From contig NZ_REGA01000020.1 of NCBI RefSeq assembly GCF_003841505.1, positions 1 through 64,000 of the forward strand: a DNA stretch of 64,000 nucleotides, given 5' to 3'. A program made the translations under genes and the position numbers. How positions within the stretch are numbered: the first letter of the stretch is position 1; every line of letters begins with the position of its first letter. This DNA comes from Natrarchaeobius chitinivorans. GTDB taxonomy: Archaea > Halobacteriota > Halobacteria > Halobacteriales > Natrialbaceae. Positions 1-64,000 of this stretch are shown here, piece by piece. A model generated the notes under the pieces. It saw nothing but the letters and a program-made list of their open reading frames with translations. It was not told where the DNA came from and did not search any database.

Positions 1-1069
1 GAGGGTGTCATAGAACTCTTGTCACACCGTGATGATCGTACTTCCCGGATTGTCTCCGCGTTCGTAGTTGGTAATTGCAACGACGAGGCGAAGGCACAGC
101 GCGAGGAACACCTGCGCTCGTGCGTGGACGCGGCCTCGGGCGTGCGTTCGCCCGAGGCCGCAGTCCTTGACTGATTCGTTGGTTCGTTCGACGCCTGTCC
201 GGCGGTTATACGTCTCGTCTAGCGTCGATTGCTTCAGCTGAACGTCCTCGCTGTGTTCCTCGATGCGGTCTTCGACCCTGTACTCGATGTCTTTCGGGTT
301 GTCGGTGTTTCGAGGGTTGTATGGGGCGACTGGCACGACCCCTGCGGCCAGCAGGTGGTCGTGCCAGTCAAGTGTGTCATAGGCGCTGTCTCCAAGCATC
401 CAGATCGGTGTTTCGACGGCGAGCGCGTCACGGGTGACGCGCATCGCCGTCTCTTCTGGCGCTTGTTTGCTCTCGGTGAATTCAGCTGCAATCGGAATCT
501 TCGACCCGGTCGAAACGATCGTGCAGCCGTAGCCGTAGTAGTACTCTTCAGCCGTTGGATCGTAGCATTTCGATGCGTCTGGATCGGCAGGCATCGCTCT
601 CACGTCTGTCGAATCAATCGAGTAGGTCAAGTCGAGCAGGCCCCGCAAGGCGGCCTGCTCGACGAGGTGGTCGAAAATCTCGTCGATGACGTGTTCGAGA
701 TCGGTGAGGAAGCGATCGACCGCGTCTCTCGACGGCGGTCGATCGAAGCCACAGCTGAGCCAGACGACTGTGTTGTTCAGTTCTCGCGCAACCGGACGAA
801 TGCCGTAGATGTTCTTGTAGTAGCAGTGCAAAAAGGCACGCATCATCTCGGGTGGTTCATGATCTCGTGTTCGCCCCGTCTCCGCCGGGGCGAACACGTC
901 GAACTCTTCGAGAAACTCGAAGGAGAGATGCTCAAACAGCGCTAGCGTCTCGGTTTCCACGACATTGAAGAACGTCTCTACCGTAGGATTCTCTTGCAGG
1001 GTCGCTGGGCTCATACCACCTCAGCGTTCACCCTGCTCTCTGGTATGAGAACTGTTCTATGACACCCTC
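1..1069 (-). mobile_element. IS5-type insertion sequence, complete or nearly so
   Basis: The right end reads GTTCTATGACACCCTC and is the inverted copy of GAGGGTGTCATAGAAC at base 1, so terminal inverted repeats of about 16 bp bracket one transposase gene. The length of about 1.07 kb fits a single-ORF DDE element. The left end coincides with the window edge, so a target duplication cannot be tested. It borders an A+T-richer regulator cluster. Confidence 0.85.
22..1014 (-). CDS. IS4/IS5-superfamily DDE transposase
   Basis: 330 residues that catalyse cut-and-paste transposition of the surrounding element. The RNase H-like core shows the first Asp in SIDSTDVRA, the second in LGDSAYD, and the C-terminal signature Y-x2-R-x3-E-x6-K in YNRRTGVERTNESVK, which carries the Glu. 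An N-terminal DUF772-like segment precedes the core (about residues 30-110). The frame is uninterrupted and the gene ends about 20 bp from the left terminal repeat, so the copy may still be active. The exact ISH subgroup cannot be named without comparison to an IS collection. Confidence 0.9.
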   Translation of the reverse strand: MSPATLQENPTVETFFNVVETETLALFEHLSFEFLEEFDVFAPAETGRTRDHEPPEMMRAFLHCYYKNIYGIRPVARELNNTVVWLSCGFDRPPSRDAVDRFLTDLEHVIDEIFDHLVEQAALRGLLDLTYSIDSTDVRAMPADPDASKCYDPTAEEYYYGYGCTIVSTGSKIPIAAEFTESKQAPEETAMRVTRDALAVETPIWMLGDSAYDTLDWHDHLLAAGVVPVAPYNPRNTDNPKDIEYRVEDRIEEHSEDVQLKQSTLDETYNRRTGVERTNESVKDCGLGRTHARGRVHARAQVFLALCLRLVVAITNYERGDNPGSTIITV

Positions 1070-1109
1070 ACACAAAAGTTATGCTGTTGGCAGTCGTCGG
1101 TTTGGTAAA

Positions 1110-1301
1110 ATGCCGGATGGGGAGCGTGAAAGAACGGTCGCCACGTGTGAATCCTGCGATTCCGCCTATGCTGCCGAGATCTGGAGCAATGGGACGATTC
1201 AACCAATTGGCACGAGAACTGGCTGCGAGTGTGGGTCAACGGAGTTCCAAGTTATTGGAGATACATCTGATACCGTCCCCCAAAATGAGGAAATTGACTG
1301 A
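1110..1301 (+). CDS. small zinc-ribbon protein
   Basis: 63 residues. Two cysteine pairs, CESC near residue 11 and CECG near residue 37, can hold one zinc ion, the pattern of the very small haloarchaeal zinc-finger proteins. The ATG at 1110 (after AAA) is preferred, because a longer reading would begin inside the inverted repeat of the IS. It lies 40 bp from the IS end, so its native promoter may have been displaced. The molecular partner is unknown. Confidence 0.55.
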   Translation: MPDGERERTVATCESCDSAYAAEIWSNGTIQPIGTRTGCECGSTEFQVIGDTSDTVPQNEEID

Positions 1302-1626
1302 TGGATAGTTCGCAATCGTGACAAGCACTCATTTCACGAGCATTGCGCTTATATAATGGACTTTCGACAAAGCTTTCCATCCCTGTCTTTCTTCGCAGTG
1401 GCCTCACTAGTCTCTCAAAATATGCAGAGTGGTTGAACAGCAGTAGCACGGAAGATCAGTGGTTGGGACCCTACCGAACTCCGTGCCACATGAGTGTTCG
1501 GGGTAGTCCGATATAATCTTACTGTGATTATCTGAGTTAACGGATTGCCGGTGGTAGAACTGCCTAGTCGTTCTGCGTCGAACTGGTGACATCAGGGTAC
1601 ATAGGCCACGGCATCGTAAGGGCACT
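1302..1626. other. intergenic, no supported feature
   Basis: 325 bases of A+T-richer DNA between the zinc protein and the Lrp-type regulator. I see no ORF with haloarchaeal codon bias, no tRNA fold and no clear repeat. The promoter of the Lrp gene must lie near its 3' end, but no convincing TATA-like box stands out. Confidence 0.5.
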
Positions 1627-2124
1627 ATGGGCCGAGAACTGGACGAAACCGACAAAGGCATCCTCTACATGCTCCAACGAGAAGCTCGCAACACCACTGC
1701 TCAAGAGATCAGTGAGACGGTTGGCGTCTCACCTAGCACCGTTCGTAATCGAATCGATCAGCTCGAATCTGACGGTGTCATCTTGGGGTATCACCCAGAA
1801 ATTGATTACGAAGCGGCGAATCTCTCCTTACGCGTCCTCTTTGTCTGTACTGCCCCAGCAGTCAGACGGGGAGAGTTAACAGACAAGGTCATGAACGTCC
1901 AAGGCGTGATTGATGTCCGCGAAATGATGACCGGACGCCGAAACGTCCACATCGAGATTGTCGCAACGGATACGACCGATATCTCCCGCATTTCGGATGC
2001 GATCCATGAACTGGGGCTCGAAGTCGAGAGCTCTGAACTCATGAAACGACGACAGATGCAACCGTTCAATCACTTCCAATTTACGAATTTGGATGAAGGA
2101 ACCACAGACGGCCCTAATGAGTAA
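1627..2124 (+). CDS. Lrp/AsnC-family transcription regulator
   Basis: 165 residues. Residues 1-60 form the AsnC-type winged helix-turn-helix (LDETDKGIL at the start, then VGVSPSTVRNRIDQLE as the recognition helix). The rest is a RAM-like ligand-binding and dimerisation part (VIDVREMMTGRRNVHIEI near 100). It probably senses an amino acid or small metabolite and acts on nearby or metabolic genes. The ATG fits the domain start. It lies upstream of a TrmB-like regulator on the same strand but about 260 bp away, so co-transcription is not evident. Confidence 0.85.
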   Translation: MGRELDETDKGILYMLQREARNTTAQEISETVGVSPSTVRNRIDQLESDGVILGYHPEIDYEAANLSLRVLFVCTAPAVRRGELTDKVMNVQGVIDVREMMTGRRNVHIEIVATDTTDISRISDAIHELGLEVESSELMKRRQMQPFNHFQFTNLDEGTTDGPNE

Positions 2125-2382
2125 CTAGCTGTTATATCCGCAATCTAAAACGGTATTTTTCTTATTTCCACACCAGCTAATTCAGTTTTTGAGGAATACT
2201 GCCAATAAATTTGCTGAAATAGCAATACATCAGCCACTAATTAAATAAGATTCACAGTCGTTGAGCGACTCGAATCAGTATGAAGTATATTCGAGAGTGG
2301 TCGGTACCACAGGAACTCTCTTGTGCGTGCCGAAACAACAGCGGAGAGAGTACCGGCCACGCCGGTACCATGGTTGGGACCC

Positions 2383-3219
2383 ATGAACGAATTATCTAAT
2401 CATCAACGAGCGGTCGAATTGCTCCAGCAACTGGGTCTGAAAGAGTACGAGGCGAAGTGCTTCGTTGCCTTATCACGGATGCCAAAGGGAACGGCCAAAG
2501 AGATCAGTGAAACCTCTGAGGTTCCTCGAACACGTGTGTACGACGCGATTCGCGTGTTGGAAACAAAAGGACTCGTGGAGATCCAGCACTCGAATCCCCA
2601 GCAGTTTTGGGCCGTCCCGATCGATGAGGGAGCCGAGACACTCCGTCAAGAGTACGAATCACGGACGAAGACACTCATCGAGGCAGTCGAAGGGATCAAC
2701 CCAGTGCCAGCAGGTGATGACGAAGAAGTGTCACACGAGGTCTGGGCGTTGACGGGACAGACCGCAATCGCAACTCGAACACAACAATTCATCGATGGGG
2801 CTGGAGAGGAGATCATGTTCGTCGTTGGCCGTGAAGAGGTTCTCACGAAGGAGTTAGTCACGCATCTTCAAGCAGCCCAGGAGACGGGGATCACGGTCGT
2901 CGTCGGAACCGTTTCTGAACATCTCCGTGAGACCGTTCAGGAGGCGCTCCCCGACGCCCACGTGTTCGTCTCCGAACTGGAGTGGCTGAAGAATAATCCG
3001 ACCGACAGCACCGACGACACGACGATCAGCCGACTGATCCTGATCGACCGCAACACGATTCTCGTCAGTTCGGTACACGAGGGTGCTTCGAATGCGGCTG
3101 AAACTGAGAGAGCGGTGTTCGGCAGGGGCTTCACCAATGGTTTAGTCGTCATCGCCCGGCGGCTGATGGCGACGGGCTTGGAGACAGGTGCTGATCCCAA
3201 GCTGTTCGAGGGAGACTAA
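2383..3219 (+). CDS. TrmB-like winged-helix regulator
   Basis: 278 residues from the ATG at 2383, chosen because the upstream 20 codons look non-coding while MNELSNHQRAVELLQQLGL begins the usual TrmB helix. Residues 10-80 form the winged helix (GLKEYEAKCFVAL, then EVPRTRVYDAIRVLE). A linker helix and a C-terminal sensor-like region follow (VGREEVLTKELVTHL; LILIDRNTILVSSV). TrmB proteins bind sugars or other small ligands and control transport or metabolism; here no transporter is adjacent, so the ligand is unknown. The C-terminal part resembles the phospholipase D-like fold found in haloarchaeal TrmB paralogues. Confidence 0.8.
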   Translation: MNELSNHQRAVELLQQLGLKEYEAKCFVALSRMPKGTAKEISETSEVPRTRVYDAIRVLETKGLVEIQHSNPQQFWAVPIDEGAETLRQEYESRTKTLIEAVEGINPVPAGDDEEVSHEVWALTGQTAIATRTQQFIDGAGEEIMFVVGREEVLTKELVTHLQAAQETGITVVVGTVSEHLRETVQEALPDAHVFVSELEWLKNNPTDSTDDTTISRLILIDRNTILVSSVHEGASNAAETERAVFGRGFTNGLVVIARRLMATGLETGADPKLFEGD

Positions 3220-3284
3220 CCAGCACCCCCAGTATTCAACCGGTCAGGGAATCGGTCGCTCGTGGCACGATGCGATACAGTGAG

Positions 3285-3611
3285 CTACCTCTGGAGTATG
3301 TCACTGTCCTGGAGGCCCTCGTGATGTGCAGCCAGCAGTTCCAGGGTAGGTTCGATTTCGTCGAAACGCGGCCCCCGTTCGACGCGATCCGTCCCGTGAC
3401 TCCATTCGATAAACCCGTAGTCGGCTAATTTGGGCAGATGAACGTGGTCATATTCAATACGATTTGTCTCATCAACGAGTGCGGTGTCAGGTGGCGTGTC
3501 GAGGTCACTCAGTACCTGTGTTCGGGGGATGTTCTCCAATAAGGCAAATAACAGGTGCCGCCGATGTACGTTCGACAGTACAGCGTATAAATCATCGTGG
3601 ATCTTTTTCAT
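3285..3611 (-). CDS. DUF7344-like winged-helix protein
   Basis: 108 residues with the haloarchaeal layout of a short helix-turn-helix: DDLYAVLSNVHRRHLLFALLE at the N terminus, then a mid-part with ...IEYDHVHLPKLADYGFIEW, the wing that precedes the last helix. Such proteins often sit next to receiver and sensor genes and are thought to bind DNA. It converges with the TrmB-like gene and lies downstream of the receiver genes on the same strand. Its ligand and target are unknown. Confidence 0.75.
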   Translation of the reverse strand: MKKIHDDLYAVLSNVHRRHLLFALLENIPRTQVLSDLDTPPDTALVDETNRIEYDHVHLPKLADYGFIEWSHGTDRVERGPRFDEIEPTLELLAAHHEGLQDSDILQR

Positions 3612-3867
3612 GTTCAGGTGAGTCTACAGTCGGAAATCTCTCAAACCCACTAACATTTCACTCAGGGTCGAGTTTTGATTAACTGGGTGAATCGGATCGC
3701 TGTTCAGTTCGTGGATTTATGAGTGGGTTATTTAGTTCAGGTGACTTGAAGGAAGCAACGTTGGATTGCTGTACCAATTCTCTCTTGCATTTCCGTTCTA
3801 CCAGCTACTGGCAGGTCGGGTGAAGTGTGCAAGAGAGGAGAAGGAGTTATCACAGAAGCTGTACCGA

Positions 3868-4308
3868 TCAATTGTCTATCATAATTGCCAACCGGAACTG
3901 CTCGAATGACCGAATCACTTCAACAAATTCACCGGGGTCAACTGGTTTTTCGAGGACTGCGTCTTCATCTGCATCGTCATTGAGATCACGGGATTCAATC
4001 AGGCCCTCATCCAGCCCGGTCAGGACGATCACGGGAACATGACCTAGTTCGGGGTGATGTTTGATCTCGTGGAGAACGTCCTCACCGGCCACTTTCGGCA
4101 GATTCAGGTCAAGCAGTACGATATCCGGTCGGCGAGCATCCTCGTACTCTCCACGTTGATAGATGAAGTCGAGTGCTGCTTGGCCATCGCTGACGGTGTT
4201 GAGTGTATTTCCGATGTTACCGTCTGAGAGGGCTTCTTCGATGAGACGAATATCACCGGGGTTGTCTTCCACCAATAGTATCACCGCCTCAGTTGACTCA
4301 TCACTCAT
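3868..4308 (-). CDS. stand-alone response-regulator receiver
   Basis: 146 residues from ATG 4308 (MSDESTEAV), the start that sits just before the receiver fold; an upstream ATG at 4335 is less likely. The receiver has the acidic pair in LLVEDNPGD, the phospho-acceptor Asp in PDIVLLDLNLP, the Thr in VIVLTG and the Lys in EKPVDP. There is no output domain, so it probably passes phosphate or binds a partner kinase, as haloarchaeal REC-only proteins do. It is a paralogue of the receiver at 4508-4969. Confidence 0.9.
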   Translation of the reverse strand: MSDESTEAVILLVEDNPGDIRLIEEALSDGNIGNTLNTVSDGQAALDFIYQRGEYEDARRPDIVLLDLNLPKVAGEDVLHEIKHHPELGHVPVIVLTGLDEGLIESRDLNDDADEDAVLEKPVDPGEFVEVIRSFEQFRLAIMIDN

Positions 4309-4507
4309 GGTGTAATGATCTGGGTTAATGGCCATAAGCGATTCGGTGAAGTACCTACTACGCAGACATTCAAGGTTTCAGTATCAACAATTTCTGGCGA
4401 TTAGTGATCAATAAGCAGACATAGTTACCGAATCGCCTGTTTCAGTTTCAGGTTCGAGACTAAATAAAGAAATCACGCTACTATTTACTGACAACGTAAC
4501 TAATATT

Positions 4508-4969
4508 CTAGTTCATCACAGGGAGTTCAACTGATTGTAACCAGAAATCACGGAGTGACTGTACCAACTCAATGAATTCATCTGGATCCACTGGCTTCGT
4601 CAGATACGCATTTGCACCGCACTCGTACGCTTGACGAATATCTTCGTCTGCCTGAGAACTCGTCAGGATAATCACGGGGATACACGATAGGTCTACGTCA
4701 TCGTCAAGCTCACATAATACATCGATCCCGTTGACCTGGGGGAGGTTCAAATCAAGTAGTATGAGATCAGGGGGCGGGGCGTCCGTATACTCACCTCGCT
4801 GATGGACGAAGTCCAATGCTTCTCTTCCATCCGTGACAACACGGATTTTTTGATCGAATTCTACCCTTCGCATCGCTTCTCGCAAAAGTCGAACGTCACC
4901 GTGGTTGTCTTCGACAAGCAGAATATCAAACGGTGAGTTAGTGCCTGCGGAGGATACTCTCTTACTCAT
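4508..4969 (-). CDS. stand-alone response-regulator receiver
   Basis: 153 residues, REC fold only. LLVEDNHGD holds the acidic pocket, PDLILLDLNLPQV the phospho-acceptor Asp, VIILTSS the Thr/Ser switch and LTKPVDPDEF the Lys. The start overlaps the stop of the upstream mini zinc protein by four bases (ATGA), so it is the last gene of an operon that starts with a HalOD1 protein. The paired protein may be the output partner, giving a response regulator split over several polypeptides. Confidence 0.9.
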   Translation of the reverse strand: MSKRVSSAGTNSPFDILLVEDNHGDVRLLREAMRRVEFDQKIRVVTDGREALDFVHQRGEYTDAPPPDLILLDLNLPQVNGIDVLCELDDDVDLSCIPVIILTSSQADEDIRQAYECGANAYLTKPVDPDEFIELVQSLRDFWLQSVELPVMN

Positions 4970-5151
4970 GCTTTAATTTCTTTCATAAGAAGTTGTTGCT
5001 GTAGATCGTTCCAGGGAACCGAGGAAGTATCTACAGTGTCAATTGAGTGTCCCGTATCGACGAAGTGATTCACTGCTTTACGGGATTGGTCATCTTGATC
5101 TGTGCCGTCAATTTCGCTCGTGTACCAGTCGCAGTGGAGGCAGTATTTCAT
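4966..5151 (-). CDS. mini zinc-finger protein in REC operon
   Basis: 61 residues (MKYCLHCDWYTSE...). C-x2-C near the start and a His (HFVDTGHSID) about 25-30 residues later give a C2H2-like metal site. The start at 5151 is favoured because it overlaps the previous gene's stop by four bases (ATGA) and its own stop overlaps the next start; the longer reading from 5196 breaks this. The tight coupling argues that it acts with the receiver and HalOD1 protein. Not a family I can name. Confidence 0.6.
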   Translation of the reverse strand: MKYCLHCDWYTSEIDGTDQDDQSRKAVNHFVDTGHSIDTVDTSSVPWNDLQQQLLMKEIKA

Positions 5152-5330
5152 TTTGGGGTTTCTTCGGGCGGCTGCTGTTGCCAGTTGTTCCGGCATTTCG
5201 GCTCACAGAACGTGAGCACGTGCGATTCGTCGTTTTTAACGATGAGTGCGGGATGCCAATCGTCTGTCTGGATCACCTCACCACAGTACTCACATCTCGT
5301 AACTGATTCCCCTGTGTTGTGTGTCTCCAT
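5148..5330 (-). CDS. mini zinc-ribbon protein in REC operon
   Basis: 60 residues. CEYCGEVIQTDDWHPAL and FCEPKCRNNW give two Cys pairs, so a zinc ribbon or TRASH-like metal site is likely. It begins 5 bp after the HalOD1 gene stop and overlaps the next gene. Proteins of this look occur beside haloarchaeal signalling genes, but their role is not known to me. Confidence 0.6.
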   Translation of the reverse strand: METHNTGESVTRCEYCGEVIQTDDWHPALIVKNDESHVLTFCEPKCRNNWQQQPPEETPK

Positions 5331-5335
5331 ATGAA

Positions 5336-5635
5336 TCAGTCCACGCTCGTTGGATTACCCTGTGACTCTGTCCGAGCCCCACGGGCGGTCACATCTACAG
5401 TTCCATCTGCGGAGACAGTCACTTCGCAGCCGGCGTACTCGAAGGCCACTGATCCCGTGGTACGATGAGAGCCCGTGTTCGTTGGTTCGAACAGCGCATT
5501 AAGACTCTCTGGGTCGATGACGTTGAAGAGCGGGTCAAGATCGAACGGGTCAGTATCTACCTCTTCTGCGACCGCGTGTGTTACTCGCTGACTGACTGGT
5601 GCTGATTCAGGGAGCGTGAAGGTTGACTGTGACAT
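5336..5635 (-). CDS. HalOD1 output-domain protein
   Basis: 99 residues. The core VSQRVTHAVAEEVDTDPFDLD ... PLFNVIDPESLNALF, followed by VAFEYAGCEVTVSADGTVDV, is the halobacterial output domain 1 pattern, normally found C-terminal to a receiver or alone. First gene of a run of four: HalOD1, zinc ribbon, zinc finger, receiver, with spacings of +5, -4 and -4 bp. The function is thought to be an output or DNA-associated role in two-component signalling; direct targets are not visible. Confidence 0.85.
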   Translation of the reverse strand: MSQSTFTLPESAPVSQRVTHAVAEEVDTDPFDLDPLFNVIDPESLNALFEPTNTGSHRTTGSVAFEYAGCEVTVSADGTVDVTARGARTESQGNPTSVD

Positions 5636-5721
5636 CTACACTCCCACTTACGGACCTCAACAGGTAGGGGTTGCCAGTATTACGTTACTCCGGGGACTGA
5701 GAAGGGGCTATGATCATAGTC

Positions 5722-7959
5722 CTACTCGGCCTCGTCTTCGTAGACCATCGAAAGGAACTCGTCTTCGCTTGCTCGGATATGACGGCTCACAGTCGGTTGC
5801 GCAATCCCGAGAATATCTGCTAACTCTCCCGATTTCGTCTCGCGTGGCCATTCAAAGTACCCTGCATAGTACGCCGTTTGCAAGACTTCGTCTTGGCGCT
5901 CGGTGAGTCGGTCTCTATATTCTGCTTCGAATTCTTGGGCGGTCATGATCGGTTCGTCGTATTCCCGGCGAGCAACCAGATCGACATCCCCGAGACGCTC
6001 TTCTAAGAGTGCATCAAATGCGCGCGGATCGGCACTTCGTGGAATACGGATCACAATCCGTGTCGAATCGGAATCGGCAACCGCATCAATAACCATCGCT
6101 CCACGTTGAAGGAGTTGCGACCAAACGGTCGATTCTTCCAAGACACACTCGAACAAACACTCTTCATCACGGTCGGTAAGCAGCCGGAGATTCGATATAT
6201 CGGACTGGTTGTCAGCCCATTTGACTACCTCTTGCGGGTCGCCTCCCTTATTAGCAAAGAACATGGTTGTTCTGCCATCACGACGTTCAACAAGGTTTTC
6301 GAGGTGGAATTCACCCGCCACTTCGGTCGTCATAGCGAACAGTGAATCCGTCCTCTCGTGAACCTCAAACGCAAGTTCGACGGATTGCTCGCTCGTGAAC
6401 GCCTGCCTTCGTTCCTCCGCATTCAAAGCGTATCCGATCATCTCACCAAATTCCTGAAGCACAGCGACTTCTAACTGATCAAAGACACCTGACTCTGTGG
6501 CGTAGAGCGATAATATTCCGTATAGCGTGTCCTGATGGACGACTGGAACTGCAATAGTTGATCGGTATCCGTGCTGGATCGCTGATTGTCGCCACGATTC
6601 GAACGGCGGGTCCTCTTGGATACTATTATCCACCTGCGGTGTTCGGTCGTGAATTGCATGCCCAATCGGCTCGTGATCGGTCTCTGTCAACTCTTCATCG
6701 ACCGTGATTGTGACCCCATCGAGGTACGTATCACCGTTCCCAGCAAAGGCCTCCGGAACGACTTCGTTACTCCCAGGATCAAGCGCCCCAAACCACGCGA
6801 ATTCGTACGGCTCAGATGCTGCAAGTCTCGTACAAATCTCCTCAGTGATCTCCGGACGGGTATGAGAGTTTGTAAGCACCTTCGTGAGGTCTCGAATGTC
6901 GTTGTTGAGCCGTTGGACGCGGTCTAATGCCTGCGTCTCCTCTTCAAGTTCTTCTTTTTCCTCTTCAAGTTCGTGTTCACGGCTAATACGGTCGAGCGCT
7001 GCGTAGGTGTTTGAAACGAGAAGATTCGCCAGTGCAGTGTCCGACTCGCTGAACGCTTGAGCGTCAGTTGCACCGACTATGAAGACACCATGTGATCCGA
7101 TAGAGTGAATAAGGACACTCTGAAGCGGTGTTTTCTCTGTGTCAGTCTCATCGCTGGCTGAAAGGTCTTGGATTACCTGTGTCTCTTGTTTGGCGAATAC
7201 ACTCCATGGAAGCGACCGATCATCCCTAAACAATCGCCCGTCAGTCGTCAGATTATCTACCTCAGACGCCCAAGAACACGGTTCGAGACGACCAGCTTCG
7301 TCATCGTATAATTCAATCGCTACAATCGGTTGCTCGAATAGTGTGCTGGCAGCGGTAACTGTGGAGTCACAGATGGTACTCGAAGAGTCAGCAGTTTTGT
7401 GTTCACGCGAAAGATGAGTTAATGCTTTCAGCTGTGTTTCCAGAAAGCGGTGGTCAGTTATATCACGGATAATCGCAGAGACGTATTGGGAATCATCGCC
7501 TTCGAAGGCAGAGAAGACGACGTCTAGGAAGAGTTTATGACCCTCACTATGGCGACCTCGAAGTTGAACCGTCTGTGTGCTCTGATGCTCACCTGAATTA
7601 GGTACGTGAGCTTCGATCTCAGACTGATCCGTCTCATCAGTGTTTTCCGAAAGTAACTCGCTAAAGGGCTTCCCAATAAGTGTATCTGGTGAATGCCCAA
7701 ATATGTCTTCCACGTACGGGTTTGCGTACTGGATCGTTTCGTCAGAAGAGACGATGAGAACCCCGGTATTTGCGGTCTGAACAAGGCGTTCAAAATGTCG
7801 TTCGTCGGAGGAGTGATTCGAAGTCAATAGAGGATTCTCGCCAGCATTCGGCTTGAATATTTGGCTTGAATTCTGTCTTCTTATCCAACAACTGGGGCAA
7901 GGTGACTTCAGAACAGCAACCAGAAGGAGATCTCTGTGAAGGCCTTTCGATGGGCACAT
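5722..7959 (-). CDS. PAS-GAF-GAF sensor with HTH_10 (Bat-like) output
   Basis: 745 residues. A PAS domain (about 55-165: RLVQTANTGVLIVSSDET, IQYANPYVEDIFG), two GAF domains (about 185-330 and 365-510), a linking coiled coil (ELEEEKEELEEETQALDRV), a bacterio-opsin activator-type output region and a C-terminal HTH_10 (LTERQDEVLQTAYYAGYF ... LADILGIAQPTVSRHI). It should sense a small molecule, redox or light-related signal and regulate transcription directly without phosphotransfer. The first 50 residues look poorly conserved, so the true start may be downstream of 7959. It faces the same way as the REC operon, 86 bp upstream. Confidence 0.9.
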   Translation of the reverse strand: MCPSKGLHRDLLLVAVLKSPCPSCWIRRQNSSQIFKPNAGENPLLTSNHSSDERHFERLVQTANTGVLIVSSDETIQYANPYVEDIFGHSPDTLIGKPFSELLSENTDETDQSEIEAHVPNSGEHQSTQTVQLRGRHSEGHKLFLDVVFSAFEGDDSQYVSAIIRDITDHRFLETQLKALTHLSREHKTADSSSTICDSTVTAASTLFEQPIVAIELYDDEAGRLEPCSWASEVDNLTTDGRLFRDDRSLPWSVFAKQETQVIQDLSASDETDTEKTPLQSVLIHSIGSHGVFIVGATDAQAFSESDTALANLLVSNTYAALDRISREHELEEEKEELEEETQALDRVQRLNNDIRDLTKVLTNSHTRPEITEEICTRLAASEPYEFAWFGALDPGSNEVVPEAFAGNGDTYLDGVTITVDEELTETDHEPIGHAIHDRTPQVDNSIQEDPPFESWRQSAIQHGYRSTIAVPVVHQDTLYGILSLYATESGVFDQLEVAVLQEFGEMIGYALNAEERRQAFTSEQSVELAFEVHERTDSLFAMTTEVAGEFHLENLVERRDGRTTMFFANKGGDPQEVVKWADNQSDISNLRLLTDRDEECLFECVLEESTVWSQLLQRGAMVIDAVADSDSTRIVIRIPRSADPRAFDALLEERLGDVDLVARREYDEPIMTAQEFEAEYRDRLTERQDEVLQTAYYAGYFEWPRETKSGELADILGIAQPTVSRHIRASEDEFLSMVYEDEAE

Positions 7960-8298
7960 AGACCATAGTACCGTGGGAAGGATAGTGACAGATGAGTTTT
8001 ACTTCTGTGTCAAAGGATTAGATGCTTTAGACACTATTATAACCACTATCGACCGAATAAAGCGCTCAATGGCCGAACGCCAGCTGAGGAGGTGCTGAAC
8101 TAGACAGTTCCCTCATACCGTTCATGGAGAAATTTAATGATTCATACCTATTAATAACAAAATTGGTTGTCAGTATCGTTAACATCTTTGACCCTCCACG
8201 TGAGGGCAATGTCAGCGAGGTATTCGGTTCGTTTCTGTATCTACTCGATCGAACAGTTACTGTTTGAGTCTACGATACACTACGTCATCTTGTAGGTA
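7960..8298. other. intergenic, possible element boundary
   Basis: 339 bases, A+T-rich, between the sensor gene and the first integrase. No ORF with haloarchaeal bias, no tRNA 3' end and no obvious inverted repeat. Because the integrase gene ends at its left side here, an attachment site could lie in this gap, but I cannot point to a matching direct repeat. Confidence 0.4.
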
Positions 8299-9312
8299 CT
8301 ATCCATCCGGAAGGTACTGTCGACGTTGTTCGAGTTTTTCTCGAGCAGACCGTTGATCGTAATGTCGCTCCAGTACGTCCATCCCAACGTCCATTCGATC
8401 ACTCACGATGCGTTCAGGGGTATCTGACTGGAGATGATGCGTGATGGACCCCCGACGAACGGGATGCGGGCTCAGTGCTGACGGACACTTGTGAGCATAC
8501 TCTGTCGGGTGTGCTTCGCACTTGCCGATATTCCGGTCGTGTGGACACTTGTTCTCGTATACACACGGGCGCGTATACTGGTACGCGATCGTTCGTCCGC
8601 GATTGCGGCTGAGGCGACTACGCTTCGTCGCAAATAGCGGAGTTCGACCGTAGTCATCGACTACCCCTGGATGGTTGACCTCGAGCCAGTCGTCCAGGAC
8701 CAGACAGACGCGATCATTCAACGCAACCAGCCGCTCGCTTTTCGAGCCGTTCTTGAGAGAGGTTCCCTCGTCTGGTCTGTGGACTAACGCTAGGTATTGA
8801 TCGTCGGGTCTGTAGTCCTCGACATCGATTCCGGTCGCAGCACCGATTCGAAGCCCGGTATGCCAGAGTACCTCGAGCAGCGCGTGCTCGAGTCTTGCAT
8901 ATCGGTACCGCTCGAGATGGTCCAGAATCTTCTGAGCGCGATCCCTGCTGAGTAACTTGTCGCGTGCGTCATCAGCTGTGGTCGTCGGTAGGATGATTTT
9001 CTCATCGAGTCCTGCTTGCACTGCATCGATACTCGCACAGAACCGGAGGAAGACACGTAAGGTCGCCAGTTGTCCTTTCATGGATGCAGTGGCGAGTTCG
9101 TCTTCGTTCCGTCGTTTGACTCGGAATCTGTGGATATCGCGTGCGGAGAACTCGTTCAGGTTGTCAATCTCCTCGTTTTCACACCACTGTACGAACTGCT
9201 TGAGCCGGTAGTCATGTGATTGCAGGGTTGCATCCGCGAGTTCCTGTTGCCGTTCATCGAGGTACATCTGCTTGGCCGTCTCCGGGCCAAGCGGTTCGAG
9301 TTCGGTTGTCAT
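8299..9312 (-). CDS. tyrosine recombinase/integrase 1
   Basis: 337 residues. An N-terminal SAM-like core-binding region (about 15-110: DATLQSHDYRLKQFVQWC) is followed by the catalytic part. The first Arg is in WHTGLRIGAATG, the H-x2-R box in SPHPVRRGSITHH, and the tyrosine in ERHYDQRSA. A Cys/His cluster (CVYENKCPH ... GKCEAH) between them resembles a zinc knuckle typical of haloarchaeal integrases of this group. It is a clear paralogue of the integrase at 16978-17988. It probably integrates or resolves the accessory region that follows. Confidence 0.9.
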   Translation of the reverse strand: MTTELEPLGPETAKQMYLDERQQELADATLQSHDYRLKQFVQWCENEEIDNLNEFSARDIHRFRVKRRNEDELATASMKGQLATLRVFLRFCASIDAVQAGLDEKIILPTTTADDARDKLLSRDRAQKILDHLERYRYARLEHALLEVLWHTGLRIGAATGIDVEDYRPDDQYLALVHRPDEGTSLKNGSKSERLVALNDRVCLVLDDWLEVNHPGVVDDYGRTPLFATKRSRLSRNRGRTIAYQYTRPCVYENKCPHDRNIGKCEAHPTEYAHKCPSALSPHPVRRGSITHHLQSDTPERIVSDRMDVGMDVLERHYDQRSAREKLEQRRQYLPDG

Positions 9313-9608
9313 GTCGTCTCACTCACGAAGGCAGAAGACAGCAATCTCTGAACAAGCATGTTAGCGCTTGTCTGGTCGCCTAACAGCTAGCTGATGGCCC
9401 CGAAGATTTTGGATGTTCCCCGTCAGGGCCCATTCACTCACCCCACGATTCCTATTCGAAACGGAATCGTACGTTATTCTGGCTCTCGAGTCCTGAGCGG
9501 CGCATTTCGAAGATCCGTCGAGGCGGGTTCTGATTCGGATCCCAACCACGGACTCGACGCACCCCCTCGCTGTCGGGCGAATTTTGTAGCCGAAACGAGG
9601 TGGTCGCT

Positions 9609-9848
9609 GTGACGCTCGAGGAACTGCTGGCCGATCTTGACAGCAACGAGCTACACCGTCGAATTCAGTCACGCCCACAGCCCACGTCAGACCGCGAATT
9701 CCGCTGCTCTGAGTGCCAAGCCCGGTGTACTCGACTCACCGACGGACATTCGGAAGCCGGTCACAAATCATGGTGCTCACGGCGGTTACAGCGGACGGGA
9801 GCGGAACGCCGACCGCCGATGCTCACGGACGGGGGTGAACGCGAGTGA
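9609..9848 (+). CDS. small zinc-finger protein of mobile-element type
   Basis: 79 residues from GTG 9609 (MTLEELLADLDSNEL); an in-frame GTG at 9600 is the alternative. A CSECQARC motif followed by a His and Cys (HSEAGHKSWC) gives a likely C2HC zinc site. It overlaps the next gene by four bases (GTGA), so the two are co-translated. Similar small proteins are common on haloarchaeal plasmids and proviruses. The role is unknown. Confidence 0.6.
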   Translation: MTLEELLADLDSNELHRRIQSRPQPTSDREFRCSECQARCTRLTDGHSEAGHKSWCSRRLQRTGAERRPPMLTDGGERE

Positions 9849-10444
9849 GTTCCCGAATCTCGGCCCTCGAGAGTCCGAAAGCGAGTGGCGATGCGCTCGA
9901 GGCGCACCTGATTCAGTCCATCGACGCCCTCGAGTACGTCGGTGACCGGACCGCAACGTGGCATGATGCCCGAACGACGACGCTTCTCGAACCAGCCGAG
10001 AGCCTGCCGTTCTACGGAATTGTGGTCGTCGAACCGGGCGTTCCGGTCGAAATCAAAGGGTGCCAGATAGAGACGAGCAACGGGAGCGGATCGACGCGCG
10101 GGCGGTTCTACGTCAAGCGTGAGGCACATTCCCGGTTGCTCGAGGCGGGCGGGATGTACCTGTTCGTCGTCTACATTCCGCGGCCCGGACTCCCCCAGGG
10201 GTTGGACGTTCGAAGAATCTATTTCCCGAATATGAACACGAACGCGAGTCGGCCGTGTTCATATTCGGCTGGTTTCCATCGTGATGGCCGGGGTGTCCGC
10301 CCCGATCGGCCGCCTTCCGCTTCGCTCTTTATAACTGACCACCGAGTGAGTGACCGGAAAAATCTAGGATTTGTGGCTCGAGTTCACGAGCATGGTCCGA
10401 AACCAGACGCCCGGATCGGTTCGAATCCGAACCGACGGGGGTGA
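9845..10444 (+). CDS. PD-(D/E)XK nuclease-like protein, altered C terminus
   Basis: 199 residues. GVPVEIKGCQ has the E-x-K of a PD-(D/E)XK-type active site, followed by GRFYVKREAHSRLLEAGGMYLFVVYIP, which matches the layout of the protein encoded at 11282-11614. From about residue 125 the sequence loses coding character: it runs through a perfect inverted repeat (10226-10268) and a promoter-like CTTTATAA just before the next gene. The C-terminal 70 residues are probably not original, so the gene may be a truncated or chimeric copy. The start GTG overlaps the upstream stop. Confidence 0.55.
   Translation: MSSRISALESPKASGDALEAHLIQSIDALEYVGDRTATWHDARTTTLLEPAESLPFYGIVVVEPGVPVEIKGCQIETSNGSGSTRGRFYVKREAHSRLLEAGGMYLFVVYIPRPGLPQGLDVRRIYFPNMNTNASRPCSYSAGFHRDGRGVRPDRPPSASLFITDHRVSDRKNLGFVARVHEHGPKPDARIGSNPNRRG
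10226..10268. repeat. perfect 15-bp inverted repeat (stem-loop)
   Basis: CCGAATATGAACACG at 10226-10240 and its exact inverse at 10254-10268 leave a 13-base loop. It lies inside the reading frame of the nuclease-like protein where homology fades, so it could be a terminator, an operator or the scar of an insertion. Confidence 0.85.
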
Positions 10445-10682
10445 CGAGTGGCGATACGACGCCATCGAGAAGGCCGCGACGTTCTACGACTGCAACCGAT
10501 CGAACGCCGTCGCGTTCGCTTGCGAAGACGTCGACACGCTCGTCCGTGCGGCCCGCCACGTCCTCGAGTGGGACGACCTGGCTCGAGAACAGCGCCGGGA
10601 GATCGCCGAGACGCTCTCGATTCGAGCCGTTACCTTCGACGTCGACACCTCGATCACGGTCACGCGAAAGGGCGGCGAATAA
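10392..10682 (+). CDS. DUF7692-like haloarchaeal protein
   Basis: 96 residues from ATG 10392 (MVRNQTPGSVRIRTDGG); the first seven codons of the longer reading look non-coding. EWRYDAIEKAATFYDCNRSNAV in the middle and REIAETLSIRAVTFDVDTSI at the end give a compact alpha/beta fold. It looks like a small antitoxin-like or helix-turn-helix-containing family common in haloarchaeal mobile DNA. A TATA-like TTTATAA at about 10327-10333 could serve it. Function unknown. Confidence 0.55.
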   Translation: MVRNQTPGSVRIRTDGGDEWRYDAIEKAATFYDCNRSNAVAFACEDVDTLVRAARHVLEWDDLAREQRREIAETLSIRAVTFDVDTSITVTRKGGE

Positions 10683-10736
10683 CATCCTATTGACGTCACC
10701 AGCAGGCTTTTGCAACTAGCACCTGTATGCTCGAGT

Positions 10737-10883
10737 ATGAGTCTCACCACCGACGACTTCGCTGAGTTCATGGGCGGTGATCCTGACGACGACGAAGAGG
10801 TTCCACTCGGTGACGCGCTCGAGGAGCTGGCCGTAGACATTGACGTGGATTCCGTCAAGGCGGTCCGTGACGTCCGCGAGTGA
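10737..10883 (+). CDS. VapB-like antitoxin (short)
   Basis: 48 residues, MSLTTDDFAEFMGG at the start and VDSVKAVRDVRE at the end, very acidic. The stop overlaps the GTG of the PIN gene by four bases (GTGA), the classic antitoxin-toxin arrangement. There is no obvious DNA-binding fold, so it is the neutralising half of a small module or a remnant of one. It is below the length at which ORF searches usually report genes. Confidence 0.6.
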   Translation: MSLTTDDFAEFMGGDPDDDEEVPLGDALEELAVDIDVDSVKAVRDVRE

Positions 10884-11269
10884 GATTGTTTTTCGGCACA
10901 AACGTCATTGTCGCAGCGGTTACTCGGGACACTGAGCGGTCCGAAACTGCCGTCACAGCACTCAACGAATGTGATGACACCTATACCTCCATGATCAACC
11001 TCATGGAGCTTCGTACTGTCCTCGCGAAAAAGAAACGGATCGAACGGGATCGAGTCCACCAAATCGAGCAACGAGTCGCATCCCGAACGACGGTAACGTT
11101 TCCCGACGCCTCCGACCTGATCGAAGCGAATCGGCTCCAAGAAGAGACGCTACTGTATCCGATGGATGCGATGGTTCTCTCAGCGGCGAACGCAGTCGAT
11201 GCGACACTCGTTACCTTCGACAGTGAGCTTCGAGAGTACGGAGCGAAAGCACCGCACGAAGTGGTATGA
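10880..11269 (+). CDS. PIN-domain toxin lacking its first catalytic Asp
   Basis: 129 residues starting at GTG 10880. The fold follows VapC: LFFGTNVIVAAV, then NLMELRTVLAKK, LLYPMDAMVLSAA and LVTFDSEL. In active PIN proteins the first motif is normally D-T/S-N; here the Asp is replaced by Gly (codon GGC instead of GAC, one base away), whereas the Glu and the later Asp residues are present. PIN ribonucleases coordinate metal through this Asp, so the toxin is probably impaired or inactive. Paired with the antitoxin-like protein immediately upstream. Confidence 0.8.
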   Translation: MRLFFGTNVIVAAVTRDTERSETAVTALNECDDTYTSMINLMELRTVLAKKKRIERDRVHQIEQRVASRTTVTFPDASDLIEANRLQEETLLYPMDAMVLSAANAVDATLVTFDSELREYGAKAPHEVV

Positions 11270-11281
11270 ACCCGATTCTGA

Positions 11282-11614
11282 TTAGAAGACGCCCGAAATA
11301 CTGATTTTCGCTTGCTCGGTCCCACGGTGGTCACCGCCACCATGCCACTGGAGCAATGGGAGGTTCGACGCCTTTACCATCTTATCCTTGACAATCGTGC
11401 AGCCAGAGCGTCCGTGCGGTCGATAGACAACGAAACAGTACCAGCCGTCAGCCTGTCGGAGCCGATCGTGGTACGCCCGATAGATTTTGAAGTTTCCCGG
11501 CTGGCCGTCGCTGTGCTCGAGCATGGTGCTCTTAATCTCAACCGGCGTTCCGTTCTGAAAGCGGGCATCGTGCCCCGACGATCGCTCGAGAGTGAAGCGC
11601 CGCTTCTTGGACAT
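11282..11614 (-). CDS. PD-(D/E)XK nuclease-like protein
   Basis: 110 residues from ATG 11614 (MSKKRRFTLERSSG). GTPVEIKSTML carries the E-x-K element and DGWYCFVVYRPHGRSGC resembles the paralogue at 9845-10444 in order and spacing. The last part ends in QWHGGGDHRGTEQAKI. The N terminus seems shorter than the typical haloarchaeal copies, so part of the family's leader may have been lost. A TTATATAT-like box at about 11688-11696 lies upstream on this strand. No experimentally known role; nucleic-acid cleavage is inferred. Confidence 0.6.
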   Translation of the reverse strand: MSKKRRFTLERSSGHDARFQNGTPVEIKSTMLEHSDGQPGNFKIYRAYHDRLRQADGWYCFVVYRPHGRSGCTIVKDKMVKASNLPLLQWHGGGDHRGTEQAKISISGVF

Positions 11615-11831
11615 CCGCTTCTCGCAGATCGTACCGAAGTGGTTCGCTCGTTTCGAACGATTCACGCAGACCACGCGCTACGCGCGACGTTATATATCAA
11701 CTCCTCCGAGTGCAACGCCGTCCGCCCATCGGACGCGTCGCGACCGTCGGGAGCGAGCGATGGGCATGGGGGGATGGGCTGTACTGTAACGGGGGGTGTG
11801 TAACCGTAACTAGCTAACCACCCCGGCGCTG

Positions 11832-12404
11832 TCATCCGATTACCCCCTCGACCTTGCCAAGCGTCTCAGTGTGCAGACCCTCGTTCCGGTATTCGTTCCA
11901 CCGAGAATTGACCCACCCGTGGCTGTATGGCACGAACCGAGCGGTTTCACGGTCCGTCATGCCGTCCTCTTTGCACCGAATTACCGTCCAGATCGCCGTC
12001 ATCTTGGCCGCTTCGTCGGCCTCGAGATCATCGGTTTCCTCGCCGTAGGCCGACCACGACCAGTCAGACGCCTCTTTCGTGTTGTATCGGAAGTCCGTCG
12101 GTGGGATGCCCTCGACCTGACCCTCGATATCGGCGAGTTCGGCGTTCCGAATCGCGTCGGCGATGACGGCTTTCTTCTTCGAGACTTTCTTGACGATCGT
12201 CCCGACGCGCCACAGCATCGGATGGACCGATCGCTCGCCGTGAGCGATGTAGATCAGCGCGCCACCGTACTTGCGGATCTTGTAGACGAGCGGAGCCATC
12301 TTCTGCCGAGTTTCGTAGCCCTGTTTGCCGGTTCCGCTGGCTGAACTCGAGAACTCATCCCCGGCCTCCACGCGAATATCGAACCGTGGTCCTCTCGTCG
12401 TACT
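11832..12404 (-). pseudogene. C-terminal fragment of a mobile-element P-loop ATPase
   Basis: Only the region coding for about 190 residues (FDIRVEAGDEFSSSASGTG onwards) has a protein-like sequence; upstream the frame is only antisense-like noise of the HEPN gene. GDEFSSSASG sits where Walker B would be, followed by LVYKIRKYGGALIYIAHGE, the region after it in haloarchaeal plasmid or viral ATPases. The Walker A half is missing. The break lies 18 bp downstream of the HEPN stop, so insertion of the HEPN/MNT pair may have cut the gene. Confidence 0.6.
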
Positions 12405-12421
12405 TAGGGGGTCGGCTGCGG

Positions 12422-12904
12422 TCACTCGCAGATGCAGTCCTGGGTCCGCGTCAATTGAACGATCTCGTCGTGAAGTTGCACCGCGAGTCCGTGGATCGTC
12501 CGCGCCCGGTACTCGCCGGCGACGCCGGTCCGATAGTAGGATTCCGACCGGTTCTCGCGCCAAAGTTCCTCGAGTCGGTCGGCGACGTCCCGCGAGAAAA
12601 GACCGGCCCTGACCCCTAGCTCGTACACCTCGGTGTGGCGCTGGCCGGCAACGTCGTACCCTTTCTCCTCGACGTAGAACTGGATCGAGCGTTCGATCGC
12701 GACGAACGAACTCTCGATGATGACGGTGAAGTGACCGTTTCGATCGAGCAAGAAGCCGGCGGCGTCGAGGAGGCGACACGACTTCCGCAACTGGAGGACG
12801 GCCGGATCGGAGACGTGTTCGAGTCCGACCTCCGGGTTCTCTGGCTTCCGCTGGAACGCGTCTTCAGCGTCCGCAAGCGCCGCCTCGAGGTCCGTCGACG
12901 TCAT
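12422..12904 (-). CDS. HEPN-domain protein (putative RNase toxin)
   Basis: 160 residues, mainly helical. The pattern RARTIH (R-x4-H) at about residues 136-141 in the last helical region resembles the HEPN catalytic motif of MNT-paired toxins. KSCRLLDAAGFLLDRNGHF is the N-terminal helix pair. The start overlaps the nucleotidyltransferase stop by four bases. HEPN/MNT pairs are RNase toxin plus antitoxin that modifies it; here the Tyr that follows the His in many active toxins is absent. A function in mobile-DNA stabilisation or phage defence is inferred. Confidence 0.7.
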   Translation of the reverse strand: MTSTDLEAALADAEDAFQRKPENPEVGLEHVSDPAVLQLRKSCRLLDAAGFLLDRNGHFTVIIESSFVAIERSIQFYVEEKGYDVAGQRHTEVYELGVRAGLFSRDVADRLEELWRENRSESYYRTGVAGEYRARTIHGLAVQLHDEIVQLTRTQDCICE

Positions 12905-13557
12905 TCGTCCACCCCGAAGACGTCACGCTTCACCCGCCGGAACGTCTCGCTTTCGAGGAGGGGAATCCCCTCCTGCAGGACGGGCCGTAAATCCTCGCCG
13001 CGCTTGCGGGCGCTCTCGGGCGACTCGACGAAGACCTCGATCTCGTACCGATCGCCGTCGATCGGTTCGTCCTCCAGGTCCCGAACGATATCCGAGACGG
13101 TTCGTCGCGCCGAAACCGGATCCTCGTCCTCGTCGACGAGGACGAAGACGTCGATGTCGCTCGCGCGGTCCGCCTCGCCGCGCGCCACGCTGCCGAAGCA
13201 GAGGATTCCGGCGACCGGGGGCACTTCGTCGTCCACTCGCTCGACGAATCGTTCGAGCGGCTCGCGAAACTCCGCCTGTGGAATTTCGAGAAGCGGCTCG
13301 TCGGCGTCGCGAAGCCGGCGCTCGTCGATCCGGTAGAGGGTCCGATTCCCGGCGTCGCGCCTGACGACGAGCCCCATCGACTCGAGGAGGGTGAGCGCCT
13401 TCGAGACGCTGGGGCCGCCGTACCCGGTCAGCTGTTGAAGATTTCGGTTCGAAAACTCCTCGGACGGGTTACGGGCGAGTATCTCGAGCGCCTCGTCCAT
13501 CGCTGCGTACCGAAAGACCTGATCGTCCGGGAGCGGTAGTCGTACTTCTACGGCCAT
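12901..13557 (-). CDS. MntA-type nucleotidyltransferase antitoxin with N-terminal wHTH
   Basis: 218 residues. Residues 17-85 form a winged helix (EALEILARNPSEEFSN ... GYGGPSVSKALTLLE). The nucleotidyltransferase core follows with the exact motif GS-x10-D-x-D in GSVARGEADRASDID. The wHTH suggests that the antitoxin also regulates its own operon, and a short palindrome overlaps the expected transcript start (13560-13576). First gene of the HEPN/MNT operon with a four-base overlap to the HEPN gene. Confidence 0.85.
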   Translation of the reverse strand: MAVEVRLPLPDDQVFRYAAMDEALEILARNPSEEFSNRNLQQLTGYGGPSVSKALTLLESMGLVVRRDAGNRTLYRIDERRLRDADEPLLEIPQAEFREPLERFVERVDDEVPPVAGILCFGSVARGEADRASDIDVFVLVDEDEDPVSARRTVSDIVRDLEDEPIDGDRYEIEVFVESPESARKRGEDLRPVLQEGIPLLESETFRRVKRDVFGVDE

Positions 13558-13559
13558 CT

Positions 13560-13594
13560 GTTACACCTCATGTAACGCGTTATGCCACATATAA
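13560..13594 (-). promoter_or_regulatory. promoter and palindromic operator of HEPN/MNT operon
   Basis: GTTACA-5 bp-TGTAAC at 13560-13576 starts two bases from the start codon of the wHTH-nucleotidyltransferase. A TTATAT element (complement at 13589-13594) sits about 33 bases upstream of the start codon, fitting a leaderless transcript. The palindrome is positioned over the start point, so binding of the protein's own wHTH could block transcription. This is inferred from position. Confidence 0.55.
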
Positions 13595-13832
13595 TCACCG
13601 CTAGATCGAGGGGTGAACGCGTGAACGGCGGGAAGCGAAGAGTTGCGATCGGAACGGAAAACGAACTCGAATTACGGGCGCGATCCGCTCGTGGTCTCGC
13701 CGCGGAACGTTAAGGCGGAGGACTTCGAATCGAGGGTGAGATCGGATGAGCGAATCGAAACACGCCGTCGGCGTCGACTGGGCGTCCGGGAACTGGCTCG
13801 CCGTAGAATACCGAGACGAAGAGTACGATTGC

Positions 13833-15295
13833 TTGACATCCTCCCCGCGCTAAAGGGCGAGGATTCCCGACCGCGTTGGGATATTACGGTTCGCGGTTCA
13901 CGACCTGTTCTCGTGGGGCGAAAACACCCTCATCACGGTCGAACAGGCGAACCGCTGGCTGTGCCAACCAGCCGTTATCCCTATCACCGCCATCCGTGGC
14001 GAGACTCGGGAGTACCTTTTGTCGAATGTTCTCCGCACCATTCACGTCCGCGTTCGCAACTGTATCACACTTCTCACACACGTACAGTCCACGTTCGACG
14101 CGCTGATTGTCCTCTGTGTGGCCGCACGCCGAACACGACTTCGACGTATCGCGTTCCGACACCAACTCCACGTCGATGCCTTCTGCTTCCGCCTTGTAGT
14201 CGAGTAGCGTCGTGAATCGGTCGAACGCCCACCCGTGCAAGTCGAGGTTGCCGTGGTCGCCCCAATCCCGGGGTTCGCCGTTCTCGTCGTCTTTTCGGAT
14301 GCCGCCGAGGTCGCCAACGACAAGCGTCCCGACACCCCGTTTGACGCACTCCTCTACGATTGCCTTCGAGAGTGCGTGCAAGAAGTGTGTCCGGCGACCA
14401 CTCCGCTTCCGGTCAAGACGAGTGGCTTCACGGGACGAGGAATCGTCGCACTTGGCTTTCTTCTTCGTGAAGTAGTATTCGTCCTCTTTGAGTGCGCCAC
14501 CGGGATACAACACTGATTCGTCGCCGAACGAAACGGCGGCGAAGTTGCAAATCCCGAGGTCAACACCAGCCACTCCGTCACCCGGCGGTTCCGGGTCGAT
14601 AGTGGTGCGACAGACGAATTGAAGCCGCCAATCGTCGCGTTTGTAGACGGCACGAACCTGTTGAATGTCCCACTCGGTCAGGTCAACGTCCGGGCGGGTC
14701 TGGTACTCGCACAGGATGAAGTCCGAGCGGTGTTCTTTGAGGTTACGTCCTTTTGAGAGGCGAACACGAGTGAACTGTGCGTCGTGCTTGAAGCCAGCCG
14801 CTTTGAACGACACGGTTGAACGTGGGTGGGAGTCTCCGTTTTTGCGGTAGCCGGGCGGTCGGGCACGGTCGTCGCCGTTCCGACGCTTGCCGAACCAGCC
14901 GTTGAACGCTTCAGCGAGTTCTTCGAGAATGCGCTGACTGGATTGAGAGTGTAAGTCCGTGTAGCGTTCGTGGCTTTTGAGTTCGGCTTTGAGTTCCCCA
15001 TCATCGGGAATCTCGCCCGTTTCGTCCCACTGTTCTTGTGCGTAGTAGCGACCGACGTTCCAGAGTTTTGAGGCGGCCCATCCGAGTTGGTCGAGGTCGT
15101 CACGAACCTGTTGCTGGTTCGTAATCCTGGCCTCGAAGGTTCGGATGGTTCGACTCATTTTCTGGCTTCATAACTGGTTATGAACGCCGTTTTGTTAATA
15201 ATGTCGAATGGTGTGGAATATCCGGCCATGCTATCGACGGTGGTTGGTGGAGGGGTTGTCAGCTGTATCCCCGCCCTGAAGGCGGGGTTTTAGCC
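13833..15295 (-). mobile_element. IS200/IS605 (IS1341-like) element carrying only tnpB
   Basis: It sits inside the DUF429 gene. On the element's strand the left end is next to a GGCGGGG/CCCCGCC hairpin (15269-15287), and the right end has a CCTCCCC...GCGAGG hairpin (about 13840-13862) after tnpB. No tnpA is present, so it depends on another copy for movement. The flanking TTCAAG on the left-end side and GTCAAG on the right-end side share TCAAG, as expected of target and right cleavage sites. The ends are set to within a few bases only. Confidence 0.8.
13884..15158 (-). CDS. tnpB: TnpB RNA-guided endonuclease
   Basis: 424 residues. N-terminal helix-rich region (MSRTIRTFEARITNQQ), then RuvC-like segments: Asp in GVDLGICNFAAV, Glu in the VVGDLGGIRKDDENG region, and Asp in NADVNGAENIRQ. 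Between them the zinc ribbon C-x2-C...C-x2-C is intact (CSACGHTEDNQ ... CEKC). TnpB proteins cut DNA at a target set by an RNA made from the right end of the element; that region (downstream of the stop) carries a hairpin. The frame is intact, so it may be active. Confidence 0.9.
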   Translation of the reverse strand: MSRTIRTFEARITNQQQVRDDLDQLGWAASKLWNVGRYYAQEQWDETGEIPDDGELKAELKSHERYTDLHSQSSQRILEELAEAFNGWFGKRRNGDDRARPPGYRKNGDSHPRSTVSFKAAGFKHDAQFTRVRLSKGRNLKEHRSDFILCEYQTRPDVDLTEWDIQQVRAVYKRDDWRLQFVCRTTIDPEPPGDGVAGVDLGICNFAAVSFGDESVLYPGGALKEDEYYFTKKKAKCDDSSSREATRLDRKRSGRRTHFLHALSKAIVEECVKRGVGTLVVGDLGGIRKDDENGEPRDWGDHGNLDLHGWAFDRFTTLLDYKAEAEGIDVELVSERDTSKSCSACGHTEDNQRVERGLYVCEKCDTVANADVNGAENIRQKVLPSLATDGGDRDNGWLAQPAVRLFDRDEGVFAPREQVVNREP

Positions 15296-16031
15296 TTGAA
15301 ATTCCCATAACTCTGGCCGGTGATTTCGAGGAACTCTGGGAATCGTTCGATCGGACACCCGATCGGATACTCGTCGACGTGCCGATCGGACTCTTCGACG
15401 AGGACGACGACGAAACCGGGGAACGGGGGCGGCGCTGCGACACGCTCGCGAGGAACGCGCTCGGTTCGAGGTCGGCGAGCGTTTTCACTCCGCCGGCACG
15501 TCAAGCGGCCGTACGAGCGAGAGACGGTAAGTCACACGAGGACGTTTCCGAGACGAATCGAGACATCGTGGGGAAGGGGCTCTCGATCCAGGCCTATCAC
15601 ATCGCGCCCGGTATCGCCCAGATGGACTCATTTCTCAATTCCGGAAACGAGGCCGAAATGGAGCGTCGTCGCGAGCGAGTCGAAGAAGCCCATCCAGAGG
15701 TGTGCTTCGTCGCGTTCAACGGCGGAGAGCTCGAGCACCCGAAAACGAGCGCCGTCGGACTCGGAGAGCGGCTTTCCGTCCTCGAGAACGTCGCGGACGA
15801 CCCGGCTAAAACGTTTCGAGAGATCACCCGCGAACTCGCGGAACACGAAGACGAGGGAGACGTCACGGACGTCACCGCGGACGACGTGCTAGACGCGCTG
15901 GCGCTCGCGCTCACGGCCAGTGCGAACGAGGACGAACTCCGGACGATCCCCGAAAATCCGCCGAAAGATCAACGACGGCTACCCATGCAGATGGTATACA
16001 GAGCAGAGTCCCCGTTGGAGGTGAGTAGGTG

Positions 16032-16877
16032 ATGCGAGTACTGTCGTGGAACGTGAACAAGTCCTCCAACCGAGAAGGGAGAATAGAGGACCAGCTCGCG
16101 GTAATAGAGAGATGCGACGTCGACGTTCTGTTCCTGCAGGAGGCTCGATACGGCGCAGATATGAAGTGGCTCGAGGCGTGGCAGGACGGTCTCGAAGGAC
16201 TCGGTCTGAGTTCGATCGAACACAGTTGCGAGTGGGCCGCGGAACTCGCGGAGTCGACGGTTCCGCCGCACGGCGACATCGGACACGACAACGGTCACAT
16301 CACCGCCGTTGCCGGAGACTGGGATCTGCGGAGGAACGAGCAGCTGATCAGGCCGAATCTCGAGAGGACCGACCGAAGCAAGTTCGGCACCAACTTCCCG
16401 GAGAAAATTCTGGTGACCGAAGTGGAGACTCCCGACATCGAGATCGAGTGCTGGAACGTTAGAGCCGTACCCGGCCGGAGCTGGGGGGACGAGAAGATCA
16501 AAATCTTCGAAACCGTGTACGAACGGCTCGTGGAAGCGGGATCCGAGACGCGGCTGCTCGCCGGCGATTTCAACTCGCCTCGTCGCGAACTTCCGGACGG
16601 CCAGGCGATTCCGTTCGGGTACGACAAAGACGCCGACGTTCGAGACAGGTGGGTGAATGCCGAGCTCAACGTCCTGAAAGGACTCGGGCACCTGGACATG
16701 GTGGATGCGTTTCGATACGTGCACGGGTACGGAGAGATCGGTGTAAAGGATACGAGCTGGAAATCGAAACGGTTCGACCACGTCTTTGCTTCTTCGTCGC
16801 TCCGTCCGAGCCGGTGCTATTACGAGTCGGTCGATTGTAGCGACCACGCGCCGATCATCGCCGATTTCGAGGTCTGA
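16032..16877 (+). CDS. endonuclease/exonuclease/phosphatase (EEP) family protein
   Basis: 281 residues from ATG 16032, overlapping the DUF429 stop (TGATG). Conserved EEP motifs appear in order: LSWNVN, LFLQEA (Glu for metal), LLAGDFN and CSDHAPIIADF, plus the N-terminal position of RFDHVFAS. The family cuts phosphodiester bonds in DNA, RNA or phosphorylated lipids; the substrate cannot be told here. The pairing with DUF429 is notable because both are predicted hydrolases and share a transcript. A defence or DNA-processing role is possible but is inference. Confidence 0.85.
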   Translation: MRVLSWNVNKSSNREGRIEDQLAVIERCDVDVLFLQEARYGADMKWLEAWQDGLEGLGLSSIEHSCEWAAELAESTVPPHGDIGHDNGHITAVAGDWDLRRNEQLIRPNLERTDRSKFGTNFPEKILVTEVETPDIEIECWNVRAVPGRSWGDEKIKIFETVYERLVEAGSETRLLAGDFNSPRRELPDGQAIPFGYDKDADVRDRWVNAELNVLKGLGHLDMVDAFRYVHGYGEIGVKDTSWKSKRFDHVFASSSLRPSRCYYESVDCSDHAPIIADFEV

Positions 16878-16977
16878 GGTCGAGCGACGCGTCGGCCCGA
16901 TTCAAAAGAGGTGCTCCCGCTCGAGACGTGCTGCGGATGGAGAGCGATTCGCGTTTCCGGTCCCGAGAACGTGGCCG

Positions 16978-17988
16978 TTAGATGTTCCCCAGGTACTCCC
17001 TCCGCTGCTCCATCTTTTCCTTCTCGGTCCGCTGATCGTAGTGCATCTCGAGCACCTTCTGGCTCACGTTCGCTCGATCTCCGACGGCCGTCTCTGGCAC
17101 GTCGCTGTTCAGGTGGTGGGTGATGCTCCCCCGTCGAATAGCGTGCGGGCTGACGTTCGACGGACACTTGGAAAACTGGCCGCTGTTAGTCGCTTCACAC
17201 GTCTCTGGGTCTCGGTCGTGCGGACACTCTCGGCTGATGGCACACGGTCGCGTGTACTGATAGCAGTACCGTCGGATGGTCGTCTTGCAGACGCGGCCAT
17301 GTGACGTCGCCAGGAGCGGCTCGCGGCCGTGCTCGTCGGTCACATCCGGCCGCTGGTCGCGCAGCCAGTCGTCGAGCAGCATGCACAGTTCCCCCGACAG
17401 CGCAACCAGTCGCTCGCCCTGAGACCCCTTCTTGATCGGCGTCCCTGTCTCGGGTCGGTGCTCGACGGCCAGGCACTGGTCCTCCGGAGAGTAGTCCTTG
17501 AGGTCGAGCGTGCGCGCAGCACCTAACCGCATCATCGTGTGCCAGAGAAGCGCAAGCGTCACGTGCGGGAGCGACGCGTATTCGTAGCGCTCGAGGTATT
17601 CCAAGACCGCCTTGGCCTGCTCGCTGTCGAGCATCACCTCGCGGACGTCCTCGCCCGGGTGGAGATCGGGCGATCGGACCTTTTCGTGAAGGTTTGGATG
17701 GACGCCATCGACGGTACCGAGAAATCGGATGAATACCCGGAGGGTGTCCATCTGGCACTTTAGGCTCGTCTTCGCGAGGTCGCCGTCGTTCCGTCGCCAG
17801 AGGCGGTATTCGTGCAGCGTCCGCCCCGTCAGCTCGTTCAGGTTCTCGATGTCGCGCTCGTCGCACCAGCGGACGAAGTGGCTCAACCGGGCGCGGTGCG
17901 AGCGGATGGTCGAGGCCGCGGTGTCCGCTTCTCGTTCGGCGATGTACAGTTCGACTGCGGTTTCCGGATCGATCGGTTCGAGGTTCAT
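16978..17988 (-). CDS. tyrosine recombinase/integrase 2
   Basis: 336 residues from ATG 17988 (MNLEPIDPETAVELY), the start that matches integrase 1; a longer reading exists to 18048. The first Arg is in WHTMMRLGAAR, the H-x2-R box in SPHAIRRGSITHH and the tyrosine in MHYDQRTEK. A Cys/His knuckle (CAISRECPH ... ETCEA) is present as in integrase 1. The pair of paralogues suggests two integration events, or two elements in tandem. Confidence 0.9.
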   Translation of the reverse strand: MNLEPIDPETAVELYIAEREADTAASTIRSHRARLSHFVRWCDERDIENLNELTGRTLHEYRLWRRNDGDLAKTSLKCQMDTLRVFIRFLGTVDGVHPNLHEKVRSPDLHPGEDVREVMLDSEQAKAVLEYLERYEYASLPHVTLALLWHTMMRLGAARTLDLKDYSPEDQCLAVEHRPETGTPIKKGSQGERLVALSGELCMLLDDWLRDQRPDVTDEHGREPLLATSHGRVCKTTIRRYCYQYTRPCAISRECPHDRDPETCEATNSGQFSKCPSNVSPHAIRRGSITHHLNSDVPETAVGDRANVSQKVLEMHYDQRTEKEKMEQRREYLGNI

Positions 17989-18424
17989 AGTTCGGTCGGT
18001 GCGAACCGCGCGAAAACCCGACCAACCCCGCCGTCTCCGGATCACCAATTATCTCGCCATTCGAGGCAGACCCGTCAGGGCCCATGGAGTGCTGCGAGCA
18101 GATGCGAGCAGCACGGAATGACGTCCTGCGGATTCGAACTAGACGACGGCGAGCGAAGCGAGCCGTCGGCGTAGTTACGAATCCGTCTGGGCCCATGACA
18201 CCCGTAAAACTATCTTTGAGCCGTTGAGGCGGCTAAATTTGGTATTTCACTCATTTCCTGATGAGGGGCTCATCCAGAATGTGAAGGGTTCTGAGCCAGT
18301 GGAATTTGGCACTTTGTAGCCCTCTCGACTCGAACTCTTCTCCTATCTAGCGCGGTGGGGCTCGATGCGTTCAACATGGGATGCACCGAAAGGCACAGTA
18401 TTCTGTGAGCCCATAGATTCTTGT
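17989..18424. other. intergenic between integrase 2 and vapB
   Basis: 436 bases. The stretch has GGGCCCATG twice (near 18078 and 18190), a short direct repeat that could be an attachment-site remnant. A palindromic GACGGC...GCCGTC occurs around 18143-18172. No ORF with haloarchaeal bias is supported. A tRNA-like GGATTCGAAC at about 18130 does not fold into a T arm. Confidence 0.4.
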
Positions 18425-18646
18425 ATGCCCAGTATCACGGTCAACGTGGACGACGACCTCAAAGCGCGAATGGAAAAGCACCCAGAGATCAACTGGAGCG
18501 AGGTCACACGACAGGCCATCCAGGAGAAGATCGAGGCGCTCGAAATGATGGACGAACTCACCAGCGAGAGCGAACTCTCCGAGCGCGACGTTCAGGAAAT
18601 CGCCGACAAGATCAACGAACGTGGACGCAAGCGCGTCGAAGAATAA
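18425..18646 (+). CDS. vapB: VapB-type antitoxin
   Basis: 73 residues from ATG 18425 (MPSITVNVDDDLKARM), chosen because the ribbon begins there. SITVNVDDDL plus a helix pair (NWSEVTRQAIQEKIEALE) is the ribbon-helix-helix pattern. The tail (LSERDVQEIADKINERG) would wrap the toxin. Together with the PIN gene 18 bp downstream it forms a VapBC pair, presumably autoregulated. Confidence 0.85.
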   Translation: MPSITVNVDDDLKARMEKHPEINWSEVTRQAIQEKIEALEMMDELTSESELSERDVQEIADKINERGRKRVEE

Positions 18647-18664
18647 TCGGAGTAGACTCGACGA

Positions 18665-19081
18665 ATGAAGCTGGTCATCGACGCCAACGTCGTCATCTCT
18701 GCCCTCATCGCTGACTCGAAGACGCGGGAGTTCATCGTTACACTCGAACCGGATCTCTTGACGCCCGCGTTCGTCTACGACGAAGTCGAGAACTACGAGG
18801 ATCTGATCGTGGAGAAATCCGGAATGGAACCAGATCGAGTGGCACAATTCATCGACCTCCTGTTCCAGTACATCGAGGTCGTTCCTGCCGACGACTTCTA
18901 TCCGGCTATCGAGAGGGCAGACGAAGCAATCGGAGACACCGACCCTGACGATGTGCTGTACCTCGCGTGTGCGATTGCCAGCGAAGCTGCCATCTGGAGC
19001 GACGATTCTGACTTCGACGAGCAGGACCTGGTCGACACGTACTCGACGAGTGATGTGATTAACTCGTTTGACACGCTTTAG
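18665..19081 (+). CDS. vapC: VapC PIN-domain ribonuclease toxin
   Basis: 138 residues. MKLVIDANVVISALIADS carries the first Asp, YDEVENYEDL the Glu, DTDPDDVLYLACAI the third acid cluster and WSDDSDF the last. All four acidic positions of an active PIN nuclease are present, in contrast to the copies at 10880 and 38781. Placed just after a RHH antitoxin. The target RNA is unknown. The 3' end abuts a DUF305 remnant on the other strand, so it probably arrived by insertion there. Confidence 0.9.
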   Translation: MKLVIDANVVISALIADSKTREFIVTLEPDLLTPAFVYDEVENYEDLIVEKSGMEPDRVAQFIDLLFQYIEVVPADDFYPAIERADEAIGDTDPDDVLYLACAIASEAAIWSDDSDFDEQDLVDTYSTSDVINSFDTL

Positions 19082-19332
19082 CTCGATCTCCCCTTGTTGG
19101 GCGTCGATGATGTCCTCCGCCAGATCAGAAACGCGTTTGGATTCACCATCCTCGAGGGCGTACTCAGACATCGCGACGGCACCTTCGTAATGATGTCCAC
19201 GGAGTTGAAGTCGGTGTCTTCGGTCTCTTCCTCGTCGTCCTGTGTCCCAGTGGTCACGAAGTCCGCAAATCCGGCCGTGCTCGCCGCATCAGTCGCACAG
19301 AGCATCTTCCTTCGTGTGGGGTTGTCCACCAC
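19080..19332 (-). pseudogene. DUF305 protein remnant
   Basis: The strand reads MVDNPTRRKMLCATDAAST, a Tat-like leader, to DFNSVDI. A one-base shift is then needed to continue as HYEGAVAMSEYALEDGE, the DUF305 core, and the sequence stops at IDAQQGEIE where the vapC stop region begins. The His pairs of a full DUF305 (copper-associated exported protein) are only partly present. The internal deletion and truncation mark a broken gene. vapBC probably took the place of its 3' end. Confidence 0.65.
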
Positions 19333-19464
19333 TGTTCCAAGATGCCATCCACCTAACCAGTAAAACGCGGACTGGAAGACGCAACCTGCTGTCGTGATCT
19401 GCTAATGGCGAACGATGGTGCCACCGGAATTCGAGTTCACGGTACCTGGGGTACGTGAACGATT

Positions 19465-19956
19465 CTACGACTCCTGGTCACGGAAGAGCCGGTACGCGCC
19501 CTGTCCGGTCGCAACCTCGCGCGTCTCGCCGTCGGGGGTCGTACTCTCGACGACGATCTCGCTGACTCCGACGCTCGAGCCGGCACGGATCACGTCCGCA
19601 CGCGCGGAGAGGTCTCCGGTCGCCGGGCGGAGGTAGTTGACGTTCAGATTGATCGTCGCGACGTTCGCCGCGAAGGGGTCCTCGAGTTCCGTCCGGAGTG
19701 CGAGTCCGCCGACGGTGTCGACGAGCGTCGCGGCGACGCCGCCGTGGATGTCGGGCCGGCGGTCGCCGGTCCCGTTCGGACGCGTGTTCGTCAGTTTCTC
19801 GTCGTAGGGTATCGAGAGCGTCATCGTTCCCGGCCCGACGTCGTCGACGGTCGTGCCGAGCCACGAGAGAAACTCCTGGTGTTCGTCGACGTAGTACTGG
19901 ACGACTCCCTCGAGGTCGTCGAACTCCTCGATCGCCGCTTGCAGGTCGTCGCTCAT
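19465..19956 (-). CDS. PaaI-type hotdog thioesterase
   Basis: 163 residues from ATG 19956 (MSDDLQAAIEEFDD); the 58 codons before it look non-coding. The hotdog signature IHGGVAATLVDTVGG, then NLNVNYLRPATGDLSARADVIRAGSSVGV, is typical of PaaI-like acyl-CoA thioesterases of about 150 residues. It probably hydrolyses a CoA thioester of aromatic or short acyl groups in the cytoplasm. The neighbouring histidine kinase is downstream of no obvious metabolic operon, so the substrate is not known. Confidence 0.85.
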   Translation of the reverse strand: MSDDLQAAIEEFDDLEGVVQYYVDEHQEFLSWLGTTVDDVGPGTMTLSIPYDEKLTNTRPNGTGDRRPDIHGGVAATLVDTVGGLALRTELEDPFAANVATINLNVNYLRPATGDLSARADVIRAGSSVGVSEIVVESTTPDGETREVATGQGAYRLFRDQES

Positions 19957-20020
19957 GGCCTCCGGTCCGCCGGCGACGCCCTTGACGGCTCCGTTTCTCG
20001 CCTTTCCCGTTGTCGCTGGT

Positions 20021-22708
20021 TTATTCACCGGATTCGTCGGCTGCGGGAAGCGTGAGGAAAAACTCCGATCCTTCGCCGGGCTTGGAGTCGACCCAGATCT
20101 CTCCGCCGTGACGTTCGACGATTCGCTCACAGATGGCGAGACCGATTCCGGTACCTGGGTGTTCCTCGCGGCTGTGAAGGCGTTCGAAGACGTCGAAGAT
20201 CTCCGCTCTGTTCTCCGACTCGATGCCGATCCCCTCGTCGCGTACCGACACGACCCACTCGTCTCCCCGGCGATCCGCGGAGACGTGGATCTGCGGATCG
20301 TCGCCGCCGTACTCGATCGCGTTGTCCAGCAGATTCTGGAGCACCTGTCTGAGCTGAATCGGATCTCCCGTCACCCGCGGAAGCGACTCGGCCGTTATCT
20401 CGGCGTTCCGTTCCGCGATCCGGACCTCGAGATCGGCTCGGACGTCCGCGAGAACGGCGTCGAGGTCGACCGGTTCGAACGGTTCTCCCTGCGTCTGGAC
20501 CCTCGAGTACGTGAGCAGCCCGTCGATCATCTCGCGCATTCGCGTCGCACCGTCGACCGCGAACTCGAGAAACGCTTCCCCGTCTTCGTCGAATTCGTCC
20601 CCGTAGCGCCGCTCGAGGAGCTGGAGGTAACTCGAGACCATCCGCAGCGGTTCCTGGAGGTCGTGGCTGGCCGCGTACGCGAACTGCTCGAGGCGTCTGG
20701 TCTCCGCCTGAAGCTGGTCGATGTACTCCTGACGTTCGAAGTGGAACTTCACGAGCGTTACCAGCGTGTCGATCAACTCCCGTTCTTCCTCGAGGAACGC
20801 TCCGGTCTCACCCTCGACTGGTGGGTCGACGAACGACACGTCGATCGTGATCGGAGTTCCGTTTGCCGTCTCGCTCCGGGCGGTGATCGATCGGTCGGTC
20901 CGGCGATACCCATCGGTCGACGCCTCGTGATCGCCGACGGCGACGCGAGCGGCGGTGTGGTCCGGATACCGGAACGACTGGGGTAGCTTCGAGGCGACCG
21001 CGTCGACCAGCTCCTCGATCGGCCGATCGCCGGTCTCGAGCAGACTCGTGGCGAGTCGGACGGCAGACAGTTCCTTCTCGCGCTCCTCGAGTTCCCGCTT
21101 TCGTCGCTGTGAGAGCTCTTTCAGGTCGGTGATATCCGTGGCGATCGTGACGACCCGCTCCGGGCCGCTCCCGGCGTCGACGATCGGCGCGGCGTTGATC
21201 GACAGCCACGTCTCTCGATCGCTCGATCCCACCCGGATCTCCCTGTCGTAGACGGGGGCTCCCGTGTCGAACGCACGCTTCGGCGAACGGTCATCGCGCG
21301 GAATCCGATCGCCGTCCGCGTCGAACACGTCCCGTTTCCCCGTCGTGTACGCCTCGACGTCACCCGAGAGGCCGCCGAGCAGTTCCACCATCCGCTCGTT
21401 GGCGCGGCCGATCGATCCGTCCGGTTCGACGACGGCGATCCCGACCGGACTCGTCTCGAGGATCCGTTCGACGAGGTCGCGCTCGCGTTGCAGTTGCCGT
21501 TCCCGCTCTCGCCGTTCGGTCATATCGCGGGCGATCATCGCGTATCCCTGCAGGTTCCCCTCGTTTCTGATCGCCGTGACCGTTATACTCGCCCAGAACG
21601 TCGACCCGTCGGCATGGACCAGCCACCCCTCGCGTTCGGCAGTTCCCTCGTCTCTTGCCCGGGCCAGCGTGCGTTCCGGGACCGATTCAGAGCGGTCGCT
21701 CTCGGTGTGAAACATCGAGAAGTGCTCACCCAGGATCCGATCCCGATCGTAGCCTTTGATCCGTTCGCCGCCCTCGTTCCAGCTGACGACCCTGCCCTCC
21801 GGGTCGAGCATCGAGATGGCGTACTCGTCGATCGCGTCGACGAGCGACTGAAACCGTCGTTCGCTCTCTCGTCGGGCCCGTTCGGCCGCTTTTCGCTCCG
21901 TGATGTCGTAGTAGAGCTCGATGCGGCCGCCGACGTATCGACCCGACTCGATCGGCCGACTCCGGTGCTCGAGCCAGCGTTCCGGCCGTGAATCGGACGG
22001 TTCGATGCGACACTCGAACTGTTCGACGTACGTGTTGTCGTCGTACGTCGCCAGCACGGTCTCCGCGAACGAGTCGGGGTCGGCGAACTTGTCACGGATC
22101 GTCTTCTCGATGAGGGTCTGTTTGTCCCGTCCGATAACGTCGGCCCGGCTGATCTCGAAGTACGTCTCGATCGTTTCGTTGATCCAGACCACGTCGAACC
22201 CCTCGTCGAGGACGAACACGCCGACGTCGGCCTCGTCGATGACCGTGGCGATCGAATCGTACGTCTCCCAGATCGAGTCCGGTTCGTCGTGTGAGGTGGG
22301 TCGGTCGTCGAGTTCCCGAACGACGCCGACGACGCCGGCCAACTCCCCGTCCGTAACCAGGGGGGTAAACCGCAATTCGCAGGGAAGGCGGTCGCCGTCG
22401 GCAGCTTCGATCACGAGATCGAACCCGGTGGTTCCACCATCGTCGCTTCCAGTACGGGACAGAAGTTCTCGCTCGAGGCGGTCGCCGTCGGCGTCGGTGA
22501 CGACGATCGAGACGTGTTCTCCGAGAAGGGACTCGCGATCGTATCCCGAAAGTTCGACGATCCTGTCGTCGACCCCGACGAACCGCCAATCGGCGTCGAG
22601 CTGGCAGACGCCGCCGTCGATCGTCTCCGCGAGCGTCCGGCACCACTGGAGTGGATCGAGTTCCTCGGACTCGTCCCGGAACGGTGTCCCTGTGGCCCGA
22701 TCGGTCAT
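20021..22708 (-). CDS. multi-PAS sensor histidine kinase
   Basis: 895 residues. Four PAS-type modules are visible (about 20-135, 150-270, 285-405, 415-535) with typical bits such as ISMLDPEGRVVSWNEGGER and YAMIARDMTERRER, then a GAF-like link. The HisKA H-box is YAASHDLQEPLR (His ~ residue 685), the N-box VLQNLLDNAIEYGG, and G boxes DEGIGI and GTGIGL. There are no transmembrane spans, so it senses cytoplasmic signals such as redox or ligands. No receiver gene lies next to it. The frame is full length. Confidence 0.92.
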   Translation of the reverse strand: MTDRATGTPFRDESEELDPLQWCRTLAETIDGGVCQLDADWRFVGVDDRIVELSGYDRESLLGEHVSIVVTDADGDRLERELLSRTGSDDGGTTGFDLVIEAADGDRLPCELRFTPLVTDGELAGVVGVVRELDDRPTSHDEPDSIWETYDSIATVIDEADVGVFVLDEGFDVVWINETIETYFEISRADVIGRDKQTLIEKTIRDKFADPDSFAETVLATYDDNTYVEQFECRIEPSDSRPERWLEHRSRPIESGRYVGGRIELYYDITERKAAERARRESERRFQSLVDAIDEYAISMLDPEGRVVSWNEGGERIKGYDRDRILGEHFSMFHTESDRSESVPERTLARARDEGTAEREGWLVHADGSTFWASITVTAIRNEGNLQGYAMIARDMTERRERERQLQRERDLVERILETSPVGIAVVEPDGSIGRANERMVELLGGLSGDVEAYTTGKRDVFDADGDRIPRDDRSPKRAFDTGAPVYDREIRVGSSDRETWLSINAAPIVDAGSGPERVVTIATDITDLKELSQRRKRELEEREKELSAVRLATSLLETGDRPIEELVDAVASKLPQSFRYPDHTAARVAVGDHEASTDGYRRTDRSITARSETANGTPITIDVSFVDPPVEGETGAFLEEERELIDTLVTLVKFHFERQEYIDQLQAETRRLEQFAYAASHDLQEPLRMVSSYLQLLERRYGDEFDEDGEAFLEFAVDGATRMREMIDGLLTYSRVQTQGEPFEPVDLDAVLADVRADLEVRIAERNAEITAESLPRVTGDPIQLRQVLQNLLDNAIEYGGDDPQIHVSADRRGDEWVVSVRDEGIGIESENRAEIFDVFERLHSREEHPGTGIGLAICERIVERHGGEIWVDSKPGEGSEFFLTLPAADESGE

Positions 22709-22855
22709 ACCTGTACGTAAGTGTTCAGTTGTATAAGTTCACTGCCGGGAATCGTCCCGCCCAGTCTGTACCGCTGGCGATTACCAGTTCGTCGAGTTCG
22801 GACCGGTCGAACTGCACCGCCACGGTCAAAGAACCGTTTCACCCTCCAGAAAGGG

Positions 22856-22861
22856 TTTATC
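22856..22861 (+). promoter_or_regulatory. TATA-like box of the serpin gene
   Basis: TTTATC begins 28 bases before the ATG at 22884, matching the spacing seen for leaderless haloarchaeal genes. Confidence 0.5.
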
Positions 22862-22883
22862 CACGCCGGATGACTGACGAATC

Positions 22884-24320
22884 ATGTCGACTGACAGACG
22901 AACCCTCCTCGCGCTCACCGGTGCCCTCCTCGCCGGCGCTGCGGGCTGTACCAGCGACGGCGAAACCGGTGGCTCGAGCGGTGACGACGACGCAGGCGAC
23001 GATGGGAACGGGAACGGCGAGCGCGACGACGGCGACGACGAAGGCGCCTTCGACCGATCGGCTCCGGAGTTCCCCCGGATCGCACCGGTCACCGACCCCG
23101 ATATCGATCTCGAGGCGCTCGCCGAACAGATCCGTGGCAACGTCGCGTTCTCGCTCGACGCCCTCGCCGGACTTCGCGAGGACGACCCCGACGAGAACCT
23201 CTTTTTCTCGCCGTACAGCATCTCCGTCGCGCTCGCGATGACCTACGCGGGTGCACGCGGTAACACTGCCGAAGAGATGGCCGACGCCCTGCGCTACGAA
23301 CTCGCTGGCGACGATCTCCACGCGGCATTCGGCGCGCTCGAAGACGAGTTCGAGCGCCGAAACGAGGACGGCGAAGACGTCGAACGACCCTACGGCGCAG
23401 ACGACGGAGACGAGGACGACCTCGGCTTTCAGCTCTCGAGTGCGAACGCCGTCTGGGCCGATTCGGGCTACCCGTTCGACCGGGAGTATCTCGAGTTGCT
23501 CGAGGCCTACTACGGAGCCGGCGAACACGTCGTCGATTTTTCCGGCGATCCCGAGGGTGCTCGCCGGGAGATAAACGAGTGGGTCGAAGACCGGACGAAC
23601 GACCGGATCGAGGATCTGCTTCCCGAAGGGTCGGTCGACGAGATGACGCGTCTGGTCCTGACGAACGCCGTCTACTTTCTGGCCGCCTGGGAGTACGACT
23701 TCGACCCCTCGGCGACCGACGATCACTCGTTTACGAACCTCGACGGAACCGAGACGACGGTCGAGATGATGTCGCAACTCGAGGAGTTCCGGTACGCCGA
23801 GGTCGACGGCCACCAGCTCGTGGAACTCCCCTACGCCAACGGCGACACGAGTATGATCGTCGTCCTCCCAGCAGACGGCGAGTTCGAGTCGTTCGAGCAG
23901 TCGTTCTCGGTCGACCGGCTCGCGATCATGCTCGAGGAGACGTTTCGCCCCGAGGTCGACCTCGCGTTACCGAAGTTCGGCCTCGAGTCCGCGTTCAGCC
24001 TCGTCGACGTAATGAGAGAGCTTGGAATGGCACAGGCGTTCGACCTCGACGCCGACTTCAGCGGGATGGTCGAGGGCGAGGAGGCCGACCTTCGGATCGA
24101 CGACATCGTCCATCAGAGTTTCGTCTCGGTCGACGAAGAGGGGACCGAAGCGGCAGCGGCGACGGCCGTCGTCGTGGAAGACACCGCCGAGAGCGAACCG
24201 CCCGAACGCGTCGAGATGGTCGTCGATCGGCCGTTTCTCTTTTACATCCGCGATCGACCGACTGAGACGCCGCTGTTCGTCGGTCGCGTCGTCGACGGCG
24301 ATTCGGTGAGCGACGACTGA
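22884..24320 (+). CDS. serpin, Tat-exported lipoprotein
   Basis: 478 residues. The leader has an RR pair (RRTLLAL) and a lipobox-like LAGAAGC with Cys22, so it should be anchored outside the membrane. An acidic linker (about 25-55) precedes the serpin domain with NLFFSPYSISVALAM, FLAAWEYDF, ANGDTSMIVVLP and FLFYIRD. The hinge EEGTEAAAAT at about 418-427 is the flexible pattern of an inhibitory serpin; counting P17 at 418 puts P1 near Thr434. A protease such as a secreted subtilase is a plausible target, but none is next to it. Confidence 0.9.
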   Translation: MSTDRRTLLALTGALLAGAAGCTSDGETGGSSGDDDAGDDGNGNGERDDGDDEGAFDRSAPEFPRIAPVTDPDIDLEALAEQIRGNVAFSLDALAGLREDDPDENLFFSPYSISVALAMTYAGARGNTAEEMADALRYELAGDDLHAAFGALEDEFERRNEDGEDVERPYGADDGDEDDLGFQLSSANAVWADSGYPFDREYLELLEAYYGAGEHVVDFSGDPEGARREINEWVEDRTNDRIEDLLPEGSVDEMTRLVLTNAVYFLAAWEYDFDPSATDDHSFTNLDGTETTVEMMSQLEEFRYAEVDGHQLVELPYANGDTSMIVVLPADGEFESFEQSFSVDRLAIMLEETFRPEVDLALPKFGLESAFSLVDVMRELGMAQAFDLDADFSGMVEGEEADLRIDDIVHQSFVSVDEEGTEAAAATAVVVEDTAESEPPERVEMVVDRPFLFYIRDRPTETPLFVGRVVDGDSVSDD

Positions 24321-24794
24321 TCGATTTCGAAGAAGGGGGTGATCGTTATCGAAAACGGGAGTCGACCGATTTCGTAGACGGGGTTCGATCGGTTCCGCGC
24401 CGGATCGACGTGAAAGGGGTGGGATCTCTCGAGAGATGTCCGCACGAGTTCTTCGGATCGACTTCGGCCAAACGGCGGTATACTCGACCCCCGAGCCCGT
24501 GCGTAGCCCCCGGGGGGCTTTCCGTCGTCACAGTCCGGCGGTCCGGTACCTGTCGGCGACGGGCTTCGGCTCGGACGGTGCCCACCACGACCACGTTCGT
24601 GGTCGAACTAGGCTTGGTCGTTCACCTTCGCCAGTAGCCTTCGGCGTCGGGCGCTACGGACTGTCTTTTCTCCGCCAGGGGCGGGGTCTGTCCCCGCCGT
24701 TAGATACGGGACGACACTATGTAATACTTTCCATCTAGTAGACGTACCAAACAGCCGGGCGGTCCACAGATTCGTCGAAGACGCGTGGCTTCGA
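24321..24794. other. intergenic with GC-rich hairpin
   Basis: 474 bases between the serpin stop and the M23-like gene stop (convergent). It holds CGACCACG-TT-CGTGGTCG near 24590, a perfect 8-bp inverted repeat, and AGCCCCC...GGGGGCT near 24502, either of which could end transcription. No ORF is supported. Confidence 0.45.
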
Positions 24795-25766
24795 TCACGA
24801 CCGAGAGCGGACGCGAACCTCGACCCGATCGTCGATCGCAAACTCGTGGTCCGGACAGACGAGTTTCGCACCGAACCCCTCGTCTCGAGCGCAAAACGTC
24901 GAGAGGCCGGTGATCGGGTCGTCGTTCGCCGTGACGACCACGTCGTCCCACGCGACCGTGCGGCCGTCGTCCCCCTCGAGGGCCCCCACCACGTCGCCTG
25001 CCAGTGAAACGGTCTCCTCGAGGGGTCCGCGAGCGGAAAACCCGTAGACGCCGCCGCCGTCGTAGTGGGGGAGTCCGCCGTCGAGGACGCCCAGCGAACC
25101 GTCGGTCTGTTCGTCGCCGTCGGCCTGTCCGTCGCCCCCAGTCGGCCCGTCATCTCCCGTCGTCTCGACGGCGCTCTCAGCGACGTCCACTCCGATCCCG
25201 ACGAACTCCTCGCCCGGGTTCGGATGCGTCGGCGCGTCGAGGACGGCGTACGTCTCGCCGGTCGCGACGACCGTGCCGGTCCCGTCCCACTCGAGTGGGC
25301 GAACCTCGGTTCCCAGCGCGAGCGGACGCGACCCCGACGCGCGGTGGAGGTTCTGATCCGGGGTTCGAAAGCCCACGTGGAGGTGGTTGTCCACCCACGG
25401 TGCGAAAAAACCCGCCCGAACCAGCGACCCGAGCGAGTCCCCCCGCTGTACGCGGTCGCCGGCCTCGATTGCGGGATCGACGTGGAGGATTCGACAGATC
25501 AGTCCCTCGAGGTCTGCCGGGCCGGAACACTCGAGCAAAATCACGTGGTCACACTCGGGCGCGTAGGGTTTCTGCGGCGCGCGGACGGTTCTGGTCTCGC
25601 GGACGATACCCGACACCGGACTCGGCGCGGCCGACGTCCGACCCCCATCTAACGTATCGGGATAGAGATCGATCGCACAGCCGCGGTCGTGGGCCGGATA
25701 CGGCGAGTTGTAAAGCGAGAAACGGGCGTACTGGGAAAGCAGGGAGGCTGGAAGCGTGAGTGCCAT
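24795..25766 (-). CDS. M23-peptidase-like / biotinyl-lipoyl-fold protein
   Basis: 323 residues from ATG 25766 (MALTLPASLLSQYARF); the longer frame upstream is non-coding. AAPSPVSGIV, then HVDPAIEAGDRVQRGDSLGS and APWVDNHLHVGF give the order of an M23-type LytM fold: the HxH of HLHVGF is the metal motif. An acidic insertion (TTGDDGPTGGDGQADG) lies in the middle. In other proteins this fold cuts peptidoglycan peptides, which archaea lack, so the substrate is unclear. The neighbour upstream is a lipoate-ligase-like protein, divergently placed. Confidence 0.6.
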   Translation of the reverse strand: MALTLPASLLSQYARFSLYNSPYPAHDRGCAIDLYPDTLDGGRTSAAPSPVSGIVRETRTVRAPQKPYAPECDHVILLECSGPADLEGLICRILHVDPAIEAGDRVQRGDSLGSLVRAGFFAPWVDNHLHVGFRTPDQNLHRASGSRPLALGTEVRPLEWDGTGTVVATGETYAVLDAPTHPNPGEEFVGIGVDVAESAVETTGDDGPTGGDGQADGDEQTDGSLGVLDGGLPHYDGGGVYGFSARGPLEETVSLAGDVVGALEGDDGRTVAWDDVVVTANDDPITGLSTFCARDEGFGAKLVCPDHEFAIDDRVEVRVRSRS

Positions 25767-25840
25767 CGGTAGATCGGACTCTCCGATGGAGGTCCCTGTG
25801 AGCCGGGAGCGTTTAGACCCATCGACCCGAACCCCGTCGT

Positions 25841-26584
25841 ATGCTGGTGTTTCGCGGACGGGCGGCGACGATCGAAGCCGACCGTGCAGCGAGCGAGCGG
25901 CTCCGTTCGGTCGCCGCGGGCGGCGAGCCGGCGGTTCGAGTCTGGATACCACACCGCCAGGTCGCGTTCGGCCGACGGGACGCCAACCGCGACGGATACG
26001 GCCGCGCCCGCGAAGCCGCCCGAACGCGGTCGTTTCCGCCGGTCCAGCGCGATGTCGGCGGGCGCGCCGTCGCCTACGACGGCGAGACGACGATCGCGTT
26101 CGCACGCGCCGAACCGGTCGAGGACCTCCGGCAGGGAACCGCAGACCGCTACGAGCGGACGACCGCGGCCGTCGAGTGCGCCCTCTCGAGCGTCGGCTGC
26201 GAGACCGAACGCGGAGAGCCAGACGGCGCGTTCTGTCCGGGAACGCACTCGCTTTCGATACCCGACTCGAGTCCCGATCGGCCGTCCTCGCGGAAAGTCG
26301 TCGGCATCGCACAGCGAGTGAGACGGGACGCCGCGATGACGGCCGGAATCGCCGTCGTCGACGCGCGCGAAGAGATCGTCGACGTGCTCGAGGCAGTGTA
26401 CGACGCGCTCGAGGTCCCGTTCGATCCCGACGCCGTGGGTGCGATCGCGGCGGGTGGCGACGATGTCGTCGACCCCGAGGCGGTTCGATCGTCCCTCGAG
26501 CGAGCGCTGGTCGGCGACGATCGGCCGCGGATTCGACCGATCGCGGATCTCGAGCCCGACTCGGTCGAATCGGGTGTCGAGTAA
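25841..26584 (+). CDS. lipoate-protein ligase/biotin-ligase-like protein
   Basis: 247 residues of the LplA/BPL fold. VQRDVGGRAVAY has the R-x-x-GGR variant of the conserved R-x-x-GGG box, and the Lys in SRKVVGIAQRV is placed like the catalytic or adenylate-binding Lys. It would attach lipoyl groups to a dehydrogenase or glycine-cleavage subunit. The acidic C-terminal tail is haloarchaeal. The changed Gly and lack of a nearby lipoyl-domain gene leave the substrate open. Confidence 0.75.
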   Translation: MLVFRGRAATIEADRAASERLRSVAAGGEPAVRVWIPHRQVAFGRRDANRDGYGRAREAARTRSFPPVQRDVGGRAVAYDGETTIAFARAEPVEDLRQGTADRYERTTAAVECALSSVGCETERGEPDGAFCPGTHSLSIPDSSPDRPSSRKVVGIAQRVRRDAAMTAGIAVVDAREEIVDVLEAVYDALEVPFDPDAVGAIAAGGDDVVDPEAVRSSLERALVGDDRPRIRPIADLEPDSVESGVE

Positions 26585-26713
26585 CCGGTTCGACCGCTTC
26601 GAACCCCGGTGGCCCTTTCGGCCGGTCGACAACCGAAACACTGCAACGTTTTCGGGCCTCGGTCCCGTCCCGTATCGTATGTTGCCACGATTCGGGACGG
26701 AGGAAGCGAAGCG

Positions 26714-27268
26714 ATGACGGACGAGAACGCGCCGACGGCGGATCCGATCTGGACGGAGTTACTCGAGGACGCGGGATCGATCGCGGAAACGTACCGCGAC
26801 GCAGGCTGGGACGTCGTCGTCCTCGAGCCCGTCGATGTCTCCTCGAGCGAGCGCGCGGACCGCTTCGGCCTCGAGGCCGTCGTCTCCGACGCCGAGTACG
26901 ACCTCCTCGAAACGTTGATCGAGGACGAGGACGTCACGTTCGCCGACGCCGAGGTGTACTACCGACCGGCCGACGGTGACGATCGGCGGTTCGCCCTTGC
27001 GGTCGAACGCGACGAGGCGAGCACGACGGCCGTCTGTGTCCCGCTGACCTACTCGATCTCACGGTCGCGTGAGGTCTTCCGGACCGCACTGTCCGAAGAG
27101 GAGTTACTGGTTCACGTCCGAGCGGTCCGTTCCGACGGAGACGACGACACCGACGACGACACCGGTTCGAGAACGGAGGGCGAACAGGACGTCGATTTCG
27201 ACCGGTGGGTCACGTTCTCCCACGACGACCCGTCGCTGTTCCTCGAGGAATCGGACGTTCAGGCCTAG
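26714..27268 (+). CDS. DUF7529-like haloarchaeal protein
   Basis: 184 residues from ATG 26714 (MTDENAPTADPIW). WTELLEDAGSIAETYRDAGWDVVVLEP and VCVPLTYSISRSREVF suit a soluble alpha/beta domain. The Asp-rich C-terminal part (DDDTDDDTG) is a linker. It converges with the DUF5806 gene across the MITE at 27334-27419. The family is known to me only as conserved in haloarchaea; its function is unknown. Confidence 0.6.
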   Translation: MTDENAPTADPIWTELLEDAGSIAETYRDAGWDVVVLEPVDVSSSERADRFGLEAVVSDAEYDLLETLIEDEDVTFADAEVYYRPADGDDRRFALAVERDEASTTAVCVPLTYSISRSREVFRTALSEEELLVHVRAVRSDGDDDTDDDTGSRTEGEQDVDFDRWVTFSHDDPSLFLEESDVQA

Positions 27269-27333
27269 CGCCAGGAGATCGACGCGGCGTCGTCCGACTA
27301 TCGGGGCGACTGACCGATGACTGGCTGTTCCTC

Positions 27334-27419
27334 TTATACGGATTACTGTAACTGTTTACCGGCGCACCCGCGACCTGTGCGGTGGGTGCGCCGGCAATGA
27401 CGGACAGTAAACCGTATTA
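27334..27419. mobile_element. 80-bp palindromic MITE-like element, copy A
   Basis: TACGGATTACTGTAA at the left and its inverse ACAGTAAACCGTA at the right (one mismatch) enclose an inner hairpin, CCGGCGCACCC / GGGTGCGCCGG. The element is flanked by TTA on both sides (27334-27336 and 27417-27419), so a 3-bp target duplication is visible. The right TTA is also the stop codon (TAA) of the opposite-strand DUF5806 gene. Confidence 0.75.
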
Positions 27420-28181
27420 CTCTTCTTCTTGTTCGCGGAGCTCCTGGCTCGCTTCCCGAACTTCCCGCATCACACTCGAGATGCGCTCTTCGGCCTCGAG
27501 TTCGTCCTCGACGGAGAGATCGACCCCCTCCACCTCGAGGAGGAACTTGGCGACTTCCGTCGACTCGTACATCACGTCGTCGAGTTCTTCGGCGGTGAAG
27601 AAATCACACATCGCGCCGTAGAGGAAGGTCGCGCCCGATTTCCGGACTTTCTCCTCGAAGGACGATCTTGCCTGATTGACCGCCTGTGGGGAGTAGGTGT
27701 CGGTCATGAACGGGACGAGTTCGGGCAGGTTCTCGCCGATCTTGGTCATCTCGACGCCGGTCTCGGTGCGAAAATCCGAACAGAGGCGGGCGATCGCCCA
27801 CTCGCGGGCGGTGACGTAGGTCCGGTCCCGCAGGAACTCGTTGACCCGGTCGTACTGGGCCCCGTCCATCTTCGTGAAGCGGGCGTACTTCTGGACGTCC
27901 TCGGGAACGTCCGACTCCTCGGATTCGGGGTCGGGAACGCCCGGCATCGGCGCGTCGTCGGCCGACTCGTCGGTTTCCTCGTCCGGCTGTGCGCTCGAGT
28001 CGGCTCTGCTGTCTGCTTCGTCCACACTCGAGTCTGCCCCGTCGTCTTCTTCGTCCACACTCGAGTCGTCCTCGGTACCCGTCCCCTCCGTGTTGGGTTC
28101 ACGAGCGTCAGCGTTCTCGCTCGGACTCGATCCGGGCGTGGCCGTAAGTTCCGCTTTCGGTGCGTCCGATCCGTCGTCCAT
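27417..28181 (-). CDS. DUF5806 family protein
   Basis: 254 residues. The first 95 residues are an acidic, Ser/Asp-rich disordered leader with repeats (SSVDEEDDGADSSVDEADS). The conserved part YARFTKMDGAQYDRVNEFLR, then MTKIGENLPELVPFMTD, is the haloarchaeal DUF5806 domain. It is cytoplasmic, with no signal peptide. Its stop codon is inside the flank of copy A. No known activity; it is present in most haloarchaea, so a core role is likely. Confidence 0.85.
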   Translation of the reverse strand: MDDGSDAPKAELTATPGSSPSENADAREPNTEGTGTEDDSSVDEEDDGADSSVDEADSRADSSAQPDEETDESADDAPMPGVPDPESEESDVPEDVQKYARFTKMDGAQYDRVNEFLRDRTYVTAREWAIARLCSDFRTETGVEMTKIGENLPELVPFMTDTYSPQAVNQARSSFEEKVRKSGATFLYGAMCDFFTAEELDDVMYESTEVAKFLLEVEGVDLSVEDELEAEERISSVMREVREASQELREQEEE

Positions 28182-28298
28182 GGCCCTCTATTCCCAGACG
28201 CGTGGGATAAGGATTGTTCTCGACTCCGCCTCGCTCGCTCGTCACGATAGAGTGAGGGAACTATAAACGATACTCGAGTTTCGTGACGTTCGACCGGA

Positions 28299-28304
28299 TT
28301 TAAG
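28299..28304 (+). promoter_or_regulatory. TATA-like box of the thiolase gene
   Basis: TTTAAG begins 30 bases before the ATG at 28329; spacing suits a leaderless transcript. Confidence 0.5.
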
Positions 28305-28328
28305 TTCGTGAACGCTGTTCGGTACAGT

Positions 28329-29465
28329 ATGACACAGACACCGGTCGTTGTCGAGGCCGTGCGGACGCCCCAGGGCAAAGAGGACGGCGCGTTTGCGGAC
28401 GTCCGAAGCGAGGACCTCTCGGTTCCACTGATCGACGAGATACTGTCCGAAACCGGTCTATCCGGCGAGGAGATCGACGACCTGATGTGGGGCTGTGCCC
28501 AGCAACGCGGCGAGCAGGGGAACAACCTGGCTCGCGTCATCGCGTTGCTTTCGGAACTGGGCGAAGCCGTCCCGGCGACGACCATCAACCGCTGGTGTGC
28601 GTCCTCGATGCAGGCGGTGATGTCGGCGTCGGACGCGATCACCGCGGGTAACCGCGACGCCATCATCGCCGGCGGCGTCGAGAGTATGAGCCGCGTCCAG
28701 ATGGGGGAGAACATGGGGAGCGTCCACCCGCGGATGGCGGAGCTGTACAACGTCGGCGAGTTACAGATGGGGATGACCGCCGAAAAGGTCGCCGAGGAGT
28801 ACGGCATTAGCCGCGAACAGCAAGACGAGTACGCCGCCAAGAGTCAGCAACGCGCCGTCGAAGCGACCGAAGAGGGGCGGTTCGACGACGAGATCGTTCC
28901 GGTCGAAACCGAAGACGGAACCGTCGAAGAGGACGAGGGGCTGCGACCGGGAACGACCGTCGAGAAACTGGCGGAGTTACCGAGCGTCTTCAAATCCGAT
29001 GGAACGGTCACGCCCGGCAACGCCTCGCAGGTCTCCGACGGCGCGGCCGCGTTGCTCGTCACCAGCGAAGCCTTCGCCGAGGAACACGGCCTCGAGATCC
29101 TCGCGGAGGTCGGCACGAACAACGTCGCTGGCGTCGATCCGACGGTGATGGGGATCGGCCCCGTCCCGGCGACGCGCGGCCTGCTCGAACGAAACGGTCG
29201 TGACATCGACGAGTACGATCTCGTCGAACTGAACGAGGCGTTCGCCAGTCAGTCGGTGTACTCGCGCGAGGAACTCGGCGTAGATCCCGAGCGGTTCAAC
29301 GTCAACGGCGGTGCGATCGCCATCGGCCACCCGCTCGGTGCCTCCGGCGCACGCCTTCCCGTGACGCTGATTCACGAACTCGCTCGGCGCGGTGGCGGCC
29401 TCGGCCTCGCGACGCTCTGTGTCGGGTTCGGTCAGGGCGCAGCGATCGAGTTCGACGTCAACTAA
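28329..29465 (+). CDS. acetyl-CoA C-acyltransferase (thiolase)
   Basis: 378 residues from ATG 28329 ([14 protein letters not shown]), chosen over 28308 because the domain begins here. The nucleophilic Cys is in [10 protein letters not shown], the general base His in [11 protein letters not shown] and the second Cys in LCVGFGQGA. It should condense or cleave acetyl-CoA/acetoacetyl-CoA in the isoprenoid or fatty-acid pathway. The length fits the family. There is no thiolase partner gene, so it is a stand-alone biosynthetic or degradative copy. Confidence 0.9.
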
Positions 29466-29582
29466 CGACCGCCGACGCCGAAACGCATCCTCGAGCGAGC
29501 GCTCGACTCTGCTGGCGCTGTCGGGTTCTCGTTGCGATGCGTTCGCGTTGGGTCACGAATTTTCTCTTCGGGTTCAAAAGGG

Positions 29583-29870
29583 ATGGCGGGCACAGTAGCG
29601 GGTATGATCGCTATCGCTGGTTCGAACGGAGTGTGTAGTACGTCTACGGTGGCGCTCGGACTCGTCGATGCGTTCGCCGAATCCGACACGCCGTCGCTCG
29701 CCATCGACGTGGACAGACGACTCCCGACCCACCACGTCGTCACCGGTCTCGAGGCCGACTCGAGCGCGGTCGAAGTCAGGACGCCGACGACTTCCCGGGT
29801 TCTCGGCGACCACACGTTCGAGGAGGCGACCTCGCCGATCGAATCGCCACCGGGCGCGGATCGGGGGTAA
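29583..29870 (+). pseudogene. MinD/ParA-like N-terminal fragment with lost Walker A
   Basis: 95 residues if the ATG at 29583 is used; the ATG at 29604 (MIAIAGSNG) is an equal alternative. MIAIAGSNGVCSTSTVALGL copies the start of a deviant Walker A domain, in which the conserved Lys and Gly residues (K-G-G-x-G-K) are replaced by Asn, Val, Ser and Thr. The AIDVDRRLPTHHV strand is retained, but the rest of the ATPase is missing. It probably cannot bind ATP. It sits 5 bp before the membrane protein gene, so it may serve as a regulator or be decaying. Confidence 0.55.
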
Positions 29871-29874
29871 ACCG

Positions 29875-31041
29875 ATGGTCGATCTCCCATACGAAACGCT
29901 GCTTGGCGTCTCGTACGGCCTCCTCGTCGGTTTCGTCCCCGCCCTCGCGGTGGGGTCGATCGCCGCTGTGATCGGATTCGTCCGCGACCGGTCGATCCCG
30001 GTCGCCGCGGGTGTCCTCACCGTACCGATCGCAGTCGCGACCGTCGTGGTCGTCGGGGTGGGTGGGTCGGGATCATCGCTCGCCCAGGTGTATCGCCTCT
30101 CGATGGTCGCGCTCGTCGCGGGACTGCTCGGCGCGGTCGCGACGAGCCACGGAAACCGCATCGCGACCGAACTCCCGCGAGATCGAGCGTCTCCGATCGT
30201 TCGCGGACCGACGCTGTCGGCCGACGCGATCGATGCCGTCGACGCCATCGGCCAGGTGACGATCCGACCGACCGGTGCGATCCGCGAGTTCGACGGGTAC
30301 CCACCACTCTCGCCAGCGCTTCGAAGTACCCTCGAGGAGGGTGCCTGGCGGTTTCCGGCCGACCTCCAGTTGGTCGAACTCGAGGCGCGTCTCGAGCGTC
30401 GACTCCGGACCGAACACGAACTCGCCCAGGTCGATGTCTCGGTCGACGGACGCGGACGTGCGACGATCGCCGCCGCCCCGCCGGCGAAAGGTGTCGCGAC
30501 GACGCTCGACGCCGGCGACCGTGCGGTGACGGTAACCGGCCTGCTCCCGACCGGCCTCGCGCCCGGCGACACCGTCGTCGTCGGTGACGACGAGGCAGCC
30601 GTCGACGGTGAGGTGCTCGCGATCGACGACGAACCGATCCGCCAGAGCGAACGCGATCGAGACGAGCGAGCGGGGCCGGTGAGCGCCAGAGAGCATCGCC
30701 GCGCAGACGCCGGAACCGACGGCGGCGAACGACGGCTAACCGTGGCGGTCGAAACGACCGACGCCGGCACACTCCTCGGGGAGTCAACGCGCCGGATCTC
30801 GGTGCGTCCGACCGGAGCAAATCACGAATTCGAAGCGGCGGCGCTTCTCGAGGCGACCGGGCGGCCGGTGACCGCACTCGAACCGGCAGACGACGACGCG
30901 CTCGAACCCGACGCGACGCTCGGCGTACGAACGGGCGACCGCTGGCAGTTCGCGGTCGGCGACTCCGTCCCCGACGGCGTGGATCGTGCGTTCGTCGCCG
31001 AATCACCGCGCTCGACGCGGGAGGTGACCAGCGATGACTGA
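29875..31041 (+). CDS. membrane protein with TrkA-C-like tail
   Basis: 388 residues from ATG 29875 (MVDLPYETLLGVSYG). Three hydrophobic segments in the first 85 residues (LLVGFVPALAVGSIAAVIGF; VLTVPIAVATVVVVGVG; VALVAGLLGAVAT) should span the membrane. The soluble part contains two RCK_C-like modules (VTVTGLLPTGLAPGDTVVV and FAVGDSVPDG). It overlaps the next gene by eight bases, and the two are distant paralogues. A role in cation transport regulation is suggested by the TrkA-C pattern only. Confidence 0.6.
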   Translation: MVDLPYETLLGVSYGLLVGFVPALAVGSIAAVIGFVRDRSIPVAAGVLTVPIAVATVVVVGVGGSGSSLAQVYRLSMVALVAGLLGAVATSHGNRIATELPRDRASPIVRGPTLSADAIDAVDAIGQVTIRPTGAIREFDGYPPLSPALRSTLEEGAWRFPADLQLVELEARLERRLRTEHELAQVDVSVDGRGRATIAAAPPAKGVATTLDAGDRAVTVTGLLPTGLAPGDTVVVGDDEAAVDGEVLAIDDEPIRQSERDRDERAGPVSAREHRRADAGTDGGERRLTVAVETTDAGTLLGESTRRISVRPTGANHEFEAAALLEATGRPVTALEPADDDALEPDATLGVRTGDRWQFAVGDSVPDGVDRAFVAESPRSTREVTSDD

Positions 31042-32176
31042 TCTCGGCCTCGCGATCGATCTGGGCCGACACGCGACGATCGGAGCCGTCGGTACGGGAC
31101 TACTTGCGGTGGCCGTCGGGCTGCTCGCGGCAACGGGCTACCGCTGGGCGTCGACGCGGTCGCCGCCGGCTGGATCGACCGTGATCGTCGCCGTCGCTGC
31201 GGTTTCGGCGTATCTTTCGGCCACCGCCCTCGGAGCGGGGGAGTTCCTCCCGAACGTCCCGCTCGAGCACCCGCTCAGCGCGGGCTACCTGCTCGCGACG
31301 ATGCTCGTCGCTGCAGGGGGAGCGACGGCCGGCAGCCGACTCGGCGACCGGATCGCCTGCCAGCTTCTGGAGATCGCTCGGCTCGATGCGACCGGCGAGG
31401 CGGCGGCCGCCGTTCGCGACGCCAGAGTTGCCGTCGAACTCGAGTTGCCGGAACCGATCGAGACCGTGGAGGGGTATCGAGCGGTCGACGCGGCGGTCGA
31501 ACGCGGTCTCGCCGGCACGACGGTCCGTCTCCCCCACGGACTGGAAACCGAAACGCGTCGCGAGCGCCTCGAGCGCCACGTCGAGCGCGAGTACGGCGTT
31601 GGCTACGCGTCCGTCGAGTTGGGCGACGACGGTACCGTCGAGCGCGTCCGCGTCGGCCGCCGTTCGTCCGGACTCGGATCATTGCTTCCGCCCGGAACCG
31701 TCGCCGTCGCGATCCGGGCCGACCCGTCGCCGAATGCGAGCCTCGGCGATCCCGTCGAAATCCGGTCGGCCGACGACCACGGTCGGTTGATCGCGACCGG
31801 CACGCTTCGAACGGCAACCGGGACGATCGCGACCGTGATCGTCGACGCTGAGTTCGCGGGCGACCTCTCGAGCGACGAGCGCTATCGGCTGGTCACTCGG
31901 CCGGACGAGCCGACCGACGGATACGAGTTCGCCTCGACCCTTCGGACGGCCGAGGAAACCGTGACGACGGTCCGGGTCGACGACGACTCGCCGCTCGCCG
32001 GCGAGTTCGCGGGCTGGCTCCCCGGCCGCGTTCTCGTCGTCGACCGCGACGGCGAGTTGCTGTCGCTCCCGCCGGACAACGAACCCCTCGAGGTCGGCGA
32101 CGAACTCTGGGTGCTCGCCTCGCCGACCGAGTTGGCAGCGTTCGATCCCACCGACGCATCCGACGCAGCGGTATAG
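31034..32176 (+). CDS. membrane protein with TrkA-C-like tail, paralogue
   Basis: 380 residues. Three N-terminal spans (IGAVGTGLLAVAVGLLAATG; TVIVAVAAVSAYLSATALG; AGYLLATMLVAAGG). The C-terminal part PLAGEFAGWLPGRVLVVDRD and LEVGDELWVLASPTEL is the TrkA-C/RCK_C pattern. It overlaps the preceding gene, so they form one operon and probably a hetero-oligomer. Such pairs occur in haloarchaea near potassium functions; no channel pore is visible, so the transport role stays uncertain. Confidence 0.65.
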   Translation: MTDLGLAIDLGRHATIGAVGTGLLAVAVGLLAATGYRWASTRSPPAGSTVIVAVAAVSAYLSATALGAGEFLPNVPLEHPLSAGYLLATMLVAAGGATAGSRLGDRIACQLLEIARLDATGEAAAAVRDARVAVELELPEPIETVEGYRAVDAAVERGLAGTTVRLPHGLETETRRERLERHVEREYGVGYASVELGDDGTVERVRVGRRSSGLGSLLPPGTVAVAIRADPSPNASLGDPVEIRSADDHGRLIATGTLRTATGTIATVIVDAEFAGDLSSDERYRLVTRPDEPTDGYEFASTLRTAEETVTTVRVDDDSPLAGEFAGWLPGRVLVVDRDGELLSLPPDNEPLEVGDELWVLASPTELAAFDPTDASDAAV

Positions 32177-32251
32177 ACGTTCGACTCCACCTGGTACTGA
32201 CTCGCACTATCCGTATGAGGGTTCAAGTAGGGAAGTGGACGAACCACAGTC

Positions 32252-33325
32252 ATGAGCTTCGTCATCGGTCGCGGTTCCGACGCCGAACCGATACAGGCGG
32301 GTCACCTCGGACGGTATCGTGCGCTCGACGGGAGTGAAGGGGCGAAGCTGTACGTCGACCTCGACGGGCCACACGCCATGTTGATCGTCGGGAAACGCGG
32401 CTACGGGAAGTCGTTCACGCTGGGCGTCGTCGCCGAGGAACTGGCGCGTGCGCCGGGTGTCGCGCCCGTAATCGTCGATCCGATGGGCGGCTTCTCGACG
32501 ATCGCCGAACCAGCCGACGGCGAGGCGGTTCCCGTCGACGTCGTCGATCGACCGGCGGTCGCAGCCGACGTCCTCGACCCCCGCTCGTGGTGTTCGCTGC
32601 TCGGCCTCTCGCCCGAAAGCGGGGCAGGCGGACTCGTCTGGCAGGCCGCCCAGGAGGCCGAGACGCTCGAGGCGATGTGCGAGCGGGTCGAGGAGACCGA
32701 CGCGCCGATGACCGACAGGCGCGCGGCGACCAACCACCTGGCGCTCGCGGAGTCGTGGGGTGTGTTCGATCCGGCGGGCCTCGATGCGTCCGACCTCGCC
32801 AGCACGGCGATCACCGTCGTCGACGTCTCCGGACTGGACGCCGCGCCGATGAACGCCGTCTGTCGCGCCATCGCGGAGGCGCTCTACCGAGCCCGGGTCG
32901 ACGAGACGATCGATCGACTCCCGTGGCTCATGATCGACGAGGCCCACACCTTCTTCGACGGCATCGCCGACGCGGCGTTACACACGATCCTCACCCGCGG
33001 ACGTGCGCCGGGAGTCAGCCTCGTCCTCGCGACCCAGCGCCCGAGCGCCGTCACGGACACCGCCATCTCCCAGTCCGACGTGTTGATCTCTCACCGACTG
33101 ACCGCCGAAGCCGACCTCGAGGCGCTGGCTGCCGCCCAGCCGACGTACATGGACGAGTCGCTCGACGAACGACTGCCGACGGAACCCGGCCAGGTCGTCG
33201 TCGTCGACGACGCGACCGAGACGATCCACGCGGCACAGATACGACACCGGGACACCCCACACGGCGGCGCCAGTCCGAGCGCGCGTGAGGTCGTCGGTAT
33301 CGAAACGCGGGCGGCCGACGACTGA
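32252..33325 (+). CDS. HerA-like/DUF87 ATPase
   Basis: 357 residues. A short OB- or barrel-like N terminus (SFVIGRGSDAEPIQAGHLGR), Walker A in VGKRGYGKSFTLGVV, Walker B in LPWLMIDEAHTFF, and the sensor part LVLATQRPSAVTD. These are the marks of hexameric DNA-translocating or membrane-associated HerA-type ATPases. It is about half the size of HerA. No NurA gene is next to it. The last codon TGA is also the left flank of copy B. Confidence 0.85.
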   Translation: MSFVIGRGSDAEPIQAGHLGRYRALDGSEGAKLYVDLDGPHAMLIVGKRGYGKSFTLGVVAEELARAPGVAPVIVDPMGGFSTIAEPADGEAVPVDVVDRPAVAADVLDPRSWCSLLGLSPESGAGGLVWQAAQEAETLEAMCERVEETDAPMTDRRAATNHLALAESWGVFDPAGLDASDLASTAITVVDVSGLDAAPMNAVCRAIAEALYRARVDETIDRLPWLMIDEAHTFFDGIADAALHTILTRGRAPGVSLVLATQRPSAVTDTAISQSDVLISHRLTAEADLEALAAAQPTYMDESLDERLPTEPGQVVVVDDATETIHAAQIRHRDTPHGGASPSAREVVGIETRAADD

Positions 33326-33406
33326 TACTGTCGGCTGTAACTGTGTCGCAACTCTCGCCACACCGGAGCGGCGAGAACCTTGAATGACTTACAGCCGACA
33401 GTATGA
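33323..33406. mobile_element. 78-bp palindromic MITE-like element, copy B
   Basis: TACTGTCGGCTGTAA and its perfect inverse enclose the element 33326-33403; an inner CTCGCC / GGCGAG hairpin is in the middle. Both sides carry TGA (33323-33325 and 33404-33406), a 3-bp duplication, and the first is the stop codon of the HerA-like gene. It is strongly similar to copy C. Confidence 0.8.
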
Positions 33407-33420
33407 CGTAGCTGCTGTCG

Positions 33421-33448
33421 TACGGTTGCTGACTTACAGCAAACCGTA
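33421..33448. repeat. short palindrome, MITE remnant
   Basis: TACGGTTGCTG at 33421-33431 is the inverse of CAGCAAACCGTA at 33437-33448 (one base longer). Its right half matches the right arm of copy D and is followed by TGA. The inner hairpin is missing, so it looks like a deletion derivative of the same family, 15 bp from copy B. Confidence 0.6.
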
Positions 33449-33560
33449 TGAGACAGGTCGCGCTCACATCCAGATGACGTCCAGCAGTCCGTCTCCCATC
33501 GATTCATCCGAGAACCCGCTGAGTATTCGGTGTAATGGGTTCGGATGCTTTGTGCCGGAA

Positions 33561-33568
33561 TTTAAATA
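33561..33568 (+). promoter_or_regulatory. TATA box of the coiled-coil gene
   Basis: TTTAAATA begins 29 bases before the ATG at 33590; a strong archaeal TATA-box sequence at the leaderless spacing. Confidence 0.6.
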
Positions 33569-33589
33569 GGAACGAGGCGAAACTGGGGC

Positions 33590-34198
33590 ATGACCGACAT
33601 CGACCGACTCGAGCAGCGCCTGGCGGCGGTCGAACGGGTCGTCGTCGACGGCGACATCGAACTCGACGAACTGGCTGCAGTGACCGCGCTTGCCGAAACG
33701 GTCTCGGAACTCGAGGAACGCGTCGATGCCCACGAACGACGCCTCGCCGACCTCGAGGGAACCGTCCAGTCGATCGAGGGCTACGTCGGCAACGTGGAGT
33801 CGATCACCGACGACGTCGAACGCCAGTCGGCCGCAGCCGTCGCGACGGTCGACCGACTCGAGCGGCGCATCGACGCGCTCGAGGGCGAACTCGACGATAT
33901 CGCGGTCGACACTCTCGAGGCCGACGGGGAACGCGACGACGAGAGCGAGACTGACGCCGCGGACGGGTCGACCGACGCAGACGGTGGGACCTTCCGGTTC
34001 GACGGGTCCGTCAGCGAGACGACTCGACCAGAACCGGAACAGTCGGTCGCGGAGGTACTCGACGAGGATTCGAAACCGTTCGTCGACGACATCGACCGAC
34101 CGACGTCGTCTGCGAACCAGTCGATCGTCGACGAGGCGGTCGAGTCGGGAGACGACGACGGCGGATTGTTCGGCTCCATTCGATCACGACTCGGGTGA
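33590..34198 (+). CDS. DUF7310-like coiled-coil protein
   Basis: 202 residues. Heptad-rich N-terminal half (LEQRLAAVERVVVDGDIELDE; ETVSELEERVDAHERRLADLEG; DRLERRIDALEGELDD), then an acidic linker and a short C-terminal stretch GGLFGSIRSRLG. It has no signal peptide. It is known in haloarchaea as a conserved coiled-coil family, with unknown role, possibly in cell envelope or secretion machinery. It has its own promoter. Confidence 0.7.
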   Translation: MTDIDRLEQRLAAVERVVVDGDIELDELAAVTALAETVSELEERVDAHERRLADLEGTVQSIEGYVGNVESITDDVERQSAAAVATVDRLERRIDALEGELDDIAVDTLEADGERDDESETDAADGSTDADGGTFRFDGSVSETTRPEPEQSVAEVLDEDSKPFVDDIDRPTSSANQSIVDEAVESGDDDGGLFGSIRSRLG

Positions 34199-34462
34199 TT
34201 CGCGACGTATTCACAGCCCTGCTGACGGCCGTGATACTGAGGATGCTGGAGTGGCCCCCAAGGAAGTGTCGTCTGACACCACCGACCAACCGTCGTCCGA
34301 CACCACCGACCGAGCGTTACGGACGTCGATTTCTGACATCGGCGCAGCGCAGCCTCACTCGAGGACGACGAATAGTGGTAAGTAGTCACCGTAATTTGTC
34401 AGATAGTGGTAGTTTCGATCATAACGTCAGAACTATGTGGGAGCGTATACCGTCGCTACGGA

Positions 34463-35065
34463 ATGAAAGCGGATGCCACCGAAGAGATAGTAGAAGACGA
34501 GCTCCGAATGACCGAGAAATCGGTCGCGAATCTCGACAGTATCTGTGATACCACTCTCGTCGGTATCACGTTCCTGTTTGCGGGAATCGCGACCTGGGGA
34601 GCGTTCGGATTCGGAGAGGTCTCTTCCGGAAGTATCAGTACTACCCAGGCCTGGCCGTTTCTCGGCTTCATCGTGCTTTCGGGAGTTGCGACGACTGTCG
34701 CAGTGAGCTACATCATCCGTGGGCTCTTTCCACGGCAGTTCTACACCGAAGAAGTCGGCGAAACGATACTTCACTCGACGTGGCTACCGGGTATCGGCAG
34801 TGGGACCTCGCAGTCGGCGATACTGGACCGTGCTCGGTCGACGACGGCCGAGGCGTACGTAAGCGAGTTCATCGAGAGCTACGACCCGGAAGACGAGATT
34901 GAAACCCACGAGAAGTTCTCGAAGGTCAAACTCCGCAACCTCAAGGCGATCGCCGGGATAAAAGCGAAACTGACCGGGAAGGGGCTCCTGTGGTTTCAGC
35001 TGGGGGTGCTGTTCTTCCTCGCCTCCTTGCTGTACGGTGGCGTTCTCGTCGTGCTGAGTGGCTGA
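34463..35065 (+). CDS. small membrane protein of unknown function
   Basis: 200 residues from ATG 34463 (MKADATEEIVED); the longer reading from 34406 adds residues with no membrane character. Three hydrophobic segments: TTLVGITFLFAGIATWGAF, WPFLGFIVLSGVATTVAVSY and LLWFQLGVLFFLASLLYGG. A soluble loop between the second and third contains many charged residues. Its stop faces the phosphoesterase stop, with 34 bases between. No family name can be given, but its place beside a cyclase operon raises the chance of a membrane effector. Confidence 0.55.
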   Translation: MKADATEEIVEDELRMTEKSVANLDSICDTTLVGITFLFAGIATWGAFGFGEVSSGSISTTQAWPFLGFIVLSGVATTVAVSYIIRGLFPRQFYTEEVGETILHSTWLPGIGSGTSQSAILDRARSTTAEAYVSEFIESYDPEDEIETHEKFSKVKLRNLKAIAGIKAKLTGKGLLWFQLGVLFFLASLLYGGVLVVLSG

Positions 35066-35099
35066 AACGCGTCGAAACGGAATCGCGACGCGAGAGCGA

Positions 35100-35870
35100 T
35101 TACTGGGGCAGGCGATAGATGCGTTCGAAGCCAGTGCTCTCGACGAGCCGAACGCGAGATCCGTCCTCGAGGTCGACGACGCCGAACGCCCCGTGGGGTT
35201 TCTCGGAGAGTTCTTTGTTGAACGAGTCGACGGTAAAGTGATCCGTCCCACCGTCTCTGGTGTGATCGGACCAGTGGAGGTGCCCGTTTACGACGAACGC
35301 GGGTTCGATGGCTTTCAGGATCTCGTTTATCGCCACCCTGTCGGTACAAAACGCCTGTTCGGGACGGTCGTGGAACCAGCGGTTCTCGTCGAGTCGCCGG
35401 AAGCCAAGCGGGTGATGGACGAACACGATCGGGTTCGACAGCGCATCCGCTTGCGACTCGAGTGCGTCGCGTTGCTCGCTGCCAATCTCGCCGCCGAATC
35501 CGGTACAGCCAGCTCCCGTCGAGTCGAGAAAGACGATGCGTTCCTCGATAGACCACAGTTCGTGTCCGAAGGCGTCTTCGAGCGTCGACCGGTCGAGGAC
35601 GGCGACGTCGTGATTTCCCGGGACGTACCTGACAGGTGTTTCGCCGCCTTCCAGCGTGTCGATCACCGCCTCTAATAGCTCGAGCGTCGTTTCTTCGGAC
35701 TGCCCGCCGTGGACGAGATCACCGAGTGCGACGATCAGATCGGGCTGTACCTCGCGTTCGATCTCCGTGCGAAGCACGGATAGGGCTTCGGCGAGTTCGC
35801 CGATAGAGTCCGGTTTGGCGTGAATATCCGTGACGACTGCGATTCGTGACGGACGGTCGGTCCCTGTCAT
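35100..35870 (-). CDS. calcineurin-like metallophosphoesterase
   Basis: 256 residues. Motifs in the usual order: TDIHAKPD, VALGDLVHGG, PGNHDVAVL, VHHPLGF and NGHLHWSDH, together the dimetal site of the calcineurin-like family. It overlaps the GNAT gene by four bases (ATGA). The family includes cyclic nucleotide phosphodiesterases, which makes a role in degrading a product of the neighbouring cyclase domain attractive. Substrate is not shown by sequence. Confidence 0.9.
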   Translation of the reverse strand: MTGTDRPSRIAVVTDIHAKPDSIGELAEALSVLRTEIEREVQPDLIVALGDLVHGGQSEETTLELLEAVIDTLEGGETPVRYVPGNHDVAVLDRSTLEDAFGHELWSIEERIVFLDSTGAGCTGFGGEIGSEQRDALESQADALSNPIVFVHHPLGFRRLDENRWFHDRPEQAFCTDRVAINEILKAIEPAFVVNGHLHWSDHTRDGGTDHFTVDSFNKELSEKPHGAFGVVDLEDGSRVRLVESTGFERIYRLPQ

Positions 35871-36427
35871 TCGAACTCGGAGCGGGACACAGCGTAGTAC
35901 ACCGTATCGACTCCGTCACCCCTGTCGTCGGGAATCGTCTCGACTTCCTGGAATCCCAGTTCCGCGAGCAGCGATAGATGGCTCTCGTTACTGCTCCACG
36001 TTCGCGTCGAGACGTACGGCGAGGTAATCTCTTCTGGGAGATCAGACAGAATCGTCCCGTACATCCGTCGGGCGAGGCCCTCACGGCGGAACTCCGGGTC
36101 GACTGCGATCGTCGAAACGTAGTTCGAAGGCTGGAAAGAGCCGAGTTCGGGCGTCTCGTAGCCATCCCGGAACGACATGAATCCGGCAAGCTCACCGTCG
36201 TCGTGACACAGGATGAGATGCTGCTCGAGACACGCCTCGTGATACGTTTCGATGGCCTCCGAAACCTCCGCATTCGTCTCGCGCTCGGCGTCTGAAAGTC
36301 CCGAACGCTGGGTCGTCCCCTCGCGGGCCGACAGGGGAGGAACGAACTCGTCGTCGACGACGACGAGCAGTCGTTTGATCGCCTCACTGTACCGGTCCGG
36401 GTCGGAAACGTATTCGACGGTAGTCAT
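35867..36427 (-). CDS. GNAT-family N-acetyltransferase
   Basis: 186 residues. VSTIAVDPEFRREGLARRMYG contains the motif A R/Q-x-x-G-x-A/G (RREGLA) for acetyl-CoA binding, and LAELGFQEVETI is motif B. It overlaps genes on both sides by four bases, in an operon with a cyclase-methyltransferase fusion and a phosphoesterase. The acceptor is unknown; modification of a protein or metabolite within this pathway is possible. Confidence 0.85.
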   Translation of the reverse strand: MTTVEYVSDPDRYSEAIKRLLVVVDDEFVPPLSAREGTTQRSGLSDAERETNAEVSEAIETYHEACLEQHLILCHDDGELAGFMSFRDGYETPELGSFQPSNYVSTIAVDPEFRREGLARRMYGTILSDLPEEITSPYVSTRTWSSNESHLSLLAELGFQEVETIPDDRGDGVDTVYYAVSRSEFE

Positions 36428-37950
36428 CGTTCGGAACGTGTCGCGAACGCGTAAATTCGCGTCGTGTCGATGTCGTCGTACTCTCGTGCGAACTCCCTGT
36501 ACTGCTCGGTGAAGGCGTACTTCTCGGCTTCGTTGGAGAGACGTTGCTTGTACGAAAGCAGCGTCGCCTCGGCGAAGTCGTCGACGAGCGTGTCCGGCTG
36601 TTCGGATTCCATCACGTCGATTTTGAGCACGTCGAAGTCGTTTCGCTCGAGCACCTCGGCCATTTCGTCTTTTTCGTAATAGACGAGCGGAAACTGGAAG
36701 TCTCGGAAGTACTCTTCGAACCCGAGTTTCTCGTAGGCCCGTCGAGCGGCTTCGTGAAGTTCTTTGTAACAGCCCTTGGCACCCTGGTGTACCGCGAGAA
36801 TGCCACCTGGATTCATCGCCGACCGGATGTTCTGATAGGCGTCGTCCTGTCGCTGTACCCAGTGCATCGTCGAGTTACTCATCACGATGTCGAACGACCG
36901 CTCGGCGTCCCAGTCCGAAATATCGGCAACCTCGTAATCGACTTTCGGATGGGTGTGATCCTGGCGCGCTTTGCGGATCTGGTCCGCTGACTCGTCGATG
37001 CCCACGATTCGCGCTTCCGGGAACAGGTCGGGTAGCGTCTTCGTGAGCGCACCCGAACCACACCCGATGTCAAGGACCTGTGCCGGCACCAGGTCTCGAC
37101 GGTCGACGTACTGCTCCAGCCGCCAGAACAGGAAGTCCGCCTGTGTCCGCTGTGTCGTCGAATTCTCGTCGTACCGGTCTGCGTTCTGAAACAGGCTGTC
37201 GGCGCTATCGAGCTGATCGAAACACTCGCTTGCGAAGTGATGGAGCAGGACTCGATCCGCCTTGCGGTCGATCTGGGAGTACGACGAGACGAAAAATTCC
37301 AGCGCGCGCGAATACTCGCCTTCCTTGTACCGTTTCGCAGCGGCGTTGAACTGGTCGATGTACTCTTCGTCGTAGTCGTCGAGCGAACAGATTTCGAAAA
37401 CGTCGATGCGCTCGTAGATACCTTCGATACGTTGGTCGGGAATGAGTCGGAACCGATACCCCTCCGGCAGCTGCTCGATGTTCTCCCGGGTTCCCTCGTC
37501 AGTGAGAACGGACACATCGAACTTCTTACAGAGGCTCTGTAATCGAGACGAGATGTTGACGTTTCTGCTGATGATCGTCTCGTCGATGTCGGCGATCGTC
37601 GCCCGGTGGAGTTCGCCCGTCGACAGTCCGATACCGATTTCGAGATTGAGTTTCGTCCGTCGCTCGAGTTCCGGTAGCCGCCGGTACAGCATCTCGCTGG
37701 CCGCGCGGACGGCGTTGGCTTCACAGTCCTGCCGGCGATCGTCTCGAAACACCGCCAGCATGCCGTCGCCGACCAGTTTGTCGACCGCCCCGCCGTACGA
37801 ATCGACGGTCCGCTGAAAGTCGACGAACAGTTCGTCCAGTACCGATTCGATCCGGCTCGGCCCATAGAATTCGAGGAGATTCGTGAAGTTCCGTAAATCG
37901 ACGAAGAGAACGCATCCCCAGTCTGTACGAGTCGTAGCTGTCTCGCTCAT
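36424..37950 (-). CDS. class III nucleotidyl cyclase fused to SAM methyltransferase
   Basis: 508 residues. Residues 10-145 form a class III cyclase domain: metal-binding Asp18 in VLFVDLRNF and Asp62 in DKLVGDGML, base-specifying Lys58 and Thr125, and Asn132/Arg136 in NVNISSRL. Residues 190-250 are helical, perhaps TPR-like (AAAKRYKEGEYSRALEFF). The C-terminal part is a class I methyltransferase (VLDIGCGSGAL at 292-302, VMSNSTMHWV, NPGGILAVHQG). This fusion would make a cyclic nucleotide and methylate an unknown acceptor. First gene of the three-gene operon. Confidence 0.85.
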   Translation of the reverse strand: MSETATTRTDWGCVLFVDLRNFTNLLEFYGPSRIESVLDELFVDFQRTVDSYGGAVDKLVGDGMLAVFRDDRRQDCEANAVRAASEMLYRRLPELERRTKLNLEIGIGLSTGELHRATIADIDETIISRNVNISSRLQSLCKKFDVSVLTDEGTRENIEQLPEGYRFRLIPDQRIEGIYERIDVFEICSLDDYDEEYIDQFNAAAKRYKEGEYSRALEFFVSSYSQIDRKADRVLLHHFASECFDQLDSADSLFQNADRYDENSTTQRTQADFLFWRLEQYVDRRDLVPAQVLDIGCGSGALTKTLPDLFPEARIVGIDESADQIRKARQDHTHPKVDYEVADISDWDAERSFDIVMSNSTMHWVQRQDDAYQNIRSAMNPGGILAVHQGAKGCYKELHEAARRAYEKLGFEEYFRDFQFPLVYYEKDEMAEVLERNDFDVLKIDVMESEQPDTLVDDFAEATLLSYKQRLSNEAEKYAFTEQYREFAREYDDIDTTRIYAFATRSER

Positions 37951-38032
37951 TCAACGCTAGCAGTTCTTTCGAAGGGGGATAAATAAACCTAGGTCGCTCC
38001 GTCAGGACATCATCTCACGTCGTTCGCGTTGC

Positions 38033-38116
38033 TCATACTACCGGCTGTAACTGTACCAGGCCTCTCACCACACCGCAGCGGTGACAATCTCAAATGGTTC
38101 ACATTCGGTCGTATCA
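38033..38116. mobile_element. 78-bp palindromic MITE-like element, copy C
   Basis: TACTACCGGCTGTAA at the left and an imperfect inverse at the right; a CTCACC / GGTGAC inner hairpin sits in the same position as in copy B. The alignment to B over all 78 bases is ungapped, with differences scattered. TCA flanks it on each side (38033-38035 and 38114-38116). It lies between the cyclase operon and the HTH/PIN pair. Confidence 0.75.
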
Positions 38117-38227
38117 CGACGTCCGACTTCGCGGCGGCCATAGGACTGCTCGAGATCACTGCTTCCGGGCTCGAGGGTGCCGACTGAGCACGGCCCCTCT
38201 CCCACGGGGACACCCTCACCAAGCATT

Positions 38228-38246
38228 ATTGCAGCTTGCGTGCAAT
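38228..38246 (+). promoter_or_regulatory. candidate operator of HTH/PIN operon
   Basis: ATTGCA-7 bp-TGCAAT at 38228-38246 begins 31 bases upstream of the ATG at 38259. A regulator with an HTH is the first gene, so autorepression at this palindrome is plausible but inferred from position. Confidence 0.45.
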
Positions 38247-38258
38247 TTGCGAGTAGAG

Positions 38259-38774
38259 ATGGCGACGAGAGAAGCGGAGTGGAAAACGCCGCTCGACACC
38301 GGCGGGGACGTGTTCGAACTCCTCGGAAACGCCCGAAAAGCGTGGATCTACACGTACCTCCGGCACAATCCGGACGCGACGATCGAGGACGTCGTCGAGA
38401 CGCTCGAGATTCCACAACGAACGGCCTACGAGTACGTTGACGACCTCGAATCCGCGGGGTTCATCGAGCAGTCGAACGAGGGGCGACCGGCGCTGTACAC
38501 TGCCGGAGAGATCGATCTTCACCTGGTACAGGGCGACGTCGAACGGGAGATCACGCCGGCGTTGATCGAAGCGGTCGCCCGCCGACTGCGAGACGACGAC
38601 GTCGATACCTACATCGACCACCACGGATTGGACGGACTCGCCGTTGCCCTCGAGTACGCTCGCGAATACGTCGACGGGACGGTTACGCATCGGATTATGG
38701 CCCGCGAGCAAGCGATCAGTTCCCTGGAAGCGGGCATCGTTTTGGATGCACTCCGTCCGGTCGTCGAGGGCTGA
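38259..38774 (+). CDS. helix-turn-helix antitoxin-like regulator
   Basis: 171 residues from ATG 38259 (MATREAEWKTPLDTGG). Residues 15-80 form a winged helix (VFELLGNARKAWIYTYLRHN, DVVETLEIPQRTAYEYVDDL); the remainder is a helical partner-binding region (LEYAREYVDGTVTHRIMA). The PIN gene starts 6 bases downstream, so it should act as antitoxin and autoregulator. Typical for haloarchaeal HTH-PIN modules. Confidence 0.75.
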   Translation: MATREAEWKTPLDTGGDVFELLGNARKAWIYTYLRHNPDATIEDVVETLEIPQRTAYEYVDDLESAGFIEQSNEGRPALYTAGEIDLHLVQGDVEREITPALIEAVARRLRDDDVDTYIDHHGLDGLAVALEYAREYVDGTVTHRIMAREQAISSLEAGIVLDALRPVVEG

Positions 38775-38780
38775 TCGAAG

Positions 38781-39407
38781 ATGGGCGACGATGACGAAGC
38801 CGTGTTCGTCGACTCCTCTATCCTCATCAGCTGTGGCCGGCGCGAGAGCACGCGGTTTCGGGCGTTGGGCCGGGAAGCCGATCGACGCGGTACGATCTTC
38901 CGGATACCGCCACAGGTCTATGCCGAAATGGGAGGTGAGACGTTGCTCGAGGGGTACGCGACGACCGATTCTGCTGTAGACGAGGCGCTACGTGACGGGT
39001 GGATGTCGGTCACCGAAAGCCCGTCGTATTCGGAACCGGACGTCTCATACGGTCTGCTATGAGTCTTTACCGGTCGATCGCAGAACGGTGGGCGATCGAC
39101 CGGCAATCAGTCATAGCAAACCGTATCACGGGTCATGGACCAGGCTCGGCGTTCCATCGCGACAGCCAGCGACCGATCCGAGGATGTCGTCGAAAAGACG
39201 GATACCGAAGTCGTCGACCTGGCACTCGAAACGCTCCTCGACAGCGCTGTTGACCGGGTGATCGTTGTCACGAACGACATCCCGCTCGGTGAAGCAACGG
39301 AGACGTTGATTCCACGGCACGGGTTCGACGACGAGCAGATATCGTGGCTGACCGGTGGCGAACTCGCTGACGAACTCGCGACCGACTTCGTTCCCGAATT
39401 CGATTGA
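38781..39407 (+). pseudogene. PIN-domain toxin gene split by MITE copy D
   Basis: The N-terminal half (VFVDSSILISCG with the first Asp; YAEMGGETLLEGY) runs to 39047 and ends in a stop inside the element. The C-terminal half is in the same frame (VMDQARRSIATASDR; VDRVIVVTNDIPLGEATE). Removing the element with one TCA gives one uninterrupted frame of 181 residues, ...EPDVS then RVMDQ..., which has the size of a complete PIN protein. So the toxin is broken by a recent insertion, while the antitoxin-like HTH gene remains. Confidence 0.85.
39045..39128. mobile_element. 78-bp palindromic MITE-like element, copy D (in PIN gene)
   Basis: TACGGTCTGCTATGA and TCATAGCAAACCGTA are inverted (one mismatch), with an inner CCGGTCGATCGC / GCGATCGACCGG stem. 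TCA occurs on both sides (39045-39047 and 39126-39128). Its insertion interrupts the PIN frame. The inner stem resembles that of copy A and of copy E, though with a different sequence. Confidence 0.85.
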
Positions 39408-39781
39408 AGTGGTCGTGTCTCCGCCAGACCGTTCTCGCTCTTCGACCCTCGAACTGCGCTGATACCGCTGTAACCGACGACTCGAGCGCGAGCCCTAATT
39501 TTTGTCCCCGTGCGACCTGCCTCTCGCGTTGTGAGCCCTTGCGACGGTGGGAGCCGACGCTGTCGTCCCGACTACGTGGCGACGATGGGGCTGCTCGAGA
39601 TCGCCGTCGACCGGACCCTCTCTCTATTTAAATAGTACCGGCCGAACCGGTTCCCCTGGTTTACTGGCCGTCGGGAATCTGAGACGGCCCTAATGTCGTG
39701 GTCTACCGAGCTATTGCTGTAGTCAACGCTCGGTTCGACGCACGGTGCAGCAACCGATCCGACATACCGACTCACAGGATC
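39408..39781. promoter_or_regulatory. upstream region of the nos cluster
   Basis: 374 bases without a gene. CTATTTAAATAG (39624-39635) is a strong TATA-like element, which would put the start at about 39655 and leave a leader of some 125 bases. A GAACCGGTTC palindrome directly follows it (39643-39652), fitting a regulator site such as an oxygen- or nitrogen-oxide-responsive factor. The binding factor is inferred only from position. Confidence 0.5.
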
Positions 39782-41683
39782 ATGACCGATACTCACTCCA
39801 CGACCGACCGATCGACGACCGAAACGGACGCAGCCGACGACCGCGACCCGCTGTTCGCACGGATCCCGCGACGGGACTTCATGAAAGCCGGCGCGGCGGC
39901 CGGAGCGATGGGATCGCTCGCCGGCTGTACGGGGTTGTTAGACAGCGACGGTGACCAACAGGCGGCAGCCGACGTCGATGCGTCGGTACCGCCCGGCGAA
40001 CTCGACGATTACTACGCGTTCCTCTCGGGGGGCCACTCCGGGGATATCCGCGTCTACGGCGTGCCGTCGATGCGCCAGATCATGCGCATTCCCGTGTTCA
40101 ACGTCGAGAGTGCACGTGGCTACGGCTTCGACGACGAAACGCACGAAATGTTGCAGAATTCGGGTGGCTACACGTGGGGAGACACTCACCACCCCCGCGT
40201 CAGTCAGACCGACAACGAGTACGACGGCGAGTGGCTGTTCGTCAACGACAAGGCCAACGGCCGGATGGCCCGGATCGATCTGAAGTACTTCGAAACGGAC
40301 GCGATCATCGACCTGCCGAACCACCAGGGAACCCACGGTGCGTGTATGCTGATGCCCGACAGCCGGTACGTCTTCGGCGTCGGCGAACTGCGCGTCCCGA
40401 TCCCGAACGACGGCCGCGACCTCGACGACCCGAGCGAGTACGGCTCGACCCTCTCGGCGATGTCGCCGGACCCGTTCGACCACGAGTGGGACGTCCGCGT
40501 CGACTGCAACCTCGACAACGGCGACTCCGGCAAAGAGGGCGAGTGGTTCTTCACGACCAGCTACAACAGCGAGGAGGGCGTCACGGAGTCGGAGATGACC
40601 GCGGCCGATACGGACTACGTCGTCGCGTTCAACATCCCCCGCATCGAGGACGCCGTCGAGGCAGGCGAGTACGACGAGGTAAACGGCGTTCCGGTCGTCG
40701 ACGGCACCGAAGACAGCCCACTCAACGACGACGGCGAGCCACTCGTGCGGTATATCGACGTCCCGACGAACCCCCACGGCGTGAGCGTCACGCCCGACGG
40801 CCAGTACGCGATCGCCTCCGGGAAACTGGACCCGACCTGTACGATCATCGAGATCGACCAGTTGAACGAGGTCGACGATCCCAACGACGCCGTCGTCGGC
40901 CGGGTCAACGTCGGCAACGGCCCACTGCACACCGCCTACGACGGTCGTGGCCACGCCTACACGACGCTGTTCGTCGACTCCCAGGTCGTCAAGTGGGACA
41001 TCGAGGCCGCCGTCGATGCCGAGATGGGCTCGGAGGACCCCGTCATCGAGAAACACGACGTCCACTACAGCCCCGGTCACCTGATCGCCGCGGAGTCGTA
41101 CACCAGCGAGGCACAGGGCGACTGGCTGATCGTCCTCAACAAGCTCTCGAAAGACCGGTTCCTCCCCGTGGGACCCGTCTTCCCCGAGAACGACCAGCTG
41201 TTCTACATCGGCGACGACGACGCCGGGATGGAACTGGTCAAGGATACGCCCGCCTACCCCGAACCGCACGACGCCTCGATCGTCCGCGCCGACCGGCTCG
41301 ACCCGGCCTCGGTGTACGATCCGGACGACCTCGAGTTGGACTTCATCTCGCCGGCCGACGAGGACAACTTCATCGAGCGCGACGGCGATCAGGTCCACAT
41401 CGAGATGTACAACCAGCGCAACCACTTCGGCTTCGAGGACATCACCGTCCAGGAGGGCGACGAGGTGACGATTCGCTCGACCAACATCGAGCAGGAAGAG
41501 GACATCCTCCACTCGCTCGCGATCCCCGAACACGACGTCAACGTCAAACTGGCACCACAGGAGACCCGCGAGGTGACGTTCACGGCGGACGAGCCGGGCG
41601 TCTACTGGATGTACTGTGCGTACTTCTGTAGCGCGCTCCACCTCGAGATGCGCTCGCGCCTGCTGGTCGAACCGGCCGACTGA
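39782..41683 (+). CDS. nosZ: nitrous-oxide reductase, Tat-exported
   Basis: 633 residues from ATG 39782; the preceding 28 codons are non-coding. An RR motif in RRDFMKAGA and a lipobox-like SLAGC give Tat export. The multi-bladed propeller carries His-rich CuZ sites (GGHSGDIRVYG, TWGDTHHPRVS, NPHGVSVTPDG). The C-terminal cupredoxin has the CuA ligands in CAYFCSALHLEM (Cys612, Cys616, His620, Met623). It reduces N2O to N2. It starts a cluster of six overlapping genes with a 22-bp gap to the next one. Confidence 0.97.
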   Translation: MTDTHSTTDRSTTETDAADDRDPLFARIPRRDFMKAGAAAGAMGSLAGCTGLLDSDGDQQAAADVDASVPPGELDDYYAFLSGGHSGDIRVYGVPSMRQIMRIPVFNVESARGYGFDDETHEMLQNSGGYTWGDTHHPRVSQTDNEYDGEWLFVNDKANGRMARIDLKYFETDAIIDLPNHQGTHGACMLMPDSRYVFGVGELRVPIPNDGRDLDDPSEYGSTLSAMSPDPFDHEWDVRVDCNLDNGDSGKEGEWFFTTSYNSEEGVTESEMTAADTDYVVAFNIPRIEDAVEAGEYDEVNGVPVVDGTEDSPLNDDGEPLVRYIDVPTNPHGVSVTPDGQYAIASGKLDPTCTIIEIDQLNEVDDPNDAVVGRVNVGNGPLHTAYDGRGHAYTTLFVDSQVVKWDIEAAVDAEMGSEDPVIEKHDVHYSPGHLIAAESYTSEAQGDWLIVLNKLSKDRFLPVGPVFPENDQLFYIGDDDAGMELVKDTPAYPEPHDASIVRADRLDPASVYDPDDLELDFISPADEDNFIERDGDQVHIEMYNQRNHFGFEDITVQEGDEVTIRSTNIEQEEDILHSLAIPEHDVNVKLAPQETREVTFTADEPGVYWMYCAYFCSALHLEMRSRLLVEPAD

Positions 41684-41705
41684 CCACCTCACACATCCGT
41701 CACCT

Positions 41706-42590
41706 ATGTCCCGACTCACTCACCTGACCGAACTCCGTCGCGCGCTCCCGCTCGTAGCGGCCGCGCTGTTGCTCGTCGCGATCGCACTCCCCATGTGGCG
41801 GATCACGCTCGAGGCACCCCAGTATCCGGACGGGATGTTCGTCGAACTCTACGCCTACCCCAGACTCGAAGGCGACGTCAGCGAAACGCAGGGGCTCAAC
41901 CAGTACGTCGGCTTCTACTATCCGGATCCGGTGTACCTCGATCCCAACTACGACGTCCACCCGAGGGCGATCGAGGTGCCGGAGTGGTCCGTCGGCCCGC
42001 TCGCGTTCGTGGCCGTGGCTGCGGCTGGCGTCTTCGTCGCGTTCGCACCGACGGTCCGGAAGCTCAAACTCGGGCTCACGTGCCAGCTCGTCGGGACGAT
42101 CACCGTCTTCGCCGGAATGTTCGCGCTCATCCAGTACCGGCTCCACCAGGCCGGCCACGCGCTCGATCCCGACGCGCCGATGCGCGGCATCGACCCGTTC
42201 ACCCCGCCGTTGCTCGGCACCTACGAGATCGCGAACATCAGCGGCGTCGCCTGGTTCGGCCCCGGCGGCTACCTCACCGCACTCGCGCTCGTCCTCGTCG
42301 TCACCGCGTTCCTCCTGCGAAACTCGGATGCGACGGTCGACGAGATCCCTGCACTGGTGGCGGATGTCTCGGCCCTCGTCGGGGCCGGGCGTCGCTCGTC
42401 GGCGGACGACTCGAGCGACCGACCGACGGACGAAACGGTATCGGAGTCGCCACCGACGGCCGAGGCCGACGCGACGGCGATGCAGACGGAAAACGACGCG
42501 ACGGCAATGCAGACGGAAAACGACGCGACGTCATCGCAGACGGAGACCGACGCGGGAGTCGTCCCCGCGGACGGGGGTGAGTCGCGATGA
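41706..42590 (+). CDS. NosB-like membrane protein of the nos cluster
   Basis: 294 residues from ATG 41706. Four to five hydrophobic spans (LVAAALLLVAIALPMW; GPLAFVAVAAAGVFVAFA; LVGTITVFAGMFALI; TALALVLVVTAFLL). A loop after the first contains VELYAYPRLEGD and NQYVGFYYPDP. The position between nosZ and nosD resembles NosB in clade II nos clusters, so the name is by position. The tail has near-exact 27-bp repeats (DATAMQTEN twice). Overlaps nosD by four bases. Confidence 0.75.
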   Translation: MSRLTHLTELRRALPLVAAALLLVAIALPMWRITLEAPQYPDGMFVELYAYPRLEGDVSETQGLNQYVGFYYPDPVYLDPNYDVHPRAIEVPEWSVGPLAFVAVAAAGVFVAFAPTVRKLKLGLTCQLVGTITVFAGMFALIQYRLHQAGHALDPDAPMRGIDPFTPPLLGTYEIANISGVAWFGPGGYLTALALVLVVTAFLLRNSDATVDEIPALVADVSALVGAGRRSSADDSSDRPTDETVSESPPTAEADATAMQTENDATAMQTENDATSSQTETDAGVVPADGGESR

Positions 42591-43981
42591 AATTCGACCG
42601 CGAATCGTGGTTCGTCGCGATCGCCGTCGCCGTGCTCGTCGTCTCGCTCGCCGCCGCGGCAGTCGCGGCGACGGACGGAAGCGGGAGCGACGGCCACGAG
42701 GCGACCGTCGAGGGCTGGACGCCGGACGTCGGCGACGTCGACGACGCGGAGCCGCCGACCGAACCCGGCGTCGCGACCGTCGGCGATCGTGAGTACGACT
42801 CCCTGCAGGCGGCGATCGACGCCGCGAAGTCGGGCGAGACGATCGCCCTCGAGGGTCAGTTCGACGAACGAGTGACCGTCGAGACGGCGGACCTGACTCT
42901 CGAGGCGACCGGTGAGGGGGCGTCGATCGACGGCGGCGGCGAGGACACCGTCGTTCACATCGCCGCCGAGAACGTCACCCTGGACGGCGTCTGGGTGCGG
43001 GAGTCGGGCCACGAGCGCTCGAACGAGGACGCCGCCGTCCACGTCAACGGCTCGGGGTCGACGCTGTCGGACGTCCGCATCACTGAGACGACCTACGGCG
43101 TCTGGATCGGCGAAGCCGAGGACGTGACCGTCGCCGACGCGACGATCGTCGGCCGCGAGGACGTTCCCGAGACCGAACGGGGCAACGGCATCCACCTCGA
43201 CCGAGCGGACGGCGCTGAACTTCACGATAACCGGATCACGACCGTCCGGGACGGGATTTACTTCTCGTGGTCAGAGGAGGTCGTCGCGTCGGGCAACGCC
43301 ATGTGGGACCTCCGCTACGGCGTTCACTACATGTACTCCGACGACAACCGCCTCGAGGACAACGTGGCGTTCGACAACGACGTCGGCTACGCGTTGATGG
43401 TCTCACAGAACCTGACCATCGTGAACAACACGGCCGTGAACAACGACGGACCCAGCGGACAGGGGATCCTCGTCAAGGGAGTCGATTACAGCGAGATCCG
43501 TGGCAACGCCGTCGTCGCCAACGGGAACGGCTTCTACGTCTACAACGCCCACGGCAACGACATCGTCGACAATCTCGTCCTCGAGAACGAGGTCGGAGTC
43601 CAGTTCACGGCGGGGAGTTCCGACGAGCGCGTCGTCGGCAACAGCTTCATCGCGAACGGACAGTCGGCGTACGCGCCGACGAACGCACAGATCCACTGGA
43701 ACGACACGGACCGGGGCAACTACTGGTCCGACGCCCGTCCGCTCGACCTCGACGGCGACGGGACGAGCGAGACGCGCCACCAGCCCGCGGGTACCGTCGA
43801 ACGGCTGGTCCACGAACAGCCCCAGGCGGCCGTCTTCGCCGAGAGCGCCGCGTTCGACGCCGTTCGGATGGCCGAGAGTTCGTTCCCGGTGCTCGAATCG
43901 CCCGGCGTGGTCGACCACCGACCGCTCGCCGAGTCGCCCCACGACGAATGGAGGGAGTACTATGCAAATCACGATTACTGA
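42587..43981 (+). CDS. nosD: NosD copper-site maturation protein
   Basis: 464 residues with an N-terminal hydrophobic leader (VAIAVAVLVVSLAAAA). The main part is a right-handed beta-helix of PbH1 repeats (IHLDRADGAELHDNRITTVRDG; LTIVNNTAVNNDG; NGFYVYNAHGNDIVDN), the usual NosD structure. Exported or anchored outside, it helps to build the CuZ centre of NosZ together with NosF and NosY. The next gene begins 19 bases before its stop. Confidence 0.95.
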   Translation: MKFDRESWFVAIAVAVLVVSLAAAAVAATDGSGSDGHEATVEGWTPDVGDVDDAEPPTEPGVATVGDREYDSLQAAIDAAKSGETIALEGQFDERVTVETADLTLEATGEGASIDGGGEDTVVHIAAENVTLDGVWVRESGHERSNEDAAVHVNGSGSTLSDVRITETTYGVWIGEAEDVTVADATIVGREDVPETERGNGIHLDRADGAELHDNRITTVRDGIYFSWSEEVVASGNAMWDLRYGVHYMYSDDNRLEDNVAFDNDVGYALMVSQNLTIVNNTAVNNDGPSGQGILVKGVDYSEIRGNAVVANGNGFYVYNAHGNDIVDNLVLENEVGVQFTAGSSDERVVGNSFIANGQSAYAPTNAQIHWNDTDRGNYWSDARPLDLDGDGTSETRHQPAGTVERLVHEQPQAAVFAESAAFDAVRMAESSFPVLESPGVVDHRPLAESPHDEWREYYANHDY

Positions 43982-44945
43982 CGTTCACAAACGTTACGGC
44001 GACGTCGTCGCCCTCGGCGGGCCATCCTTCGAGATCCCGTCGGGGTCGACCTACGGCGTCCTCGGGACGAACGGCGCGGGAAAGACCACCCTCTTCGAGC
44101 TACTGGTCGGCCACGACCGGCCCGACGAGGGGCGAATCGACGTCGGCGGCATCGACGTCGCCGAGGCTGGCCACCGGGTCCGCGAGCGCGTCGCCTTCCT
44201 GCCCGAACACGCCGGCTTCCCGCCGGCGATGACCGGACGGGAAGTGCTCGACGTCCACGCGCGCATTCGCGGGCTGTCGGCTCGAGACGAGCGCATCGAC
44301 GAGGCCCTCGAGACGGTCGGGCTGAGCGAGGCGGCGGACCGAGCCGTGTCGGGCTACTCGAACGGGATGGGCCGACGCCTCGGACTCGCGTCGACGCTGC
44401 TGTCCGAGCCCCCCGTGCTCGTCCTCGACGAGCCGACGGCGGGACTCGATCCTCGCGGCGTGGCGACGTTCCACGAGGTCATCGAGCGGATCGACCGCGA
44501 GACCGACGCGACCGTCGTCCTCTCCTCGCACGTTCTCGAGGAGGTCGAACGGCTCTGCGACGAGGTCGCCATCCTCGAGGACGGCCGGTTGCGCGCGGCC
44601 GGTCCGGTCGACGAACTCCGGGCCGCCGCCGGCGACGGCGTGACGGTCGAGATTCGACCGGCCGGGGCCGACGACGGCGCGAAGCGAACGCGCGAGCGTC
44701 TCCTCGAGTCCGTCCAGGCGCTGGGCGAGGTGACCGAAACGGACGAGACGATCGCGGTCGTCTGCGACCGCGAGGACGCCCTCTCGCTCTGTTCGACCCT
44801 CGACTCGGCGCTGATCGATCGCTTCGAGGTTCGGGAGCCGGGACTCGAGGCGGCGTTTCACGACGCGCTCGCCACGGCCGGGAGAACTCGCGAGGACGAC
44901 GGCGGCGGGGACGCTGCCGAACCCCGAACGGAGGTGCGTGCGTGA
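43962..44945 (+). CDS. nosF: NosF ABC-transporter ATPase
   Basis: 327 residues from ATG 43962 (MQITITDVHKRYGD), 20 bases inside the nosD end. Walker A GTNGAGKTTL, Q-loop region VAFLPEHAGFP, signature SGYSNGMGRR, Walker B VLVLDEPTAGLD, and the switch His in LSSHVLEEV are all intact. With NosY it should form the transporter that energises assembly of the copper site. The acidic C-terminal part resembles other haloarchaeal ABC ATPases. Confidence 0.95.
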   Translation: MQITITDVHKRYGDVVALGGPSFEIPSGSTYGVLGTNGAGKTTLFELLVGHDRPDEGRIDVGGIDVAEAGHRVRERVAFLPEHAGFPPAMTGREVLDVHARIRGLSARDERIDEALETVGLSEAADRAVSGYSNGMGRRLGLASTLLSEPPVLVLDEPTAGLDPRGVATFHEVIERIDRETDATVVLSSHVLEEVERLCDEVAILEDGRLRAAGPVDELRAAAGDGVTVEIRPAGADDGAKRTRERLLESVQALGEVTETDETIAVVCDREDALSLCSTLDSALIDRFEVREPGLEAAFHDALATAGRTREDDGGGDAAEPRTEVRA

Positions 44946-45979
44946 TGACCGACGACCGACGGCTCGAGGGAGACACCCAACGGCTCGGGGGAGACGCCCG
45001 GCCGGGCGGCAACGACGGCCGAGGAGGTGGCGACGACCGCCGAACGCTCGAGGGCGGCGACGTGGTACAGACAGACGGTGACGTGGTACAGCCAGACGGT
45101 GACGTGGTACAGCCAGACGGCGGCTACGCGACGCTCACGGACGCCGACGTGGGACGTGCTGGCGACTCCGGCACCTGGTACCGACAACTGCTGGTCGTCG
45201 CCGAGACCGAGTACCGCCTCGCGATCCGGAGCCGCTGGGCCATCGCGATGACGGGAATCTTCGCCGCATTCGCGCTCGGGTTGACGACGTTCAGCGGCTC
45301 GAGCGTGAGCCCGGAGGGGTTCGAACGGACCGTCGCGAGCCTGGCCGTTCTGGCGGTCTATCTCGTTCCGCTCGTGGCGCTCGCGTTCAGCTACGACGCC
45401 ATCGTCGGTCGCGAGGAGAGCGGCTGGTTGCACACCCTGTTCGCATTACCGGTCGAGCGCGCCTGGCTCGTCGTCGGCTCGGCGCTCGGACGGGCGGTCG
45501 TCCTCGCGAGCGCGACGATCCTCGGATTCGGTATCGCCGGCGGGTTCCTGCTCCGGGAGTTCGGCCTCGCCGGCTTCGACGCCTACGTCGGATTCCTGCT
45601 CGCGACCGCGGGACTGGGACTCGCGTTCCTGGCGATCGGGGTACTGGTGTCGTCGCTCGCACGCGAGAAGACCCACGCCCTCGGCATCTCGCTTCTGGTC
45701 TGGGCCTGGTTCGTCCTCGTCCACGACCTGCTCGGGCTGGGACTGATCGCCGCGTTCGACCTCTCCGACGCCGCGGTCTCGGCGATGTTGCTGGCGAACC
45801 CGACCGGGATCTTCCGGGCGCTGGTGCTCGGCTCGCTCGGCGCGGCCGGCGACGCCGGCTTCGCGACGGTCCTCGCCGACTCCGGGCTCTCGAGTGGCCT
45901 CCTCGTCGCCGCGTTGCTCGCCTGGATCGTCCTGCCGACGACGCTCGCAGCGCTCGCGATCCGGAGGCGACGACTATGA
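44945..45979 (+). CDS. nosY: NosY ABC-transporter permease
   Basis: 344 residues from ATG 44945 (TGATG overlap with nosF; a GTG at 44942 is the alternative). The first 70 residues are an unusual acidic, Gly-rich leader with a triple 21-bp repeat (DVVQTDG/DVVQPDG). Six spans follow (AMTGIFAAFALGLTTF; TVASLAVLAVYLVPLVALAF; VLASATILGFGIAGGFLL and others). This is the NosY permease that pairs with NosF. The last gene overlap with nosL is four bases. Confidence 0.9.
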   Translation: MTDDRRLEGDTQRLGGDARPGGNDGRGGGDDRRTLEGGDVVQTDGDVVQPDGDVVQPDGGYATLTDADVGRAGDSGTWYRQLLVVAETEYRLAIRSRWAIAMTGIFAAFALGLTTFSGSSVSPEGFERTVASLAVLAVYLVPLVALAFSYDAIVGREESGWLHTLFALPVERAWLVVGSALGRAVVLASATILGFGIAGGFLLREFGLAGFDAYVGFLLATAGLGLAFLAIGVLVSSLAREKTHALGISLLVWAWFVLVHDLLGLGLIAAFDLSDAAVSAMLLANPTGIFRALVLGSLGAAGDAGFATVLADSGLSSGLLVAALLAWIVLPTTLAALAIRRRRL

Positions 45980-46620
45980 GCCGACCGACCGACGACGCGG
46001 ACCGTCTTTGCTGCCGGCACGCTCGAGCACAGGGGGACGTACTCACTGACGCCGGCCACGGCGAGGACGTTCCGACCGGCCGCTCGAGGCGGAGCGTCCT
46101 CGTCGGCGTCGGCGCGCTCGCGGTTGGCGGACTGGCGGGCTGTCTCGGGGACGAGGGACCGGCCGAGACGGCTCCCGCGGAGCCCATCGCTCTGACCGAC
46201 GGCGAAACGTGTGACGTCTGCGGGATGGTGATCGAGGACCACCACGGCCCCGCCGGCCAGCTGTTCTTCGAAGACGGCGAACCCGAAGATCGGGACGGGC
46301 CGGCGCGGTTCGACAGCCTCGTCGAACTTCGAAACTACCTCGAGGAGCGAACCCAGCGGGGGTGGGAACTGCGCGAGGCGTTCGTCACCGACTACTCGAG
46401 CGTCCAGTACGACCTCGTGGAGCGAAACGGGACGACGTACGTCTCGAGTCACGTCGACGCCGCGGCCTTCGCCGACGCGACGACGCTCTCTTACGTCGTC
46501 GACAGTGCCGTCGAGGGTGCGATGGGTCCGGATTACGTCCCCTTCTCCGAGGCGGCGGACGCCGAGGAGTTCGTCGACGAGAACGGGGGCGAGATCCGAC
46601 AGTGGGACGACCTCCCGTAA
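45976..46620 (+). CDS. nosL: NosL copper chaperone lipoprotein
   Basis: 214 residues. A Tat-like and lipobox leader (RRSVLVGVGALAVGGLAGC). CDVCGMVI is the NosL copper-binding motif; a Met and His follow it. The C-terminal part (TLSYVVDSAVEGAMGPDYVPF) is the NosL core. It delivers Cu(I) to NosZ outside the membrane. The start overlaps nosY by four bases, and it closes the cluster. Confidence 0.93.
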   Translation: MSRPTDDADRLCCRHARAQGDVLTDAGHGEDVPTGRSRRSVLVGVGALAVGGLAGCLGDEGPAETAPAEPIALTDGETCDVCGMVIEDHHGPAGQLFFEDGEPEDRDGPARFDSLVELRNYLEERTQRGWELREAFVTDYSSVQYDLVERNGTTYVSSHVDAAAFADATTLSYVVDSAVEGAMGPDYVPFSEAADAEEFVDENGGEIRQWDDLP

Positions 46621-46767
46621 TCAGTTCGGACTCGAGGCTCCGTCGGCGGAGTCGCCGTCGCGACGGTGGTCGAACCAGAACCGTGCGTAGAGAGCCATTC
46701 CGCCGAGGGCAACGAGGACGAAGTAGAGGTAGATCGCCGTTTCGACATGGACGGGGATCGCTTCCAT
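46621..46767 (-). CDS. 48-residue membrane protein downstream of nosL
   Basis: Reads MEAIPVHVETAIYLYFVLVA to a hydrophobic segment that ends at LYARFWF, then a charged tail DHRRDGDSADG. One transmembrane helix. Its stop sits right next to that of nosL (convergent). Codon pattern and length suggest a real small gene; a function in the nos system is only suggested by position. Confidence 0.5.
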   Translation of the reverse strand: MEAIPVHVETAIYLYFVLVALGGMALYARFWFDHRRDGDSADGASSPN

Positions 46768-46920
46768 ACCCGGTCGTTGGACTCACGGATCATACGACTC
46801 CGGCTGAACGGGTTCACGTTCTAATACGGTCTGTCGTAAAAATGCCCGCTCGAAACCGTCATCCCGCCTCGAGTGGGCGGGCCGGTCTCCTCGAGGGCCG
46901 GACCGATCGCACGGGCCGGT

Positions 46921-47082
46921 TCAGTTTCGAGAGACCATCCAGTACCGGAGTCCGAGATAGACCATGACGAGCGCGAACGTCACCGCGTACAGGGTCGCCC
47001 CGGTCGACGCCGCAGCGACCAGCGCGGCCCCGTTGAGCGCGATGCCGAAGACGTACATCGTGCTGAGGCGTCGGCGGTTCAT
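46921..47082 (-). CDS. small membrane protein (53 residues)
   Basis: 53 residues from ATG 47082 (MNRRRLSTMYVFGIALNG), two hydrophobic segments and an end YLGLRYWMVSRN. The start overlaps the upstream small gene's stop by four bases (ATGA). The pair is on the strand opposite to the nos cluster. Small membrane proteins of this style occur in haloarchaea; their roles are unknown. Confidence 0.5.
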   Translation of the reverse strand: MNRRRLSTMYVFGIALNGAALVAAASTGATLYAVTFALVMVYLGLRYWMVSRN

Positions 47083-47228
47083 CCGCTCGCTCCCTCGCTC
47101 GAGACGTCGTCGCCGATATGCACACTGTCGCCGATTTCGTCCCGCACGTCCCTGATTTCGTCCTGCACGTCGCCCATTTCGCCCTGCTCGAGTGTCCCGC
47201 TTGCGGCCCCGGTAGCGAACGCGTCCAT
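47079..47228 (-). CDS. small acidic coiled-coil protein
   Basis: 49 residues beginning MDAFATGAASGTLEQGEMGD. The centre has an amphipathic repeat (VQDEIRDVRDEIGDSV), probably a short coiled coil. The TGA stop lies within the ATGA of the next gene, so the two are translated together. Not recognised as a named family. Confidence 0.5.
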   Translation of the reverse strand: MDAFATGAASGTLEQGEMGDVQDEIRDVRDEIGDSVHIGDDVSSEGASG

Positions 47229-47390
47229 ACCGTTGGTTCGAAGGAGCGAATAAAAACCCTCGCACCCCGGCTCGTCGGCGCGTTCTGTTCGACGGTATCG
47301 GTCGAGACTCGAGGGGCCATCGGCAGGCTCGAATACGCGACGGGAACGCCGCCCGTCGTGTCGGGGGGATTACCCGTCGCCGTCGGGGGA

Positions 47391-47588
47391 CTACTCGTCG
47401 GCGTCGGACGCCAGAACGTCCCCGGGCACCCGACAGCCACAGGGTGTCGCGACGTGGGTCGTGGGTCCGACGCTCGAGACGATCGCGATCGGCGTCTCAC
47501 AGCGCGGACACCGGGTCACGGAGTCGTCGGGTTCGTCCTCCGGTTCGATGGAGCCGAACGGGTCGTCCGCCCAGAAACAGCCGGTCAT
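47391..47588 (-). CDS. small zinc-ribbon protein
   Basis: 65 residues. CPRCETPIAIV and PCGCRVPGDV give C-x2-C and C-x-C metal pairs. The middle has acidic repeats (PEDEPDDSV). The ATG lies 33 bases from MITE copy E on the far side. Resembles the haloarchaeal mini zinc-finger proteins. Role unknown. Confidence 0.55.
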   Translation of the reverse strand: MTGCFWADDPFGSIEPEDEPDDSVTRCPRCETPIAIVSSVGPTTHVATPCGCRVPGDVLASDADE

Positions 47589-47621
47589 CGTTCCCTCCGG
47601 ATCGGGGCGTGCAGGTGGGCT

Positions 47622-47706
47622 CTATAGTAGCCACTGAAAGCCATTGCACACCCGATCGCCAGACGATCGGCGATCGGTGTGTAAATCGTTTCAGTTGTTA
47701 CTATAG
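47622..47706. mobile_element. palindromic MITE-like element, copy E (diverged)
   Basis: Outer arms CTATAGTAGCCACTGAAA and TTTCAGTTGTTACTATAG are inverted with four mismatches. The inner stem is GATCGCC / GGCGATC with a short loop. In reverse orientation it aligns with copy A from the outer arms through TTTAC and GCAATG. The flanks are CTA and TAG, so no clean duplication is left. It is probably an older copy of the same family. Confidence 0.6.
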
Positions 47707-47818
47707 CCGGCTCGTACCGGACGGGGTCTCGAGGTCGATCGGGCCGCGGGCTGGCGTCTCCGTCGGTCGCCGACCGCGGCGGTACTGTTCGATAGCGGTA
47801 CTGTCGCCGTGCGAGACG

Positions 47819-47950
47819 TTTATATCTCGTAAGCAGGAATGCAAACATGGCTTGCAAACGGCACGAGTTTGGAAGCCAGACTCGGGTGTTCTAGCACCCG
47901 GGGCATTTCCGCGCATGCCCCCGCGGCTCGGTGGAGCCGACTTCCATCAC
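47819..47950 (+). ncRNA. candidate structured RNA (five hairpins)
   Basis: After a TTTATAT box (47819-47825), five hairpins follow in a row: TGCAA/TTGCA (47840-47856), CGAGT/ACTCG (47864-47884), GGTG/CACC (47885-47898), GGGGCAT/ATGCCCC (47900-47921) and CGGCTC/GAGCCG (47924-47939). The region has no supported gene. It may be an independent small RNA, or a remnant of an IS200/IS605-type right end, where such hairpins occur. It is not a tRNA. Confidence 0.45.
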
Positions 47951-48084
47951 AGGATTCTACATATAGTGACTTATAATTACTGATTAGTGGGGGAAAGATA
48001 CCCAGTCGTTTCATCTCCTCCGACACGAGCGAACCCGAAACGGGTGGTGCGATCTCCCCTCGAGGCGACCGACCATCGTCCGTA

Positions 48085-48300
48085 TCAGGCGTGCGTTCGC
48101 TGGTAGTGCATGATCCACAGCGACATCGGCATGCTCGCTGCGATCAGTCCGTACACGCCACCCATCAACGGGGTGACGTCGAACGACGGGGCCAGCAGGT
48201 AGCCCGCGGCGAACCCGATCGGATCCAGCACGAGCGCGAGGATCAGTATCTGCCGTTCGAACGGTTTCGACTCGAGCCACCGAAATGCCGGCCGGTACAT
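48085..48300 (-). CDS. small two-helix membrane protein
   Basis: 71 residues. QILILALVLDPIGFAAGYLL and GGVYGLIAASMPMSLWIMHY are the two spans, with a basic N-terminal MYRPAFRWLESKPFERQ. No family name is recognised. The surrounding gap of about 380 bases upstream of its 3' end holds the candidate RNA. Confidence 0.55.
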   Translation of the reverse strand: MYRPAFRWLESKPFERQILILALVLDPIGFAAGYLLAPSFDVTPLMGGVYGLIAASMPMSLWIMHYQRTHA

Positions 48301-48567
48301 ATCGGTAGTTTGCTATCCGACACGATATGTATTATGGTCTCTCTGCCGGAGATAAATAGTCCCGAACGGGGTGCCTACTGGTCGTGGCGCGTAGCGTTCG
48401 GTGAGGAAACTCGGTTCCGGTGGACTGGGTTTCGGGAGTAGACATGTGCCATCGCTGCGAATGCGCGAATGCGACTCCCGTACCAGATCGTGTTTTCTAT
48501 GCGACAGGATACGATTACCGATCGCTACGGATCGTATTACTTTACTAACACTCGGCGATCGAATCGT

Positions 48568-49317
48568 ATGGAATCGGACTCCACAAACAGGTCCGCAGAT
48601 GAACCGTCAGCCAACGACTCCCCCACGCAGGGCGGAGCAATGCTCTCGCGTCGTGCGCTCGGACGAGGTGCAGTCGGCCTGGTCGGCGTCACCGGGGCGG
48701 GGCTGGGATACGTGTGGCTCGGGAGCGGTCCCGCGCTCGCCATCGACGATCCAAGCGACTGGATCGCGAACTCCGCCTCGATAACCACCCACGACGGGAG
48801 CGTCAGCGGAGTAACGTTCGGGGATCCGGACGGGATAACCGATAGCGAGGACCTCGAGGAAGGCGACGACCACCTGGCGGTCGAATGGTCGGGGTTCAAC
48901 GCACAGAGCCGCCAGGCGACGTTCAACGTCCACCTTTCGGGTACCGACGGTGGCGACGGCGGCGACTGGGACGGCGGTGACGTGACGACGGGCGAGGAGG
49001 AACTGGCAACGGGGTCGGAAACGCTCACTGGCACGAGCGGGGTCGACTCCTTCACGTGGAACGACGTGTTCGGCGAGTCACAACCAGTAGACGTCTCCGA
49101 TCACACCGAAATCGCCCTGAGCGACTTCGAAGCGGACGCGGACGGGTCCACGACGGAACGAGAACTCGAGGTCCGAATCGAAGTCGTCGTCCCGGACGAG
49201 GATAATTTGACGGCAGATAAAACGGCCACGGCGACCATTTCGATCACCAACGAGGCGGCGACTATCGAAGTCGGCGGCGAAGGGAGCTTCGAAATCACGT
49301 CCGACGAAGAGGTGTAG
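48568..49317 (+). CDS. Tat-exported acidic protein
   Basis: 249 residues from ATG 48568 (MESDSTNRSADEPSAND). Twin arginine in LSRRALGRGAVGLVGV, followed by a hydrophobic span and an ALA-type cleavage region. The mature part is beta-rich (SWIANSASITTHDGS-like strands; VRIEVVVPDEDNL), with an acidic, Gly-Asp stretch GGDGGDWDGGDV. Likely a secreted or surface protein. The family is not recognised. Confidence 0.65.
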   Translation: MESDSTNRSADEPSANDSPTQGGAMLSRRALGRGAVGLVGVTGAGLGYVWLGSGPALAIDDPSDWIANSASITTHDGSVSGVTFGDPDGITDSEDLEEGDDHLAVEWSGFNAQSRQATFNVHLSGTDGGDGGDWDGGDVTTGEEELATGSETLTGTSGVDSFTWNDVFGESQPVDVSDHTEIALSDFEADADGSTTERELEVRIEVVVPDEDNLTADKTATATISITNEAATIEVGGEGSFEITSDEEV

Positions 49318-49545
49318 CACCGATCGATCCGATCTGCTGTCCTGCCGCCGGAAAACGGATATGGTTGGACGAAGACGTCCCTCTCCCAATACTTCGAAAA
49401 TCAAAGTAATGGTGAGTGAGACGCGCCTGTATCGACCGAACCGTCACGGGAAGCTCGACTCGGTCCTCGAGCGGGTGGTGCGGTCGGGTCGGGAGAATCG
49501 GTTCGACACAGCTTTTTCGCGTCTCCGCGTTCGACCTGACGACGA

Positions 49546-49986
49546 ATGACCGCGCTGAATTACGACGACCTCCGGGCGGGCGAGAACCGAACGGTCGGAT
49601 CGTTTTCGCTCACCGAGACGGAGATACAGTCGTTCGCACGCCAGTACGATCCGCAGCCGTTTCACACCGATCCGTCGGCCGCCGAGTCGACGCTGTTCGG
49701 CGGACTGGTCGCGAGCGGGTGGCAGACGGCCTGTCGGTGCATGGACCTCCTCGTCCGCAACTTCTTTGACGACCTCGGCGGGGCCGTCGGTCTCCACATG
49801 ACCGACCTGCAGTGGCCCACTCCCGTCAGGCCCGGGGATACGATCACGGTCACCTTCGAAATTCTCGAGAAAGAACCGATTCCGGACCGAGCCGGCAGCG
49901 GCTATCTCGACGTCCGGATCACCGGGACGAACCAGGACGACGAGGACGTGATCCGCTGGACCGTCCGCTCGCTCGTCCCTGAGTGA
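49546..49986 (+). CDS. MaoC-like hotdog dehydratase
   Basis: 146 residues. FARQYDPQPFHTDPSAA contains the Asp and His of the hydratase active site, with GGLVASGWQTACRCMDLLV and VRPGDTITVTFEIL typical of MaoC. It would hydrate an enoyl-CoA or similar. The length fits a single hotdog domain. Its neighbour is an amidase-like hydrolase, so a local pathway cannot be assigned. Confidence 0.85.
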   Translation: MTALNYDDLRAGENRTVGSFSLTETEIQSFARQYDPQPFHTDPSAAESTLFGGLVASGWQTACRCMDLLVRNFFDDLGGAVGLHMTDLQWPTPVRPGDTITVTFEILEKEPIPDRAGSGYLDVRITGTNQDDEDVIRWTVRSLVPE

Positions 49987-50041
49987 TCCCGGCGATTCGT
50001 TCTCGAGCGGGGATCGGTGGTGAAATCGCCGCGATCGTTCC

Positions 50042-50102
50042 CGAACTCGAGGCGTTCACCCGGCTGCGAACTCGAGGCGTTCACTCGGCTGCGAACTCGA
50101 GG
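50042..50102. repeat. 25-bp direct tandem repeat (2.4 copies)
   Basis: CGAACTCGAGGCGTTCACCC starts at 50042 and repeats at 50067 and 50092 with one difference. It overlaps the 3' end of the isochorismatase-like gene. Confidence 0.8.
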
Positions 50103-50659
50103 TCCGTGCTCTCGACCACTTCGCCGAACAGCCACTCGGCGTGGTCCAGGGCGTACTCCCGGTGGTCGTCCTCGATCGCGCCGATGCAGTCTTCGACCAG
50201 CAGCGGCCGGAAGTCACGGAGACCGGCGCTCCCGCCCGTATGAAGGACACAAACGTTCGCGAGCGTTCCACAGAGCACGAGGTCGTCGACCCCGCGCGCG
50301 TTCAGCCACCCCTCGAGTTCCGTCTCGTAAAAGGCGTCGTACGTGTGTTTCTCGACGACGTTGTCGGCGGCTTCCGTGGGGAGTTCGTCGACGATCTGGG
50401 CGCCCCACGATCCCTCGAGGACGTGTTCGCCCCACTGGTCGAACTCGTCGTAGTAGTGGGTATCTTCGAACTGTTCCGGCGGGTGGACGTCCCGCGTGTA
50501 GAGAATCGACGCCCCCGCGTCGGTCGCCCGGTCGACCAGTTCGCCGACCGGTTCGATCGCTGCCTCGCTGCCGGGGGCATAAAGCGCCCCGTCGGGGTGA
50601 CAGAAGCCGTTTTGCATGTCGACGACCACCACCGCCGTACGCGCTGGCTCGAGGTTCAT
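50081..50659 (-). CDS. isochorismatase-family hydrolase, probable nicotinamidase
   Basis: 192 residues from ATG 50659 (MNLEPARTAVVVVDMQNGF). The catalytic triad order is Asp (VDMQNGF), Lys (VEKHTYDAF) and Cys (NVCVLHT). HPDGALYAPGS and DVHPPEQFEDTHYY lie where nicotinamidases bind the ligand and metal. With the nicotinate phosphoribosyltransferase 3.4 kb away it would convert nicotinamide to nicotinate for NAD recycling. Other amide or isochorismate substrates cannot be excluded. Confidence 0.75.
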   Translation of the reverse strand: MNLEPARTAVVVVDMQNGFCHPDGALYAPGSEAAIEPVGELVDRATDAGASILYTRDVHPPEQFEDTHYYDEFDQWGEHVLEGSWGAQIVDELPTEAADNVVEKHTYDAFYETELEGWLNARGVDDLVLCGTLANVCVLHTGGSAGLRDFRPLLVEDCIGAIEDDHREYALDHAEWLFGEVVESTDLEFAAE

Positions 50660-50821
50660 ACGCGATCGTTCGAACGCGATCGCCAAAACGTTCGCGGCGG
50701 TCAGGAGGCCGTCGACGGCGGTTCGCTAGAGTTCGTCGTTCTCACGTCCGACGTTCGATCTCGGCCGGCAGGACCGGCGTCCTTTTTGCCGTCGGTTCCA
50801 TATTCTGTTCTATCAGTTCAG

Positions 50822-52603
50822 ATGAACTCGACGCGAACGCGGTTCGTCGCTCTCCTCGCGGTCGTCGCGGTGGCTCTCCTCGCGGTCGTCGCGGGCGGAA
50901 CGTTCGTCGGCATTCTCGGCGACGGTCCGACCGAGACGGACGCAGTCGTTCCGTCCGACGCCGACCGTCCCGCAAACCCCGCGACCAACGCGACGATCGG
51001 CTACGTCGGCGGCTACTGGTACGACGACGACCTCCCCGTCGACGACCGTGACGACGCCGCGCTTACCGAGGAGGAACTCGAGGCGGTCGTCTACCGGTCG
51101 ATGGCCCGCGTCGAGGTGATTCGGGAACTCGCGTTCGAAGACGAGGTGTCGGTCGAGGTCGTCTCCCGGGAGGAGTACCGAGACGACCACGACGACGTCT
51201 TCGGCAGCGTACCCGACGACGAGCGACTCCAGGAAAACGTCAACTACGAGGCCCTGTTTCTCGTCGACCGGGCCACCGACGCCGAAGACGAGTACGATTC
51301 GCTGTACGGCGGCGCGGTCAACGGCTACTACGACCCGAGCTCGGAGGAAGTCGTCGTCGTCTCGGACACGCCCGACGCCCCCGAGACCGACGAGATCACG
51401 CTCGGACACGAACTGCTTCACGCCCTGCAGGACCAGCACTTCGACCTCTCGTCGTTCGATCGGTCGACGATCGACGGAACCGCCGCAAGAAACGGCCTCG
51501 TCGAAGGTGACGCCGTGCGGGTCGAAACGGAGTACGAGAACAGGTGCGAGACCGAGTGGAACTGCGTCCGTCCGGCGGGTGGATCGAGCGCGTCGTCCGA
51601 TATCAACTGGGGGCTCTACCTGATCCTCTATCAGCCCTACGCCGACGGCCCGGCGTACGTCGACTACCTCAAAGCCCAGGACGACGGCTGGGCGGCCGTC
51701 GACGCCGCATACGACGATCCGCCAGCCAGTAGCTCCGAAGTGATCCGCCCCGGCGACGAGCGCGGCCCCGTCGACGTCGACGTGCCGGATCGCTCGAGCG
51801 AGGAGTGGGACCTCTTCGAGGTCGACGGCGAGACCGCCACCGAGACCGTCGGCGAGGTCGGGATGGTGTCGATGTTCGCGGCCGGCGCGTTCGACGCGAC
51901 CCCGACGGTCATCGACTACGACACGTTCGTCGACGACGGCTACGAGTACGACCAGCCCGCCACCGACGGCTGGGCCGGCGACGAACTCGTCGTCTACGTC
52001 AGCGAGGACGCCGACCCCGACGACCCGACCGACTCCGCAGAACACGCCGGCTACGTCTGGCGAAGCGAGTGGCAGACGCCGGAAGACGCAGACCAGTTCC
52101 TCGAGGCCTACCTCGACCTCCTCGCCGGGTACGACGCCGAGCCCGTCGACGACCGGGCGAACACCTACGTGATCGACGAGGACTACCCCGGAGCGTACTA
52201 CGTCGAGGCCGATGACGACGTCGTGACGATCGTCAGGGCACCGTCGGTCGACGACCTCGAGGGGATCGAAGAAGGCGCTTCCCCCGCGGGCGAAGACACG
52301 CTCGCCTTCGCCGGACCGACCGACGAAGGGGCCGCCGGGAGCGAGTCGGCGGGATCGGTCGACGAACCCGAATCCGGCGGTAGCGACGACGCCGACGCGA
52401 TCGCGGGTGCCGTCGACGTCGGCCTCGGCCCGATGGCGACCGTGACGGCCATCGTGGCCGGTACCGCGATCGTGATCGTCGTCCGACGGCGCGCCTCGAG
52501 GAACACTGCCGTGAACTCCACGAACGCCGGGTCGGCTGCCCGGAACGAGGGCTTCGAGCCGGCGAACGTGGAGATTGCGAGCAGGGACGACGACCGACGA
52601 TGA
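50822..52603 (+). CDS. membrane-anchored metalloprotease-like protein
   Basis: 593 residues from ATG 50822. An N-terminal hydrophobic anchor (FVALLAVVAVALLAVVAGG) and a C-terminal span (MATVTAIVAGTAIVIVV) suggest a surface protein. The zinc-like motif HELLHALQDQHF is the HE-x-x-H of the Hvo_1808-type family. The conserved surroundings are GYYDPSSEEVVVVS and NGLVEGDAVRVE. It is followed by a shorter paralogue with a four-base overlap. Peptidase activity is probable but unproven. Confidence 0.75.
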   Translation: MNSTRTRFVALLAVVAVALLAVVAGGTFVGILGDGPTETDAVVPSDADRPANPATNATIGYVGGYWYDDDLPVDDRDDAALTEEELEAVVYRSMARVEVIRELAFEDEVSVEVVSREEYRDDHDDVFGSVPDDERLQENVNYEALFLVDRATDAEDEYDSLYGGAVNGYYDPSSEEVVVVSDTPDAPETDEITLGHELLHALQDQHFDLSSFDRSTIDGTAARNGLVEGDAVRVETEYENRCETEWNCVRPAGGSSASSDINWGLYLILYQPYADGPAYVDYLKAQDDGWAAVDAAYDDPPASSSEVIRPGDERGPVDVDVPDRSSEEWDLFEVDGETATETVGEVGMVSMFAAGAFDATPTVIDYDTFVDDGYEYDQPATDGWAGDELVVYVSEDADPDDPTDSAEHAGYVWRSEWQTPEDADQFLEAYLDLLAGYDAEPVDDRANTYVIDEDYPGAYYVEADDDVVTIVRAPSVDDLEGIEEGASPAGEDTLAFAGPTDEGAAGSESAGSVDEPESGGSDDADAIAGAVDVGLGPMATVTAIVAGTAIVIVVRRRASRNTAVNSTNAGSAARNEGFEPANVEIASRDDDRR

Positions 52604-54039
52604 GCCGGCTTCGACTGGTCGCGGTGCTCGCGCTGGTCGTCCTCTCGGGGTGTGCCCTTCCCGGAACCGCGGGCCAACTCGACGACGACAGCGAACTCGG
52701 CCACGTCGAGACGTACGCCCACGACGACGTCTTCGCGTTCGACGGCAGCGACACCCTCACCGAGGAGGAACTCGAGGCGGTCAAGTACCGGTCGATGGCT
52801 CGAGTCGAACTCATTCGCGGCGAGAAGTTCGAACGCGACGTCGAGATCGACGTCGTCAGTCGGGAGGCGTTTCGCGACCAGCGTGGCGACCGCCCCGACG
52901 CGTCGGCGTTCGAAAACGAGCGGTGGCGGGGCGCGTTCCTCGTCGACGGCGAAACGGACGCGAACGAAGCGATCGAGGAAATATACGCCGAGTCCGTCGC
53001 GGGATACTACGCGAGCGACCGGGTCGTCATCGTCGTCGACGACGCCGACGAGATCCGGGTCGACCGGCAGGTACTCGTTCACGAACTGACCCACGCCCTG
53101 CAAGACCAGCGGTTCGGACTCGAGCGCGAGGGGGAGACGCTCGACGCTCGGCGCGCCGAAAGCGGACTGCTCGAGGGGGAGGCGAACTACGTGCCCTATC
53201 TGTACGACCAGCGCTGTGGGGAGCAGTGGCAGTGTCTCCTCGACGACTCGCCGGAGCCAGCTACCGGCGACGAACTCGCGGATCGACCGTTCGAATCCGG
53301 TCTCTTCCTCTCGATTTTCGCGCCGTACGCCGAGGGGACGTCGTTCGTCGCCCACCTGCACGAAACCGGCGGCTGGGATGCCGTCGACCGCGCTCACGAT
53401 GAGCGGCCGACGAGTACTGCCCAGTTGATCCACCCCGAGCGCTATCCCGATCACCGCCCGGTCGACCTCGAGGTGACGGATCGCTCGAGCGACGACTGGG
53501 AGCCGATCACCGACGCCGAGGGCGACCTCCGGACCGACACGGTCGGCGAGGCGACGCTGTTCGCGATGCTGTGGGAAAACGGCGCCGTCGACCGGCCGCT
53601 CACCGCGGGCGGAACGGAACTCTCGCCGTACAACTACTCGTATCCGGCGACCGCGGGCTGGGACGGCGACGCGTTCGTCGCCTACCGCGACGTGGACGAC
53701 GAGAACCGAACTGGACACGTCTGGGAACTCGCCTGGGAGCGTGAATCCGACGCGGACGCCTTCGCCGAGGCCTACCGAACGCTGCTCGAGAACCGCGGGG
53801 GAGAGCCGATCGATGCTGCGGGCGAACGCTACGTTATTTCCGACGCCGAGGCGTTCGCCGGCGCGTACCGCGTCGACGTGAGCGGCGAGACGGTCGAAAT
53901 CGTCGGTGCGCCGTCGGTCGAGGAACTCGAGGCGATCCGCGCCGAAGAGCCGCCCGCGGTTGCCTCACCCGCGATCACCTCGCCCGCGGTTGCCTCACCC
54001 GCGATTACCTTGCCCGCAGCGAAAGCCGCGTACGGGTAG
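52600..54039 (+). CDS. metalloprotease-like lipoprotein, paralogue
   Basis: 479 residues. A short hydrophobic leader and lipobox (ALVVLSGCALPG). HELTHALQDQRF is the HE-x-x-H motif at the same position as in the preceding gene, and VEDVS-like blocks (YRSMARVELIRGEKFERDV) match between the two. The C-terminal tail has four alternating repeats (PAVASPAITSPAVASPAITLP), encoded by 36-bp repeats. Tandem duplication with loss of the C-terminal span is the likely history. Confidence 0.75.
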   Translation: MSRLRLVAVLALVVLSGCALPGTAGQLDDDSELGHVETYAHDDVFAFDGSDTLTEEELEAVKYRSMARVELIRGEKFERDVEIDVVSREAFRDQRGDRPDASAFENERWRGAFLVDGETDANEAIEEIYAESVAGYYASDRVVIVVDDADEIRVDRQVLVHELTHALQDQRFGLEREGETLDARRAESGLLEGEANYVPYLYDQRCGEQWQCLLDDSPEPATGDELADRPFESGLFLSIFAPYAEGTSFVAHLHETGGWDAVDRAHDERPTSTAQLIHPERYPDHRPVDLEVTDRSSDDWEPITDAEGDLRTDTVGEATLFAMLWENGAVDRPLTAGGTELSPYNYSYPATAGWDGDAFVAYRDVDDENRTGHVWELAWERESDADAFAEAYRTLLENRGGEPIDAAGERYVISDAEAFAGAYRVDVSGETVEIVGAPSVEELEAIRAEEPPAVASPAITSPAVASPAITLPAAKAAYG

Positions 54040-54069
54040 CTTTTTTGCCCTCCGGAGGAAATCGACGCT

Positions 54070-55275
54070 ATGTCACATCCGTTCGGAACCGTCTCCCCTG
54101 ACGCGATTCTCGAGGGGGCCGCGACCGACGCCTACTTCGAGCGCACGCGGACGACGCTCGAGTACGCGGAAAAAAACCCAACGGTGGTCGCCGAGGTGAC
54201 CGCCGACCAGTTCCCGACCGGTTCCTTCGACGTCTTCACCGGCGTGAACGACGTCGCGACGCTGTTCGAGGGCCGGGCCGTCGACGTCGACGCGCTCCCC
54301 GACGGCCAGTTGTTCGACGGCGGGCCGGTGATGCGAATCGAGGGGCCGTACCTCGCGTTCGCGGAACTCGAGACCTCGTTGCTCGGCTTTCTTTCACAGC
54401 CGAGCGGATTCGCGACGGCCGCACTCGAGGCGCGACTGGCCGCCCCCGACTCCCTCGTGTTGTCGTTCGGGGCCCGCCACGTCCACCCGGCGATCACCGC
54501 GTCGGTCGAACGCGCCGCCTTGCTCGCCGGGCTCGACGGCTTCTCGCACGTCGCAGCTGGTGAAATTCTCGACAGGGTGCCCGGCGGGACGATGCCCCAC
54601 GCGCTCATGTTCTGTTTCGGCGAGGGGAACCAGGCCGAGGCCTGGACGGCGTTCGACGAGGCTGTCCCCGAGGACGTCCCCCGAATCGCGCTGGTCGACA
54701 CCTTCTGGGACGAGGTCAGCGAGAGCCTGCTGGCCGCGGAGACGCTGGGCGACGATCTGGACGGCGTTCGCATCGACACCACGAGTTCCCGGCGGGGCGA
54801 CTTCCGTCACATCGTTCGGGAGGTGCGCTGGGAACTCGACGCTCGAGCCCGCGAGGACGTCGACATCTTCTGCAGCGGCGGGCTCGAGCCCGAGTCCATC
54901 CGGAACCTGCGCGACGTCGCCGACGGCTTCGGCGTCGGCAGCCACATCACCGGCGCCGACTCGGTCGACTTCAGTCTCGACATCGTCGAGATCCGCGCGG
55001 GATCGGACGATCCCTCGAGCGGCCGGGCACAGGCCGGCAACGAGGGGAAACCGGTCTCGAAACGGGGGAAACTCTCCGGCCGGAAGCAGGTCTACCGGAC
55101 GCCCGACGGCGGCCACCACGTCGCGCTGGCCGACCGCGAGGGGCCCGAAGACGGCGAGGCACTGCTCGAGCCCCTGATCCGGGACGGCGAAATCGTCCGC
55201 GAATTCGATCTGGACGAGGCGAGCGAACGCTGTCTGGCCGACGCCGAGACGGTCGGGTTCGGGACTGACGGGTAA
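54070..55275 (+). CDS. pncB: nicotinate phosphoribosyltransferase
   Basis: 401 residues. The phosphoribosyltransferase fold is shown by GPYLAFAELETSLLGFLSQP, LSFGARHVHPAITA (substrate-binding), DTFWDEVSESL, and GSHITGADSVDFSLDIVEI near the phosphate site. It makes nicotinate mononucleotide from nicotinate and PRPP. Together with the amidase-like protein upstream it gives a nicotinamide salvage route. The archaeal form is shorter than bacterial PncB. It starts 30 bases after the previous gene stop. Confidence 0.92.
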   Translation: MSHPFGTVSPDAILEGAATDAYFERTRTTLEYAEKNPTVVAEVTADQFPTGSFDVFTGVNDVATLFEGRAVDVDALPDGQLFDGGPVMRIEGPYLAFAELETSLLGFLSQPSGFATAALEARLAAPDSLVLSFGARHVHPAITASVERAALLAGLDGFSHVAAGEILDRVPGGTMPHALMFCFGEGNQAEAWTAFDEAVPEDVPRIALVDTFWDEVSESLLAAETLGDDLDGVRIDTTSSRRGDFRHIVREVRWELDARAREDVDIFCSGGLEPESIRNLRDVADGFGVGSHITGADSVDFSLDIVEIRAGSDDPSSGRAQAGNEGKPVSKRGKLSGRKQVYRTPDGGHHVALADREGPEDGEALLEPLIRDGEIVREFDLDEASERCLADAETVGFGTDG

Positions 55276-55280
55276 CGGTC

Positions 55281-55416
55281 GCGTCAGGTTCGGTCGGCTG
55301 CGGCGAGTACCACTGCGTCAGGTTCGGTCGGTGACTTCGAGTACCACTGCGTCAGGTTCGGTCGGCGACCTCGAGTACCACTGCGTCAGGTTCGGTCGGC
55401 GGCCTCGAGTTCCCGG
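55281..55416. repeat. 34-bp direct tandem repeat, four units
   Basis: Unit GCGTCAGGTTCGGTCGG... begins at 55281, 55315, 55349 and 55383, with variation only at a few positions after the constant 17 bases. There is no spacer between units, so it is not a CRISPR. It lies in the gap just downstream of pncB. Confidence 0.9.
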
Positions 55417-55669
55417 TAAACACTCGACGCCGACGACTGATGAGCTCGCGAGGTGGAGAACCGACGCGATCCGCCACAGCCGGTCACGCGGTCGGTCTGT
55501 CCCGTATCCGAACGGTTATTTCGATTCGAACGTGATACTCAACGGACGTGTCGGCACGGAAATCGATGCTCCGGGGGAACGTTTCGACTCGAGGACGCCA
55601 GGAACCTCGAGTCCCGCCCGTCTTCGACCGACGTTCGAACCGCTCGGTCAGATTTCGGGTGACGAGCCG

Positions 55670-56026
55670 ATGAGCCGCCGCCTCGACGCCGATACCGAGG
55701 AACTGCTCGCCCTGCTCGAGGACGACTACGCCCGGACGATTATCGTCGAGACGTACGACGAGGCCCAGTCGGCGGAGTCGCTGAGCGCGGCCTGTGACGC
55801 AGATCCGTCGACCATCTACAGACGCATCGACCGGCTTCAGGAGCGCGGGCTCCTGGCCGACCAGCAACGCCTCGATCCGAACGGTCACCACTACAAGGTG
55901 TACGTCGCCCGACTCGAGGGCGTCGCGATCGACGTCACGGCGGACGGGTTCGTCGTGGAGGTCGACTACGCCGAGGAGGAGCCGGCGGATACGTTCACGC
56001 GACTGTACGAGGAGTTCACGGGATGA
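55670..56026 (+). CDS. ArsR-like winged-helix regulator
   Basis: 118 residues from ATG 55670 (MSRRLDADTEELLALLEDD). The HTH is SLSAACDADPSTIYRRIDRL, and the wing follows (LLADQQRLDPNGHHYKVYV). It overlaps the DUF7521-like membrane gene by four bases, an arrangement common in haloarchaea. It probably controls its own operon. The ligand is unknown. Confidence 0.8.
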   Translation: MSRRLDADTEELLALLEDDYARTIIVETYDEAQSAESLSAACDADPSTIYRRIDRLQERGLLADQQRLDPNGHHYKVYVARLEGVAIDVTADGFVVEVDYAEEEPADTFTRLYEEFTG

Positions 56027-56436
56027 TCGGGGAACACGCGCGATCCGTCGCGGCGTTCGATCCGCAATCGGGAGCGGCGGGCTGGGTCGACGCTCTCGAG
56101 AGCGCAGTTTCCCACACCCTTCCGCTGGCTCCGCTACAGGTCGAGGTCGAGGGCGGTTCGACGCTGGTCGTCCTCGCGGCGATCGTGACGTTTTTCGTCG
56201 CGTTACTCCTCTCGGTGCTCGTCACCTACCGGTTCGTCGAGGGCTACCGCCGGACGAGGGCCCGCCCGATCCTGTTGCTCGCGGTGGGGATGTTCCTGCT
56301 GGCCCCGGGCCCGATGTTCGTCCGGCTGATCGTCGGCAACGTCGCGGTGATCCCGCTGTCCGCACAGCTTCTGACCACGACGCTCTCGGAACTGTGCGGA
56401 CTGATCGTCATCCTCTACGTCGTCTACTCGAGATAA
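56023..56436 (+). CDS. DUF7521-like membrane protein
   Basis: 137 residues. After a soluble start of some 45 residues there are three spans (LVVLAAIVTFFVALLLSVLV; PILLLAVGMFLLAPGPMFV; LCGLIVILYVVY). GYRRTRARPILLLAVGM matches the loop of the next protein, FRRNDSPTMRALSIGI. The pair and the wHTH gene make a conserved three-gene unit. Function unknown. Confidence 0.7.
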   Translation: MIGEHARSVAAFDPQSGAAGWVDALESAVSHTLPLAPLQVEVEGGSTLVVLAAIVTFFVALLLSVLVTYRFVEGYRRTRARPILLLAVGMFLLAPGPMFVRLIVGNVAVIPLSAQLLTTTLSELCGLIVILYVVYSR

Positions 56437-56438
56437 CC

Positions 56439-56711
56439 ATGCCACTCGAAACACTCACCGCGGTCGCGTCCGCCCTCACCGCAGTGGTGGGACTGTTCGT
56501 CGCCGTCCTCGCCTATCGTGGCTTCCGACGAAACGACAGCCCGACGATGCGCGCGCTCTCGATCGGTATCGTCTGTATCGCAGTCGTTCCGTACCTGATC
56601 CTCTATCTCGTGGGGCCGGCGGTCGACCTCGCGGACGCCGAGGCGCTGCTCGCGATCACCCTCTCACACACCGTCGGCCTCGCGGCGATCTACCGCACGT
56701 TTCAGTACTGA
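56439..56711 (+). CDS. DUF7521-like membrane protein, second copy
   Basis: 90 residues from ATG 56439 (MPLETLTAVASALTAVVG). Three spans: LTAVVGLFVAVLAYRGF, IGIVCIAVVPYLILYLV, and ALLAITLSHTVGLAAIY. It starts 2 bases after the stop of the previous gene, so the two are probably partners. Function unknown. Confidence 0.75.
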   Translation: MPLETLTAVASALTAVVGLFVAVLAYRGFRRNDSPTMRALSIGIVCIAVVPYLILYLVGPAVDLADAEALLAITLSHTVGLAAIYRTFQY

Positions 56712-56858
56712 TCGACGACGGACGCCCGGTCTCTCCCTCGAGAGCTGACTCTTTCGCCCCCGCAACGAAAACTCCTATATTACTCTTTCTCAGGACTGGC
56801 GACCGACCAACTCGGTGGCCCCTTATACGCAGTTGGGGGTTCACTCCTCGAGTGCACC

Positions 56859-57581
56859 ATGAGTTCGATGCAATCCGCGTTCGCGATCGGTCAGAACGGA
56901 TCCGACGGGCCGAGGGACCGCCCGGTTCGCTGGTTCTTCGGCGTCCCGTTTCGCCTCCAGACGTACAGCAACCTGTTGTATCTCGCGGTGGCGTTTCCGC
57001 TGGGACTGCTTTACTTCGTCACCGTCGTCACCGGCGTTTCCCTCGGCGTCGGCCTCTCGGTTACGCTGGTCGGAATTCCGATACTGGCGTTTCTGGTCGG
57101 CTTCGTCATGGTGCTCGCGGCGCTCGAGGCGGTGCTTACGACCCACCTCGTCGGCGTCGACACCCCGCTGCCTGCGGCCCTCCGAAAAGAGAATCCCCGC
57201 AGCCTCCTGCGTGCGGAAGACGGCTACGACGACGCGCTCGTCGCGCTGGTGACCGCACCGACGACCTGGACCAGTTTCGTGGTCGTCCTCGCCAAGTTCG
57301 TCTACGGAACGGTGGCGTTTACGCTGCTGGTTACGGCCGTCGCCGTCGTCACGGCGATGCTTGCCGCACCGCTCGTCTACGGGGATCCGACGGTCACGTA
57401 TATGATCGGCCAGTATCAGGTAGAGACACTTCCGGTGGCTCTCCTCGTGGCCGGGTTCGGCGTCGTCCTCGGATTCCTCTCCGTTCACGTCCTGAACGCC
57501 GTCGCGGTCGTCGGTGGCGTGTTGAACGCAATCTTGCTCGGTGCGTTCGACGACCGATCGCCGGACGGCGATCCGGAGTGA
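56859..57581 (+). CDS. sensor-domain membrane protein (PF13796-like)
   Basis: 240 residues with four to six spans (NLLYLAVAFPLGLLYFVTVV; TLVGIPILAFLVGFVMVLAA; FVYGTVAFTLLVTAVAVVTAM; LPVALLVAGFGVVLGFLSV). The PF13796-like pattern has F/L-PLGL-F-V at the first helix. A TTATAC box at about 56823 precedes the ATG by 36 bases. In bacteria such domains sit before histidine kinases; here it is alone, so its partner is unknown. Confidence 0.75.
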   Translation: MSSMQSAFAIGQNGSDGPRDRPVRWFFGVPFRLQTYSNLLYLAVAFPLGLLYFVTVVTGVSLGVGLSVTLVGIPILAFLVGFVMVLAALEAVLTTHLVGVDTPLPAALRKENPRSLLRAEDGYDDALVALVTAPTTWTSFVVVLAKFVYGTVAFTLLVTAVAVVTAMLAAPLVYGDPTVTYMIGQYQVETLPVALLVAGFGVVLGFLSVHVLNAVAVVGGVLNAILLGAFDDRSPDGDPE

Positions 57582-57622
57582 CGACCGCTCGAGTGGGAAC
57601 GGCCGCTCTGAATCGTTCGCCG

Positions 57623-58222
57623 TTAGAGTTCCTCGATACTACCGCCGGCCTCGCGCTCGCGGAAAACCTGCCCTTCGAACAGCGTGACGACGACGTCGTC
57701 GTTCTGCCAGGCACCCGGCGCGAGTTTGGCTTTCCGGCAGGTTCGATCGAGGTACTCGTGTTCGCTCCAGCCGTTCTCGACTGGAACCGTGGGGTACAGC
57801 CAGCCGCCCTCGCCGCCGTCGATGGCGACCCCGTGGGTGCCGAGTTCGAGATCGGCGACCGGATCGTCCGTGAGCACGACGTTCTTGACGGAACAGACCG
57901 AGACGGTCAGGTTCGGAAGCTCCGACGGGCTCACTTCCGAGCCACAGGAGTCCTCGCTCGCGGCTTCGATCGCCGCGTCGACGATCACGTGACCGAGCTG
58001 GTCGCCCGACCGGTAGCCGCCGGCACACCCCCGGAGACTCCCGCGTCCGCGCGTAGACTCGAGGCGGACGAACGCGCCCGTTCGCTCGTAGAAGGCTTCG
58101 CGCATGCTGCCTGGCTGTTCTCGTTGCCCGTGTTGTACGTAGGATTCGACGGCCTCGCGCGCCAGTTTGACGGCACGCGCGCCATCCTCGTAAGAGAGGT
58201 CGACGCCCTGTCGCTGGGACAT
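57623..58222 (-). CDS. AMMECR1-family protein
   Basis: 199 residues from ATG 58222 (MSQRQGVDLSYEDGAR). The AMMECR1 signature LRGCAGGYRSG is at about 75-85, and VSVCSVKNVVLTDDP and LYPTVPVENGWSEHEYL complete the fold. Highly conserved across archaea and eukaryotes, with unknown biochemical role; a link to redox or radical-SAM partners is known from other genomes. The 3' end is close to the sensor-domain gene (convergent). Confidence 0.9.
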   Translation of the reverse strand: MSQRQGVDLSYEDGARAVKLAREAVESYVQHGQREQPGSMREAFYERTGAFVRLESTRGRGSLRGCAGGYRSGDQLGHVIVDAAIEAASEDSCGSEVSPSELPNLTVSVCSVKNVVLTDDPVADLELGTHGVAIDGGEGGWLYPTVPVENGWSEHEYLDRTCRKAKLAPGAWQNDDVVVTLFEGQVFREREAGGSIEEL

Positions 58223-58326
58223 ACACCAGTACATGGGAGTAGTCGTCCTAAAACGCTTCCATTCCTCTCGGGGGTCGGATCAGCCACTGACCGAGGGACT
58301 TATTCACCCGAAGTGCCTACGATAAC

Positions 58327-58893
58327 TGGGAGAGAGAGCCTGGCTGCCGCGGTGGCCCCGCCGGCGACGGCGCGGCCACAGTACCGCGATACATCCCGAC
58401 GGGATGTGTCACGCTCGCGAGGAAAGTCCCCCCACCCGTTCGGGCGGGTGACCGGACGCAAGTCCGGAGCGGGAGACCGCTGGCTCTGGAACAGAAACGA
58501 CACGTCTCGGCCCGACCTATGACGCGTGCGAACCCGACCGCGAGGAAGGGGAGTTGACCCGCAGAGGGAGGCGGTTCTCGTGCGACGAGCCGAGGACCGC
58601 CGACGAGCGACAGACCCGCTCGCGCGTGCGGTTGACGACCGACGGTTCGAACCCGTCGATCGTGTGTGCGGTTCCCGCCGACGCGGAAACCGCGAGATTC
58701 GAGGCGGATCGACCGCCGAAGACGACGCCACGATCGACCGCACGTCGACGGCCGAGGATCGATGGAACGGCGAACCCTCACCGGTGCAAGTCCGTGCCGT
58801 GGTAGCCCGAACACCCCGCGGCTCCGCCGCGGACGGCGCGGACGCTCAGCCGAATGCCGGGACGAACAGAAGGGGGCTTACTCCTCTCACCCG
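58327..58893 (+). ncRNA. rnpB: RNase P RNA
   Basis: The universal CR-I block GAGGAAAGTCC is at 58419-58429, and the CR-V-like block GAACAGAAGGGGGCTTAC is at 58864-58881, 5' and 3' strands of the core. GGTGCAAGTCC in the 58780s is a further P RNA match. GGGAGAG at 58328 pairs with CTCTCACC at 58885-58892 to close P1 (one bulge). A CTTATTC box at 58299-58305 lies 25 bases before the start. TTTT after the end would favour termination. About 567 nt is long for the archaeal type, so extra helices are likely. Confidence 0.92.
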
Positions 58894-59001
58894 ATTTTCA
58901 CACTCGAGTGGCGACGCCGATCGGAACTCAGTCCTCGAGTCCCACGCCGGAACTCCTCGAATATCCACATCGAAACTCCTCGAATCTGCGGAAAACCCGA
59001 T

Positions 59002-59646
59002 TCAAACCGCCGGCAGCACGTCCTCCTCGAGAAGGACGTCACGAACCCCATCCATCGACGTGACGACGACGTCGCAGTGGGGTTCGACCGCCGGCTTCGG
59101 GTCGAAGCCCACCGCGAGCCCCGACACCGACAACATCGGCAGGTCGTTCGCCCCGTCACCGACCGCGACGGTCTCCTCGAGGTCGACGCCGACGTCGGCG
59201 GCCAGCTCCTCGAGCGCGTCGTCTTTGGTCCCCTCGATCAGGGGCCCCTCGACCTCGCCGGTCAGTCCGCCGTCTCGAATCGGGAGTCGGTTCGAGACGA
59301 CGTGATCGACCGAGACGCCTTCGCGCTCGAGTGCGGCCGCGACCCCGCGTTCGAAGCCGCCGGTGAGGATCGCCGTCGTCACGCCCGCCTCGTTCAACGC
59401 GGCGATCAGGTCGGCCGCCCCCTCGCGGAGTTCGACATCGTCGTAGGCGTCTCGAGACTCCTCGGCCGCAAGCCCCTCGAGCAGCGCCGCTCGCTCCCGG
59501 AGACTCTCGGCGTAACCGATCTCGTCGTTCATCGCCCGTTCGGTGATTTCGGCCATCTCGTCGGCGACGCCACAGCGCTCGCCGAGCAACACGGTCATCT
59601 CGGAGTCCGATAGCGTTCCGTCGAAGTCGAAGGCGACGACTGTCAT
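59002..59646 (-). CDS. serB: phosphoserine phosphatase
   Basis: 214 residues from ATG 59646; the longer reading upstream is non-coding. FDFDGTLSDSE is the nucleophile motif (DxDxT), TAILTGGF holds the second, Lys is in EGTKDDAL and VGDGANDLPML is the last acidic motif. This is a HAD-family hydrolase of the SerB type and should release serine from phosphoserine. serA begins about 3 kb away on the other strand. The length suits the family. Confidence 0.9.
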   Translation of the reverse strand: MTVVAFDFDGTLSDSEMTVLLGERCGVADEMAEITERAMNDEIGYAESLRERAALLEGLAAEESRDAYDDVELREGAADLIAALNEAGVTTAILTGGFERGVAAALEREGVSVDHVVSNRLPIRDGGLTGEVEGPLIEGTKDDALEELAADVGVDLEETVAVGDGANDLPMLSVSGLAVGFDPKPAVEPHCDVVVTSMDGVRDVLLEEDVLPAV

Positions 59647-59751
59647 CGCTCGCCGATTGTGGGCCACCGGATAAACCAGTTCAGGTTTTCGCCTCGGGAG
59701 CGGGTATCGTTTCAACGACCACTTTAGGATCTTCGGGCCCACGGCCCGAGT

Positions 59752-60408
59752 ATGTACCGCGATCTGTCCCATCCGATCGAGGCGGGGATGCAAACGTACC
59801 CGGGTGATCCGCCGGTCGAGGTATCGCAGACGGCGACGGTTTCGGAGGACGGGGTCGCCGTTCGAGAGATCTGTTGTGGCAGTCACACCGGAACGCACAT
59901 CGACGCCCCGAGTCACACCGAACCCGACGGGAGAGGCCTCGAGGACCGTCCCGTATCGGAGTACGTTTTCGAGGCCCGCCTCGTAAACGTCGCGCCGTGT
60001 CGACCCCGCGAGCGGATCGGTCCGTCGGACCTGCCGGCGGATCTCGACGAATCCGCCGATCCGGTCGACCTCCTCGTGGTTCGAACCGGCTACGACGACC
60101 GCTGGAACACCGACGCATATCTCGACCACCCGTATCTGGCACCCGAAACCGCCGTTTCCCTCCGGGAGGCCGGCTGTGGCGTCGCCGCCGATACGTTGAA
60201 TCCCGATCCGACGCCAACGGCGAACGCGAGCGAGGACGAACCCGACGGCTTTCCCGTCCACCGCACGTTACTGGGCGAGGGCCTCCCCATACTCGAGAAC
60301 CTGCGGAATCTCGAGGGGTTGCCCGAACGGTTCCGCCTCTATGCGTTCCCGCTCCCGCTTCGAAACGCCGACGGCGCACCGGTCCGGGCGGTCGCCGCCC
60401 TCGAGTGA
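59752..60408 (+). CDS. cyclase-family (kynurenine formamidase-like) hydrolase
   Basis: 218 residues. The motif HTGTHIDAPSH (residues 45-55) is the zinc site of the cyclase/KynB family, and TGYDDRWNTD and VAADTLNPD are family marks. It may hydrolyse N-formylkynurenine or another amide or lactam. No tryptophan-degradation genes are next to it, so the substrate is open. A TTTAGG at about 59722 might serve as TATA box. Confidence 0.85.
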   Translation: MYRDLSHPIEAGMQTYPGDPPVEVSQTATVSEDGVAVREICCGSHTGTHIDAPSHTEPDGRGLEDRPVSEYVFEARLVNVAPCRPRERIGPSDLPADLDESADPVDLLVVRTGYDDRWNTDAYLDHPYLAPETAVSLREAGCGVAADTLNPDPTPTANASEDEPDGFPVHRTLLGEGLPILENLRNLEGLPERFRLYAFPLPLRNADGAPVRAVAALE

Positions 60409-60486
60409 CGACCGCCAGACGATTTGGTACGCGATACCGGGAGACGAATCGGTACGCGATACCGGGACGGATGTCGGCGAGACGCG

Positions 60487-61692
60487 TTATCGGTCGCGAT
60501 CGGCAGCACTCTCCTCGACCCGAACGTCCTCTTCGAAGTCGTACTCCGCGCCCGCCCCCTCCTCTAAAAAGCTGAGTTCCCGCTGGGGGAACGGGATCGT
60601 GATATCCGCCTCGTCGAAGGCGTCGTAGACGCCGCGGTTGATCTGGTCGATCGCGCGCCGTTCGACCAGCGGGTGATTGATGTAGGCTCTGAGTTCGAAC
60701 ACCAGCGCGGAGTCGCCGAACTCGACGAACAGTAGTTTCGGCGACGGCGTTTGACGGACGAGCGAACACTCATCGCAGACCTCGAGAACCAGTCGCTCGA
60801 TCGTCTCGTAGTCGCTCCCGTAGGCCGCCGTGATCGGGATGCGAAGCCGCATGTGTCGCTGTGGTGCGCTCTCGTTGACGACCTGCGTCGAGTTCAACAT
60901 CGCGTTCGGCACCGTCACGAGGAGGTTGTCCTCGGTCAACACCGTCGTACTCCGGATGCCGACGTCGGTGACTGTTCCGCGCATATCGTCTTCGATCCGG
61001 ATCACGTCGCCGATCTTGTACGTGTTGTCGACGTAGAGGGCGACCCCGCCGATCAGGTTGCCGATCGCGTCCTGTGCAGCAAAGCCGAGGACGATGCCGA
61101 GAATTCCCGCTGACGCGAGAAACGGCGTCACGGTGAAATCCCAGACCGAGATCAACAACAGCCCCGCGCCGAGGACGACGGTGATCGTCCAGAGATTGCC
61201 CAACATCGGCGCGAACTCGTACCCGTTGTCGCCATCCTGGAGGATCGCGATCCAGCGGCGGCCGATCGTGATCGACGCTCGAGCCCAGAGGACGATCACG
61301 GCCGTCGCGATGAGCGCCACGACGTTCGGCGTCGAATCGAGGAGATCCAGCACGAGCAGGCTGAGATACACCCCGAGCAGGGCGATCGTGATCGCGAAGG
61401 GCGTGTGAATTTCGGAGAACACCGCGCGGCCGACGGTCGTCTCTGCGTCCGTCCCGTCGAGATACCGGCGACTCCCCCACTGAACGAACCGGGCCAGCAA
61501 GACCGAGCAGACGAGAATGAGCCCGACGACGAGCCAGGTCCGGTCGATGGGGCCGAGTCCGCCGTCGGCAAGCGGCGTTTGTGACCACGCTGCCAGCGCG
61601 GATTGCATCCAGTGATTCGGTTCGACGGCGGGGGCCGCCTCGGCTGCGTCGGGGCCGATCCGCGACCGCGTACCGAACGGGTGTCCCGCCAT
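60487..61692 (-). CDS. MscS-type mechanosensitive channel
   Basis: 401 residues from ATG 61692 (MAGHPFGTRSRIG). Four hydrophobic spans (WLVVGLILVCSVLLARFV; FAITIALLGVYLSLLVLDLL; VVALIATAVIVLWARA; LWTITVVLGAGLLLISVW) then the pore helix ASAGILGIVLGFAAQDAIGN and the beta-domain (YKIGDVIRIED; TEDNLLVTVPNAML). It should open on membrane tension and relieve osmotic downshock. The longer reading upstream looks non-coding. Confidence 0.92.
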   Translation of the reverse strand: MAGHPFGTRSRIGPDAAEAAPAVEPNHWMQSALAAWSQTPLADGGLGPIDRTWLVVGLILVCSVLLARFVQWGSRRYLDGTDAETTVGRAVFSEIHTPFAITIALLGVYLSLLVLDLLDSTPNVVALIATAVIVLWARASITIGRRWIAILQDGDNGYEFAPMLGNLWTITVVLGAGLLLISVWDFTVTPFLASAGILGIVLGFAAQDAIGNLIGGVALYVDNTYKIGDVIRIEDDMRGTVTDVGIRSTTVLTEDNLLVTVPNAMLNSTQVVNESAPQRHMRLRIPITAAYGSDYETIERLVLEVCDECSLVRQTPSPKLLFVEFGDSALVFELRAYINHPLVERRAIDQINRGVYDAFDEADITIPFPQRELSFLEEGAGAEYDFEEDVRVEESAADRDR

Positions 61693-61852
61693 CAGCGTGG
61701 CTAACGCATAGTTAACCGAGAAGTAAATACTGATTGATTTCGGACCCCGCCGACGAGATCGGATTCGGCTGTAGTCTCGATATCGCAACGTTCACCCCGC
61801 GGCAATCCTCAGACTCACTGATGGAAGTACTGGCGGACTCGAGGGTGGATAG

Positions 61853-62749
61853 ATGACGGGTGCGACCGTCGAAGTACTCGCGCTCGCGTTACTTCCGGCG
61901 GTTCTCTGGGGGCTCACGCCGATATTCGACAAGCGCGGGATGGCCGCCGGCGGTGGTTCGGTCCAGGGGTCGCTGGTCGTCGTCCTCGTCGACTCGACGC
62001 TGTACTGGATCGCGGTCGGTGCGATCTACGGCCGATCGGCGTTTTCCGGCCTCACGCTCGAGATCCTGGCCGTCTTCGTCTTCGCGGGGTTCGTCGGCAC
62101 CGCCCTCGGCCGGATCACGATCTTCGTGGGCACCGACAGGGTGGGCGCGACTCTCACCAGCGCGATTCTCAGCAGTCGACCGCTGTTCGCTGCGTTGATG
62201 GCGCTTACCCTCCTCGGCGAGCCGCTCGGTCCGGTGACGGCCGCCGGCATTGCCATCCTCGTGGGCGGACTGTCGGTCCTGACGGCGTCGAAGGGTGGTG
62301 ACCTCGCCGGCTGGCAGCCGCGGGACCTGCTGTGGCCGATCGCCGCCGCCGTCACGTTCGCCGCCGCGAACGTCGCCCGCCGGTACGGCATGGTCGAGAC
62401 GCCGATCTCCGCACTCGAGGCGGTCACGATCAACGAGACGGCCGGGCTGGTCGCCCTCGCCGCGTACGTCTTCGCGGTCGGCGGACGTGGGGTCCTCGAC
62501 CGCCCTCGCTCGTCCTACCGGTATTTCGCCGTCAGCGGCGTTCTCACCACGTTCGCGATGCTCTCGCTGACGGCCGCACTCGGCCTCGAGGAAGGGCGGG
62601 TCGCGATCGTCGATCCGCTCGTCGCGACCGCACCCCTGTTCACGCTCGCGTTCGCCGCCGTCCTGTTGCGCGACCTCGAGCGGGTGACGAAAGGCGTCGT
62701 CCTGGGTGCGACACTGATCGTCGTCGGCGCTGCGTTGATAACGATCTGA
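61853..62749 (+). CDS. EamA/DMT-superfamily transporter
   Basis: 298 residues with ten predicted spans in two EamA repeats: LALLPAVLWGLTPIFDK at the start of the first and PIAAAVTFAAANVARRYG in the second. GTDRVGATLTSAILSSRP is the typical loop of the first repeat. Likely exports or imports a small metabolite, perhaps an amino acid. Substrate is not shown. It is followed by a short inverted repeat and serA. Confidence 0.85.
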   Translation: MTGATVEVLALALLPAVLWGLTPIFDKRGMAAGGGSVQGSLVVVLVDSTLYWIAVGAIYGRSAFSGLTLEILAVFVFAGFVGTALGRITIFVGTDRVGATLTSAILSSRPLFAALMALTLLGEPLGPVTAAGIAILVGGLSVLTASKGGDLAGWQPRDLLWPIAAAVTFAAANVARRYGMVETPISALEAVTINETAGLVALAAYVFAVGGRGVLDRPRSSYRYFAVSGVLTTFAMLSLTAALGLEEGRVAIVDPLVATAPLFTLAFAAVLLRDLERVTKGVVLGATLIVVGAALITI

Positions 62750-62776
62750 CACCATTTATCCGTCTGATAGGTGTCA
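62747..62776. promoter_or_regulatory. 7-bp inverted repeat between transporter and serA
   Basis: TGACACC (62747-62753) and GGTGTCA (62770-62776) with a 16-base loop. The left arm overlaps the transporter stop. It could terminate the upstream transcript or bind a regulator of serA; the data do not decide. Confidence 0.4.
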
Positions 62777-62836
62777 AAATTTGCCCACTCCGGGCACAAC
62801 GGAAGGGTTTACCCGCTCCGCACGAGTGACTCGCGC

Positions 62837-64000
62837 ATGAAGGTGCTGGTCACGGACCCGATCGCGGACGCGGGTCTGGACGTACTCACTGACGCCGGCT
62901 ACGACGTCGAAACAGGCTACGAACTCGAGGGCGAGGAACTCCTCGAGGCGGTTTCCGACGCGGGCGGACTGATCGTCCGCTCCGGAACCGAGGTCACCGA
63001 GGAGGTGTTCGAGGCCGCCGAGGAACTGGTCATCGTCGGCCGCGCCGGGATCGGCGTCGACAACATCGACATCGACGCGGCGACCGACCACGGCGTCATC
63101 GTCGCCAACGCACCCGAAGGAAACGTCCGCGCCGCGGCGGAACACACCGTCGCGATGGCGTTTGCGACCGCACGATCGATCCCACAGGCTCACGTCCGCC
63201 TGAAAGACGGCGAGTGGGCGAAAAGCGACTATCTCGGTGCCGAACTCGACAACAAGACGCTTGGCGTCGTCGGACTCGGACGCGTCGGCCAGGAAGTCGC
63301 GAAGAAACTCGACTCGCTGGGTATGGACATCGTCGCGTTCGACCCCTACATCTCCGAGGAGCGCGCCGAGCGTATCGGCGCGGAACTCGTCGAGTTCGAG
63401 GAGTGTCTCGCGGCCGCCGACTTCCTCACGATCCACACGCCGTTGACCCCCGAGACGGAGGGACTGATCGGCGAGGACGAACTCGACCTGCTCGAGGACG
63501 GCTACGTCGTCAACGTCGGCCGCGGCGGCATCATCGACGAGGACGCCCTCGCGGCCAAGGCCGCGGACGGGACGATCGCGGGCGCGGCACTCGACGTCTT
63601 CGCGGAGGAACCGCTGTCGGCGGACTCGCCGCTGCTCGGCCACGACGAGATCATCGTCACGCCACACCTCGGCGCGTCGACCGAGGCGGCACAGGAAAAC
63701 GTCGCGACGTCGACGGCCGAGCAGGTCGCCGCCGCACTCGCCGGCGAACCCGTCGCGAACGCGCTCAACGCCCCCTCGATCGACGAGAGCGCCTTCCCGC
63801 GCGTCGAACCGTACATCGAGATCGCCGAAACCGCCGGCAAGGTCGCCGCACAGTTGCTCGACGGTCGAATCGAACGCATCGAGGTCACCTACGAGGGCGA
63901 TATCACCGACGAGGACGTCGAGTTCGTCACCGCGAGCGCGCTGAAAGGCGTCTTCGAACCGCTCGAGTGGCAGGTCAACGCGGTCAACGCACCCCAGATC
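62837..64000 (+). CDS. serA: D-3-phosphoglycerate dehydrogenase, 3' end outside window
   Basis: The frame is open to the window end (388 codons seen). N-terminal part MKVLVTDPIADAGLDVL, then the nucleotide site GVVGLGRVGQEVAKKL (G-x-G-x-x-G) at about 143-158, and the catalytic Arg/Glu/His set in NVGRGGIIDEDAL, EEPL and TPHLGAS. A further domain starts after about 315. First step of serine synthesis from 3-phosphoglycerate. A TTTACC box at 62808-62813 is 29 bases from the ATG. Residue length beyond 388 and the ACT domain are not visible. Confidence 0.95.
   Translation, partial: MKVLVTDPIADAGLDVLTDAGYDVETGYELEGEELLEAVSDAGGLIVRSGTEVTEEVFEAAEELVIVGRAGIGVDNIDIDAATDHGVIVANAPEGNVRAAAEHTVAMAFATARSIPQAHVRLKDGEWAKSDYLGAELDNKTLGVVGLGRVGQEVAKKLDSLGMDIVAFDPYISEERAERIGAELVEFEECLAAADFLTIHTPLTPETEGLIGEDELDLLEDGYVVNVGRGGIIDEDALAAKAADGTIAGAALDVFAEEPLSADSPLLGHDEIIVTPHLGASTEAAQENVATSTAEQVAAALAGEPVANALNAPSIDESAFPRVEPYIEIAETAGKVAAQLLDGRIERIEVTYEGDITDEDVEFVTASALKGVFEPLEWQVNAVNAPQI

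Follow-up and report, generated by a model that had tools for sequence, protein, structure and literature searches.

Whether a run of four genes in a haloarchaeon constitutes a self-contained system for making and degrading a nucleotide signal, and which of the genes form its core, is the question raised by the stretch of DNA analyzed here. The window, as we call the whole stretch, comprises 64,000 nt (positions 1-64,000 of contig NZ_REGA01000020.1, assembly GCF_003841505.1, Natrarchaeobius chitinivorans). The genes in question are the following:

36424..37950, minus strand: cyclase–methyltransferase fusion of 508 aa, with a class III nucleotide cyclase (aa ~8-190), a TPR-like helical linker (~195-285) and a class I SAM methyltransferase (~289-505)
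35867..36427, minus strand: GNAT N-acetyltransferase of 186 aa, the start of which overlaps the fusion stop (ATGA)
35100..35870, minus strand: calcineurin-like metallophosphoesterase of 256 aa, with the motifs D-x-H, GD, GNHD, HH and GHLH intact
34463..35065, plus strand: three-TM membrane protein; a GTG start can be annotated at 34406, whereas conservation begins at the ATG at 34463

The coordinates (37950-36424, 36427-35867 and 35870-35100) bear out the claim of an earlier note that fusion, GNAT and phosphoesterase are joined by two 4-bp overlaps, both ATGA, into one minus-strand operon, with which the TM gene is convergent; 34 bp separate its stop from that of the phosphoesterase. The domain assignments of that note were confirmed by Pfam matches to Guanylate_cyc (E=1.6e-10, residues 8-147) and Methyltransf_25 (3.3e-20, 291-382) on the fusion, to Acetyltransf_1 (4.1e-9) on the GNAT and to Metallophos (2e-17) on the phosphoesterase. 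The catalytic residues of the cyclase, comprising the metal-binding Asp, Lys/Thr and Asn/Arg residues that had been pointed out before (D18, K58, D62, T125, N132 and R136), are all present and invariant in ten homologues. Structure prediction of the fusion, which had been proposed as a check, gave a model with a pLDDT of 79.7 overall and mostly >85 within the cyclase domain, in which both expected folds were found: the cyclase matched CyaB (3r5g; TM-score 0.82 to the target) and also OaPAC from Oscillatoria, and the methyltransferase matched 3ccf (0.73). K58 and T125 both align with CyaB residues, and a Lys/Thr base-recognition pair is typical of the adenylyl cyclases of bacteria, which are class III enzymes. 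From its sequence, the cyclase looks catalytically intact and bears an adenylyl-cyclase-type signature; judged by the Lys/Thr pair, ATP is the best guess for its substrate and cAMP the most likely product.

In a tree of 109 rows, which was returned with long-branch warnings, the ten fusions grouped together within the bacterial cyclases (100/100), and the haloarchaeal PycC proteins formed a separate clade, also 100/100, on a long branch. Among the bacterial and viral loci retrieved, 91 further ORFs encode class III cyclases, none of them with a methyltransferase fusion. Scanning GTDB contigs with the single fusion sequence gave no match, and the alignment-based scan recovered three full-length fusions, all haloarchaeal, the remaining matches being cyclase-only. 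A set of closely related class III cyclases, mostly ORFs of ~594-597 aa, was noticed on 'viral' contigs of IMG/VR (L147-L159) and rejected as relatives of the fusion, as they belong to an unrelated clade and have no methyltransferase.

Among 391 Halobacteria genomes, 17 contained matches to PF00211, of which the fusion cyclase is the sole one in the genome of the window, and nine genomes, from six genera and five families, were matched by a profile built from full-length fusions. Besides the window's genome, the carriers are G150 (two copies), G196, Actinarchaeum halophilum (G261/L067), the Halomicroarcula-type genomes G371 (Halomicroarcula sp. SYNS111/L068) and G344, and three Halobellus genomes, G372 (H. 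limi, on plasmid NZ_CP031312), G385 (H. rarus) and G285. The search for the same gene order that had been suggested for other haloarchaea showed that fusion, GNAT and phosphoesterase follow each other in five further genomes, three of Halobellus and two of the Halomicroarcula type, whose loci may share one recent ancestor; copy 1 of G150 has fusion and GNAT in this order. The objection that the earlier note had raised against itself, namely that the three genes might never occur together elsewhere, therefore falls away. Nevertheless, GNAT and phosphoesterase are accessory: the former is present in seven and the latter in eight of the nine fusion genomes, and Actinarchaeum halophilum, where the phosphoesterase profile gave no good match and the GNAT search none at its threshold, has neither. 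Its minimal locus (L053), seen in this one relative, consists of the fusion and the convergent TM gene only, which speaks for a core made up of cyclase and membrane protein.

A profile built from the window's three-TM protein and linked homologues gave the same result when searched in the same 391 genomes: it matched exactly the nine fusion genomes (9/9 with the fusion versus 0/382 without). The chance of identical sets under independence is ~2e-18 by genome and 2e-9 by genus, figures that both overstate the strength of the association because the genomes are related. The two genes lie within ~3 kb of each other, often convergently, in six genomes, and ~50 kb apart on the same replicon in Halobellus, where both genes are present in three of 17 genomes and absent from the other 14; given this distance on a shared replicon, joint plasmid inheritance could explain their co-occurrence in this genus. 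Pairwise identities of fusion and TM protein were correlated across six dereplicated lineages (r=0.89, with 8/720 permutations as good), and the correlation fell to 0.24 when the copy of G150 adjoining the TM gene was replaced by the TM-less copy 1. The convergent three-helix protein, noted before as a neighbor, is indeed at that position (34406/34463-35065, plus strand), but it is more than a neighbor: it belongs to the system, and no other gene accompanies the fusion as faithfully. Its three hydrophobic segments are arranged as two TM helices, a loop and a further TM helix; a Foldseek search of its model against solved structures returned no significant match, and scans of viral contigs for this protein and for PycTM gave none either.

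The methyltransferase domain (METHYLTRANSFERASE) has the SAM motif I LDIGCGSG and is nearest to BioC, Tam and PDB 3ccf, although its scores of 99.1 and 76.7 bits are below the respective equivalog cut-offs of 184.95 and 320 bits. Two relatives from two genera, G196 and copy 2 of G150, have a further domain at the N-terminus with matches to TFIIB (Pfam PF00382, E=6e-9 and 2e-13; NCBIfam TFB, E=1e-18), and both are convergent with a TM–phosphoesterase pair:

L055:10283-12523, plus strand: in-frame TFIIB-like (cyclin-fold)–cyclase–methyltransferase fusion
L061:5512-7779, minus strand: in-frame fusion of the same composition

In both of these variants the methyltransferase motif SNS/AxMHW is changed to LNSPLYS, and in G196 motif I is lost as well (GCEEG in L061), yet all six cyclase residues are kept. 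Since the cyclase residues persist where the methyltransferase motifs decay, it is apparently cyclase activity that has been conserved as the function, and methylation seems dispensable.

The phosphoesterase homologues have invariant metal-motif residues (D15, H17, D51, N86, H87, H152, H197 and H199), and the nearest named families, SpdA, CpdA and GpdQ, were matched with only 22-35 bits compared with curated cut-offs of 225 and 400. The prediction that its fold is one shared with cyclic-nucleotide phosphodiesterases thereby proved right at the level of fold type. The gene contexts of phosphoesterase paralogues elsewhere in the genome were uninformative. In the L051 locus (G371:C1:2699352-2700081) the phosphoesterase is split over two frames, whereas the near-identical copy in G344 is intact, so either a frameshift or an assembly error may be involved.

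The setting of the module points to mobility. In Halobellus limi the module is plasmid-borne, and in the window its genes have a GC content of 0.57-0.61, whereas the window as a whole has 0.62 and the neighboring HerA gene 0.70. Relatives have HerA-like and DUF7310 genes followed by a DUF7311-like gene and a putative secretion or pilus operon (names assigned by reading); in the window, a remnant of the DUF7311-like gene at 34195-34250 marks the place where this HerA/DUF7310/DUF7311/pilus-type operon is cut, just before the TM gene. On the right, the module is followed by a nos cluster, the NosZ of which is 92% and 90% identical to those of G088 and G095, and for which the one congener sampled contained no full-length match. 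Searches with the fusion and TM profiles did not detect the module in three congeners. This pattern is consistent with horizontal acquisition.

Several further observations concern the surroundings. Short palindromic, MITE-like elements of ~80-90 bp were found at 33322-33408, 38032-38118 and 39047-39126 of the window; two of them form a 71% direct repeat around the module, and by its position the third appears to interrupt a small ORF pair (38781-39062 / 39135-39407) that is PIN-domain-like by reading. Upstream of these ORFs is a TrmB-type winged-helix gene with DUF7437 (38259-38774), and together they look like a broken toxin–antitoxin pair adjoining the module. In different relatives, genes for GrpE/Hsp70 with vWA or tubulin-like genes are found near the TM or fusion gene (L055:32-3725, L169:2229-5761, L170:8218-10725) and may represent conflict-system neighbors. 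In one Halobellus locus (L060:807-6020), a phage-tail-like Tail_P2_I gene and a large neighbor, possibly a contractile injection system, are located directly upstream of the fusion.

With moderate confidence we read the locus as a horizontally moving cyclic-nucleotide signaling module of haloarchaea, with the cyclase fusion and the three-TM protein as its core, a logic similar to that of Pycsar, and a role in defense or stress. In the mechanism that we envisage, the cyclase domain would homodimerize, and sensing of a cue by the linker or the C-terminal domain would trigger synthesis of a 3',5'-cyclic nucleotide, most likely cAMP. This would switch the membrane protein, the cytoplasmic part of which is predicted to be the loop between TM2 and TM3, and the phosphoesterase may hydrolyze the signal to reset or protect the cell. 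A small molecule of the amino acid or carboxylate type, serving as the cue or arising from the response, might be the substrate of the GNAT and, where intact, of the methyltransferase. A membrane response in defense or stress, perhaps an antiviral one, would be the likeliest role, although the flanks in several relatives contain metabolic genes (amino-acid racemase, aminopeptidases) instead of known defense genes.

These metabolic flanks lead to the strongest alternative, a possible but less probable one, in which the module mediates cAMP signaling in response to nutrients or amino acids (lysine- or diaminopimelate-like compounds, D-amino acids or peptides), which it would sense or modify. The membrane protein would then be no suicide effector but a target of transporter-like or regulatory type. 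Among the GNATs, the seven of the module cluster tightly (318-350 bits), and the next group (78-166 bits), with ~38% identity to the module GNAT, is found in nine genomes without the module, in or beside diaminopimelate/lysine clusters in L213, L214, L215, L216 and L218. These are clusters of the dapA/B/D/E/F-lysA kind; in L213, L215 and L216, NCBIfam equivalogs bore out the identity of dapB, dapD, dapE, dapF and lysA. Because its nearest relatives reside in such clusters, the substrate of the module GNAT is probably an amino acid and not a nucleotide. The earlier view of the locus as a module for making, altering and degrading a nucleotide has therefore to be divided: co-occurrence, intact cyclase residues and the type of the phosphoesterase speak for it, whereas alteration of a nucleotide is unlikely for the GNAT and no more than possible for the methyltransferase, which is of the BioC/trans-aconitate type and resembles carboxyl methyltransferases. 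The amino-acid alternative is serious because racemase and peptidase genes adjoin the TM or fusion gene in several relatives: an Asp/Glu-type racemase and a P1-type peptidase in L051, L052 and L169 (both labels by reading, the latter with no NCBIfam match), a DppA-type D-aminopeptidase in L055 and an M28-like peptidase in L053. On the other hand, these peptidases do not belong to one family, the surroundings of the window's module contain none of them, two genomes keep fusion and TM protein without GNAT, and a sporadic distribution on plasmids and at junctions would be unusual for nutrient regulation.

A bolder version of the defense reading, which we regard as rather unlikely, is that of a new immunity-type system of archaea, in which a cyclic nucleotide made by the fusion, possibly methylated, gates a new family of three-TM effectors and, in the variant form, the TFIIB-like domain ties the cyclase to the transcription machinery of archaea, as a means, for instance, of sensing when a virus hijacks it.

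It is improbable that the module is a true Pycsar system, with a cyclase producing cUMP or cCMP and a divergent PycTM as membrane protein, even though component logic and TM layout are the same. PADLOC assigned PycC to the fusion with 45 bits and, weakly, PycTM to the TM protein (E=0.019). We rejected the PycC matches as evidence for Pycsar, since these models are non-specific and score ordinary bacterial cyclases higher, at 74-101 bits, so that the matches carry no weight. Two relatives of the TM protein had no PycTM match in PADLOC, and hhalign of the TM family against PycTM gave a weak result (probability 13%, P=0.002); homology of the two is no more than possible. Further arguments against this explanation come from the tree, in which, long branches notwithstanding, the fusions are outside the PycC lineage, and from the nucleotide-selecting residues. 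UTP is selected by K104 and F109 in AnPycC and CTP by R142 and Q144 in EaPycC (PMC11224242); the fusion has V60/L65 and K58/V60 at the respective positions, and at the offsets compared (F16, K58, V60 and L65) no pyrimidine-selecting residues of either type were found.

An inverted logic similar to that of Panoptes, in which a constitutively made nucleotide holds the membrane protein in the off state and its loss, for example through viral phosphodiesterases, is the trigger, would be quite improbable. Effectors guarded by cyclic nucleotides have been described (PMC12657218), and in the module, too, a synthase and a small TM protein are combined; yet its own phosphoesterase would make such a system self-triggering, and the enzyme family of Panoptes is a different one. 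Least probable is a small-molecule modification cluster without signaling, in which the cyclase domain is nucleotide-binding or regulatory: methyltransferase and GNAT are modification enzymes, but none of the class III catalytic residues varies, whereas two members have decayed methyltransferase motifs, and the strict partner is a membrane protein.

The signaling module that we favor had been expected to be new for an archaeon, which holds for the module but not for the cyclase alone, because other haloarchaea also have class III cyclases as well as ordinary Pycsar pairs. Such PycC–PycTM pairs (PycC ~250 aa, PycTM ~160 aa) are present in L054, L063 and L066 and likely in L056, L064 and L065. 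Neither the libraries searched nor the open-access literature yielded a description of the module, and a literature search for a cyclase–methyltransferase conflict system gave no paper. The ways in which 3',5'-cAMP is produced and used in archaea are an open question: few predicted archaeal adenylyl cyclases belong to class III, the class IV candidate tested in Sulfolobus is a phosphohydrolase, and a cyclase class not yet known has been proposed (PMC8646023). At this locus, a class III cyclase of a haloarchaeon, its residues intact, comes with a defined membrane partner and a candidate off-switch, and the hosts are related to the tractable Haloferax. Should the pair work in the way proposed, cyclic-nucleotide signaling would gain a new family of outputs and, as new partners in fusions, a methyltransferase and a TFIIB-like domain; the four-gene set could be tested at once.

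Compared with known enzymes, the cyclase is closest in fold and sequence to class III adenylyl cyclases of the CyaB/OaPAC type (3r5g, 5x4t), with which it shares the Lys/Thr pair, but it is fused to a methyltransferase, an arrangement absent from the 91 further ORFs compared. That domain in turn has BioC and trans-aconitate methyltransferase (Tam) as best family and fold, including SAM motif I, and differs from them by scores under the equivalog cut-offs and by its fusion to a cyclase. The GNAT has the motifs EFVPPL and DTVY in common with the enzymes of haloarchaeal diaminopimelate/lysine clusters, which are not linked to any cyclase. For the phosphoesterase, CpdA and SpdA, which are class III cyclic-nucleotide phosphodiesterases, and GpdQ are the best named families and share the metallophosphoesterase motifs, although the scores are far under the curated cut-offs for CpdA and SpdA. 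At the level of systems, PADLOC found no CD-NTase, the enzyme looked for as a sign of CBASS, among the four module proteins, and the likeness to Panoptes is the pairing of a synthase with a small TM protein, the synthase there being of a different enzyme family. The module resembles Pycsar in combining a cyclase of class III fold with a small protein of two TM helices, loop and one TM helix, and in its sporadic distribution; we do not file it there because two membership features that were tested are absent. In contrast to Pycsar, its cyclase belongs to a separate clade, has adenylyl-cyclase-type residues and is fused to a methyltransferase, its TM protein is at most marginally similar to PycTM and is encoded convergently or at a distance rather than downstream, and a GNAT and a phosphoesterase are added to the pair.

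Follow-up and report, generated by a model that had tools for sequence, protein, structure and literature searches.

The hairpins at positions 47819-47950 of the window (the whole 64,000 nt stretch of Natrarchaeobius chitinivorans DNA analysed here) probably form the 5′ leader, of about 100 nt, of a minus-strand mRNA, a leader which would hide or expose the start codon. We give roughly three chances in four to this reading, in which the leader would be a translational start-codon switch coupled to a zinc-finger gene in a bicistronic mRNA; the switch is possibly a riboswitch. Comparison of copies shows the element, its strand, its predicted start codon, the genes linked to it and a constant distance to the promoter, and places the true extent of the element at about 47846-47976 on the minus strand (Table 1). 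An earlier note on this DNA had described the hairpins as a plus-strand feature without a gene. The stems are present, and the fold of 47819-47950 (-53.5 kcal/mol, z-score -3.14) was matched in stability by 0/200 shuffled sequences, as was that of 47840-47975 (z-score -3.32, 0/200). However, the CATG is a minus-strand start codon, which puts the working element on that strand, and a conserved minus-strand ORF starts within the stretch (47848), with the hairpins as its predicted leader. The hairpins exceed chance, because the genome of origin holds about 16 copies of the element and the helices covary, covariation being a check proposed in the note.

Table 1. Features of the leader and of the two downstream ORFs in the window.
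Feature	Position	Strand	Evidence or remark
TATA-like promoter core TTATAA of the leader	47971..47976	-	sequence; spacer and column identity in 43 copies
Structured leader RNA including the predicted start codon	47846..47947	-	full-length match of covariance model R1, E 2.2e-25 (G000)
Segment A′ (GGAAGUC), predicted to pair with B in the open state	47939..47945	-	pair counts, arm-swap
Hairpin P4	47924..47939	-	variable or missing in other copies
Hairpin P3 (GGGGCAU..AUGCCCC), 3′ side of loop GAA(A)	47900..47921	-	
Hairpin P2 (GGGUG CUAGAA CACCC)	47884..47899	-	
Segment B (UCUGGCUUCC), partner of A′ or A	47871..47880	-	pair counts, arm-swap, pair probabilities
Segment A and start codon (AAGCC-AUG)	47846..47853	-	the window copy's predicted minimum-energy fold pairs both with B
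ORF1, 87 aa, conserved N-terminus and variable Arg-rich tail	47585..47848	-	runs through a MITE in the window copy
Hairpin P0 inside ORF1 (CGAGA..UCUCG, codons 8-12)	47812..47829	-	
Zinc-finger ORF, 65 aa (CPRC..PCGC)	47391..47588	-	start overlaps the ORF1 stop (ATGA)

The approximately 16 copies in the genome of origin were detected by blastn (E < 1e-5), and a blastn search of 80 genomes found the element in 30, the own genome counted in, with 30/49 Natrialbaceae genomes containing the element compared to 0/31 outside the family. An exact DNA pattern identified 100 stretches in named genome contigs, and the 80 listed of these were from genera which we take to be Natrialbaceae. Covariance model R1 detected copies in 84/242 genomes of Halobacteria (E ≤ 1e-4), comprising 44/61 listed Natrialbaceae, often with many copies each, and 40/181 genomes outside this family, mostly with a single copy. 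The leader was also found on plasmids and in the halovirus BJ1. Genome G216, from another family, had 18 leader matches up to E 0.01, and in the two loci fetched from it (L055 and L076) the leader was followed by nearly identical Cys-rich ORFs of 45 aa. Five loci (L011, L013, L018, L019 and L029) have a tRNA-Ala (GGC) gene just past the leader promoter, and the copy at this site was therefore probably inherited vertically.

This widespread putative leader RNA family matched no Rfam 15 family over the leader. Within 47580-48100 of the window there were two Rfam matches up to E 5, neither of them over the leader, and the four matches in 20 further loci (E up to 1) also lay outside the leader. 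A literature search on titles and the openings of abstracts gave no paper dealing with such a leader. The suggestion of a new or regulatory RNA in the earlier note thus holds insofar as a regulatory role fits and no Rfam family matches, but the element is better described as a putative mRNA leader than as a free small RNA. Elsewhere in the window, the archaeal RNase P RNA at 58328-58892 (+) spans 565 bases compared to 288 positions in the model, suggesting an insertion or expanded arm.

The promoter was analysed in 43 aligned copies out of 46 found in the fetched loci, after exclusion of two near-duplicates (L019, L021) and one degenerate copy (L037). A spacer of 22 nt separated the minus-strand TATA block from the outer end of A′ in 42/43 copies, with 23 nt in the remaining one, and mean column identity fell from 0.81 in the TATA block to 0.50 within the spacer and to 0.45 beyond. 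In the window, the centre of the TATA block is located approximately 26 nt from the predicted first base of the transcript (47947), which is the usual archaeal distance from TATA box to transcription start. The leader thus has this promoter on one side and a start codon on the other, all on one strand, as expected of a cis-regulatory leader. Upstream of the leader in L057, L061, L066, L071 and L077, the TATA box is bordered by operator-like repeats (CCATTAGTC..GACTAATGG, and CCTACGTAGG), hinting at added transcriptional control.

In other families, the CATG that opens R1 is the other-strand ATG of an ORF directly following the hairpins. We compared this in a divergent set of 30 loci from 24 R1-positive genomes, with 27 loci from other families and three divergent Natrialbaceae copies (L056, L059 and L068); the loci are partly dependent, with L066, L067, L071 and L073 near-identical. 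An ORF of ≥45 aa started at that ATG in 25/30 loci, versus 694/1955 control ATGs in the same loci. For comparison with annotated starts we used 15 plasmid and 3 virus loci, picked by likeness to the downstream genes or the L071 leader, of which six plasmid loci and one virus locus had R1 matches (E ≤ 0.01). The annotated coding sequence starts exactly on the predicted AUG in five of these seven (L196, L199, L201, L208 and L210), while in L203 the annotated start is 36 codons downstream of the predicted ATG, in frame. In Halorubrum virus BJ1 it is 17 codons upstream, in frame and flagged 'Valine start', and the true start of ORF7 (L193 3488-3600) is probably the ATG of the leader rather than this annotated Val codon.

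The Natrialbaceae ORF1 sequences starting at CATG share the N-terminal pattern M-[IF]-x-[YLF]-[LI]-L-x-[RG]-x-K-..., with Lys at codon 10 in 134/134 rows with a CATG and enough sequence. These rows (43 aligned and 91 pattern-found) include some copies fetched twice, and correspond to 52 nonredundant copies; 7/100 pattern-found copies lacking a CATG by the search rule were dropped before counting, several with a shifted ATG or GTG and one at the end of its stretch, as were two that were too short. In the 52 copies, variation in codons 2-7 peaked at the third position (mean entropy 1.18, 0.89 and 1.38 for the three positions), while in codons 8-13 the nucleotides themselves were nearly fixed, and residues 8 and 12 were R8 with L12 in 28 copies, G8 with P12 in 19, and other combinations in five. 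This pattern corresponds to the second hairpin, P0, within the coding region. ORF1 varies in length from 28 to 190 aa. In the window copy, a MITE at 47626-47706 is located inside ORF1 (~87 bp matched, ~40 copies in the genome, 90-98% identity), and the frame stays open through it to the overlapping zinc-finger start; the inverted ends of this MITE are imperfect and were missed by a repeat search with seed 9.

The ORF1 stop overlapped a following start codon (ATGA or GTGA) in 39/50 nonredundant copies compared to 20/66 other-frame control ORFs, and the overlapping ORF contained a CxC or CxxC motif in 30/50. Two leader types pair with two types of zinc-finger protein. Five of these proteins, covering both types, gave no Pfam or NCBIfam match above cut-off, and for the window zinc-finger ORF neither Pfam nor NCBIfam yielded a family up to E 1, nor did PDB sequences include a convincing relative. 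For the divergent loci, the first ORF contained CxC or CxxC in 21/30, versus 93/595 control ORFs of 45-210 aa (mechanical ORFs, not genes), which rose to 25/30 when the coupled second ORF was counted; neither ORF had the motif in L052, L053, L056, L060 and L072. Pfam matches of the divergent downstream proteins were SWIM zinc fingers and one PadR regulator, and a PHROGs search gave strong viral relatives for two of the seven downstream proteins submitted.

These data bear on two origins proposed in the earlier note, the first being a small RNA transcribed from the plus strand, with TTTATAT as its promoter. The string is present, ~29 nt before the invariant CATG, and the plus strand folds well too. 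However, TTTATAT is not a conserved box, because one class of copies (type 2) has CTTTTTG in its place, and in the window it represents the minus-strand Arg-Tyr-Lys codons of ORF1 in the middle of P0, rather than a TATA promoter. P0 is a palindrome centred on this string, and its covariation is real, inside ORF1. Codons 2-7 vary as coding sequence on the minus strand, and we dropped the plus-strand RNA with its TATA palindrome, which we now consider very improbable, because other families have nothing similar at that site and the CATG opens an ORF on the other strand instead. Coding on the plus strand was also rejected, with frames that differ between copies when read by eye. That the element derives from a lost IS200/IS605 or TnpB element, as its right end or guide RNA, is hardly credible: there is a TnpB-type RNA elsewhere in the window, but the region had no Rfam match of this kind up to E 5, and the copies have their own partner gene and a fixed promoter spacing, unlike element ends. 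That TnpB-type RNA is Rfam sot0042 (sense overlapping transcript of TnpB-type genes), at 13842-14017 (-), 34 kb from the element. A mobile repeat or MITE was discarded as well, as copies have their own partner genes and the real MITE is a separate, neighbouring element.

Segments A′ and A share B as a partner, which makes them near direct repeats. Pair counts in the 43 copies showed A:B with P2 and P3 formed in 89.1% of cells, and B:A′ with P2 and P3 in 94.0%, while structures slid by 1 to 3 columns reached a maximum of 48.1% and 47.0%, respectively. We compared pairing of each copy's own arms with permuted arms, a statistic which, like the shuffles, ignores common descent. With 32 nonredundant copies out of the 43 and the plus-strand anatomy, the number of permutations out of 10000 doing as well was 0 for P1, 0 for the palindrome, 1 for B:A′, 3 for A:B, 78 for P4 and 371 for P3; P2 is uninformative on covariation here, since it never varies in these copies, whereas elsewhere its stem varies with pairing maintained. 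The two-state version used 63 nonredundant leaders out of 73 (37 from Natrialbaceae, 26 from divergent loci), and 0/10000 permutations were as good as the own arms for either A′:B or B:A in either group. The control A′:A gave 105/10000 for Natrialbaceae, which shows some effect of relatedness, and 2122/10000 for the divergent loci. The MAFFT alignment (A4) misaligns arms between families, and was used for the consensus only. The copies differ widely in sequence (for instance L062, L065, L201 and L210) with the pairing logic kept, and such conserved RNA structure with compensatory changes is a further mark of a cis-regulatory mRNA leader.

The comparison also shows that the two predicted helices are mutually exclusive, with one of the alternative structures masking the start codon, an arrangement characteristic of riboswitches. 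Most divergent leaders had a minimum-energy fold with a junction of A′:B, P3 and P2. Pair probabilities, computed with energies for 37°C and standard salt rather than molar KCl, favoured the open form in 34/37 Natrialbaceae and 23/26 divergent leaders, but for the window copy they favoured the closed form; they were used in place of energy differences with forced-unpaired ends, which are biased because forcing the ends also breaks P4.

In the mechanism that we propose, transcription would begin around position 47947, just upstream of A′. In the open state, B:A′ would close a multi-branch junction with P3 and P2, and sometimes P4, leaving the start codon free, whereas in the closed state B would pair with A and the AUG, so that the start is hidden. 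The change between these states would set initiation at ORF1, and the overlapping stop and start codons may pass this control on to the zinc-finger gene. The trigger would act on the conserved P2/P3 junction, and could be a protein, a small molecule or a metal ion. That the leader is transcribed, folds in this way in the cell and controls translation is inferred here.

A protein-binding leader, in which a host or element protein such as the zinc-finger product binds the P2/P3 junction without a small ligand, is a version of this mechanism rather than exclusive with it, and we hold it as a tentative proposal, at somewhat less than even odds. The prevalence of small Cys-rich proteins among the downstream genes and the match of two leader types to two zinc-finger types favour protein binding, but P2 and P3 are near-identical before unrelated proteins (SWIM, CPxC, treble-clef-like and one PadR), which makes a shared factor likelier than self-binding; it is possible that a shared regulator binds the leaders. 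A passive start-codon hairpin, or an RNA thermometer or salt sensor without specific ligand, we consider unlikely, as P2, P3 and their loops are conserved beyond the needs of pairing, although a temperature or salt response of two competing folds is conceivable. Against the start-codon switch itself stands a passage in a Haloferax volcanii paper (PMC4983044), where regulation through structured leaders is termed 'not typical in haloarchaea'. The most specific version of the switch, for which the odds are likewise long, would be the first native haloarchaeal riboswitch class, a three-way-junction aptamer sensing zinc or metal state and toggling the start codon of small zinc-binding proteins on chromosomes, plasmids and viruses.

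Searches of plasmid and viral loci for further leaders were mostly negative. R1 had no match at E ≤ 0.01 in nine plasmid loci, namely the Haloarcula-type SWIM loci L197, L200, L204, L205, L206, L207 and L209, and L198 and L202. In these seven loci on Haloarcula plasmids, a gene for TFB (transcription initiation factor IIB family) comes after the SWIM-type gene, as its immediate neighbour in six and behind a VapB/VapC pair in L209. R1 also had no match up to E 1 in the tailed viruses L194 and L195, or up to E 0.1 in L191 and L192, which hold viral relatives of two downstream proteins. Viral contigs contained nine stretches with the DNA pattern, and R1 gave seven weak matches in six; the pattern stretches resemble unrelated hairpins, several of them with surroundings that look bacterial, and were rejected as leaders. 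For the L071-type gene, a protein search of viral contigs gave no relative, and its DNA matched two plasmids and no phage record.

Translational riboswitches in general resemble the proposed switch in being 5′ leaders in which a junction-closing helix competes with a helix masking the start of translation, but the leader described here is archaeal, would mask the start codon rather than the Shine-Dalgarno sequence, and has no Rfam match. According to a statement in PMC8241225, the fluoride riboswitch of Thermococcus kodakarensis was the only natural archaeal riboswitch determined experimentally up to 2021; it too is an archaeal leader thought to act on translation, but its genes are different, and there was no crcB (fluoride) match among the Rfam matches in the scanned regions. 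The leader of ribosomal protein S15 in Halobacteria is likewise a structured haloarchaeal leader, but it precedes rpsO (PMC7247131), compared to small zinc-finger and mobile-element proteins here; no S15 leader was among the Rfam matches in the scanned regions, which is informative only insofar as Rfam contains this motif. The synthetic theophylline switch E of Haloferax volcanii, as described in PMC8241225, masks the AUG together with the Shine-Dalgarno sequence, so a start-masking mechanism can work in a haloarchaeon, but this switch is man-made and is set apart from the present leader by that description.

The leader is widespread, with many copies per genome in Natrialbaceae, though structured leaders are held to be untypical of haloarchaea in the passage cited above (PMC4983044). 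Its helices and start codon offer exact, testable mutations in the well-developed host Haloferax volcanii. The small zinc-finger proteins downstream, which our searches assigned to no family, would make up a putative regulon defined by this leader, and a ligand, if found, would enlarge the archaeal ligand repertoire.
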